DNA of 38,524 nucleotides from Labilithrix sp. (GTDB lineage: Bacteria > Myxococcota_A > Polyangia > Polyangiales > Polyangiaceae). Positions 1 to 38,524 of this stretch are shown here, one piece after another (position 1 is the stretch's first letter; every line of letters starts with the position of its first letter). Both the position numbers and the translations under genes were made by a program. The DNA lies in the NCBI GenBank assembly GCA_028287065.1, contig JAQBQJ010000172.1:1-38524 (forward strand), in the 5' to 3' direction. A model generated the notes under the pieces. That model was not told where the DNA came from, ran no database searches, and saw only the letters and a list, made by a program, of their open reading frames with translations.

Positions 1-1623
1 CTCACGCGTTTCCTGTCGGCGTCGGGTGTCGTCGAGATCGAGGACTTCATGCCCGTCTGCGTGTCGGGGCAGGAATCGCGCGATCAGATCATCCGCCGCG
101 TGCGGTGCGTGCGCGGGCGGAGCCAGATCGAGCTCCGCTGCGAACCTGCGTTCGACTACGGACGTCGTCCGCCGGAGATCGAGCTAACCGGGCGGGGCGC
201 GATCTTCCGCGCGCCGAACGCGCCGGCGTTGGCTCTCTCCTCGGACGTTCCGCTCCACGCGACGGAGCGCGGCGTGACGGCGAGCTTCGAGCTCCAGGAG
301 GGAGCGCGCGTGACCTTCGCGCTGAAGGCTGCGCCCGAGCAGAGCATGTGCGCGCCGGCGCCGTCCGAGGCCGAGAGCGACGAGCTGTTCGAGGCGACCG
401 TCGCGTACTGGCGCCGGTGGCTCGCCGGCTGTACGTACCGCGGCCGCTGGAGGGAGATGGTCCAGCGGTCGGCGTTGATCCTGAAGCTCCTCACGTTCGA
501 GCCTTCGGGCGCCATCGTCGCCGCTCCGACGTGCAGCCTCCCCGAGACGATCGGCGGGCCACGCAATTGGGATTATCGCTACACGTGGATCCGCGACGCC
601 GCGTTCACGCTGTACGCACTCATGCGCATCGGCTTCCACGACGAAGCGCGCTCGTTCATGGCGTGGCTCGAGGAGCGATGCCGGAGCGCGTCGGGCGACG
701 TGCCGCTGCAGCTCGTTTACCGCGTCGACGGCTCCGGGGATCTCGACGAGTACGTGCTCGAGCACCTGGCGGGATACGGCGGCTCGCGGCCGGTTCGTGT
801 CGGAAACGGCGCGGCGCGCCAGCTGCAGCTCGACATCTACGGCGAGCTGATGGACGCCATCTATCTCTTCAACAAACACGCCACTCCCATTTCCTACGAT
901 CTCTGGACTCACGTCCGCCGGATCCTCGATTGGGTCGCCGCCCACTGGCGCGACCCGGATTCGGGCGTATGGGAGATGCGCACCGGGCCTCAACAGTTCG
1001 TCTATTCGAAGTTGATGTGCTGGGTCGCGCTCGATCGCGGCCTGCGTCTCGCGGAGAAGCGCTCGTTTCCTGCTCCGCGCGACCGGTGGCTCACCGAGCG
1101 CGACGCGGTGTACGAGACGATCATGCACGAGGGCTGGAGCGAGGAGCGCCAGGCGTTCGTGCAGCTCTTCGGCGGCGACGAGCTCGATGCGTCCAACCTG
1201 ATCATGCCTCTCGTGTTCTTCGTCTCGCCGAGCGACCCGAAGATGCAGAAGACGCTCGACGCGATCCTCGCCGGGCCGCGCGAGCGCGGGCTGGTCTCCG
1301 ACGGCCTCGTCTATCGCTACGACACGGAGCAGCCGCGCGACGGCCTCACGGGGCGCGAGGGCACCTTCAACATGTGCACGTTCTGGCTGGTCGAGGCGCT
1401 CACCCGCGCAGCGGGCGGAGACAGTCGCAAGCTCTGGGATGCCCGGCTGCTCTTCGAGCGCATGCTCGGCTACGCGAACCACCTCGGTCTGTATGGCGAG
1501 CAGACCGGCGCCAGCGGCGAGGCTCTCGGCAACTACCCGCAGGCGCTCACGCACATCGCGCTGATCAGCGCGGCGGTGAACCTCGATCGTGCGCTCGGCG
1601 GGGGCGGGACGGCGCCAACCTGA
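1..1623 (+). CDS. Glycoside hydrolase family 15 (glucoamylase/trehalase-like), 5' end outside window
   Basis: This reading frame is open from the first base, so the N-terminus lies upstream; the ATG at 49 is internal. Two GH15 signatures are visible. The first is the segment [16 protein letters not shown], whose Glu (codon 973-975) aligns with the general acid. The second is [13 protein letters not shown], whose Glu (codon 1357-1359) aligns with the general base. The block [14 protein letters not shown] near 568-609 and [13 protein letters not shown] near 825 are also typical of bacterial GH15 proteins. Family members cleave alpha-glucosidic bonds in glucans or trehalose, and many are cytoplasmic. 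I see no export signal, but the true N-terminus is missing. Which sugar is the substrate cannot be told from the sequence. It runs in the same direction as the aminopeptidase 102 bases downstream, with a terminator-like hairpin between them. Confidence 0.93.
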
Positions 1624-1627
1624 GCGA

Positions 1628-1650
1628 CGCATGATCGAGACGATCGTGCG
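1628..1650 (+). terminator. Hairpin just after the GH15 gene
   Basis: Arms cgcatgatcg and cgatcgtgcg pair over 10 positions with one G-T wobble around an AGA loop, starting four bases after the GH15 stop. No T-run follows, so it may be a Rho-independent-like terminator of a high-GC genome or only a 3' stabiliser. Confidence 0.4.
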
Positions 1651-1725
1651 GCACGGGCCACTCACGGCGAGGCCCCGAAGCCGCAGGCGTCGATCGCCTC
1701 GTCTTCGCCTCGACGCTGTGCAACG

Positions 1726-3495
1726 GTGAGCGCCTCCATGGCTCGCCTCGACCCGCACTCCCATGCCGAGGACAACCAGCCTCGCACCAAGGCCTTCGAC
1801 TGGAAGGCGAGCGTCGACTTCTCCGCGCGCGTGCTGCGCGCCGAGGTCACGCTCCACTTCGTCGAGCCTTCCGGCGGTGGTCCGCTCGATCTCGATACGC
1901 GCGCGCTCTCGATCGACGCGGTCCTCGGCCCCGACGGCGCGCCGCTCCAGCACACGCTCCATGCGCCGGATCCGATCCTCGGCAGCCGGCTCGAGATCAT
2001 GGTGCCGGCCGGCGCGGGTTCGGTCGCCATCCGGTATCGGACATCACCCGAGGCCTCGGCGCTGCAGTGGCTCACGCCGAAGCAGACGCTCGGCAAGAAG
2101 CAGCCGTATCTGTTCTCGCAGTGCCAGGCCATCCACGCGCGGAGCCTGCTCCCGTGTCAGGACACGCCGTCGATCCGCCAGACGTTCACGGCCTCGCTCG
2201 AGGTGCCCTCGGAGCTGCGCGCCGTGATGGCCGCCGCGCCGGTGCCGGCGTCGCGCGTGGTGAAGGGCGATCGCGCCGTCGAGCGCTTCGAGATGCCGCA
2301 GCCGATCCCGCCGTACCTCTTCGCGCTCGCGGTCGGGGATCTGGCGTCGAAGGACCTCTCGCCGCGCTCGCGCGTGTGGACGGAGCCGGCGCAGCTCGAA
2401 GCGGCGGCCTGGGAATTCGAGCACGTCGAGGATCACATCGAAGCGGCGGAGTCGCTCTTCGGTCCGTACGATTGGGAGCGCTTCGATCTGCTCGTGATGC
2501 CGCCGTCGTTTCCGTACGGCGGAATGGAGAACCCGCGGCTCACGTTCTTGACGCCGTCGCTGCTCGCCGGCGATCGCAGCCAGGTGAACGTCGTCGCGCA
2601 CGAGCTCGCGCATTCGTGGACCGGCAACCTCGTGACGAGCTCGACGGCCGAGCACTTCTGGCTGAACGAAGGGTTCACCGTCTTCGCCGAGCGACGCATT
2701 CTCGAGGCGCTCGAGGGCACGGAGATGGCGATGCTGCACGCGGCGATCGGTTTCGAGAAGCTGCAGCAAGCGTTCGCGCAGCTCGCGAGCACGCCCGACC
2801 TCACGAAGCTCCGCACGCACCTGAACGGCATCGATCCCGACGAGGCGTTCAGCGTCGTGCCGTACGAGAAGGGCTATCTGTTCTTGAAGACGCTCGAAGC
2901 GGCGGCGGGGCGTGAAGCGTTCGACGCGCTGCTCGCGAGCTGGCTCGGCGCGCATCGCTTCGGCGCGGCGACGACGAACGACTTCGTCACGCTCGTCGAA
3001 CGCGTCGCTCCCGGGCTGCTCGCGAAGGTCGACGCGAAGGCATGGATCGACGGCGCCGGCCTGCCGCCGCAGCACTGGAAGCCCGAGTCCGCACGGCTCG
3101 CCGCGGTCGAGAAGGTCGCCGGGCGCGTGCCGTCGAAGGACGAAACGAGGGCCTGGAGCCCGACGGAGTGGAGCCTGTACCTCGAAGCGGCGCCCAAGCC
3201 GTCGCCGGTCGAGGTGTGCGCGGAGCTCGATGCGCAATACGCGCTCACGAGCGCGAAGAACCCGGAGGTGCTCGTGAGCTGGCTCGTGCTCGCATGCGAG
3301 TCGGGCTACGCCCCCGCGCTTCCGCGCGTGAAGGAGCTGCTCGCTCACACCGGGCGCATGAAGTACCTGAAGCCGATCTATCGAGCACTGGCCGCGCGCG
3401 CCGAGACGAAGCCGCTCGCGCGCGAGCTGTTCGAGAAGCTCCGGGGGAGCTACCACCCGATCGCGCAGCAGGTGGTTCGAGGGATCTTGAAATGA
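1726..3495 (+). CDS. M1 family zinc aminopeptidase, leukotriene A4 hydrolase-like
   Basis: The 589-residue product is a gluzincin aminopeptidase that removes N-terminal residues from peptides. The zinc site HELAH is at residues 292-296, with the third ligand Glu315 in WLNEGF, the HExxH-18-E spacing of family M1. The exopeptidase motif GGMEN is at 265-269. A Tyr in PYEKGY further on matches the transition-state Tyr of the family. The C-terminal helical part resembles the leukotriene A4 hydrolase C-terminal domain. No signal peptide is visible, so a cytoplasmic location is likely. The start is taken as GTG 1726; an ATG four codons later (1738) is equally possible. It ends 25 bases before the convergent MBL-fold gene. 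Confidence 0.95.
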   Translation: MSASMARLDPHSHAEDNQPRTKAFDWKASVDFSARVLRAEVTLHFVEPSGGGPLDLDTRALSIDAVLGPDGAPLQHTLHAPDPILGSRLEIMVPAGAGSVAIRYRTSPEASALQWLTPKQTLGKKQPYLFSQCQAIHARSLLPCQDTPSIRQTFTASLEVPSELRAVMAAAPVPASRVVKGDRAVERFEMPQPIPPYLFALAVGDLASKDLSPRSRVWTEPAQLEAAAWEFEHVEDHIEAAESLFGPYDWERFDLLVMPPSFPYGGMENPRLTFLTPSLLAGDRSQVNVVAHELAHSWTGNLVTSSTAEHFWLNEGFTVFAERRILEALEGTEMAMLHAAIGFEKLQQAFAQLASTPDLTKLRTHLNGIDPDEAFSVVPYEKGYLFLKTLEAAAGREAFDALLASWLGAHRFGAATTNDFVTLVERVAPGLLAKVDAKAWIDGAGLPPQHWKPESARLAAVEKVAGRVPSKDETRAWSPTEWSLYLEAAPKPSPVEVCAELDAQYALTSAKNPEVLVSWLVLACESGYAPALPRVKELLAHTGRMKYLKPIYRALAARAETKPLARELFEKLRGSYHPIAQQVVRGILK

Positions 3496-3520
3496 GATCC
3501 CCGCGTCGTGGCGGGCGCGA

Positions 3521-4414
3521 TCAGTACCACTCGCGGCGTCGCACCTCGATGCCGCTCGCCGGCTTGATCGCCGAGGAGAGCTCGTCGAGGTTCGAGCCGT
3601 TGTAGTGGAAGGGGAACACGACCTTCGGCTTGAACGCGTTCACGCAGGCCGCGGCCTCGGCGGGCGGCATCGTGTACGGGAGGTTCATGCACACGAAGGC
3701 GACGTCGATGTTCTTCAGCGCCTTCATCTCGGGCGTGCACTCGGTGTCGCCCGAGACGTACACGCGCGAGGCGGTGGCTCCCGCGTCGGTCTTCGGAGCC
3801 CCGAACGTGAAGACGTAGCCGTCGCCGCGTCCCTTGTCGTGGTAGAGCTGTCCCGGGCTGGGGCCGCGCGTCAGGTTGTACATCGGGATCGCCTCGACCT
3901 TGAACGTTCCGAAGTCGTGCGTGTCGCCGTTCTTCATGACGACCTGGGCCGGCATCTTCTCGTTCACGGCAGGCGGCGCGACGACGACGGTGCCGTCCTT
4001 CTTCACCTTCGCGAGCCCCGCCGGATCCATGTGGTCCGGGTGGATGTCCGTCACGAAGACGTAGTCCGCCTTCGGCAGCCCCTCGTACGACGCGTCCGCC
4101 GCGACGGGATCGAGGTAGATCGCCTTGCCCCCGACCTGGAGGAGCATGGTCGCGTGATGGATGGGCGTGACGGTGAGCTCGCCGGCGCCGGTCATGAACG
4201 TGTCGGTCACCTTGGGCGCGGCTTTTCGCGGCGCAGCACCGGCGGTGGTCGGCGCGGCGGACGACGCGGCGCTCGCGTCATTCGCGGGCATCGAGGGAGT
4301 CGACGGCGTGGCCGCCGGCTTCGCGTCACCCGGCGGAGGCGAATTGTTGCACGCCGCAAGCAAGTCGTTGCACGCCGCAACCATCGCGAGACAGAGGACC
4401 GCGCGCGTATTCAT
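3521..4414 (-). CDS. MBL-fold metallo-hydrolase lipoprotein (UlaG-like)
   Basis: The 297-residue protein starts at ATG 4414, giving a lipoprotein signal with Cys22 in LLAAC; a second lipobox-like VAAC lies seven residues earlier (Cys15). A Pro/Ala/Ser-rich linker (about 25-68) precedes a metallo-beta-lactamase fold from about residue 78. The metal motif reads TDIHPDHMD, where the first His of HxHxDH is Asp; I recall this DxHxDH form from other proteobacterial MBL proteins. Later metal-ligand candidates are SGDTE and PFHYNG. The substrate cannot be inferred. An upstream in-frame ATG (4456) would only lengthen the signal peptide and is not favoured. It lies 58 bases downstream of the SH3-like lipoprotein on the same strand, so the two may be cotranscribed. 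Location would be a membrane facing the periplasm. Confidence 0.88.
   Translation of the reverse strand: MNTRAVLCLAMVAACNDLLAACNNSPPPGDAKPAATPSTPSMPANDASAASSAAPTTAGAAPRKAAPKVTDTFMTGAGELTVTPIHHATMLLQVGGKAIYLDPVAADASYEGLPKADYVFVTDIHPDHMDPAGLAKVKKDGTVVVAPPAVNEKMPAQVVMKNGDTHDFGTFKVEAIPMYNLTRGPSPGQLYHDKGRGDGYVFTFGAPKTDAGATASRVYVSGDTECTPEMKALKNIDVAFVCMNLPYTMPPAEAAACVNAFKPKVVFPFHYNGSNLDELSSAIKPASGIEVRRREWY
4346..4380. repeat. 14-bp direct repeat in the lipobox coding region
   Basis: The sequence gttgcacgccgcaa occurs at 4346-4359 and again at 4367-4380, a 21-base period that preserves the reading frame. It duplicates the coding sequence of the AAC lipobox of the MBL-fold lipoprotein. Confidence 0.85.
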
Positions 4415-4472
4415 GGCCGCACCCTGCGCGAAGAACCGCCTGCCCGGCAAGAGCAAACGGATCGCGGGCGGG

Positions 4473-4970
4473 TCACTGCGCGCAGTTCCTCAACCCGAAC
4501 GCGGTGGGGTTCGCGTCGAACGCGTCCGGCGTGTTGAGCATCACGCCCGGCGTCCAACCGAGGTTCGGGTTGTCGTCGCCCTGCGTGTAGTACCAGGTCG
4601 TGTTGCCGCCGGCGTGGAGCTCGCCGGTGCCCCAGCACAAGAAGTAGCTGGTCGTCGTGCGTAGCGTGTTGACGACCGTAGCGCTCTCTTTCGGCAGCGT
4701 GTGCAGGGGAGCGTTCACGCGGTTCGTGCAATGCAGCTTCGTATCGGCTCGCACCTCGCATGCGCTCGCGTCGCCCGCGGTCGCGTCCGCGACGCCCTTC
4801 CCGGCGGCTCCCGCGTCGAGCGCCGGCTCGATCGGAGCGGCGTCGCGATGATCGGCGGTCGCGGCATCCCCCGCGGCGTACGGGACCTCCTCGAGGTCGA
4901 CGAGCGCTGCGCACGACACGACGAGCATGCTCGCCGCGACGGCAAAGACGGCGCGAGCGCGCTTACGCAT
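4473..4970 (-). CDS. Small lipoprotein with C-terminal cysteine-rich SH3-like domain
   Basis: From ATG 4970 the product is 165 residues. It has a basic, hydrophobic signal ending in the lipobox VVSC (Cys20), a low-complexity Ala/Asp linker (about 30-68), and a domain of about 95 residues from Cys71 to the end. That domain is the same as the C-termini of the peptidase at 9074 and the lysozyme at 10491: four cysteines at matching places, LRTT.S.F.CWGTGE, HAGGNTTWY, GDDN and GW.P. The fold resembles bacterial SH3 domains, which often bind peptidoglycan, so a wall-associated or scaffold role is plausible but not shown. Here the domain has no enzyme partner. The frame extends upstream to 5081, but that part lacks a signal sequence and reads into the divergent promoter region. 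Confidence 0.8.
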   Translation of the reverse strand: MRKRARAVFAVAASMLVVSCAALVDLEEVPYAAGDAATADHRDAAPIEPALDAGAAGKGVADATAGDASACEVRADTKLHCTNRVNAPLHTLPKESATVVNTLRTTTSYFLCWGTGELHAGGNTTWYYTQGDDNPNLGWTPGVMLNTPDAFDANPTAFGLRNCAQ

Positions 4971-5124
4971 CGCCTTCGAGGATATCACCCATGCGGCAAC
5001 GGGCACGCCGCGCGCACACCCACCTGAGGACTGCAGCCCGCAGGTATCCGCGCGCGCGTCGGCGGAAAGAATCAGTGCCAACGGACCGGCTGGCCGGGCG
5101 CGCCGACGCGGCTATCGTGACCAT

Positions 5125-6498
5125 GTGGACGCGGGCCTCGTCATCGCCGGCAAGTACCACGTGGTCGACCTCATCGCGCAAGGCGGGATGGGCGCCGTGT
5201 ACGACGCCATCCATGCGAAGACCGGCCGGCGCGTCGCACTCAAGTTGATCAAGGAACGCGGCCTCTCGGGCGGCCCCGCCGCGCTCCGTCGTTTCGAGCG
5301 CGAAGCGAAGGCGGCCGGCTCGATCGACTCGCTCCACGTCGTGCAGGTGCTCGACGCCGGTGAGGACGAGGCGAGCGGCATGCCCTTCTTCGTCATGGAG
5401 TACCTCCAGGGCGAGGACCTGCGCGCCGTCATCGGGCGCGGGCCCGTACCGCCCCAGCAGGCGATCGCAATCGCCGTGCACGTGTGCCTCGGACTGATCA
5501 AAGCGCACGAGGCGGACATCATCCATCGCGATCTCAAGCCGGCAAACCTGTTCCTCGCCGAGGCAGACGGCGCGACGCGCGTCGTGAAGATCCTCGACTT
5601 CGGCATCGCGAAGCTCCTCCACGAGCAGAACGACACCGCGGAGCTCACGATCACGGGGGACATGGTCGGCTCGCCTCCGTACATGTCCCCGGAGCAGCTC
5701 GCTTCGCCACGCGACGTCGATCACCGCTCCGATCTGTGGTCGCTCGGCGTCGTGCTCTACGAGATGCTCTGCGGTGCATCGCCCACGGCGGGCATCAGCG
5801 CGATCGGCGCACGTGTGTACTCGATCTGCCACGTGCCGGCGACGCCGCTCACCGAGCGCATGCCCGGCATCTCCCCGGAGCTGGCGGCCGTCGTGCATCG
5901 CGCGCTCGCGATCGATCCCGCGGCGAGGTTCGCGTCCGCAGCCGACATGCTCGACGCGCTCCACGCGCTACAGCCGGACGGCGCATCGCTGCCTTCGATC
6001 GACGCAGCGCCCACGCTGGTCCGCGGCTCGCAGTTCTCGTCCACGGCGCCCACCGCTCTCGAGCTCGCGCCCACCGAGCACGATCGAGCGAGCGACGCTT
6101 CGCGCTGGGCTCCACGCGCGCGCTGGCGTGCTGCCGCCGCGACGTTCGCGCTCTTCGCGGCCGCCGGTGTGTACGCAACGCGCGAAGCTCCACGTCCCGA
6201 GCTCCCGCCCGCGCTCGCGCTCGCGCCGGCGCTCGCGAACGCCGGCGCGCAGCCGGAAGAAGCGACCGCGGTCGCTTCGCGATCGCTCGATCCACGCGCC
6301 ACGAGCACGAGAGAGACGCGCGATGCCGGCGCCCAAGTGGAGAGCGCACCGAAGGCCGCGCCCGTCGTGCGATCGCCGACCGGCGGCGCCCGCAAGCTCG
6401 CCGGTCACACGCGAACGAAGGCGGTCGAAGCCGACGGCGGCACGACCATCGCGCCGCGGATCGTGCCGGTCAAGACGACCGGGCGCGAACACCTCTGA
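5125..6498 (+). CDS. Serine/threonine protein kinase with single transmembrane segment
   Basis: From GTG 5125 the product is 457 residues and begins DAGLVIAGKYHV, the usual start of bacterial Hanks-type kinases. Visible motifs are the glycine loop AQGGMGAVY (18-26), the ATP-binding Lys40 in VALKLI, the catalytic loop HRDLKPAN (134-141), DFG at 158-160 and SPPYMSPEQL in the activation segment. The kinase domain ends near residue 275. A low-complexity linker, one membrane helix (about 335-352) and an Ala/Arg-rich extracytoplasmic tail follow. The frame stays open upstream to 4927 but without kinase-like sequence, so the GTG is chosen. It phosphorylates Ser/Thr on unknown partners; the FHA protein at 7530-8741, which should bind phosphothreonine, is a natural candidate (inference). 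Confidence 0.94.
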   Translation: MDAGLVIAGKYHVVDLIAQGGMGAVYDAIHAKTGRRVALKLIKERGLSGGPAALRRFEREAKAAGSIDSLHVVQVLDAGEDEASGMPFFVMEYLQGEDLRAVIGRGPVPPQQAIAIAVHVCLGLIKAHEADIIHRDLKPANLFLAEADGATRVVKILDFGIAKLLHEQNDTAELTITGDMVGSPPYMSPEQLASPRDVDHRSDLWSLGVVLYEMLCGASPTAGISAIGARVYSICHVPATPLTERMPGISPELAAVVHRALAIDPAARFASAADMLDALHALQPDGASLPSIDAAPTLVRGSQFSSTAPTALELAPTEHDRASDASRWAPRARWRAAAATFALFAAAGVYATREAPRPELPPALALAPALANAGAQPEEATAVASRSLDPRATSTRETRDAGAQVESAPKAAPVVRSPTGGARKLAGHTRTKAVEADGGTTIAPRIVPVKTTGREHL

Positions 6499-6507
6499 GC
6501 TGCGCGC

Positions 6508-7512
6508 TCAGAACGAGCCTTCGAGCGCTCCGCTTGCGCCGATCCGGATCCGAACGCGGCTCGCGGCGCTCTTCTGCGCGCCGCCCGGCGCCGCAGACGA
6601 AGGCGCGAGCACGTACATGACGACGCCGCCGGCGAGGAGCACGCCGCCGGCGATGAACGCGATCGTCGACACTGTGGACTCGACGAACGCGCGATCCTGG
6701 ATCGGACGCAGGCGCGCCTCCGCGGCCGGATCGCACTGCGCGTGCGGGTAGCCGCCCGAGCATCGAGGGTCGCCGTTCACGGCATCCGCGAGATCGCTCC
6801 GCGCGGAAGACGCGAGCGCGCCGGACACCGCGCCCGTGACGAGACCCGCGATCCCCACGGCTCCGACGACGAGGCCCCACGTCGCCAGCGAGCTGCTCGA
6901 CGCGCCACCGGAAGCCGCCGCGTCGGCGCCGCTGCCATGCGCGGGCTCCGCGAGAGCGATGTCGAGCCGAACGACGTCGCCCGCCTTACCGTCCACCTCG
7001 CTTCTCCACTTGCGGCCGTCGGGCGCGGCGGCCTCGAGAGTGTGCGGCTTGCCCGGCGTCACCGCGATCGCCCACGGGCGCGTCCCCGCCGACGCGCCGT
7101 CGACGCTGACGACCAGCCCGGCGACGACCGGCTCGGGGTCACGCAAGAGCACGCGCACGAGCTTCGCTTCGATGTCGGCGGCGGAGCGTCGCGCAGCGTC
7201 GACGCGCGCGTCGTTGCGCAGGACCGCGTTCGCCTCGGCCTCCTTGTACTGGCGGAAGGCCTCCGGCAAGCGACCGAGCGTCACGTAACAGTCGCCGAGG
7301 TTGAGTCGCGCGCCCACGCTCGTCGGCTCGAAGTCGATGCTGAGCCGGAATTCCTCGAGCGCGAGGTCGCATCGTCCTGCCTGGACGTGGCGGCGCGCCT
7401 GCTCGAAGTGGACCTCCGCGCGCTCGCGATCGGTCGTCTGGGCGGCAGCATTCGACGTCGCGAGACCCGACGCGATCGCGATGGAGAGGGCCACACCGAG
7501 CGCTCGCCGCAT
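6508..7512 (-). CDS. TPR and PEGA-like envelope protein
   Basis: The 334-residue protein has a signal peptide ending near AAAQ (residues 22-25), two or three TPR units (about 28-100; for example the segment from Ala32 to Ala96 with G..LA...F and LG.....A..Y), and a short beta-rich PEGA-like section (about 125-185) with VSVDG and LEAAAPDG. Two hydrophobic segments follow (about 209-236 and 280-303). This make-up is common in Myxococcota next to Ser/Thr kinases, where such proteins are thought to be scaffolds; no catalytic motif is visible. Its start is 17 bases after the stop of the FHA regulator gene on the same strand, so the two likely form an operon. It converges on the kinase gene with a 9-base gap. 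Confidence 0.82.
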   Translation of the reverse strand: MRRALGVALSIAIASGLATSNAAAQTTDRERAEVHFEQARRHVQAGRCDLALEEFRLSIDFEPTSVGARLNLGDCYVTLGRLPEAFRQYKEAEANAVLRNDARVDAARRSAADIEAKLVRVLLRDPEPVVAGLVVSVDGASAGTRPWAIAVTPGKPHTLEAAAPDGRKWRSEVDGKAGDVVRLDIALAEPAHGSGADAAASGGASSSSLATWGLVVGAVGIAGLVTGAVSGALASSARSDLADAVNGDPRCSGGYPHAQCDPAAEARLRPIQDRAFVESTVSTIAFIAGGVLLAGGVVMYVLAPSSAAPGGAQKSAASRVRIRIGASGALEGSF

Positions 7513-7529
7513 GCAGGGCCGTAGCGTAA

Positions 7530-8741
7530 TCACTTCCGCGGGCGAGGGACACCGAAGCGTTCGAGCCGCGAAATCAGCGTTCCGCGCGAGATGCCGAGCG
7601 CCTTTGCGGCGCGGGTCTGGTTTCCGCTGCAGTGCCGCAAGGCCTCGAGGATGCGCCGGTGCTCGGCCTCGTCGACCACGGCGGACAGCGAGCCGCCGCT
7701 CGCGCCCGATGCGTGCGCGGCTCCGCCGAGATCGAAGTGAGCCGCCGTGAGCACCCTTCCCTTCCCGAGCAGCACCGCCTTCGACAGCACGTTCCGCAGC
7801 TCGCGCAGGTTGCCCGGCCACGTGTGCCGTGAGAGCGCCGACATCGCATCCGCGCTGAGGAGCATCCGCGGACGGCCGTGCGCGGTCGTGAGCTCCACGA
7901 GCAAGGCCTCGGCGAGCGTGCCGAGCTCGCCCACGCGCGCGCGAAGCGGAGGGACCACGACGGACACACCGGCGAGGCGATGGAACAGCGCGACGTCGAG
8001 CTCTCCCGACCCGGCAGCCGCGAACAGATCGCGCTGCGTGAGCGTCACCGTCCGCACGTGCGTCGCTTCGGCGGCGAGCGCCGTGCGGAGCGAGGTCTGC
8101 GCGGGCACGGACAGGAGCGAAGGCTCACGCACCACGAGCGTGCCGGCACGCGCGGCGCGGACCTCGTGCGCGATCTCGTCGGGGGTCGTCGCGGGGCTCG
8201 ATGCGAGCGTGACGAGCGCCGCGGACGATCGGCCGGAAGACGCATGCACGCGGGCCGCGATCCACGCCTTGCCGGAGCCGGGCTCGCCCACGAGCAGCAC
8301 CGCGACCTCGCTCTTCGCGATGCGCTCGATGGTCCTCTCGATCGAGGCGAGCCCTTCGCGCGACGCGCCGGTCGAAGCCAGGACGTCGCGGGCGGGATCG
8401 TGACCCGTGCGGATGACCAGCAGAGCGTCGCCGAGCTCGATCGGCGAGCCGGGCGCGACGAGCACGGCCTCTCCTCGTTTCAAGGTTCGCCCGGCGACGA
8501 CGGTGCCGTTGCGACTGCCGCAGTCGGCGATGGTCACGTGCGAGCCGAGCGTGAGCTTTGCGTGTGCTCGGGAGAGGGTGGGGTGGTCGACGACGACGTC
8601 GGCATCGCGCCCGCGCCCGATGACGACGGCTCCCGAGGGGGGCAGCTCGTGCTCCCTCGCCGACGTGCCGCACAAGACGAGGAGCATACGACCCCGTGAT
8701 GCGCGTCCTCCTTCTCTCGTCGCGGTCTCGCTCTCCGTCAT
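7530..8741 (-). CDS. FHA domain / degenerate sigma-54 AAA+ / Fis-type HTH regulator
   Basis: The 403-residue protein has an FHA domain (about 39-110) with IGR, LSRAH and GSRNGT, the phosphothreonine-binding residues. A Walker A (GEPGSGK, 152-158) opens an AAA+ core. Walker B, normally GTLFLDE-like, reads GTLVVREP (200-207), so the acidic pair is lost. The GAFTGA loop that contacts sigma-54 is absent, and the stretch between Walker A and B is about 30 residues short. The later elements FHRLAGV, PPLRAR and WPGNLREL (308-315) are kept, as is the C-terminal Fis-type helix-turn-helix (NQTRAAKALGISRGTLISRL, 374-393). It probably binds DNA and phosphoproteins but should not activate sigma-54 in the usual ATP-driven way. 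ATG 8741 is preferred; the frame is open upstream without domain sequence. Confidence 0.9.
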   Translation of the reverse strand: MTESETATREGGRASRGRMLLVLCGTSAREHELPPSGAVVIGRGRDADVVVDHPTLSRAHAKLTLGSHVTIADCGSRNGTVVAGRTLKRGEAVLVAPGSPIELGDALLVIRTGHDPARDVLASTGASREGLASIERTIERIAKSEVAVLLVGEPGSGKAWIAARVHASSGRSSAALVTLASSPATTPDEIAHEVRAARAGTLVVREPSLLSVPAQTSLRTALAAEATHVRTVTLTQRDLFAAAGSGELDVALFHRLAGVSVVVPPLRARVGELGTLAEALLVELTTAHGRPRMLLSADAMSALSRHTWPGNLRELRNVLSKAVLLGKGRVLTAAHFDLGGAAHASGASGGSLSAVVDEAEHRRILEALRHCSGNQTRAAKALGISRGTLISRLERFGVPRPRK

Positions 8742-9073
8742 GCTCCGCCCGTGAGGAGTAGCCCGTTCGAGCTCGGTTGGCACGCACGCCGTGAGCGCCG
8801 ACGACGACTTGTACGGATCTCTGAACAATTCGTTCGACCCTTTGCGCAACGGTGAGTGGTCATGGATCCCGACACCCCGAGGCGCGCGAGCAGCGACGCG
8901 GGGGGCGCGCAGGCGTGCGTGCGCAGGCGGAAGCAACGCACGTTCGTGCAGGTCCGGCATGGCGTGAGCGAGCGGCACTCGCGTTGCAGTGGGTGCCGCG
9001 ACGCGAGCCCGTGATCGAACGCAGTCCTTCGTTCTGCTTCGTGTCGCTCCACCCCCACGACCTCAGAGGCCTC
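8742..9073. other. Divergent intergenic region, 332 bases
   Basis: It separates the FHA regulator (minus) from the C39 peptidase gene (plus) and must hold both promoters. The least G+C-rich part is about 8808-8850. I see no convincing -35/-10 pair. A ribosome-binding-like AGAGG lies just before ATG 9074. No coding bias is evident. Confidence 0.6.
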
Positions 9074-10456
9074 ATGTCCAACCTCGCTCGCTCGTCACGA
9101 CTCGGTGTGCTCGTCTTCACGCTCGCCGCTGCTTCCGCGTGCACCGCGGACGCGATCGACGCACCCGAGAACGCCGATGTCGCCGAGTCGGCAGCGACCG
9201 CGGTGGTCCCGCTCGATGTCCCGTTCGTCGCGCAGAACCCGGAGCTCCCGCGCGGATGCGAGGTCACGTCGCTCACGATGCTCCTTCGTGATGCGGGCGT
9301 GACCATCGACAAGATGACGCTCGCGCAGCAGGTGAAGAAGGTCCCCTATCTCGCGAACGGCCTGCACGGCGATCCGTACGAGGGCTTCGTCGGGAACATG
9401 ACGACGTTCAGCCAGCAGGGCTACGGGGTCTATCACGGGCCGATCAAGGCGCTTGCCGAGCAGTACCTGCCGGGCCGTATCGCCGATGTCACCGGGACGT
9501 CGTTCGACGACCTCCTCATGCAGCACGTCGCGCGCAGCCGGCCGGTGTGGATCGTCACCAACGCGACGTTCAAGCCGCTCACGGCCTCGGCGTTCCAGAC
9601 CTGGCAGACGAAGTCGGGACCGGCGCGCATCACGTGGCATGAGCACTCGGTCGTGATCACCGGCTTCGACGCCACGACCGTCACCATCAACGATCCCCTC
9701 GACGCCCACGGCAAGAACAAGAAGCTCGCGCGCGCCGACTTCCGCGTCGCGTGGGAGCAGATGGGCAAGCAGGCGATCACGTACCTCCCGGCCGCGACGG
9801 CGAACGCCCCCGCGCTGCTGCAGCAGTCCGTCGCGAGCTGCACGACGAAGTCGATCACGCAGGTCCCGACGACGCGCACGGCCCCGCAGCTCGCTCCGTT
9901 CGATCTCACGGCCTCGCATGCGATCGGGTCCACCGAGCTTCGCCCCGGCGACGCGCTCAACAGGAACGTGGCGGGCTCGGCGCGACACGTCGCGTTCTTC
10001 GCCGGCTGGGCCGATGCGGCGCACTCGGCCGCGTGCGTCGTGCAGCCCGGCCAAGCGACCACGACGGCGACCGCGCAGGCGTACCCCGCGAGCGCTCTGC
10101 GGGAGCTCACGCCGATCCGCTTCGAGAATTCGCCCGCCGGATGGCGTAGCGCGCCGATCGGCATCGATTGCAGTGTGCACGCAGATGGAAAGCTCTATTG
10201 CACGAACACGCCGGGCGCGGCGATGCACGCGGCGATGACCGCGTCCTCCGCGACGGTCAACCATCTCCGCACGACGTACAGCTGGTTCGAGTGCTGGGGC
10301 ACCGGCGAGCACCACGCGGGCGGCAACACGACCTGGTACCGGACGACGGGCGACGACAACCCGTCGAAGGGCTGGATCCCCGCCGTCGACCTGAGCACGC
10401 AGCCCGACTTCGACGCGGATCCCAGCGCGCGCGGGCTCGCGAAGTGCGCCGAATGA
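9074..10456 (+). CDS. Secreted C39-like cysteine peptidase with SH3-like C-terminal domain
   Basis: The 460-residue product starts at ATG 9074 with a signal sequence ending near Cys23 (SAC, a weak lipobox). Residues about 44-240 match the Peptidase_C39_2 family: V.FVAQ opening, Cys62 in RGCEVTSL, His191 in WHEHSVVITG and Asp207 in INDPL as the likely triad. Residues about 280-350 (LRPGDALNR, then HVAFFAGWADAAH) look like the C-terminal half of an NlpC/P60-type amidase, but the half carrying its Cys is missing. The last 95 residues (from Asp365) are the four-cysteine SH3-like domain shared with the proteins at 4473 and 10491. The natural reading is a secreted peptidase aimed at peptide bonds in cell walls, or another extracellular protein. 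It is 34 bases upstream of the lysozyme gene, probably cotranscribed. Confidence 0.85.
   Translation: MSNLARSSRLGVLVFTLAAASACTADAIDAPENADVAESAATAVVPLDVPFVAQNPELPRGCEVTSLTMLLRDAGVTIDKMTLAQQVKKVPYLANGLHGDPYEGFVGNMTTFSQQGYGVYHGPIKALAEQYLPGRIADVTGTSFDDLLMQHVARSRPVWIVTNATFKPLTASAFQTWQTKSGPARITWHEHSVVITGFDATTVTINDPLDAHGKNKKLARADFRVAWEQMGKQAITYLPAATANAPALLQQSVASCTTKSITQVPTTRTAPQLAPFDLTASHAIGSTELRPGDALNRNVAGSARHVAFFAGWADAAHSAACVVQPGQATTTATAQAYPASALRELTPIRFENSPAGWRSAPIGIDCSVHADGKLYCTNTPGAAMHAAMTASSATVNHLRTTYSWFECWGTGEHHAGGNTTWYRTTGDDNPSKGWIPAVDLSTQPDFDADPSARGLAKCAE
10166..10453 (+). other. SH3-like domain copy 2 (coding)
   Basis: Domain-level annotation. Residues 365-460 of the C39 peptidase align without long gaps to residues 161-256 of the lysozyme and 71-165 of the lipoprotein at 4473-4970. 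All have CWGTGE, HAGGNTTWY, GDDN and four matching cysteines. Confidence 0.85.
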
Positions 10457-10490
10457 CGAGTCCTCACGAAACGACGATGTGGAGGTCACG

Positions 10491-11261
10491 ATGAAGCTTT
10501 CGATGTCCGTGCTCGGTACGCTCGCCACATGCTTGCTCGCAGCCGGTTGCGCGAGCGAGCTCGAACCTGCGGATGAGGGAGACGTCGAGCACACGGAAGA
10601 TCCGTTGCTCGCAGGACGCCGCCTGAGCGAAGCCGAGACCGCGCAGCTCCTTCGCAACGCCGGTTTTCCCGAGTCGGCGGTCGGTCCGATGGTCTGCACC
10701 GCGAAGTACGAGTCGTCGTTCTACGAGCGCGCGACCAACAGCAACACCAACGGCTCGATCGATCGCGGGCTCTTCCAGATCAACAGCATTCACGTCGGAA
10801 CGCCGGGATGTCCGAGCGCGGCCGGACTCTTCGACGCGGCGCAGAACACGCACTGCGCGCTGAAGGTCTACCAGTCGCAAGGGATCAACGCCTGGTACGG
10901 CTACCAGCATCATCGCGCCGAGTGCGGCGGATATCGCGCTCCGGGCGGCGGCGGAGGTGGCGGTGGCGGCGGCGATTGCTCGGTGCACGCCGACGGCAGG
11001 CTCTATTGCGACGACCGCGCCGGCACCCCGATGCATGCCGCGACCAACGGCGGCAGCCCCGTCGTCAACACGCTCCGCACAGCCCACAGCTGGTTCGACT
11101 GCTGGGGCACCGGCGAGCGCCACGCGGGCGGAAACACGACCTGGTACCACACGCTCGGCGACGACAACGGCAACTACGGTTGGGTCCCCGGTGTCGCCCT
11201 CAAGACGCCCGACGCATTCGACGCCAACCCCGGCGCGCACGGCCTGAAGCGCTGTCCCTGA
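10491..11261 (+). CDS. Lipoprotein c-type (GH22-like) lysozyme with SH3-like domain
   Basis: The start ATG 10491 follows a strong ribosome-binding site GGAGGT (10481-10486). The 256-residue product has a lipoprotein-type signal (Cys20 in LLAAGC). Residues about 44-147 align with animal c-type lysozyme: VCTAKYESSF matches VCAAKFESNF of hen lysozyme, ATNSNTNGSIDRGLFQINS matches ATNRNTDGSTDYGILQINS, and HCALK...GINAW matches NCAKK...GMNAW. Glu74 and Asp91 are 17 residues apart, as are Glu35 and Asp52 in the hen enzyme, and Cys69, Cys107, Cys122 and Cys145 fall near disulfide positions. A ten-glycine linker (152-161) leads to the SH3-like domain (161-256). It should cut the MurNAc-GlcNAc backbone of peptidoglycan outside the cytoplasm. 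Confidence 0.9.
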   Translation: MKLSMSVLGTLATCLLAAGCASELEPADEGDVEHTEDPLLAGRRLSEAETAQLLRNAGFPESAVGPMVCTAKYESSFYERATNSNTNGSIDRGLFQINSIHVGTPGCPSAAGLFDAAQNTHCALKVYQSQGINAWYGYQHHRAECGGYRAPGGGGGGGGGGDCSVHADGRLYCDDRAGTPMHAATNGGSPVVNTLRTAHSWFDCWGTGERHAGGNTTWYHTLGDDNGNYGWVPGVALKTPDAFDANPGAHGLKRCP

Positions 11262-11275
11262 CGAGCCGCTCCACA

Positions 11276-11306
11276 GCGATCGGGGCGTGCGCGACGCCCC
11301 GATCGC
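11276..11306 (+). terminator. Perfect 13-bp hairpin after the lysozyme gene
   Basis: Arms gcgatcggggcgt (11276-11288) and acgccccgatcgc (11294-11306) pair perfectly around a 5-base loop, 14 bases after the lysozyme stop. No T-run follows. It likely ends the peptidase-lysozyme operon. The ATG at 11307 directly abuts the stem and would have no free ribosome-binding site. Confidence 0.6.
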
Positions 11307-11360
11307 ATGGCGCGAAGGCTCATCGACGACGCCTCGTGCGCGACGCACTCTCTCGACGCG

Positions 11361-13592
11361 ATGTACGCGTCCCTCGGAGCCTTCATCCATCGGCGACCGC
11401 GCCTCGTGCTGCTCGCGTCGGTCCTCTTTCTGGCCGCATCGCTCCTTCTCGTCGTGCGCGGCGGGCGGCTCGCGGGCGCGAGCATCGGCGGGCTCGAGGC
11501 CAATCGCGCGCAGAGCCTCGTCGACGCCATCACGCTCCGCCGCGACGACGCCACGGTGGCCGTCGTCTTCCAGTCCGCGGACCTCGCCCCGACCGATCCC
11601 GACTTCACGCGTGAGATGGAGCGCGCGGTCGCTCCGCTCCGCTCCGACCCGCGCGTCGCCTCCGTGACGACCCCGGAGGACGCGCCCGGTCCGATGATCG
11701 ACCGCCTGCGCAGCCGCGAAGCGCGCACGGCGCTCGCGCTCGTCACGCTGCGCGGCAACGTCGAGGAGAGCCTCGCAGAGTGGCCCGAGCTGCGCGCGAA
11801 GCTGAAGAGCGACAGGCTGACGATCGCGTGCACCGGCAAGATCCCGTTCCTCGCCGATCTCGCCGCGATCCTCGAGCACGATCTCGTACGCGCGGAGCTC
11901 CTCTCGATCCCGCTCGCGCTGCTCGTTCTGCTCCTCGTGTTCCGGACCGTCACCGCGGCCACGCTGCCGGTCGGCGTCGGCGGGCTCGCGGTCGTCGGCG
12001 GGATCGGCCTCGTGCTCGCGCTCTCGCACGTCGTCGAGGTCGGGCAATACACGATCAACGTCTGCTCGCTGATCGGGTTCGGAGTCGCGATCGACTACTC
12101 GCTGTTCATCGTGAGCCGCTATCGCGAGGAGATCGCGGCGGGGCAAAGCTACCGCGACGCGCTCGTTCGGGCGATGGACACCGCAGGGCGCGCAGTCGCC
12201 TTTTCCGGCCTCGCCGTCGCGACCGGGCTGATGGGGCTGCTCTTCTTTCGCGGCTCGTACCTCGCCGTCATGGGCGTGGGTGGCGCGATCGTGGTCGCGC
12301 TCGCGGTGATCTTCGCGCTCACGCTCCTTCCTGCCTTGCTCGCGCTGCTCGGGCCGCGCATCGACGCCGGCAAGCTGCCCGGCGTCTCGACCGTGCGACC
12401 CTCGGGTGGCTTCTGGCGTGCCGTGGCGGTCGCGGTGATGCGGCGGCCGGTCACGATCCTCGTGCCCACGCTCCTCGGTCTCCTCGTGGTCGCGCTGCCC
12501 GCGACGCACATGCGCGTCGCGGCGTCGGACGCGCGCATGCTTCCGCCCGGGACCGAGGCGCGGCGCGGGTACGAGATCCTCGAGCGGGCGTTCCCGGACC
12601 TCGCGGCGAGCCGCGTGATCGTGGCCGTGCGGTTCCCCGGGCCCGTGCTCACGCCTTCGCGCGTCGGTGCGCTCTGGGAGCTCTCGCACCGGATCGCCGC
12701 GCTGCCGCACGTCGTCCGCGTCGAGAGCGTCGTCGATCCGCCACGCGCGCACCCGGACGACGAGCTGCCCGACGAGGAGGAGCTCACGCGTGCGCTCACG
12801 AGCCCGACCGACCTCGAGCGACCGCTGGTCGAGCAGGGCACGAAGCTGGTCGTGAAGGACGACACGACCGTGCTCTACGCGCTCTCCGATGCTCCGCCGG
12901 ACAGCGCCGAGGCCGAGCAGCTCGTGAACGCGATCCGCCGGCAACGTACGGTGGGCGACGGCACCCTCGAGGTCGGCGGACAGGCCGCCTACGACGTCGA
13001 CGCCACGCATTTCCTGCTGTCGCGCATGCCGTACGCGTTCGGGTTCGTCGTCGGCGCGACGTTCCTCGTGGTCCTCGTGCTGCTGCGGTCGGTGCTCCTG
13101 CCGTTCAAGGCCGTCTTCATGAACGCGCTCTCGATCAGCGCTTCGTTCGGCGCGCTCGTGTGGATCTTCCAGGACGCGCACCTCTTCGTGCACGAGCGCC
13201 ACCCGCTCGATCCGAGCCTGCCCGTGCTCCTGTTCTGCATCTCGTTCGGTCTCTCCATGGACTACGAGGTCCTGATGCTCGTGCGGATGAAGGAGATCTA
13301 CGAGCGCACCGGCGACAACGAGACCGCGGTAGCCGAAGGGCTCGAGCGCACCGCCGGCCTGATCACGAGCGCGGCCGCGATCATGGTCAGCGTGTTCCTC
13401 GCGTTCGCGCTCGCGCGCATCGTCGTGCTCCAGGCGACGGGCGTGGGCATGGCGCTCGCGATCGCGCTCGACGCGACGCTCGTCCGCGCGCTCCTCGTCC
13501 CCGCCACGATGCGCCTGCTCGGGCACCTCAACTGGTGGGCGCCGTCGTGGATGCGCGCCGCACCGCCGGGCGCGCCGCGACCTGCCGAATGA
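11361..13592 (+). CDS. MMPL/RND family transporter
   Basis: The 743-residue protein has the two-fold MMPL layout: an N-terminal helix (about 11-31), an extracytoplasmic domain, a bundle of about five helices, then a second extracytoplasmic domain and bundle. The hallmark FGVAIDYSLF and FGLSMDYEVL motifs, one per half, carry the Asp-Tyr pair thought to relay protons. Family members export lipids, hopanoids or glycolipids across the inner membrane. ATG 11361 gives the usual MMPL start (short basic stretch, then the first helix) and avoids the hairpin at 11276-11306; ATG 11307 is the in-frame alternative. It is followed after 11 bases by the SDR gene, so they form an operon. The nearby hopanoid genes suggest a lipid substrate, but this is inference and the protein is not clearly HpnN. 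Confidence 0.93.
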   Translation: MYASLGAFIHRRPRLVLLASVLFLAASLLLVVRGGRLAGASIGGLEANRAQSLVDAITLRRDDATVAVVFQSADLAPTDPDFTREMERAVAPLRSDPRVASVTTPEDAPGPMIDRLRSREARTALALVTLRGNVEESLAEWPELRAKLKSDRLTIACTGKIPFLADLAAILEHDLVRAELLSIPLALLVLLLVFRTVTAATLPVGVGGLAVVGGIGLVLALSHVVEVGQYTINVCSLIGFGVAIDYSLFIVSRYREEIAAGQSYRDALVRAMDTAGRAVAFSGLAVATGLMGLLFFRGSYLAVMGVGGAIVVALAVIFALTLLPALLALLGPRIDAGKLPGVSTVRPSGGFWRAVAVAVMRRPVTILVPTLLGLLVVALPATHMRVAASDARMLPPGTEARRGYEILERAFPDLAASRVIVAVRFPGPVLTPSRVGALWELSHRIAALPHVVRVESVVDPPRAHPDDELPDEEELTRALTSPTDLERPLVEQGTKLVVKDDTTVLYALSDAPPDSAEAEQLVNAIRRQRTVGDGTLEVGGQAAYDVDATHFLLSRMPYAFGFVVGATFLVVLVLLRSVLLPFKAVFMNALSISASFGALVWIFQDAHLFVHERHPLDPSLPVLLFCISFGLSMDYEVLMLVRMKEIYERTGDNETAVAEGLERTAGLITSAAAIMVSVFLAFALARIVVLQATGVGMALAIALDATLVRALLVPATMRLLGHLNWWAPSWMRAAPPGAPRPAE

Positions 13593-13603
13593 GGGAGAAA
13601 ACC

Positions 13604-14638
13604 ATGGTCGATTTCATCACCGGCGCGACGGGTTTCATCGGCGGTCATCTCGCCCAGCGCCTCGTCCGCCAGGCCCGCACCGTGCGCGTCTTCTGCCGTG
13701 CGCGCAGCGAGCACAAGCTACCTCCGGACGTTGCGGCACACGCCGAGATCGCGCGCGGGGACCTGCGCGATCTCGCGTCGCTGCACACGGCGATGCGCGG
13801 CGTGACGCGCGTGTTCCACTGCGCCGGCCAGGTGCTCGACTGGGGCGCCGAGCGCGACTTCGAGGAGGTCAACGTCCGCGGCACTCGATGGGTTTTCGAA
13901 GCGGCACGCGCCGCTCGCGTCGCGCGGGTCGTCCATTTCAGCTCCATCGCGGTGTTCGGAACGCCTTCGCCGCCTCGCTTCGACGACCGTTCGCCGTACG
14001 GCACGAGCCGCGACGCATACTCCCGCACGAAGGTCGAAGGCGAGAAGGTGGCGCGCGCCTTCGGGTCCGCCGGACTGCCCGTCACCATCCTCCGGCCCGC
14101 GGTCGTGTACGGCAGCCGCGGAAAATGGCTGGAGGAGCCGCTCGCGATGCTCGCGAAGGGAAGGCTCTTCCACGTCGGCGGCGGCAAGGGCACGTGCCAC
14201 CCTTGCTACATCGAGAACCTCCTCGACGCGGCGCTGCTCGCCGCGGACCACCCGCAGGCGATCGGTGGTGCCTTCATCGTCGGCGACGACGATCCGATCA
14301 CGTTCAAGAGGTACTTCGACGGCATCGCGACGATCGCAGGGAAGCCGCCCGTCCGCAGGTCCGTTCCGCTCGCCGCGGCCCGCGCGGTCGCCGCGGCGCT
14401 CGAGCTCGGCGCCCGCTTCACGCGGTCGGGCACACGCCCGATCCTCACGCAAACCGCGCTCGACATGACGACGACGAAGAGCGTCATGTCGATGGCGGCC
14501 ATCAAGAGCGAGCTCGGCTTCGCGCCGCGCTACGACTTCGCCGCTGCCGTCGAGGAGCTTCGCCTCCAGTACGCCGGCCGCCGCGCGCGCGCGCCGGTCA
14601 CTCCCCAATCTCTACGTCCGCCTCCGCCTCCGCCGTGA
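13604..14638 (+). CDS. NAD(P)-dependent SDR, 3-beta-hydroxysteroid dehydrogenase-like
   Basis: The start ATG 13604 follows GAGGGAG. The 344-residue protein is an extended SDR with GATGFIGGH near the N-terminus (dinucleotide binding), HFSSIAVFG (catalytic Ser region) and YSRTK (catalytic Tyr and Lys). The overall pattern is closest to the 3-beta-HSD/epimerase group, which oxidises or isomerises sterol-like or sugar substrates. It differs from HpnA at 22953 but is the same broad fold. The C-terminal 20 residues are a Pro-rich tail. It sits 11 bases behind the MMPL gene and probably supplies or edits that transporter's substrate (inference). It ends 48 bases before the convergent MDR gene. Confidence 0.92.
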   Translation: MVDFITGATGFIGGHLAQRLVRQARTVRVFCRARSEHKLPPDVAAHAEIARGDLRDLASLHTAMRGVTRVFHCAGQVLDWGAERDFEEVNVRGTRWVFEAARAARVARVVHFSSIAVFGTPSPPRFDDRSPYGTSRDAYSRTKVEGEKVARAFGSAGLPVTILRPAVVYGSRGKWLEEPLAMLAKGRLFHVGGGKGTCHPCYIENLLDAALLAADHPQAIGGAFIVGDDDPITFKRYFDGIATIAGKPPVRRSVPLAAARAVAAALELGARFTRSGTRPILTQTALDMTTTKSVMSMAAIKSELGFAPRYDFAAAVEELRLQYAGRRARAPVTPQSLRPPPPPP

Positions 14639-14686
14639 TCGGGGCGTCCGCCTGCGCCGCCTTGGAGGTGCGCGGCCAAAGGGTCT

Positions 14687-15922
14687 TCATGGGCTCTCGT
14701 TCGTGAAATCGAATGCCACTTTGACGGCCGGACACCCGCCTTTGGACCGCGCGGCCAGAAATGCTTCTTTGAAGTCGCCGAGCGGGAAGCGATGCGAGAG
14801 AACGCCCTCGGGATCGATACGCCGCGAGGCCGACAGCTCGAGATAGTGCTCGATGGCGTGTGCGCGCCGGCCCTCGAACGTCTCGAGGCCGTAGCCCGTC
14901 GCGCCGACCAGCTGGGCCTCCTTGAAGTAGAGGGGCGTCCACTCGAAGCGGGCCGGCCTCGACACGCCGACGAGGACGACCGTGCCGCGCGGCCGGACCA
15001 CGCGCAGTGCGGTCTCGAGCGTCTTCGCGGAGCCCACGGCGTCGAACACGCGAGCGACGCCGCCGTTGATCCACGGCAGCGCGAAGCGCGGGCGCTGGAC
15101 CGACGCTCCGAGGCTCCGCGCGATGTCCTCGATCAACGCGGCGCCGTGCGAGCGGAGCGTGACGTGCGCGCCGAGCCGTGACGCGAGCTCGCGCGCGTGG
15201 GCCCGCGGGTCGATCGCGATCACCTTCGTGCGCGGATACAGCCGCGCGAGCGCGTGAACGAGCAGCGCGCCGACGCCGCCGCAGCCGACGACCAGCACGG
15301 TGTCGCCGCGTTCCGGCGGGGCCTTCGCGATCGCATGCAGGGCCACGGCGAAGGGGTCGGCGAGCACGGCCCGCTCGAACGAGACCGACTCCGGGAGGAG
15401 GAAGCATGCCGACTCGTGCACCGGGACGTGCGTCGCGAAGCCGCCGGAGACGTCGCGGCACGTGCCCGCATGCATGCCAGGCGAGAAGGCGCCCTTCGAG
15501 AAGCTCTCGCAGGTCGAGGTGTCGCCCCGGCGGCATGCGTCACATGCAGGCAGCCCGCGCACGGCGCAGCTGAGCCACGGTGAGCACGCGACGCGGTCGC
15601 CGCGACGCACCTTCGTGACCTGGCGACCGACCTCGACGACCACACCGACGTGCTCGTGCCCGAGGACGTGCGGGAACGAGATCATCGCCGTGAGCGGATT
15701 GTCCAGTGCGGCGTCCATGAAGACCTGCTTCACGTCGCTGCCGCACAGACCACACATCTTCGTCTCGACGACGACCCAGCGATCGCCGAGGACCTTTGCA
15801 TCGGGCACATCCTCGAGGCGCAACGGCCCGAGCGGGCTCAAGTAGCCGCGAGGTGCCACGGAGCCGAGGACGCGCGCGACAGCAAGACGCGCAAGCTCGA
15901 ATCGAAAGACGAGTGCCTTCAC
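14687..15922 (-). CDS. Zinc-dependent alcohol dehydrogenase-like MDR enzyme
   Basis: The 411-residue protein has a GroES-like N-terminal domain with CGLCGSDVK (catalytic zinc Cys) and VLGHEHVG (catalytic zinc His and Glu). A four-cysteine structural zinc loop lies in SCAVRGLPACDAC and STC. The Rossmann domain carries VLVVGCGGVGALL. It should oxidise an alcohol or reduce a carbonyl with NAD(P). It is about 30-40 residues longer than a typical MDR, mostly from the N-terminal extension MKALVFRFELARLAVARVLG. The substrate is unknown. It is divergent from the Omp85-like gene, with only 30 bases between the annotated starts, so one start may lie further in. Confidence 0.93.
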   Translation of the reverse strand: MKALVFRFELARLAVARVLGSVAPRGYLSPLGPLRLEDVPDAKVLGDRWVVVETKMCGLCGSDVKQVFMDAALDNPLTAMISFPHVLGHEHVGVVVEVGRQVTKVRRGDRVACSPWLSCAVRGLPACDACRRGDTSTCESFSKGAFSPGMHAGTCRDVSGGFATHVPVHESACFLLPESVSFERAVLADPFAVALHAIAKAPPERGDTVLVVGCGGVGALLVHALARLYPRTKVIAIDPRAHARELASRLGAHVTLRSHGAALIEDIARSLGASVQRPRFALPWINGGVARVFDAVGSAKTLETALRVVRPRGTVVLVGVSRPARFEWTPLYFKEAQLVGATGYGLETFEGRRAHAIEHYLELSASRRIDPEGVLSHRFPLGDFKEAFLAARSKGGCPAVKVAFDFTNESP

Positions 15923-15952
15923 GTGCTTCGACGATAAGTCGGCCCCACGTTG

Positions 15953-17263
15953 ATGACATCGCGATTGGCAACTTCAATTTCCGATTACGAACGCGCACGA
16001 AGTCGCGTATGGCAAGTATTGCATCGTTCGACACGACGGATATGCACGGGCGCCGTGTGCGCGGCGGCCGCGTGCGGCGTGAGCGCGGGAGCGCGGGCCT
16101 CGCCGCCGGGTCTCGCGCCGAACCGCGACGAATTCATCCCGGTGCCTGCGCTCGGCGGCAACACGGACGTCGGCGTCGAGATCGGCGCGGCCGGAACGTA
16201 CGTGCGATTTCGGGACGGGTATTACCCCTATCGCTTCCGCCTCGACATGTTCGCGTCGACGAGCTTCAAGAGCGCCGACGGCGGCTTCCGGTTCGTGCAG
16301 CAGTACCACACGGTGCGGCTCGACATGCCGCAGTTCCTGTCACCCAGGTTGCGGCTCGACGCGCAGCTCGACTTCTTCCGGCTCGTCGATGCGCCGTGGT
16401 TCGGCCTCGGCAACGCGAGCGTCGTGCAGGACCGGCCGACGCCGCCGGGCGCCGCCTCGCCGTACGTCTACGTCGCAGAGCACGTGCGCGCGCGCGTGCT
16501 CTTCCGGATCAAGACCGATACGCCCTTCGATCTCGCGTTCTCGACCAGCACTCGTTACGAGCTCGCGGATCCCTATCCCGGCTCGAAGCTCGCAGACGAT
16601 CTCGCGGCGCACGCGATCGTCGGCGGCGAGCCGTCGCTGCTGGAGACGGTCGCCGGGGGCTTCATCGTCGACACGCGCGACAGCGAGTTCGTGCCGACGC
16701 GCGGCATCTTCTATCAGTTGGGGCTCGCCGGCACCGTCGGCAGCGCCGAGGACGTGCGCTTCGGCGAAGCGTCGGCCGTCCTCTCGCACTATGCGTCCCT
16801 CGGCCCCGTCTTCATCTTCGCGAGCCGGATGATCGGCAGCTTCGAATTCGGCCAGAACGTGCCGTTCTACGAGCTGCAACAGGGCGGCATCTTCTATCCG
16901 CGTTACCTCGTCGGCGGGAGCCGCGGCGTCCGTGGCGTGCGACTCGGCCGCTACGCGGGCGCGATCAAGACGGTCGCCAACACCGAGCTCCGCATGTTCC
17001 CGTTCCCGCGCTTCCACGTCTTCCACTGGACGGTGCTCGCCGGCGCGACGACGTTCTTCGACGCGGGTCGCGTGTGGAGCGGATACGCGTCCCGCCCGGA
17101 CCTCGACGCGCGCCGGCTCGGGCTGAAATACGGCGCCGGTGGTGGCCTCGTCTTCCAGTGGGACGAGGCCAACGTGTTCCGCATCGACACGGCCTATTCG
17201 AACGACGAGGAAGGACGCACGATCCCGCTGTCCCTCTATTTCGAGACGGGGTTCAGCTTCTGA
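15953..17263 (+). CDS. Omp85/BamA-type outer-membrane barrel without POTRA domains
   Basis: The 436-residue protein begins at ATG 15953. An alternative TTG at 16019 would give a cleaner signal peptide (LHRSTRRICTGAVCAA... ending near ARA) and leave the A+T-richer 15961-16020 stretch as promoter. After the signal the sequence goes almost directly into beta-strand repeats; no POTRA domains are present. The late motif GGSRGVRGVRLGRYAG is the conserved RG motif of Omp85 barrels, and the last residue is Phe. Omp85 proteins insert or translocate proteins or lipids at the outer membrane. Its stop overlaps the start of the DUF4056 gene (TGATG), so the two are translationally coupled. Confidence 0.85.
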   Translation: MTSRLATSISDYERARSRVWQVLHRSTRRICTGAVCAAAACGVSAGARASPPGLAPNRDEFIPVPALGGNTDVGVEIGAAGTYVRFRDGYYPYRFRLDMFASTSFKSADGGFRFVQQYHTVRLDMPQFLSPRLRLDAQLDFFRLVDAPWFGLGNASVVQDRPTPPGAASPYVYVAEHVRARVLFRIKTDTPFDLAFSTSTRYELADPYPGSKLADDLAAHAIVGGEPSLLETVAGGFIVDTRDSEFVPTRGIFYQLGLAGTVGSAEDVRFGEASAVLSHYASLGPVFIFASRMIGSFEFGQNVPFYELQQGGIFYPRYLVGGSRGVRGVRLGRYAGAIKTVANTELRMFPFPRFHVFHWTVLAGATTFFDAGRVWSGYASRPDLDARRLGLKYGAGGGLVFQWDEANVFRIDTAYSNDEEGRTIPLSLYFETGFSF

Positions 17264-19200
17264 TGCGCGCCGGCGCCTGGCCCGTCCTGCTCGTGCTCGT
17301 GCTCGCGCTCGTCTCGTCGCGGACGGCGCACGCAGACACGGTCGCGCCGTCGCAGAAGGCGCCGCGGCACCGGACGTGCTGCGCATTCGCGAGCGAGCTC
17401 CCGCTGCATCTCGGCTCGGCGCACGTGCCGTTGACGTTCGGAATCGTGACCTCTGCGCGTTCCATCGGCGAGCACTCGTATTCGGGAGATGCGGCCGGCC
17501 ACGAGACGAATGGCCTCGTCTACACCCGTCACGGCGGCTTCGTCGATACGGGGCACACGCGGGAATATGCCGACGCGACGGCGCATCTCGCCGTGCGACT
17601 GCGTCCGCTCCTCGCGCACGGCGGCGTCCTCCGCCTCGGTCGACGAGACGCAGAGCTTCGCTTGCACGTCCTTCACCGCGTTCCCGAGTCGGACCGCGAA
17701 GCGACGAGCGTGCTGCTCGCGCGGCGCATCACGTTCCAGATCGGGATATGGGTCGAAATCACCCAGCATTACGGACATGCGATGATGAGGGGAGCCGAGG
17801 AACTATTTTCGGCATTCACACCGGAGGACCTCTATTCGAACTTGCTTGGCACGGCTCTCGGCGGGGCTGCCGTCACGAGCCCGCTTCCGTACGATCGTGC
17901 GATGGACGCGCTCCTCGCGGACGCGTTCGCGTCCCTCGACGCCATGCCGGCGGCGGAGACGCGACGGATCCTCACGGCGCTCGCAGGACGATGGTGGCGA
18001 TCGGGGGTGCCGTGGCCCTCGCCGGCGATTCCCATCCTGCGCTCCTTCGATATCGGTCCTCACGTCACTCCCCTCCTCGCGCCGGCGGACGTCGTGGCGC
18101 CCGCCGCGCCCACCGCGCTCGACGTCCCCGAAGTCGACGGCGCCGGAGCGCCACTCGCGGAGCTCTATCGCCTCGAGATCGTGCCCGACCTTCGTGCGCT
18201 ACCGCGCTTCGCGAGCACCGGCTCGAGGATCGTGAACGCAGACGACCTGCCCCGTCTCGTCGCCGGCGTGCGTGCGTCGATCGAGGCCGGCGACGAGGTG
18301 AGGGTCGGGCCGCACCCCGTCGACGACCCCGGAAACGGCCCGCTCGCGCATTACGTCGTCGGACTGCGGCTGCTCGATCTGAAGGCGAGCGGCGGCATCG
18401 CCGGGCAGCTCGAGGGCGCTTCGAAGGGCGTGGGCGGCGGAGCGCTCGTCGGCGTTCGGGGCGACACGCGCGGCGGAGACTTCGCGCTGGTGCGCCTCGA
18501 CGTGAATCACACCGCTGCCCGCGGGCTCAGCCCGGGCTTCTCGCTCTTCAAGTCGGATGCCCTGTTCTTCTGCCGCGATCGCGACGACGGCCGGCTGCGC
18601 GCGCCTCTGGTCTCGCTGCTCGGTCCATGCGACGGCGGCGAGTGGCTCGGGCTCGGCGGCTCCGTCGGCGAGGCCTTGCACGACGGGCGGACCGGCCGGA
18701 CCGCGCTCCGTCCGGTCTCGCTCTACGGCGTGCTCGACCTCGCAGGCAACGGACAGTCACCGAGCTACGACGGCGTGCGCCTCTTGCTGCGCGGCGGCGG
18801 CGCCGTGGAGCACGTGTGGACGCAGCTCGAAGGACCGACCACGATCCCGCGCGCGGGCGGCAACGCGCTCATCCTGCTGCGCACGCCGGATCGAACCCTC
18901 GAGGCCTACGGCGGCGCGGGATATCGGCTGGATCCGACGACGCCTCGCGACGCGGCGTTCGAATCGAACCTCTCGCTGCGCTGGTATTTCCTGCTCGGAG
19001 GCAACAGGTCGTCGGGGCTGGCGGACGGCATCGATCCGTGGGGCGTCGGCTCGCTCGGCCTCGAGGGCGGCTACTCGTTCTGGACGCGACCTCTGCACTC
19101 GTATCCCGAGCTCGGGGCGCCGTTCGTGTCCGCGGAGCACTCCGCGACGTGGCAGCTCCTCGTGACCGCGACGCTCGGCTTCGAGGGCCTCACGTTCTGA
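17263..19200 (+). CDS. DUF4056 domain protein with beta-rich C-terminus
   Basis: The 645-residue product starts at ATG 17263, sharing a base with the stop of the Omp85-like gene. It has a signal peptide (residues 1-24, ending AHA). Residues about 35-220 match my memory of DUF4056: RTCCAFASELPLHLG, NGLVYTRHGGFVDTGHTREY and a later WVEITQHYG. The conserved His residues of that domain suggest metal binding or catalysis, but no function is established. From about residue 330 it is Gly- and aromatic-rich with alternating strands and ends in Phe (GFEGLTF), which fits a C-terminal outer-membrane barrel or beta sandwich. Its last 11 bases overlap the convergent hpnG gene. Confidence 0.8.
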   Translation: MRAGAWPVLLVLVLALVSSRTAHADTVAPSQKAPRHRTCCAFASELPLHLGSAHVPLTFGIVTSARSIGEHSYSGDAAGHETNGLVYTRHGGFVDTGHTREYADATAHLAVRLRPLLAHGGVLRLGRRDAELRLHVLHRVPESDREATSVLLARRITFQIGIWVEITQHYGHAMMRGAEELFSAFTPEDLYSNLLGTALGGAAVTSPLPYDRAMDALLADAFASLDAMPAAETRRILTALAGRWWRSGVPWPSPAIPILRSFDIGPHVTPLLAPADVVAPAAPTALDVPEVDGAGAPLAELYRLEIVPDLRALPRFASTGSRIVNADDLPRLVAGVRASIEAGDEVRVGPHPVDDPGNGPLAHYVVGLRLLDLKASGGIAGQLEGASKGVGGGALVGVRGDTRGGDFALVRLDVNHTAARGLSPGFSLFKSDALFFCRDRDDGRLRAPLVSLLGPCDGGEWLGLGGSVGEALHDGRTGRTALRPVSLYGVLDLAGNGQSPSYDGVRLLLRGGGAVEHVWTQLEGPTTIPRAGGNALILLRTPDRTLEAYGGAGYRLDPTTPRDAAFESNLSLRWYFLLGGNRSSGLADGIDPWGVGSLGLEGGYSFWTRPLHSYPELGAPFVSAEHSATWQLLVTATLGFEGLTF

Positions 19201-19900
19201 CGCTCGCGAACGATCGCCAACCTTCTTCGAGACGACGCAGCCACGTCGGACCGTCCGCGAGGAGCCGGACGAGCCCGCGGGGATCGGCGAGCGCGGCGCG
19301 CACACCCCGAGCGGCAAAGCCCAGGCGCGTCAACGTTCGAGTCGCCGCGAGCGCGGACGTGATCGGAGACAGCAGATCCGGGAGCGGGTCCGACGGCGTG
19401 TCGCTCACGAGACGAGCCACGGAGAACGAGACACCACGGCGCGCGGCCTCGTGCGCGAGCGCGACCGACTCCATGTCGACGGCGATCGGCAGGCCGTCGT
19501 CGCGCCCGGCCGATCTTGGTGCCGCCGCCGCCTTCACGAGCGTCATCGACGATCTCACCTCGCACGCGATCAGACCGGGATACGCCTCCACCTTCGTGAC
19601 GCGTTCGCCGGGGTCCGCCGCGAGTCGAGCCGCGGTAATCCACGACGACAGCGCGAGCGTCGTGCTCAAGGTGCCCGCGAACCCGGACGACACGACGAGA
19701 TCGGGATGCGCCCCACGGCCGAGCCGCTCGTCGAGCGCGCGTGCGGCGCGCACGGGCCCCACGCCCGTGAGCAGCACCTCGTGCTCGAAGCCTGCCGGCG
19801 CGGCGGCGCCCGCGATCCCACGCTCGCACGCGTCACGCTCGGCGCGCGTCGCAGCACACACGAGGACCCGACGCACGCAGGTGCGAGATACGGCGCGCAC
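19190..19900 (-). CDS. hpnG: HpnG, adenosylhopane nucleosidase
   Basis: The 236-residue protein belongs to the purine nucleoside phosphorylase/nucleosidase superfamily. It has VLVCAATRAER at the start, the motif TGVGPVRAA, SSGFAGTL, and VDMESVALAHEA with the catalytic-region Met-Glu-Ser. In hopanoid synthesis HpnG releases adenine from adenosylhopane to give ribosylhopane. The start is GTG 19900, whose first base is also the last base of the shc stop (TAGTG), so it is translationally coupled to shc and is the last gene of the operon. The C-terminal end overlaps the convergent DUF4056 gene by 11 bases. The N-terminus is not certain because no ATG is available nearby. Confidence 0.9.
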   Translation of the reverse strand: MRAVSRTCVRRVLVCAATRAERDACERGIAGAAAPAGFEHEVLLTGVGPVRAARALDERLGRGAHPDLVVSSGFAGTLSTTLALSSWITAARLAADPGERVTKVEAYPGLIACEVRSSMTLVKAAAAPRSAGRDDGLPIAVDMESVALAHEAARRGVSFSVARLVSDTPSDPLPDLLSPITSALAATRTLTRLGFAARGVRAALADPRGLVRLLADGPTWLRRLEEGWRSFASVRT

Positions 19901-21918
19901 TATCGCTGCGCCGCCGCGCTGTAGCGCCCGAGCGCCATCAGCGGGAAGTAGTGCCGGTACAGGTTGTACCGAAGGTAGAAGTGGTTCGGGAATCCCGTGC
20001 CCGTGAACTCCTCCTCGTTCCATGAGCCCGCCGCGTTCTGCGTCGCCACGAGCCACGCGATGCCGCGCTCGATCGCCGGGTCCTGCGCCGGCACGTACGC
20101 GAGCAGGCCCATGAGCGCCCACGCCGTCTGCGACGCCGTCGAGCGGCCTTTCCCCATCAACGCGCGATTGCCGTACGACTCGAGGCACTCGCCCCATCCG
20201 CCGTCGGCGTTCTGGACCGAACGCAGCCACGCGACGGCGCGTGCAGTCATCGGGTCGCCTCCGCCGATGCGCTGCCGCGAGAGCGCGCAGAGCACGTTCG
20301 ATGTACCGTACACGTAGTTCACGCCCCAGCGCCCGAACCACGAGCCTTCGGGCTCCTGGGTCGCTCGCAGATAAGCGATGCCGCGCGCGCACACGTCGCG
20401 ATAGCGCTCGTCGTCGAGGAGGCCGAGCGCCTCGAGGACGCGGCCCGCGATGTCCGGGGTGCTCGGATCCGACAGCGACGCCATGTCGGAGAACGGAAGG
20501 TCGTTCAGGAAGATCTTGTCGTTGTTCTTGTCGAACGCCGCCCAACCGCCGTCGTCGTTCTGCATGCTTACCATCCACTCGACGGCGCGCCGCACCTCCT
20601 CGGTCGAGCCGGACGCCGGGTCGTGCTTCAGGAAGCCCGTGACGATCGCGGCCGTGTCGTCGACGTCCGGATACCAGGTATTGCAGTATTCGAATGACCA
20701 GCCGCCGGGCCGCCCCTCCGGATTCGATACTTTCCAGTCGCCGCGATCGCACAGGACCTGCAGCTTCGTGATCCATGCGCGCGCGATCGCGAGCCTCTCG
20801 TCGACGAACCCCGCGTCGATCAGCCCGACCATCATGAGGATCGTGTCCCAGACCGGCGACTGGCACGGCTCGACGCGGAAGCCCTGCTCGTCGTCGACGG
20901 TGAAGCGCTCGATCGCTTCGAGCGCGAGCGCGAGCCGCCTGTCGTCGGGCTTCCGGCCGTTCGCGTGGAGCGCGAGCACGCCGTTGACCATCGGCGGGAA
21001 GATCCCCGCCCAGTCGCCACCCTCTTCCTGCCGCTCGAGGATCCACTCCTCGCACCGGCGAACGGCGCGTTCTCGCAGCGCCGCGAGCGGCGTCCGTCCG
21101 AGCTGCTCGCGGAGCGCCTCGTAGCCGCGCAGCAGCGGATCCGTGGCCGTGAAGAACGCCTTCCAGCTCGCGCCCGTCGCCCGCAGCACGGACATGAGCG
21201 GCTCGGAGTACGGGATCCGCTTTTTCTCGGGATCGAGCCACAGGTGATCGAGCCAGTCGTTTTCGAGCGAGCGGCCGTTCGGCAGCGCGTACAGCGGCTT
21301 CAGATGGAACAGCACGAGCAGCGGCACCATCGTGCCGCGCGCCCAGCTCGAGAGCGCATAGATGTTTGCCGGGCTCGACGGCGGACAGAGGATCAGCTCG
21401 GGCAGCATCGTGGGCACGGCCTCCCACGGGAAGAGCCCGAATATCGCGAGATTGATGCGCGTGAACACGCGCATCTTCTCGAGGCCGCCGTGCACGAGCA
21501 CGAAGCGCTCCGCGTCCTTCATCCGCGGGTCGTCGACGCTGACGCCGAGGATCCGCAGCGCGAGATACGTCTCGGCGGTCGAGGACACGTCGCCGGCGAG
21601 GTTCGTCGCGAGCCCCCAGCTCCCGTCCGCCTTCTGCTGGCCGAAGAAGTAGCGGACGAGGCCGTCGCGCCTCGTCCGTAGCTCGAGGCCGAGCGCTTGC
21701 CGCATGAACACGTACTCCGCGGTCACCGTCGTGTTCGACTCGAGCTCCGCGCACCAGTGTCCGTCGGCCTTCCGGATGCGATACGCGAAGTCGCGCGCGC
21801 GGAGCGCTGCGGCGCGCGCCCTGTCCTCGAGCGCCTCGTCGGGCGCTGCCGGAGGAGGCGCGTGCCGGTCGCGATGGAGGATCGTCGGCGGTACCGGCGG
21901 GACGGACTCGAGGAGCAT
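19900..21918 (-). CDS. shc: Squalene-hopene cyclase
   Basis: The 672-residue protein cyclises squalene to hopene/hopanol, and is a monotopic membrane enzyme. The catalytic DxDD motif reads PDVDDTAA (20651-20672). Several QW repeats are visible: QKADGSWGL, QNDDGGWAAFD, QEPEGSWFGRWG, QNADGGWGECLESYG and QNAAGSWNEEEFTGTGFP. Length fits the family. ATG 21918 is chosen because it lies 17 bases after the hpnH stop; the frame stays open further upstream only inside hpnH. The next gene, hpnG, starts on the final base of its stop. Squalene synthesis genes are not in the window. Confidence 0.97.
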   Translation of the reverse strand: MLLESVPPVPPTILHRDRHAPPPAAPDEALEDRARAAALRARDFAYRIRKADGHWCAELESNTTVTAEYVFMRQALGLELRTRRDGLVRYFFGQQKADGSWGLATNLAGDVSSTAETYLALRILGVSVDDPRMKDAERFVLVHGGLEKMRVFTRINLAIFGLFPWEAVPTMLPELILCPPSSPANIYALSSWARGTMVPLLVLFHLKPLYALPNGRSLENDWLDHLWLDPEKKRIPYSEPLMSVLRATGASWKAFFTATDPLLRGYEALREQLGRTPLAALRERAVRRCEEWILERQEEGGDWAGIFPPMVNGVLALHANGRKPDDRRLALALEAIERFTVDDEQGFRVEPCQSPVWDTILMMVGLIDAGFVDERLAIARAWITKLQVLCDRGDWKVSNPEGRPGGWSFEYCNTWYPDVDDTAAIVTGFLKHDPASGSTEEVRRAVEWMVSMQNDDGGWAAFDKNNDKIFLNDLPFSDMASLSDPSTPDIAGRVLEALGLLDDERYRDVCARGIAYLRATQEPEGSWFGRWGVNYVYGTSNVLCALSRQRIGGGDPMTARAVAWLRSVQNADGGWGECLESYGNRALMGKGRSTASQTAWALMGLLAYVPAQDPAIERGIAWLVATQNAAGSWNEEEFTGTGFPNHFYLRYNLYRHYFPLMALGRYSAAAQR

Positions 21919-21935
21919 CGCGGCCACGGCGGCAC

Positions 21936-22949
21936 CTACCGAACCGCCGAGACGATGGACCGGACGATGTTCCGCGCGCTCGACATGCTGTCGTTCACGG
22001 CGCTCGGCTCGTAACCGCAGTGCACCATGCAATCGCGGCATTTCCGGTTGCCGCTGGCGACGCCGTACTTCGACCAGTCGGTGGTCTCGATGAGCTCCTT
22101 GAACGTCTTCGCATAGCCGCCTTCGCCGAGCAGGTAACACGGACGTTGCCAGCCGAAGATCGTGTAATTTGGATTACCCCATGGCGTGCACTCGTAATCG
22201 CGGGTGCCTCTCAGGAAATCGAGATAGAACGGCGAGTGGTTGAATACCCACTTCCTTCGTCTGGCAGGCTCCAGGACCTTCTCGAAGAGCGCCTTCGTCT
22301 GCCGCCGCTTCAGGAATTTGTCCTGCACCGGCGCCTTTTCGTAGCTGTAGCCGGGCGAGATCATCATCCCGTGCACCCCGAGCTGCGTCATGTCGTCGAA
22401 GAACCGGTGCAGGTCCTCGGCCGGGTGGCCGTCGAACACGGTCGTGTTGGTGGTGACGCGGAACCCGCGACGCAGCGCCTCCTCGATCGACGCGACCGCC
22501 GCGTCGTACGTCCCCGCGCGGCTCACGCATGCGTCGTGGTGCTTCTCGATCCCGTCGAGATGGATGCTGAGCGTGAGGTACTCGCTGGGCGCGAACAGAT
22601 CGAGCTTGCGGCGGAGGAGCAGCGCGTTCGTGCAGAGGTAGACGAACTTCTTCCGCACCACGAGGCCGTCGACGATCTCCTCGATCTGCGGATGGATCAG
22701 CGGCTCGCCGCCGGCGACCGTGACGACGGGCGCGCCGCACTCGAGGGCCGCATCGAAGCACTGCTCCGGAGTCAGCGTTCGCCTCAACACCTCTTCTGGA
22801 TATTGAATTTTGCCACAACCGATACATTCCAAATTGCAACGAAAGAGCGGCTCCAGCATGGTGACCAGCGGATACCGTTTCGTGCGAAGCAGCTTGTGCT
22901 TGAGGATGTAGCGACCGACCGCGATCGCCTGTTTCATCGGGATCGCCAT
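21936..22949 (-). CDS. hpnH: HpnH, radical SAM adenosylhopane synthase
   Basis: The 337-residue protein adds the 5'-deoxyadenosyl group to diploptene, the first step of hopanoid side-chain extension. The radical SAM cluster motif is CNLECIGC (CxxxCxxC), followed by [10 protein letters not shown] (SAM binding) and LSIHLDG. The tail carries further cysteines ([18 protein letters not shown]), as in known HpnH proteins, and TPWGNPNYT. Length matches the family. It starts three bases after the hpnA stop and ends 17 bases before shc. Confidence 0.97.
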
Positions 22950-22952
22950 TCG

Positions 22953-23966
22953 TCATCCTCCGCTTTCATCGAGGTAGCCGTTCGCGGAGAACCAGCCGAG
23001 CGCCGCTTCGAATGCTTGCTCGACGGGTGTCTGCGGCAAGCCGAGCTCTTGAACGGCTTTGGCTGCACTGAAGAACATGTTGAATTTGGCCATTCGCACG
23101 GCATCGAGCGGAATTCCCGGCGGCTTGCGAGTGATGCAATCTGCAATCAGCGTGCTCGCAAGCCCCGCTGCATACGCCACGCCGTACGGGATACGGAGCG
23201 TGGGTGCGGCCTTTCCGGTCAGCGCCCCGACGACGCGCAGGATCTCGGCGAGGCTCATGTTGCGATTGCCGAGGATGTATCGCTCGCCGATGCGCCCTCG
23301 CTCGGCGGCGAGCACGTGCCCGATCGCGACATCGCGGACGTGAACGACGTTCAGACCGGTGTCGACGTACGCAGGCATGCGGCCGCGGACGAAATCGACG
23401 AGGATCTTGCCGGTCGGCGTCGGCTTGCGATCCCACGGACCGATCGGCGCGCTCGGGTTGACGATGACCAGCGGCAGCCCGCGTGCGACGTAGCCGAGGG
23501 CGGTCGTCTCGGCCTCGAGCTTGGAGCGCTTGTAGTGCCCGCAGAACTGGCCCTCTGCGATCGCGCTCTGCTCATCGCGAGCGACGTCGCGTCCCGCGTC
23601 CCCGCCGAGCCCGATCGTGCCGACCGTCGAGGTGTAGACCACGCGTTCCACGCCGTGCTCGAGGCAGGCGTCCATGACGTTCGCCGTTCCTCCGACGTTG
23701 CTCTCGTAGACGGTGGATGGCCGTGGCGACCAGAAGCTGTACTCGGCGGCAACGTGGTAGACCTCGTCGCAGGCGGCGACGGCCGCAGAGACGGCGGCAG
23801 CGTCACGCAGGTCTCCGAGCCGGATCTCGGCATCGATGCCGTCGACGTTGCGACGGTCGGAGGATTCGCGGAGCAGGAGCCGCACTTCGCGCCCCCGGTC
23901 GAGCAGCACGCGCGCCACGCTCGCGCCGACGAAACCCGACGCCCCTGTGACCAGCGCTCGTTTCAA
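22953..23966 (-). CDS. hpnA: HpnA, hopanoid-associated NAD-dependent sugar epimerase/SDR
   Basis: The 337-residue protein is an extended SDR with TGASGFVGASV (NAD(P) binding), VYTSTVGTIG (Ser region) and HYKRSKLEAE (Tyr and Lys). Its layout, including VNPSAPIGPWDRKPTPTG and VHVRDVAIGH, is the pattern of HpnA/HopA-type proteins, found in hopanoid clusters. Its exact step is not settled in the literature I know. It is the first gene of the operon hpnA-hpnH-shc-hpnG. The upstream gap to the next same-strand gene (24060) is 93 bases and would hold the promoter; I see no strong consensus there. Confidence 0.93.
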   Translation of the reverse strand: MKRALVTGASGFVGASVARVLLDRGREVRLLLRESSDRRNVDGIDAEIRLGDLRDAAAVSAAVAACDEVYHVAAEYSFWSPRPSTVYESNVGGTANVMDACLEHGVERVVYTSTVGTIGLGGDAGRDVARDEQSAIAEGQFCGHYKRSKLEAETTALGYVARGLPLVIVNPSAPIGPWDRKPTPTGKILVDFVRGRMPAYVDTGLNVVHVRDVAIGHVLAAERGRIGERYILGNRNMSLAEILRVVGALTGKAAPTLRIPYGVAYAAGLASTLIADCITRKPPGIPLDAVRMAKFNMFFSAAKAVQELGLPQTPVEQAFEAALGWFSANGYLDESGG

Positions 23967-24059
23967 ATCCGACCTCCCCGTCCGAGGTCGCGGAGTGCAT
24001 GCGACGGGCCGGGCGGATGAGCGTCACCGCCTCCGCATCGCGTGCGGCCGTGATGAAGG

Positions 24060-24455
24060 TCAGAACGCCGAGACGGTGAACAGCCCGCGGCCGATCGACA
24101 TCACGCCGCCCACGATGCACAGCAGCGCGAACGCGACGCCGGCGAGCTGCAACTGCAAGGTCGGCGTCTCGCGCCTCCGATTCACCGACATCGCGACCTG
24201 CGCGGCAACCGCCGCGAGGATCATCATCACCATGTGACCGATGAGCGCCGGGTAGTACCGACCCATCAGCACCATCGCGATGCCGAGGACGACCTGGAGG
24301 TGCAGCGTCCCGGCGAAGCTCGCGCCGAGGATGCGGTGGATCTTGCCGTACGGCTTCTTCTGCGCGAGCCCCACGCCGAGCACGACGACGTTCAGCACCC
24401 CGAGGACCAGGACGAGGAATCGCAGGCCGGAGTGCGCGTGGAAGAGTCCGTTCAT
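24060..24455 (-). CDS. Small four-helix membrane protein
   Basis: The 131-residue protein starts HAHSGLRFLVLVLGV and has four hydrophobic helices separated by short loops. His residues near helix starts (HAHSGLR, KIHRILG, TLHLQVVLG, LIGHMVM) look like heme or quinone ligands. It resembles small cytochrome-b-like proteins I recall from Bacteroidota, but I cannot assign a function. It is 52 bases downstream of the universal stress protein gene and 93 bases upstream of hpnA, all on the minus strand. Confidence 0.78.
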   Translation of the reverse strand: MNGLFHAHSGLRFLVLVLGVLNVVVLGVGLAQKKPYGKIHRILGASFAGTLHLQVVLGIAMVLMGRYYPALIGHMVMMILAAVAAQVAMSVNRRRETPTLQLQLAGVAFALLCIVGGVMSIGRGLFTVSAF

Positions 24456-24507
24456 GAACAGGCTGGTACCACGCGTGGGGCTCAGGCGGGGTCCTATAGC
24501 GGCGGCG

Positions 24508-25401
24508 TCAGCGCACGACGAGCACGGACGTCTCCGACGTGCGGATCACCTTCTCCGCGGTGCTGCCGAGCACGAGCCGCGACAGGCCGCTGCGGCCGCG
24601 GCTTCCCATGACGATCATCTCCGCGTTCATGGCCCGCGCACGCGTGACGATCATTTCGGCGGGATCGCCTTCGACCTGTTCGGTGCGCGCGAAGCCGTAC
24701 TGCTTCGCGAGCCCGTCGAGCGTCGCCCGCCCGAGCGCCTCGAGCTGCGCGATGGTCTCCTTCGACGGCGGGATCCACGAGCTGCCGAGCGCGGCCGACA
24801 CCGACCCGAGCGCAGTGCCCGTCGCGCTGGGGAGCTGCATGACGTGCAGGAGGGTCCCATCGACGCCCGCCTTCGCGATCAACGTTCCCCCGAAGCGCAC
24901 CGCCGGGAGCGAGGCCTCCGTGAAGTCCGTCGCGACGACGATCTTCCCCGTCGGAATGCCAGGCCGCGCAACGAGCACGGACGTGTGCACGTACCGAACG
25001 ACGCGCTCTGCGACGTGACCGAGGATGCGCTCCGCGGCATGTCGCGGCTTCGCGCCGATCACGACGAGCGACGCGCGCTCGGCCTCGGCGATGCGGACGA
25101 TCTCGTCCTCGGGCGTTCCTATCTCGATGATCGCGCGGTACTCGTCCGGGGATGCGCCGAGCACGCGCTGCACTTGCTCGGTCACGAGATCCGCGGCCTT
25201 CTTCTCGACGTCGCTTGCGAGGGCGACGTCGTTCTCGTCGCGTGTCGGCACGAGCGGATGATGCCGGAGCACGTCCGGTATCACGTGGCACACGACCCAG
25301 GCTGCGCCGATGGCGTCGGCATGCGCGCGCCCCCGAACGAGTGCAGGCTCGGCGTCGGCCGTGAGGTCGGTGGCGATGAGGACGATCGAGGCGGTGGTCA
25401 T
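24508..25401 (-). CDS. Universal stress protein, two UspA domains in tandem
   Basis: The 297-residue protein has two UspA domains: about residues 4-147 and 151-297. The second has the full ATP-binding pattern GSRGRSGLSRLVLGSTAEKV. The first reads GAKPRHAAERILGHVAERV, missing part of the consensus, so only one site may bind nucleotide. Tandem UspA proteins commonly respond to stress or growth arrest. ATG 25401 is preferred over an upstream in-frame ATG (25437) because the domain starts directly after it. Confidence 0.94.
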   Translation of the reverse strand: MTTASIVLIATDLTADAEPALVRGRAHADAIGAAWVVCHVIPDVLRHHPLVPTRDENDVALASDVEKKAADLVTEQVQRVLGASPDEYRAIIEIGTPEDEIVRIAEAERASLVVIGAKPRHAAERILGHVAERVVRYVHTSVLVARPGIPTGKIVVATDFTEASLPAVRFGGTLIAKAGVDGTLLHVMQLPSATGTALGSVSAALGSSWIPPSKETIAQLEALGRATLDGLAKQYGFARTEQVEGDPAEMIVTRARAMNAEMIVMGSRGRSGLSRLVLGSTAEKVIRTSETSVLVVR

Positions 25402-25441
25402 CACGCCGCGATGATGGTCCAGACCGCGCACCGGCACAATC

Positions 25442-25457
25442 GGCCGCGAGTGCGGCC
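25442..25457 (-). terminator. Short hairpin downstream of the Pro/Thr-linker lipoprotein
   Basis: Arms ggccgc and gcggcc with a four-base loop lie between the stop at 25471 and the next gene on the minus strand. The stem is only six pairs and has no T-run, so this is a weak call. Confidence 0.25.
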
Positions 25458-25470
25458 CAAAGCGCCTAGG

Positions 25471-25959
25471 TCACTGCTGGGGGTTGTATCCGCACTGCTG
25501 TGCGCATGCGTCGAGCGCGCTTCCGCAGGCCTGCTCGTTCGCTCCGCAGCTCTGGGTCCAGCAGGTGTCGTCGCACTGCTGATCCTGACAGTTCGCCGAG
25601 CACGACCAGTACTGAGCTGCGACTCCGGTCGCCGCGCACTGATCCATGCACTGCTCCGGGTTGCCGCCCGGGGTCGGGGTCGGGGTCGGCGTCGGGTTCG
25701 GCGTCGGGTTCGGGGTCGGGTTCGGCGTCGGATCGGGCGTGGGCGCCGGCGTCTGCGTGTCGCCGTCCGTGCTCTTGTTGCTCGTCTTCTTCGGCGGCAG
25801 CTTCGAGGTCTGCGCGCTGTCGCTCCCATCGGTGCCGTCGCCTTGGTCGTCCGACGAAGTTGGGATCGTGGGCGCGGCGCAGCCGACGAGCGACGCGACG
25901 CTGCCGAGGGTCGAGAGGGCGAGGAGCGTGAGGGCGGCGAGCTGAGTGGGGGTCTTCAT
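25471..25959 (-). CDS. Lipoprotein with Pro/Thr linker and cysteine-rich C-terminus
   Basis: The 162-residue protein starts at ATG 25959 with a lipoprotein signal (Cys27 in SLVGC). A charged low-complexity stretch is followed by a Pro-Thr-rich linker (71-97, repeating PTPN/PTPT) and a tail with ten cysteines in about 55 residues, several in CxxxC spacing (104/108, 120/124, 129/133, 152/156), which suggests a small disulfide-bonded helical module. I do not recognise a family. An upstream in-frame ATG at 26061 would destroy the signal peptide. It is likely anchored to a membrane with the cysteine module projecting outward. Confidence 0.78.
   Translation of the reverse strand: MKTPTQLAALTLLALSTLGSVASLVGCAAPTIPTSSDDQGDGTDGSDSAQTSKLPPKKTSNKSTDGDTQTPAPTPDPTPNPTPNPTPNPTPTPTPTPGGNPEQCMDQCAATGVAAQYWSCSANCQDQQCDDTCWTQSCGANEQACGSALDACAQQCGYNPQQ
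25669..25749. repeat. Short tandem repeats encoding the Pro-Thr linker
   Basis: Imperfect 6- and 12-base units (ggtcgg, ggttcg variants) encode the PTPN/PTPT linker of the lipoprotein at 25471-25959. Such runs are prone to length change. Confidence 0.75.
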
Positions 25960-26382
25960 CGGGCTACAGGTCCTTTTCGGCTGCGCGTCCGTTTGCAGCG
26001 TGGGATCCCTACGTGCACCCACCGGACCAACTGTTCCGGGATAGTGATCACCCCCCCGCATTTCGAAAAACGCCGAAAAAAGCGTGCTCGCACCTAGATC
26101 GCCGGGTACCGAGTCGTGGGGAGCGTCTAGCTCACGCGGCGCCGCCGGCGGAGACGCGCATCCGCTCCAAAGGCAACGGGAATCAGCGACACCACGAGTG
26201 GCGTGAGGTCCAGCTCGCCTGCCGCGCTCAGCCCGCGACCCATCGAACGAAGCGGCAGGCCTCGAGAGCGCTCGAGCTTGGGCCCGACCAGGCGGATTTC
26301 ACGACGCTGCGCAGCCGTTGGGTGTCTGATGACCATGGACGCTGAATCGACGGCATCCATCACGCGAACAGGACGGTAAGCC
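25960..26382. other. Divergent intergenic region, 423 bases
   Basis: It lies between the lipoprotein at 25471-25959 (minus) and the 45-codon gene (plus). The stretch 26040-26090, with C7, a TGATCA palindrome and A-runs, is the least G+C-rich and the best candidate for the minus-strand promoter. I see no gene with credible third-position bias in 26100-26380. Confidence 0.5.
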
Positions 26383-26520
26383 ATGGGCGACAAGTCTCCG
26401 AAGGCGAAGGACAAGGCGAAGAAGCAGGACACGCAGAACAAGAACCAGAAGCAGGCCGACGCGAAGGCGAAGGCGAACGCCGGAAGCCAGAACGCCGCCG
26501 CCGGGAAGAAGAAGGGCTGA
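26383..26520 (+). CDS. 45-residue Lys-rich small protein
   Basis: This short frame encodes 45 residues beginning MGDKSPKAKDKAKKQ and ending AAAGKKKG, rich in Lys, Gln, Asn and Ala. AGGACGG lies upstream of the ATG. The MGDKSPK start matches small proteins of unknown function that I recall from many proteobacterial genomes, often left unannotated. It is very basic, lacks hydrophobic segments and is probably disordered; nucleic-acid binding is possible but not shown. It ends 10 bases before the convergent lipoprotein gene at 26531. Confidence 0.75.
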   Translation: MGDKSPKAKDKAKKQDTQNKNQKQADAKAKANAGSQNAAAGKKKG

Positions 26521-26530
26521 AGCGAGCTCG

Positions 26531-27670
26531 CTAGCGCCGGCGGCGGCGGCGGCTCAAGCCGACGCACGCGAGCGCGAGCAGCTTCGGCGCCAGCCACCAC
26601 GCGCCCGCCGCCGAAGGCACGACGAGGCTGCGACGGAGCTGGCGGACCTCGGCGGCCGCGTCTGCGCCGCTGTCACCAGGGAAGCTCTCGTTCCCGATCT
26701 TCGCTTCGCCGGTGAGGCGCACGCCGCGCCCGCCGTCGAGCTCGGGCAGCGTGAGCTCGTACTTGCACACGCCGAACTTCAAGCCCTTCACGATCGCGAG
26801 CTGCTCGCGGTTCTCGTCGGCGGCCTCGTCGCCGTCGAGCTTCGCCGTGACCGTGCAGATCTCGGGCGTGAGGCTGCGCGCCCTCGTCAGCGCGTTCTGG
26901 CTGCAGACCGGCGCTTCTCCCATGCGCACGCGCGCCGAGACGTAGCGCTCACGACCTTCCACGATGCGGCACTCGTCGCTGCATCGGAGAGTTGCGTCCT
27001 TCAGCGCAGCGCGGTCCACGATCCGCAGCGAGAGCGCATGGTCGTCGATCTTCGATCGGATCTTCACGCTCGACGTCGCTTTGCGGGCGCGGAACACGTA
27101 GGCCGACGAAGCCTGCGGCTGACCGATCAGCTCGAGCGCGCCCTCGGGCTCGACGCGCACGGGCGCGTATGCGTAGCCGATCACCGGTCGACCGTCGCTC
27201 GTCGCGAGCCCGTGGAAGATGTCGACGCGCTCGCCGCTGACGTACACCGCGTCGCTCTCCTCCGTGCACGCATGCTCGAGCGGATGCACGGTCGGCTTGG
27301 CGACGTGGAGGAACATCTTGTCGACGAGGACCTTGCCCGCGCCGTCGCGTGCCGTGATCTCCAGGTCCGCCGTGCCGGGCTCGATGCCCTTCAGGACGAG
27401 GCTGCGATCGCGAACGACCTCGACGGCGACGATGCCCGGCCGCGACGACTTCGCGCTCGTGATGACGAGCTCGTTCTCGGTGCCGTTCGCGAACGCGACG
27501 ACGTCGAGCTTCGCGCCGGGCGCGATCGGCTTGACGAAGTTCTCGATCTCGACGCCCGACGCATAGGCGAACGTGAACTTCCCTTCGTAGCCGGTCGCTT
27601 TCGAATAACAGCCGAGGGCCGGCACGGAGAGCGCGACGAGGAGCGCCAAGCGTTTCGAAACAGGTGTCAT
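26531..27670 (-). CDS. Lipoprotein with C-terminal helix and Arg6 tail
   Basis: The 379-residue protein starts at ATG 27670 with a signal sequence ending PALGC (Cys21). The body is beta-rich with Ig-like features (for example the segment ending EPGTADLEITARDGAGKVL near residue 100) and no enzyme motif I recognise. The C-terminus has a hydrophobic run (AGAWWLAPKLLALACVGLS) followed by six Arg, reminiscent of MYXO-CTERM sorting tails but without their Cys. It lies 25 bases downstream of the cysteine-repeat protein on the same strand, so they are probably cotranscribed and may act together on the cell surface. Confidence 0.78.
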   Translation of the reverse strand: MTPVSKRLALLVALSVPALGCYSKATGYEGKFTFAYASGVEIENFVKPIAPGAKLDVVAFANGTENELVITSAKSSRPGIVAVEVVRDRSLVLKGIEPGTADLEITARDGAGKVLVDKMFLHVAKPTVHPLEHACTEESDAVYVSGERVDIFHGLATSDGRPVIGYAYAPVRVEPEGALELIGQPQASSAYVFRARKATSSVKIRSKIDDHALSLRIVDRAALKDATLRCSDECRIVEGRERYVSARVRMGEAPVCSQNALTRARSLTPEICTVTAKLDGDEAADENREQLAIVKGLKFGVCKYELTLPELDGGRGVRLTGEAKIGNESFPGDSGADAAAEVRQLRRSLVVPSAAGAWWLAPKLLALACVGLSRRRRRR

Positions 27671-27695
27671 GGCCGACTCCTCTCCCGAGCCTACC

Positions 27696-29507
27696 TCAAG
27701 GCGTGCAGACGAAGCCGACGCACGAAAGCGCCACGTCGCAATCGGCCGTGAGGACGCAGGCCTTTCCGCTCCCACACTTGATCGCGCACGTCCCGCCGCA
27801 ATCGACGTCGGTCTCGAGCCCGTTCTTCACGGTGTCGTTGCAGGCCGGTGCCTGGCAGACGCCGCCCGTGCACACGCTGCTCGTGCAGTCGGTGCCGATC
27901 ATGCACGCCTTGCCGTTGGCGCACTTCGCGGCGCAGCTCCCGCCGCAATCGACGTCCGACTCGCTGCCGTTCTTCACGAGGTCGAAGCACGCAGGGACCT
28001 GGCAGACGCCCGCCGTGCACACGCCGCTGAGACAGTCGGGCGAAGCGAGACACGCCTTGCCGTTGCCGCACTTGGCGCACGTCCCGCCGCCGCAGTCTAC
28101 GTCGGTCTCCGCGCCGTTCTTCACGGCATCCGAGCACACCGCCGCCTGACACACCGAGCCGGAGCACACGCCGCTCGTGCACTCACCGTTGATCGCGCAC
28201 GCCTTGCCGGCAGCGCACTTCGCGGGGCAGCTGCCGCCGCAGTCGACGTCGGACTCCCCGCCGTTCTTCTTGCCGTCGTTGCACGCCGGCGCCTTGCAGA
28301 CGTTCGCGTTGCACACGCCGCTCGCGCAGTCGCCGGCGACGACGCAGGCGTTCCCCGTCGCGCACTTCGCGGCGCACGCCGTGCCACAGTCGACGTCGGA
28401 CTCCGTGCCGTTCTTCTTTCCGTCGTTGCACGCAGGCGCCTGGCACACGAGGCCGGTGCACACTCCGCTCGTGCAATCGGCGTTCACCGCGCACGACTTG
28501 CCGTCGCCGCAGGGGGTCGGGCAGCTTCCACCACAGTCGATGTCCGTCTCGCTGCCGTTCTTGACGGCGTCGACGCATGCGGCCGTCGAGCACGTCTTCG
28601 CCACCGTGTTGCACACGCCGCTCGTGCAGTCGGCGGCGACGAGGCAGCCCTTCGCGTTCGCACACTTGGTCGCGCAGGCTCCGCCGCAGTCGACGTCCGT
28701 CTCGCTGCCGTTCTTCACGACGTCGCTGCAGGTGGGGACCGCGCACTTCTTCGTCGCCCCGTCGCACACGCCGCTCGTGCAATCGCCGGCGACGGCACAC
28801 GCCTTGGCGTTCTCGCATTTCGTCGTGCAGCTTCCGCCGCAGTCGACGTCCGTCTCGCTGCCGTTCTTCACGGCGTCCGTGCAGAGCGGCGCCGTGCAGG
28901 TCTTCGTCGTCGCGTCGCAGATCGCGCTCGCGCAGTCGGCCGCGACGCCGCACGCCTTGCCGGTCGTGCACTTCGCGCACGACGCGCCGCAGTCGACGTC
29001 GGTCTCGGTGCCGTTCAGGACGCCGTCCGCACACGCAGCGCTCACGCAGGTGTTGGCATTGCACACCTTCGACGAACAATCGGCAGGGGCGAGGCACGCC
29101 TTGCCGGCGGCGCACGGCGCGCAGCTTCCGCCGCAATCGACGTCCGTCTCGTCGGCGTTCTTCAGGACGTCGGTGCAGCTCGGCGACGCGCATACGCCCC
29201 CCGTGCACACGCCGGTCGCGCAATCCGACGGGCCGCCGCACTTCTTGCTCACGGCGCACTTCGGGCACACGCTGCCACCGCAGTCGGTGTCGGTCTCGAC
29301 GCCGTTCGTCAGTCCGTCGCCGCACGTCGGGTCGGCCGGCATCGCGGCGTCGGGCGCGGGCGCATCGACGAGACCTGCCTCGGGTGCGTCGGGGATCGAC
29401 GCGTACTCGGCGCAGCCGGGCATCATCCACAGCCCGACGGCCGTGACGAAGAGGACCACCGCTCCGGCGATGCGAGGGATCGAAGCGGTGTGGAGTGCGC
29501 GCGTCAT
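27696..29507 (-). CDS. Lipoprotein with eleven cysteine-rich repeats
   Basis: The 603-residue protein starts at ATG 29507. It has an N-terminal hydrophobic segment ending MMPGC (Cys32), an Asp/Pro/Ala-rich linker, and then eleven repeats of about 48 residues from Cys62 to the end. The repeat consensus is [20 protein letters not shown]....DC.SGVC....C. The acidic ETDVD part could bind calcium, and the cysteines are probably all in disulfides. This kind of repeat is common in Polyangia surface proteins; no function is established to my knowledge. Likely exposed on the outer surface, as adhesin or structural filament (inference). It is the first gene of a pair with 26531-27670 and is divergent from 29699. 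Confidence 0.85.
27699..29324 (-). repeat. Eleven tandem repeats of about 147 bp
   Basis: In-frame tandem repeats encode the Cys-rich units of the lipoprotein above. Units differ by several residues, with the middle units (4-8) most alike, which suggests expansion by duplication. Confidence 0.9.
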
Positions 29508-29586
29508 GGATCGTCCATGGTCGGTCGCTGCGGCCGTGGTGCGCAACCGCCAACGCCCGTGCGCGCCGCACTGCGGGAACCCCTAA

Positions 29587-29608
29587 CGTCACTCGCGTCT
29601 GAGTGACG
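29587..29608. promoter_or_regulatory. 8-bp inverted repeat between divergent lipoprotein genes
   Basis: Perfect arms cgtcactc and gagtgacg flank a 6-base spacer in the 191-base region between the genes starting at 29507 (minus) and 29699 (plus). It could be a dimer-binding operator serving both; no known consensus is recognised. Confidence 0.4.
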
Positions 29609-29698
29609 GAATCGATAATCCGGGGGAAGATTCGGGTTGCGCGGGCGTAAAAACCTATCAGAGTCGACGTAGGCCTCTGTAGGCAAAGGTATCCTTCG

Positions 29699-31336
29699 AT
29701 GAACCGCTCTGGACTCCTCCGTGTCGGCGCCCTGGCCGCTTCCTTCGCCGCGCTCGCGGCCTGCTCTCCTTCGACGGACGAAGGCGCGACGAACAGCGAC
29801 GACCTGACCGGCACGACCAGCGCCGAGCGGGCGATCCACTTCGAGTCGCAGGTCTACGTCGCGCCCGACGCGAACGACGACGCGATCAAGACGGCGATCG
29901 CTCGTCAGGTGAAGACGGCCATCGGCGCGCTCCGCGAGCCCAAGGTGTCGATCAACGACCGCGGCGCGCAGAGCAACCTCGATCCGTCGAAGTGGACGAA
30001 GCGCGTCCTCACCGTGAAGGACCCTGCGAACCCCTCGCAGACGTCGCAGATCATGCGCGTCACTTTCAAGTACGACGATCGCGCCGTGGTCACGAACGAT
30101 CTCTCGTCGCGCACCGCGATCGACTTCGTGATGCTCGCCGACGAGTACGGTCGCCACGACCAGCCGATCAAGACCGAGTGCACGGACGACCCGACCACGG
30201 ACACCGATTCGCTCTGGTACCACTACCAGCCGCAGTCGAGCGCGTGCAGGACGCGCATCCAGAACGAGCTCGGCGCGATCGCCGCGCAGAAGCAGGCCCT
30301 CGCGAGCGGTGACGACGTCATCGGCCCGGCGGAGGCGAACCGCTGGTTCATGCCGGTGACGGCAAAGCTCGATCCGAAGAAGCTCCCGGCGAGCGAATTC
30401 TCTCCCGAGTACGATCGGCTGTACGGGATCGGCGACGGCTCGCGCGACAAGGTCGTCGTGTACGCGTTCTTCGGCGTCGACACCGACGAGAACGACCCGG
30501 ACGACTACCTCGCGCAAGAAGCGGCGCGCTTCCTCCGTGAGATGCTGCGCGCGCAGCCGAATTTCCGTCCCGTGAAGACCGAGCCGTCGGCGATGCTCCT
30601 CGACGTCTACGTCGACGGCCGCAAGATCGAGGGCGTCACCTACGACGAGATGTTCGGCTGGATCATCGACAAGAGCGGCTACCCCGCCGAGGTCGGGAAC
30701 GACGCGAACAAGATCAAAGACCTGCGCCGTCAGGCGCTGTCGAAGCTGACGGAGCGCTGGATCTACTGGGATCTGCCGATGACCGTGAAGAGCGCGGGCG
30801 GCGCGAGCAAGGACGTCACCGTCGAGGTGCGCTCGTTCTACGGCTACGAAGACGGCTCAGCGGAGGCGCGCCAGCATGCGCAATGGCGTTATCTCGAAGC
30901 GTTCTGGCACGGCGACGTGTTCCTCTACAACGGCCACTCGCACTTCGGTCACGGTCCGCTCGAGCCGACCATGTACGGGCCGCAGAACTGGAACGACCGC
31001 TACCAGATCATGCTGGTGAACAGCTGCATCTCGTTCAACTACTACCATCAGGATTTCCTGGCGATGAAGCCGGGCGGGTCGAAGAACCTCGACATGATCG
31101 TCAACGGTCTTCCCTCGTACGTGTGGGGCGGTGGCGCGGCGATGGCTCGCCTGCTGAACGGCCTCATCGACGGAACGCAGAAGTCGTATCGCGAGCTGCT
31201 CACCGGAATGCGGCTCGACACGCCGTGGGGCGAGCACGGCTACGATCCGATGCGCGTCGTGGACGGCGAGCTCGACAACACCTACGTGAAGACGAATTCG
31301 CCGCTCACCGTCACCGTGCGTCCGCCGGTTTACTGA
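29699..31336 (+). CDS. Lipoprotein, possible clan CD (gingipain/caspase-like) cysteine peptidase
   Basis: The 545-residue protein has a lipoprotein signal with Cys22 in LAAC. The N-terminal 400 residues are not recognised. Near the C-terminus DVFLYNGHSHFG (His413, His415) is followed 28-30 residues later by IMLVNSCIS (Cys443), that is, a hydrophobic strand ending in His with Gly nearby and a second hydrophobic strand ending in Cys. This is the arrangement of clan CD cysteine peptidases such as gingipains and caspases. The match is by pattern only. An AAAGG lies about nine bases before the ATG. Its last seven bases overlap the convergent MFS gene. Confidence 0.8.
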   Translation: MNRSGLLRVGALAASFAALAACSPSTDEGATNSDDLTGTTSAERAIHFESQVYVAPDANDDAIKTAIARQVKTAIGALREPKVSINDRGAQSNLDPSKWTKRVLTVKDPANPSQTSQIMRVTFKYDDRAVVTNDLSSRTAIDFVMLADEYGRHDQPIKTECTDDPTTDTDSLWYHYQPQSSACRTRIQNELGAIAAQKQALASGDDVIGPAEANRWFMPVTAKLDPKKLPASEFSPEYDRLYGIGDGSRDKVVVYAFFGVDTDENDPDDYLAQEAARFLREMLRAQPNFRPVKTEPSAMLLDVYVDGRKIEGVTYDEMFGWIIDKSGYPAEVGNDANKIKDLRRQALSKLTERWIYWDLPMTVKSAGGASKDVTVEVRSFYGYEDGSAEARQHAQWRYLEAFWHGDVFLYNGHSHFGHGPLEPTMYGPQNWNDRYQIMLVNSCISFNYYHQDFLAMKPGGSKNLDMIVNGLPSYVWGGGAAMARLLNGLIDGTQKSYRELLTGMRLDTPWGEHGYDPMRVVDGELDNTYVKTNSPLTVTVRPPVY

Positions 31337-32493
31337 GCCGTCGCGCCGCTGCGGCGACGCGAGGCGATCAGCACGCCTGCCGCCGCGAAGAACGCACCGA
31401 TCGCGCAGGTCCCCGCCCAGCCAAACCGCGGCCACGCGAGCGACGCGACGAGCGATCCGAGCGCGCCGCCGGCGAAGTACATGACCATGTAGAGTGCATT
31501 GAATCGGTTGCGGTGCTCCGGCGAGAGGCCGAGGATCACGTTCTGGTTCGTGATGTGATTGGCCTGCACGCCGGCGTCGAGCAGCACGACGCCGACGCCG
31601 AGCATCGCCAGCGACGACGGCATGACCGCGAACGCCGCGAAGCCGAGGATCACGAGCGAAAGGCTCGCGATGTTCAGGCGCTCCGGCGCGAGTCGCGACG
31701 CGAGGCGTCCGACGATGGGCGCGACGACCACGCCGGAGAGACCGAGAACGCCGTAGAGACCCGCCACGCGCGGTCCGTGGCCGAGCCCGTTCAGGTGGAA
31801 GGCGAGCGTCGCCCAGAACACGCTGAACGACGCGAAGCCGAGCCCACCCAGGATGCCGTGCTTGCGAACGGCATCCTCGCGCGCGAGCAACGAGCGCATG
31901 CTGCCGAGGATGGTCCGCACGCCGATGCGCTCGGCCGGCTCGAGGCGCGGCAGGCTGAGCCGGAGGACGAGGGCGACGGTCGCCATCGCGCAGGATGCGA
32001 GCAGGAACATCGTGCGATGCCCGAAGGCCTCGCTCACGAGGCCGCTCACGGTGCGCGAGAGCAGGATGCCCGCGAGCATCCCACCCATGATCGTGCCGAT
32101 GATCCGCCCGCGCGCGGCAGGCTCGGCGAGCGACACCGCGATCGGGAGCACGATCTGCGGGAGCGACGACGCAGCGCCGAGCACGAGCATGAGCGCGGCG
32201 AACAGCCAGAACGTCTTCGCGAACGCGAGCACCACGAGGACGAGCGACGATGCGAGCGCGGTGAGCGACGCGAGGCTACGACGCTCGTGGCCGTCGCCGA
32301 GCGGCACGAGCACGAGCATGCCCGCGCCGTAGCCGATCTGGCAGAGGGTCAGCGCGACGCCGACGTTGCGCTCGGTCGTCATCAGATCGTGCGCGACGGC
32401 CGCGGCCATCGGCTGCCCGTAGTAGAGGTTCGCGACACCGAGCGCGCCACTGGCCGTGAGGACGGAGAGGACGGCGCGAGAGGGGCGCTTCAT
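31330..32493 (-). CDS. MFS transporter (DHA1-like)
   Basis: The 387-residue protein has about twelve hydrophobic helices and the loop 2-3 motif LVPLGDGHERRSL, which fits MFS motif A. Length and the opening ANLYYGQPMAA resemble bacterial DHA1 drug or metabolite exporters. The substrate is unknown. ATG 32493 is chosen; the frame remains open upstream but without transmembrane character. The stop overlaps the end of the convergent lipoprotein gene by seven bases, and the 83-base gap upstream to the gene ending at 32577 allows cotranscription. Confidence 0.94.
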   Translation of the reverse strand: MKRPSRAVLSVLTASGALGVANLYYGQPMAAAVAHDLMTTERNVGVALTLCQIGYGAGMLVLVPLGDGHERRSLASLTALASSLVLVVLAFAKTFWLFAALMLVLGAASSLPQIVLPIAVSLAEPAARGRIIGTIMGGMLAGILLSRTVSGLVSEAFGHRTMFLLASCAMATVALVLRLSLPRLEPAERIGVRTILGSMRSLLAREDAVRKHGILGGLGFASFSVFWATLAFHLNGLGHGPRVAGLYGVLGLSGVVVAPIVGRLASRLAPERLNIASLSLVILGFAAFAVMPSSLAMLGVGVVLLDAGVQANHITNQNVILGLSPEHRNRFNALYMVMYFAGGALGSLVASLAWPRFGWAGTCAIGAFFAAAGVLIASRRRSGATAQ

Positions 32494-32576
32494 CGGGTGC
32501 TGCCGCAGCGGCGCCGGAGCGCGTCGCACGGTCCCCGCTCGAGTGCAAGGCTCGTGCGCGGCGACGTTCCCGTCGA

Positions 32577-34007
32577 TCAGCCGCCGGGCGCGATCGCCGT
32601 GACGCGCACGGTCCCGCTCGCCGGCAGCGCCGGGATCAAGGCACCGGCGAAGATCCCGATCGGCACCTTGGTCAGGCCGAACGCTGCGGCATGGCCGCGG
32701 ACGAAGTCGTAGCTCGGGACGAGATCGCTCTCGAAGAACGCCACCGACGGCTGGTTCAGCGTCGATGCCGCGGACGGGGCGAACGCAGCGAGCTGCGACG
32801 GGAGCTGCGGCGCCGTGACGGTCAGCGTTCCGGGCGGGACGATGAACGTCCACTCGACGGTCTCGAGGCTCTCCGCGCCGCCTGCGTCGATCGTGTTCGA
32901 GAACGGAAGCGTGACGACGCCGCTATCGGCTCCGGAGAGCGCGCCGGACGCGGTCCACGTGACGACCGGGCGTGCGGGCGTGGCGTTCGTCGCCGTCGCT
33001 CCGAGCAACGACGGCAAGAGGCCGCCCGCGAGATCGAGCGCCTGCGTGGTGACGCCGGCCGGGATGCGCTTCGAGAACGACACCACCTGCTGGAAGCCGC
33101 TCGGGATGAAGTTCACGAACTGCAGCTCGCCCTGGTAGGCATCGGCGTAGCCGCCCGCGACGACGAAGCTCGGCGACGCGCCGCCGGCCTCGAGCGCGAT
33201 CGCCGACGACCCGATCGCGAACGACTGATCGTTCGCGATCTGCCCGAGGAACGCCTGCGGGTTGGTCAGGTTCGGCGCATTCGTGATGTCGAGCGTGAAT
33301 GCGGTACCCGGAGCCCACGCCGACATGCCGGTCACGGTCGTCGTGCCGGTCGCGGCGAGCGGGATGTCCTTCTTGAAGCTGTAGTAGGTCTGCAGGTTGT
33401 AATCGAGCTTCGCTATCACCGGGAACTTCGCACCGGTGATGCATTCCGGCGTGAGCTCCATCGGGTACGTGCCGGCGGAGGCGGCATTCGTCGAACAATT
33501 GAAATTACCGAGTACGACCGTGATGGGGCCGCCCGGATTGCCGCTCGCGGCCGTCACGCTCACCGGTCGTGTCGTGCGTTCGACGACGTCGAGCACGTCA
33601 CCGGCCTTCACGCCGACGTATGTGAGCAGCTGACGAGTGCCTGCCGCGCCGAGCGCGACGGTGATCTGCCCGCCGTTCGTCACGGCGTGGGTCGCCTTCC
33701 CGTCTGCACCTGTGATCGCGGTCGCGATCGCGGCGCCGGCCGCATCGTGAAAGACCACGCTCACGCCCGGGTCCGGGGCTCCGCCCTTGGTCACCACGAC
33801 CGTCGCGGTGTCGCCCGCCGGCGCATCCTGGCCGGCGTCTTGTCCCTGCGGGATGGCTCCGTCGACCCCCGGCATGCTGCCCTCCGGGGTGAACGACGCA
33901 TCGTTCGTCGGAGTCGGGGTCGCGGTGTTCGTCGCGGTGTCGTCACACGCGGCAAACGGAAGGACGGAGACGAGCGAGGACACGACCAGGGCGGCAGCAC
34001 GCTTCAT
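32577..34007 (-). CDS. Large secreted lipoprotein of unknown function
   Basis: The 476-residue protein has a lipoprotein signal (Cys21 in PFAAC), a Thr/Pro/Asp linker to about residue 65 and a first domain (about 66-130) with GAPDPGVSVVFHDAAGA and TGADGKATHAV, typical of Big- or carboxypeptidase-regulatory-like beta folds. The rest is beta-rich and has no recognised motif. Two cysteines (NFNCST, PECITG) may form a disulfide. A perfect 16-bp inverted repeat lies 18 bases upstream of the start. It is upstream of the MFS gene on the same strand. Confidence 0.8.
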   Translation of the reverse strand: MKRAAALVVSSLVSVLPFAACDDTATNTATPTPTNDASFTPEGSMPGVDGAIPQGQDAGQDAPAGDTATVVVTKGGAPDPGVSVVFHDAAGAAIATAITGADGKATHAVTNGGQITVALGAAGTRQLLTYVGVKAGDVLDVVERTTRPVSVTAASGNPGGPITVVLGNFNCSTNAASAGTYPMELTPECITGAKFPVIAKLDYNLQTYYSFKKDIPLAATGTTTVTGMSAWAPGTAFTLDITNAPNLTNPQAFLGQIANDQSFAIGSSAIALEAGGASPSFVVAGGYADAYQGELQFVNFIPSGFQQVVSFSKRIPAGVTTQALDLAGGLLPSLLGATATNATPARPVVTWTASGALSGADSGVVTLPFSNTIDAGGAESLETVEWTFIVPPGTLTVTAPQLPSQLAAFAPSAASTLNQPSVAFFESDLVPSYDFVRGHAAAFGLTKVPIGIFAGALIPALPASGTVRVTAIAPGG

Positions 34008-34025
34008 GTCGCATGAGCGTCCGGC

Positions 34026-34071
34026 CGTTCGCGCTCTTCATCAACTGAGCATTCCATGAAGAGCGCGAACG
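34026..34071. promoter_or_regulatory. Perfect 16-bp inverted repeat upstream of the 476-aa lipoprotein
   Basis: Arms cgttcgcgctcttcat (34026-34041) and atgaagagcgcgaacg (34056-34071) match perfectly around a 14-base spacer. It lies 18 bases upstream of the minus-strand ATG at 34007. It could be a long operator or a 5' leader hairpin that affects translation. Confidence 0.6.
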
Positions 34072-34291
34072 CGCTGTCATCCCGAGCGGTACGGCGCACG
34101 ACACTCGCGCACCAAAATGAAGGCGCCGACTGGCGCGCTCGAACGGTCGAGCTATGAGCTTAATGTCGCGTCGTTTCTCGGACCGGGAGGCCATCGAGAA
34201 GAACACCTGCGCACATCAAACGCGTGAACAACGCGCGCACGCTCCGGCGTTGCGTGCATCGGCGTGACGCTTCGGCGCACGCCACAAAGTG

Positions 34292-34328
34292 CCCTCGTCG
34301 AGTCCCTCGACGGGGGCGCGTTCTTTTT
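34292..34328 (+). terminator. Hairpin followed by T-rich run ahead of the membrane-protein pair
   Basis: Arms ccctcgtcgag and ctcgacggggg pair with one G-T wobble around a TCC loop, then cgcg and ttcttttt. It lies 32 bases before ATG 34361 in the same direction, so it might attenuate transcription of that gene. The 4-base gap before the T-run weakens the call. Confidence 0.35.
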
Positions 34329-34360
34329 GTCGCCATTTCTGGGACGATGGCGCCTCCGGG

Positions 34361-36277
34361 ATGAAGCGCGACACCGCCCTGTGGCTCGTCTGCATGCTCG
34401 TGGCGTCGGTCGGCCTCGTCGCGTCCCTCTGGGTCGTGCCCTACATCCCCACGGCCGACGGCCCGCAGCACGTGCTGTCGGCGCACATCGAGAACCACTT
34501 CTCCGACGCGGGATCGCCCTATCCCGACTACTACCGGGTCCTCCCGCAGTACGCGGGAAAGGGGTTCTCGCTCGTGTTCGGCCCGCTCGAGAGCATGCTG
34601 CCGTGGCGGCTCGCGCTCCGGCTGACGCTTTCGCTGATGGCGCTCGCGTTCGCGTGGGGGTTTGCGCTCGTGGTGCTGGCGCTCGACGGCGCGCGCGCGG
34701 AGAAGCGCCGGCCCATCGCGATGCTCGGTTTCCTGATCGCCCTCCCGTGGGCGCTCTACATGGGGTTCTTCGCGTTCGTCATCGGCACGACGCTCGGGCT
34801 GTACACGCTCGCGTTCGTGCTGCACCGGCCGCCGGCCACGGCAGCACGGCATGCGCTCCTCGCGTTCTTGCTCCTGCTGCAGGGCGTCTGCCACGTCTTC
34901 ACGGCGATCCTGACCGGGGCGGTGGTCGCCGTCCTGCTCGTGGCGGATGCGCCCGCGGGCGCCCGCCTGCGTGCGGTCGGACGGGCCGCGCTGGCCTCCG
35001 CCCCCGCGATCGGGCTGCTCGGTCTGACGTTCCTCGAGCGGAACATGCATGCGAGCCAGCACCAGCCGCACGCCGAATGGGAGCTCGGTGCGCGGGCGAG
35101 CGAGCTCTCCCGCTGGTTCGTCCCGGGCGCGGGGTTCGGCGGATGGCTCGTGATGGGGCTGGTCGTCGGCGGGCTCGCGACCACGCTGCTGCGCGTGCGC
35201 CGGAAGGAGGCGGTGCCCGCGACGGAGCAACGGGTCGCGTGGCTCGGGCTGGCGCTGCTCCTCCTCACGCTGCTCGCGCCGATTCACGTCCCGAGCTGGC
35301 AGCTCATGGCGCCGCGTTTCGCCCTGCTCGCGGCGGTGCTCGGGCTCGCGCTGCTCCGCGTGCCGGAGCGCCTCTCGCCGCGCGCGAAAACGGCGCTGGT
35401 TCCGACCGTCACGGCGCTTTGCCTGGGGTGGGACCTCGCGTCCGCGAAGCTGCATCGCGACCTCGCCACAGGATGCGGCCAGGCGCTCGCGGGCCTCGAT
35501 GCGCCGTTGCACTTCGAAGGGCCTCGATTGCCGGTGATCCTCGACGGCTTCTGCGGCGCTCCTCCGGAGCACGCGGAGAGCCCGGTGCCGTGGGCGGCGA
35601 TGGCGTTCAACAGCAACCTCCTCTATCTGGTCGACCATGGAGGCGTTGCGGCGAAGCTGTTCAACGGAGCGCCGTCGATCCACGCGATCGCGTTCCGTGG
35701 CTCGCGGATGCCGCCGCCGCCGGATCCGCGCGCGCAGAGCTTCGCGGGAACCCACTGGGACGCGCAAGATCCGAAGCTCCGCGAGGGCGTACTGACCGAG
35801 CTGGCGGCGAACGGAATGCCGTTCGAGGGCATCCAGGTCGTCGGCGGCGGCGCGGCGGACTTCGCGGTGTTCACGCGACGTGGATACGTGCCGGAATACC
35901 AGAATGCGTCGTTGTTGATTGCTCGTTACGAAGGATGTCCGGCGGAGCTGGTATTGCCGGCCGGGGCGCTGGACCGAGAATCCGTCTATTTCGAATATGG
36001 TCTCTTCTCTCGATACATGATTACCGACGAACCGCGCGCCCTCGCGAAGACGGCAGTCGATCGTCATTCACCTTCACGCGAAGACGGAATTCATGTCCCG
36101 CTTCCCGGACGTCCCTGCGGGGACGTGTGGCTGCGCGTGGTCTGGGACACGGAGGGATCGTCGTCGTTCTCTCCCGGTGACCGGGCATGCGCGAACGCCG
36201 GGCCCGACGGCCGATTCGTCGCGACGGTGAGCGCCGCGCATCCGGCGGTCGCGTGCATGTCGGGAGGCGGTCCATGA
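34361..36277 (+). CDS. Polytopic membrane protein, GT-C glycosyltransferase-like
   Basis: The 638-residue protein has about ten hydrophobic helices up to residue 370, then a soluble, probably periplasmic, region. The first loop holds YIPTADGPQHV with an acidic residue before the GPQH motif, where GT-C enzymes carry a catalytic Asp. This suggests a lipid-linked sugar transferase, but homology is not clear. ATG 34361 is chosen over an in-frame ATG at 34289, which would place hydrophilic sequence ahead of the first helix. Its stop overlaps the next start (ATGA), so the two are translationally coupled. Confidence 0.78.
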   Translation: MKRDTALWLVCMLVASVGLVASLWVVPYIPTADGPQHVLSAHIENHFSDAGSPYPDYYRVLPQYAGKGFSLVFGPLESMLPWRLALRLTLSLMALAFAWGFALVVLALDGARAEKRRPIAMLGFLIALPWALYMGFFAFVIGTTLGLYTLAFVLHRPPATAARHALLAFLLLLQGVCHVFTAILTGAVVAVLLVADAPAGARLRAVGRAALASAPAIGLLGLTFLERNMHASQHQPHAEWELGARASELSRWFVPGAGFGGWLVMGLVVGGLATTLLRVRRKEAVPATEQRVAWLGLALLLLTLLAPIHVPSWQLMAPRFALLAAVLGLALLRVPERLSPRAKTALVPTVTALCLGWDLASAKLHRDLATGCGQALAGLDAPLHFEGPRLPVILDGFCGAPPEHAESPVPWAAMAFNSNLLYLVDHGGVAAKLFNGAPSIHAIAFRGSRMPPPPDPRAQSFAGTHWDAQDPKLREGVLTELAANGMPFEGIQVVGGGAADFAVFTRRGYVPEYQNASLLIARYEGCPAELVLPAGALDRESVYFEYGLFSRYMITDEPRALAKTAVDRHSPSREDGIHVPLPGRPCGDVWLRVVWDTEGSSSFSPGDRACANAGPDGRFVATVSAAHPAVACMSGGGP

Positions 36278-37872
36278 GGCGGCTCGCGCGGCCCGAGCTC
36301 GTGCTTGCGGCGTTCGGAGCGCTGCTCCTCGGGGTCACGTTCCTGCCTCGGCTCCGCGGCGAGTACGTGTGGGACGACGTGTATTACGTGCGTGACAACG
36401 TGGCGCTCCAGCAGGGCTCGCTGCGCGCGATGTTCACGCAAGCGATGTGGGGGACGGCGGCGCCTACGCCCGCGCAGTTCTACCGGCCGGTGCCGATGCT
36501 CACGCTGTGGCTGCAGGCGCACGTCACGGGAATGTCGTTGCCGGCGTTCCGAGCGGGCAACCTGGTGTTGCATGCGGCGTGCGGCGGCCTGCTCGTGGCG
36601 TGGCTACGGAAGCAAGGGGTCGGCGCGTGGATCGCGGTGGTCACGGGCCTCGCCTTCCTCGTGCACCCGAGCGTGACGGAGTCCGTGCTCTGGGTGATGG
36701 GCAGGCACGACCTGATGGCGACGGCGTTCACGTTGACGGCGCTCCTCGTGTGGCCCGCGGAGGACGGCGGTCATCGCGTGAGGAAGGCGCTCGTCGCGAG
36801 CGTGTGCGGCGGGCTCGCGTTCCTGTCGAAGGAGCCGTTCGCGTTCGTCCCCGCGCTCCTCGCGATGCAGCACGTCTACGGACGTTGGCGCGCGGGGCTG
36901 CCTCTGCGCGATCGAGGGCTTGCGCTCCTCGCGGGTCCGGTCGTCGCGGCGCTCGCGGTCGTGGGCATCCGCGCGGCGGCGGGTGTGTCGACGTCGAGCT
37001 CCGCGGTCTCGGCGTCGCTCGCAGCGCTCGCGCGCGCGTACGCGACGGTCCTTGCACATTACACCCATCAACTCGCGACGTGGTCGAACGGGATGACGGC
37101 GGAGAGCTGGGTGCTCCAGCTCGACGACGCGGTCGTGACGACGCTCTTCGTGCTCGCGGCGGCGTTCGCAGCTCTGGCGGTCGCCGTGCGGCGGGGGTCG
37201 ATGCCTGCGGCGGGCGCGCTTCTCGGCGTGGGCATGTTCGCGCTGGTGCTCTCGCCGCTCGTCCTCGCGCTTCCGTTCACGGGGATGTTCGGGAATCGGT
37301 ATGCGTATTTCCCCCTGGTCTGCGCGTTCGTCGTGCTCGCGCACGGCGCGGAGTGGGTCGCGCCTCGGGTGGTGGGCGCAGCGCCGAGGCTGGTTCCGGT
37401 CGTGATGGGCGCAGCGGGGATCGCCGTCGTGCTCTCGGCGGTCAGCACGGCGGCGGAGGCTGCGTTGTGGCGCGATCCGGTCACGCTGTTCGGAGCGGAC
37501 GTGGAGCGCGCCCCACGCGATGCGAAGGCGCTCTATCACTACGCGCATGCGGTCGGGCGGGCGCGGGGCTGCGGAGATGCCGCGCCGCTGTACCAGCGGG
37601 CCGTGGAGTCCGATCCCTCGTACCTGCGCGCGTGGCACAACCTGGCGGGCTGCATGATCAACCTGCGGCGCTTCGATGTGGCGGTGATCGCGAGCGAACG
37701 CGCGCTGGAGCTGTCGCAAGGCGCGGCGCGCGACGAGTACAACCTCGGCGTGGCGCTGGTGGGCGCTCGGCGCAAGATCGACGGGCTCGCGCATCTCGAG
37801 CGGGCGGTCGAGCTGGAGCCGGATTTCCAGCCGGCGCGAGCAGCGCTCGCGAGCGCCCGCGCGCAGCCGTAG
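36274..37872 (+). CDS. TMTC-like GT-C membrane protein with TPR tail
   Basis: The 532-residue protein begins with a helix followed by YVWDDVYYVRDN, the DD motif of the TMTC/PMT-like GT-C group, then FYRPVPML and LVLHAACGGLL, both typical of this family. About nine to eleven helices reach residue 420. The C-terminal 110 residues hold two to three TPR units (ALYHYAHAVGRARG, YLRAWHNLAGCMINL, DEYNLGVALVG). Animal TMTCs O-mannosylate proteins; bacterial relatives are mostly uncharacterised. It overlaps the preceding gene by four bases, and the pair probably glycosylates the same target (inference). Confidence 0.85.
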   Translation: MRRLARPELVLAAFGALLLGVTFLPRLRGEYVWDDVYYVRDNVALQQGSLRAMFTQAMWGTAAPTPAQFYRPVPMLTLWLQAHVTGMSLPAFRAGNLVLHAACGGLLVAWLRKQGVGAWIAVVTGLAFLVHPSVTESVLWVMGRHDLMATAFTLTALLVWPAEDGGHRVRKALVASVCGGLAFLSKEPFAFVPALLAMQHVYGRWRAGLPLRDRGLALLAGPVVAALAVVGIRAAAGVSTSSSAVSASLAALARAYATVLAHYTHQLATWSNGMTAESWVLQLDDAVVTTLFVLAAAFAALAVAVRRGSMPAAGALLGVGMFALVLSPLVLALPFTGMFGNRYAYFPLVCAFVVLAHGAEWVAPRVVGAAPRLVPVVMGAAGIAVVLSAVSTAAEAALWRDPVTLFGADVERAPRDAKALYHYAHAVGRARGCGDAAPLYQRAVESDPSYLRAWHNLAGCMINLRRFDVAVIASERALELSQGAARDEYNLGVALVGARRKIDGLAHLERAVELEPDFQPARAALASARAQP

Positions 37873-37907
37873 GACTCGCGCTACCCTCGCGCGATGGACG
37901 TGACGCG

Positions 37908-38524
37908 ATGTCGATGACGATCACGCTCGTCGTTGCGCCGAACGGCGTGGCGATCCCGGAGGAGGAGCAGGCGAAGGTCGCGTCGCCGAAGCTCCTGTGG
38001 ACGCTCGCCCCGGTGGCGGCAGCGCTGGCGCGTCCGATGCTGCCGAACCCGACCACGCCGACGGAGCTGAAGACGACGCTGGTCCACGACGAAGAGATCG
38101 CGTGCGTGTGGCAGGTGGGACCGTGGATCATCCATGGCAGTGATCTCCGTGGGGGCTCGCTGAGCGCGTTCCAGGAGCTGGTGCGGCTGGCGCGTGGACG
38201 GAGCGCGGGCGCGAGCGCGCTCGAAGCGCCGGCGCCGTTGTTCGTGATGTCGGGGTGTGGTGCGGACGAGGGATTACCGGTGGGCTTCATCGTGCAGATG
38301 GCGACGAAGGAGGCGCCGCTGCCGATGGTGAGCTTCCCGTTGCCGCGCGACGTGCAGACGATGTGGCTGGTGGCGAAGCGGTTGGATCTGAACGCGAGGC
38401 TCGGCGACGAGGCGGTGAAGGCGGCGCTGGCGGACGTCGCGGCGGTGCGCGCGAGCCATGGCGGGGAGATGGCGGCGGCGTTCGAGCCGATGATGAGGGT
38501 GCTGCGGGAGAAGCATGGGGTCGT
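37908..38524 (+). CDS. Unknown protein, 3' end outside window
   Basis: The frame starting at ATG 37908 (MSMTITLVVAPNGVAIP) stays open to the last base, giving at least 205 residues. Third positions are nearly all G or C, supporting real coding, and the minus-strand frames here are shadows. Notable stretches are ACVWQVGPWIIHGSD and PLFVMSGCGADEG. I do not recognise the family and see no signal or membrane helix, so it is probably cytoplasmic. It begins 35 bases after the TMTC-like gene and could be in the same transcript. Confidence 0.7.
   Translation, partial: MSMTITLVVAPNGVAIPEEEQAKVASPKLLWTLAPVAAALARPMLPNPTTPTELKTTLVHDEEIACVWQVGPWIIHGSDLRGGSLSAFQELVRLARGRSAGASALEAPAPLFVMSGCGADEGLPVGFIVQMATKEAPLPMVSFPLPRDVQTMWLVAKRLDLNARLGDEAVKAALADVAAVRASHGGEMAAAFEPMMRVLREKHGV

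Follow-up and report, generated by a model that had tools for sequence, protein, structure and literature searches.

The window, which is the whole 38,524-nt stretch of Labilithrix sp. DNA analysed here (contig JAQBQJ010000172.1), carries an open reading frame at 10491-11261 on the forward strand whose translation gave a product of 256 amino acids (GC3 0.84). From this translation and from Pfam, the product was predicted to be a lipoprotein in which a GH22 (c-type lysozyme) domain is followed by a ten-glycine linker and a C-terminal module. A likely ribosome-binding site, GGAGG (10481-10485), was read 5 bases upstream of the ATG, and a scan near the lysozyme gene found no promoter or terminator. 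When the lipobox rule and the +2 rule for bacterial lipoproteins were applied, a signal peptide (10491-10550) was recognised, ending in the lipobox LLAAG-Cys20 and with Ala at +2. The signal peptide, Cys20 and the glycine run (residues 152-161; 10944-10973) could all be read directly, confirming the original prediction of a lipoprotein with a ten-glycine linker. The GH22-like domain occupies residues 44-147 (10620-10931), and the C-terminal module (10974-11258) was common to other wall-lytic enzymes of the window's family, as revealed by module searches and Pfam scans.

The gene upstream (9074-10456, forward strand; scanned as an open reading frame from 9068) ends 34 bases before the lysozyme gene and its product, likewise a predicted lipoprotein, combines a C39-like peptidase domain (PF13529, 117.8 bits) with the same module; this copy (10163-10453) was 61% identical to the module of the lysozyme. 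The two genes are likely co-transcribed. Another predicted lipoprotein, encoded at 4473-4970 on the reverse strand, had the same module (63% identity in the module alignment) without a recognised catalytic domain; it is barely more than the module itself and might compete for, or act as a decoy at, the site that the module binds. Searching the window's genome (577 contigs, completeness 72%) with P0001 returned three places, all inside the window. The window further encodes a serine/threonine kinase at 4927-6498 on the forward strand (PF00069, 155.9 bits) and, at 7533-8756 on the reverse strand, a protein with FHA, sigma-54 activator-type ATPase and Fis-type helix-turn-helix domains. Around relatives of the lysozyme, six window proteins were searched by tblastn (1e-8) against 26 stretches (L009-L019 and L122-L136, several of them the same place), and no match to the C39 gene was obtained; a conserved lysozyme/C39 gene pair was therefore rejected, and the pairing may be local.

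For the C-terminal domain, the putative SH3-like part of the original prediction, sequence comparison gave no Pfam family at E values up to 1 and no hit to a PDB sequence with E below 0.5. The module was carried by 6 of the 108 family genomes, the window's own included, at up to nine places per genome, and one protein type had three copies of it in tandem. In L098-L121 (G429-G431), two or three tandem copies stood behind PF08924 domains. Nine module proteins beyond the window's own lysozyme and C39 proteins were scanned for partner domains, yielding PF08924 glycoside-hydrolase-like domains (three proteins), a C39-like domain (one), an M23 domain (one), CHAP domains below the cut-off (two) and no recognised partner (two, including the window's 4473-4970 protein). 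L101, one of the two CHAP-type module frames, had a kinase domain in the same open frame. Because the same tail was found on several wall-lytic domains, its presence suggests that it may target the cell wall; several other lysozymes of the group have different tails. No relatives of the module were confirmed in viral contigs.

Residues 51-141 of the window protein matched PF00062 at 40.8 bits (E 3.2e-10; Pfam cut-off 27), a likeness far beyond chance. SLT_3 (PF18896) scored 31.6 bits, over its cut-off of 27 and under the PF00062 score, and SLT (GH23 lytic transglycosylase, PF01464) reached 18.5 bits, under its cut-off of 21.3, ruling out a GH23 lytic transglycosylase on score. A weak match to IagB (NF011856; 17.9 bits against a curated cut-off of 208) was the sole one in NCBIfam. 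The best PDB chains by sequence were c-type lysozymes, led by 2rsc (E 2.8e-11), which we take to be silkworm lysozyme. An animal-like c-type lysozyme (GH22) in a bacterium had been predicted, to be checked by HMM scores against SLT and other bacterial lysozyme families, and PF00062 outscored both SLT_3 and SLT. Judged by its sequence, the window gene is a real, uncommon bacterial c-type lysozyme gene with a predicted activity.

Residue conservation was counted in the 55-row alignment of the second tree described below, comprising seven animal rows, 17 M rows (of which 15 are Myxococcota and two Silvanigrellales), 8 B rows (drawn from the Silvanigrellales MAG's phylum), 19 SLT_3-type rows (16 viral; 18 checked with Pfam) and 4 SLT rows; M and B together make up the 25 bacterial GH22 rows. 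Glu74 (10710-10712), the equivalent of hen Glu35, was kept in all 55 rows and thus in 25/25 bacterial GH22 rows. Asp91 (10761-10763), equivalent to hen Asp52, was kept in 54 rows and in 24 of the 25 bacterial ones, the exception being L005, a paralogue in the window's genus in which Lys replaces the second catalytic acid and which is perhaps non-catalytic. The predicted alignment of this pair with hen lysozyme at the same 17-residue spacing was upheld. Its value as a GH22 marker was not, since the pair was also present in 19/19 SLT_3-type and 4/4 other SLT-type rows and does not tell GH22 from SLT_3.

Cysteines gave a clearer separation. The columns of Cys69 (10695-10697; hen Cys30), Cys107 (10809-10811; hen Cys76) and Cys122 (10854-10856; hen Cys94) held cysteine in 7/7 animal, 17/17 M and 8/8 B rows, compared with 0, 0 and 1 of the 19 SLT_3-type rows and 0, 2 and 0 of the four SLT rows, respectively. 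The fourth cysteine of the window protein, Cys145 (10923-10925), sits three residues past the hen Cys115 column and probably pairs with Cys69, taking the role of hen Cys115. Cysteine was found in this stretch in 16/17 M rows and 8/8 B rows (24/25 bacterial GH22 rows), and in none of the 23 SLT_3-type and SLT rows; the row without it was L076 (G413), a diverged relative in the window's genus. Hen lysozyme has disulfides 6-127, 30-115, 64-80 and 76-94. The columns of hen Cys6, Cys64, Cys80 and Cys127 were without cysteine in all 25 bacterial GH22 rows, indicating that at most two of the four hen disulfides can be conserved. The cysteines therefore separate GH22 from SLT_3 better than the Glu/Asp pair does. 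Two further predicted features stood in part: the match across the length of hen lysozyme held over residues 51-141 and fell somewhat short of full, Cys6, 64, 80 and 127 lacking counterparts; and cysteines did lie near disulfide positions, with Cys69, Cys107 and Cys122 aligned and Cys145 close by, providing residues for two of four disulfides. For this reason the domain is best filed as a bacterial branch of GH22c/PF00062 rather than as a canonical animal-type member. In the SLT_3-type loci L077 and L078, from 13 Mb family genomes, the stretch ahead of the domain (LAGTHLSDVQIA and LDGTHLSDVQIA) resembles that of the four-cysteine lysozymes; the Pfam scan covered L077.

With direct support from the family match, the catalytic residues, the cysteine pattern, the shared module and the gene order, we propose that the protein is probably an outer-membrane lipoprotein muramidase of c-type mechanism with a wall-binding tail, which works beside a C39-type peptidase and probably targets the wall of prey or competitors. 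The enzyme would hydrolyse the MurNAc-GlcNAc bond of peptidoglycan by the retaining mechanism of c-type lysozymes, with Glu74 as the general acid and Asp91 as the second catalytic acid, and the two lobes would be held by disulfides 69-145 and 107-122. Through its lipid anchor the enzyme would stay on the cell envelope, the glycine linker would allow the catalytic domain to reach outward, and the C-terminal module would bind the cell wall, where the lysozyme would act beside the C39-type peptidase from the upstream gene. The likeliest target would be the wall of prey or competing bacteria; myxobacteria are established predators. Some Oligoflexia may be predators as well (PMC10385382). No MliC-type inhibitor was found in the window's genome (completeness 72%).

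The same enzyme could act on the cell's own periplasmic wall, in remodelling, envelope assembly or fruiting and spore formation, and not on prey. We consider this somewhat unlikely, although Ala at +2 is compatible with a lipoprotein that faces the periplasm and many muramidases are autolysins. In the window's family, A1 matched 14 of 108 genomes and 6 of 48 genera. Two of the 14 genomes (G430 and G431, of one genus) gave weak matches, and the one scanned, L077, was SLT_3-type and had no listed PF00062 match; once these genomes were dropped, close relatives were found in 12 of the 108 family genomes and in 5 genera, the window's own included. Such a patchy spread, together with C-terminal parts that differ among the relatives, argues against a housekeeping role.

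It is unlikely that the domain is instead an SLT_3-type bacterial or phage lysozyme-like domain, or a lytic transglycosylase, to which the GH22 label was attached by a profile cutting through a continuum. The shared Glu/Asp pair and the SLT_3 score of the window protein, itself over the cut-off, speak for such a continuum, and so does part of the scan of relatives. PF00062 was the best-scoring family in 10/10 relatives scanned from Myxococcota or the Silvanigrellales MAG, as in the window protein, whereas SLT_3 outscored it in 10/10 phage or other bacterial proteins, three of which (L028, L020 and L025) nonetheless exceeded the PF00062 cut-off. L025, from a Nitrospirae MAG, reached 31.3 bits with PF00062, but SLT_3 (49.4 bits) was the better fit. 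In a further 10 viral proteins SLT_3 was always higher and none passed the PF00062 cut-off. Among eight relatives from the Silvanigrellales MAG's phylum, PF00062 scored higher in six and SLT_3 in two (L094 and L089). All 18 Pfam-scanned SLT_3-type tree rows scored higher with SLT_3 than with PF00062, and cysteines at hen positions 30, 76 and 94, present throughout the bacterial and animal GH22 rows, occurred in 0, 0 and 1 of the 19 SLT_3-type rows, both of which argue against such a reading.

Profile-profile comparison placed the bacterial GH22 group between SLT_3 and the animal enzymes, slightly nearer SLT_3. The profile A6, made from 15 of the 25 bacterial GH22 rows without L005 (second acid lost) and L076 (fourth cysteine absent), matched A7 (11 SLT_3-type domains) with E 4e-36 (score 196) and A5 (six animal lysozymes) with E 1.2e-31 (score 174); A7 matched A5 with E 9.6e-21 (score 116). 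A profile of eleven phage-type SLT_3 domains also matched PDB c-type lysozymes, with E 3.8e-14. The nearness of A6 to A7 is a further point for a continuum, and the trees, which split the two groups, are a point against it. In the first tree (53 rows, made before the B rows were added and with 23 of 37 viral loci), M and animal rows fell on one side of a branch with support of 92/77 and the animals alone had 100/99; the groupings M+P, A+S and A+P, among them M or animal rows placed with the phage rows, gave p values of 0.0545, 0.0674 and 0.0551 and were not rejected at 0.05. For the second tree (55 rows), the 8 B rows were added and the long-branch L020, L022, L048, L051, L059 and L060 removed; L095 (interrupted domain), L091, L093, the fragment L019/L082 and identical copies were not included. 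The bacterial and animal GH22 rows then shared a branch supported by 97/99, with animals at 100/100, so the bacterial relatives joined animal GH22 in the tree that had been suggested as a check; the group examined here and in the AU test was named after the first tree's result was visible. The trees used 116 columns and seven animal sequences, all c-type. With all cysteines masked the joint branch persisted at SH-aLRT 91, short of the 95 that the tool takes as its mark; under LG+G4 with 48 rows (fewer outgroup rows) it reached 99. The best tree put the animals inside the bacterial GH22 diversity, but a tree with all bacterial rows together was no worse (0.43 log units; p-AU 0.49), and a bacterial donor was not accepted on the grounds of nesting.

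The spread of PF00062 in bacteria was narrow. Four phyla were surveyed, namely those of the window, the Silvanigrellales MAG, an Acidimicrobiales MAG and a Burkholderiales MAG. PF00062 was detected in 3 of 377 genomes in the phylum sample of the window, its own included, and A6 in 4 of 377, again with the window's genome; the fourth genome lies outside the family and its match was weak. Of 58 genomes in the Silvanigrellales MAG's phylum (NCBI: Bdellovibrionota), 11 matched PF00062 and 12 matched A6. PF00062 was seen in 0 of 296 genomes from the phylum of the Acidimicrobiales MAG and in 0 of 349 from that of the Burkholderiales MAG, a silence that is not proof of absence. These counts agree with the original remark that bacterial GH22 proteins are uncommon. 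Scanning of genome contigs returned 19 loci. Ten of them bear the title Labilithrix or Myxococcales, one of these being a fragment; the Silvanigrellales MAG accounts for two, and the other seven, which are weaker, lie elsewhere. The two Silvanigrellales loci had GC contents of 0.50-0.60 and 0.57-0.59, compared with about 0.70 for the window, and are thus unlikely to be stray myxobacterial contigs. So far, the four-cysteine bacterial branch has been found in the Myxococcota family to which the window belongs and in the Silvanigrellales MAG's phylum. L088 and L092, of the latter phylum, have an M23 peptidase domain fused ahead of the GH22-like domain.

Viral contigs gave zero matches when searched with the window protein alone. 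With A1, 37 viral loci were obtained, and in all 17 that were Pfam-scanned SLT_3 outscored PF00062; 16 of these passed the SLT_3 cut-off and L058 fell narrowly below. A phage origin of the window gene as such was rejected on these results. L028-L044, together with Rhodococcus and Gordonia phage records, are phage proteins with SLT_3-type domains; some of these proteins are annotated as tail protein or 'entry lysozyme'.

Acquisition of the gene from an animal by horizontal transfer, or contamination, is a quite improbable explanation taken as a whole. GH22 has been described as almost uniquely eukaryotic (PMC6403190), and animal-to-myxobacteria transfer has been proposed for g-type lysozymes (PMC12855814). 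Against this, the window gene has a bacterial signal peptide and lipobox, a GC3 of 0.84 and bacterial genes on its flanks; the relative L011 lies on a 437 kb myxobacterial contig; the lysozymes occur in two phyla; their profiles form a bridge to SLT_3; and cysteines at hen 6, 64, 80 and 127 were found in 0/25 bacterial rows. Recent transfer from an animal to a bacterium, or contamination, was judged unlikely on the lipobox, the GC3, the two phyla and the 437 kb contig; one old transfer is compatible with the data (p-AU 0.49). We tentatively entertain, as possible, the reading that the four-cysteine lysozymes of Myxococcota and the Silvanigrellales MAG's phylum are the bacterial stock, missing until now, from which the animal c-type enzyme came: an SLT_3-like bacterial or phage domain would have gained two disulfides, and the gene would have passed to an early animal, which added a loop and the other two disulfides. 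This bacterial-stock reading would parallel the comparable transfer scenario proposed for g-type lysozymes. That the protein is a non-catalytic lysozyme-like protein, comparable to alpha-lactalbumin, which binds or senses wall fragments, is very improbable, because both acids are kept in it and in 24/25 bacterial GH22 rows, even though L005 indicates that degenerate copies do arise in the family.

Some of these observations have precedents in the literature. The presence of GH22 in Labilithrix is already in print: a 2019 review (PMC6403190) lists recently found bacterial GH22 homologues in Labilithrix, Frankia and Enterococcus, whose function it describes as awaiting study; its GH22 row is without a structure and does not include the Silvanigrellales MAG's phylum. 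PF00062 in Labilithrix is common to that list and the window, and identical domain sequences occurred in genomes of the window's genus and in MAGs labelled Labilithrix (L010/L070 and L012/L069). Among the matches listed in a search of open-licence PMC papers, no title addressed how bacterial c-type lysozymes function or how they are related. New in the present analysis are the spread of the domain among bacteria, its cysteine pattern, the connection with SLT_3 and a C-terminal module that other wall-lytic enzymes also carry.

Compared with the animal c-type lysozymes (GH22c/PF00062; hen, human, trout, silkworm and housefly), the window protein has the common domain over most of its length, the Glu35/Asp52 pair, Cys30, Cys76 and Cys94, a cysteine near 115, the QIN motif and Trp108; it differs in lacking Cys6, 64, 80 and 127, in its shorter loop, and in having a lipid anchor and a C-terminal module. 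With the SLT_3 (PF18896) domains of phage tail proteins and bacteria it has in common the Glu/Asp pair, the motif N.NGS.D.GLFQIN and a strong profile-profile match, whereas those domains are without the cysteine set and score higher with SLT_3 than with PF00062. DslA of Bdellovibrio is likewise a bacterial lipoprotein lysozyme with two disulfides, from a predator (PMC7511926). It is, however, nearer GH23, with its second acid (Glu154) on another strand and Ser at the position equivalent to Asp52, and the published place of this acid ruled out kinship with the window protein (PMC7511926). The g-type (GH23) lysozymes of myxobacteria and animals are a parallel case of an animal-type lysozyme in a different GH family (PMC11576321, PMC12855814); the transfer proposed runs from bacteria to animals in the former and from animals to myxobacteria in the latter. 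A structure-based tree in PMC12855814 placed GH22 beside GH24 and GH46, two phage-type families.

As a lysozyme with two predicted disulfides and a putative wall-targeting tail, the window protein may be of practical interest for lysing bacteria. The part most worth pursuing is that the bacterial group falls next to the animal c-type enzymes and is linked by degrees to SLT_3. On the present alignments and trees, animal c-type lysozyme, the enzyme of egg white and tears, may have its closest bacterial kin in this small family, and a bacterial clade that has animal GH22 cysteines and grades into SLT_3 provides a concrete sequence bridge to the textbook enzyme.
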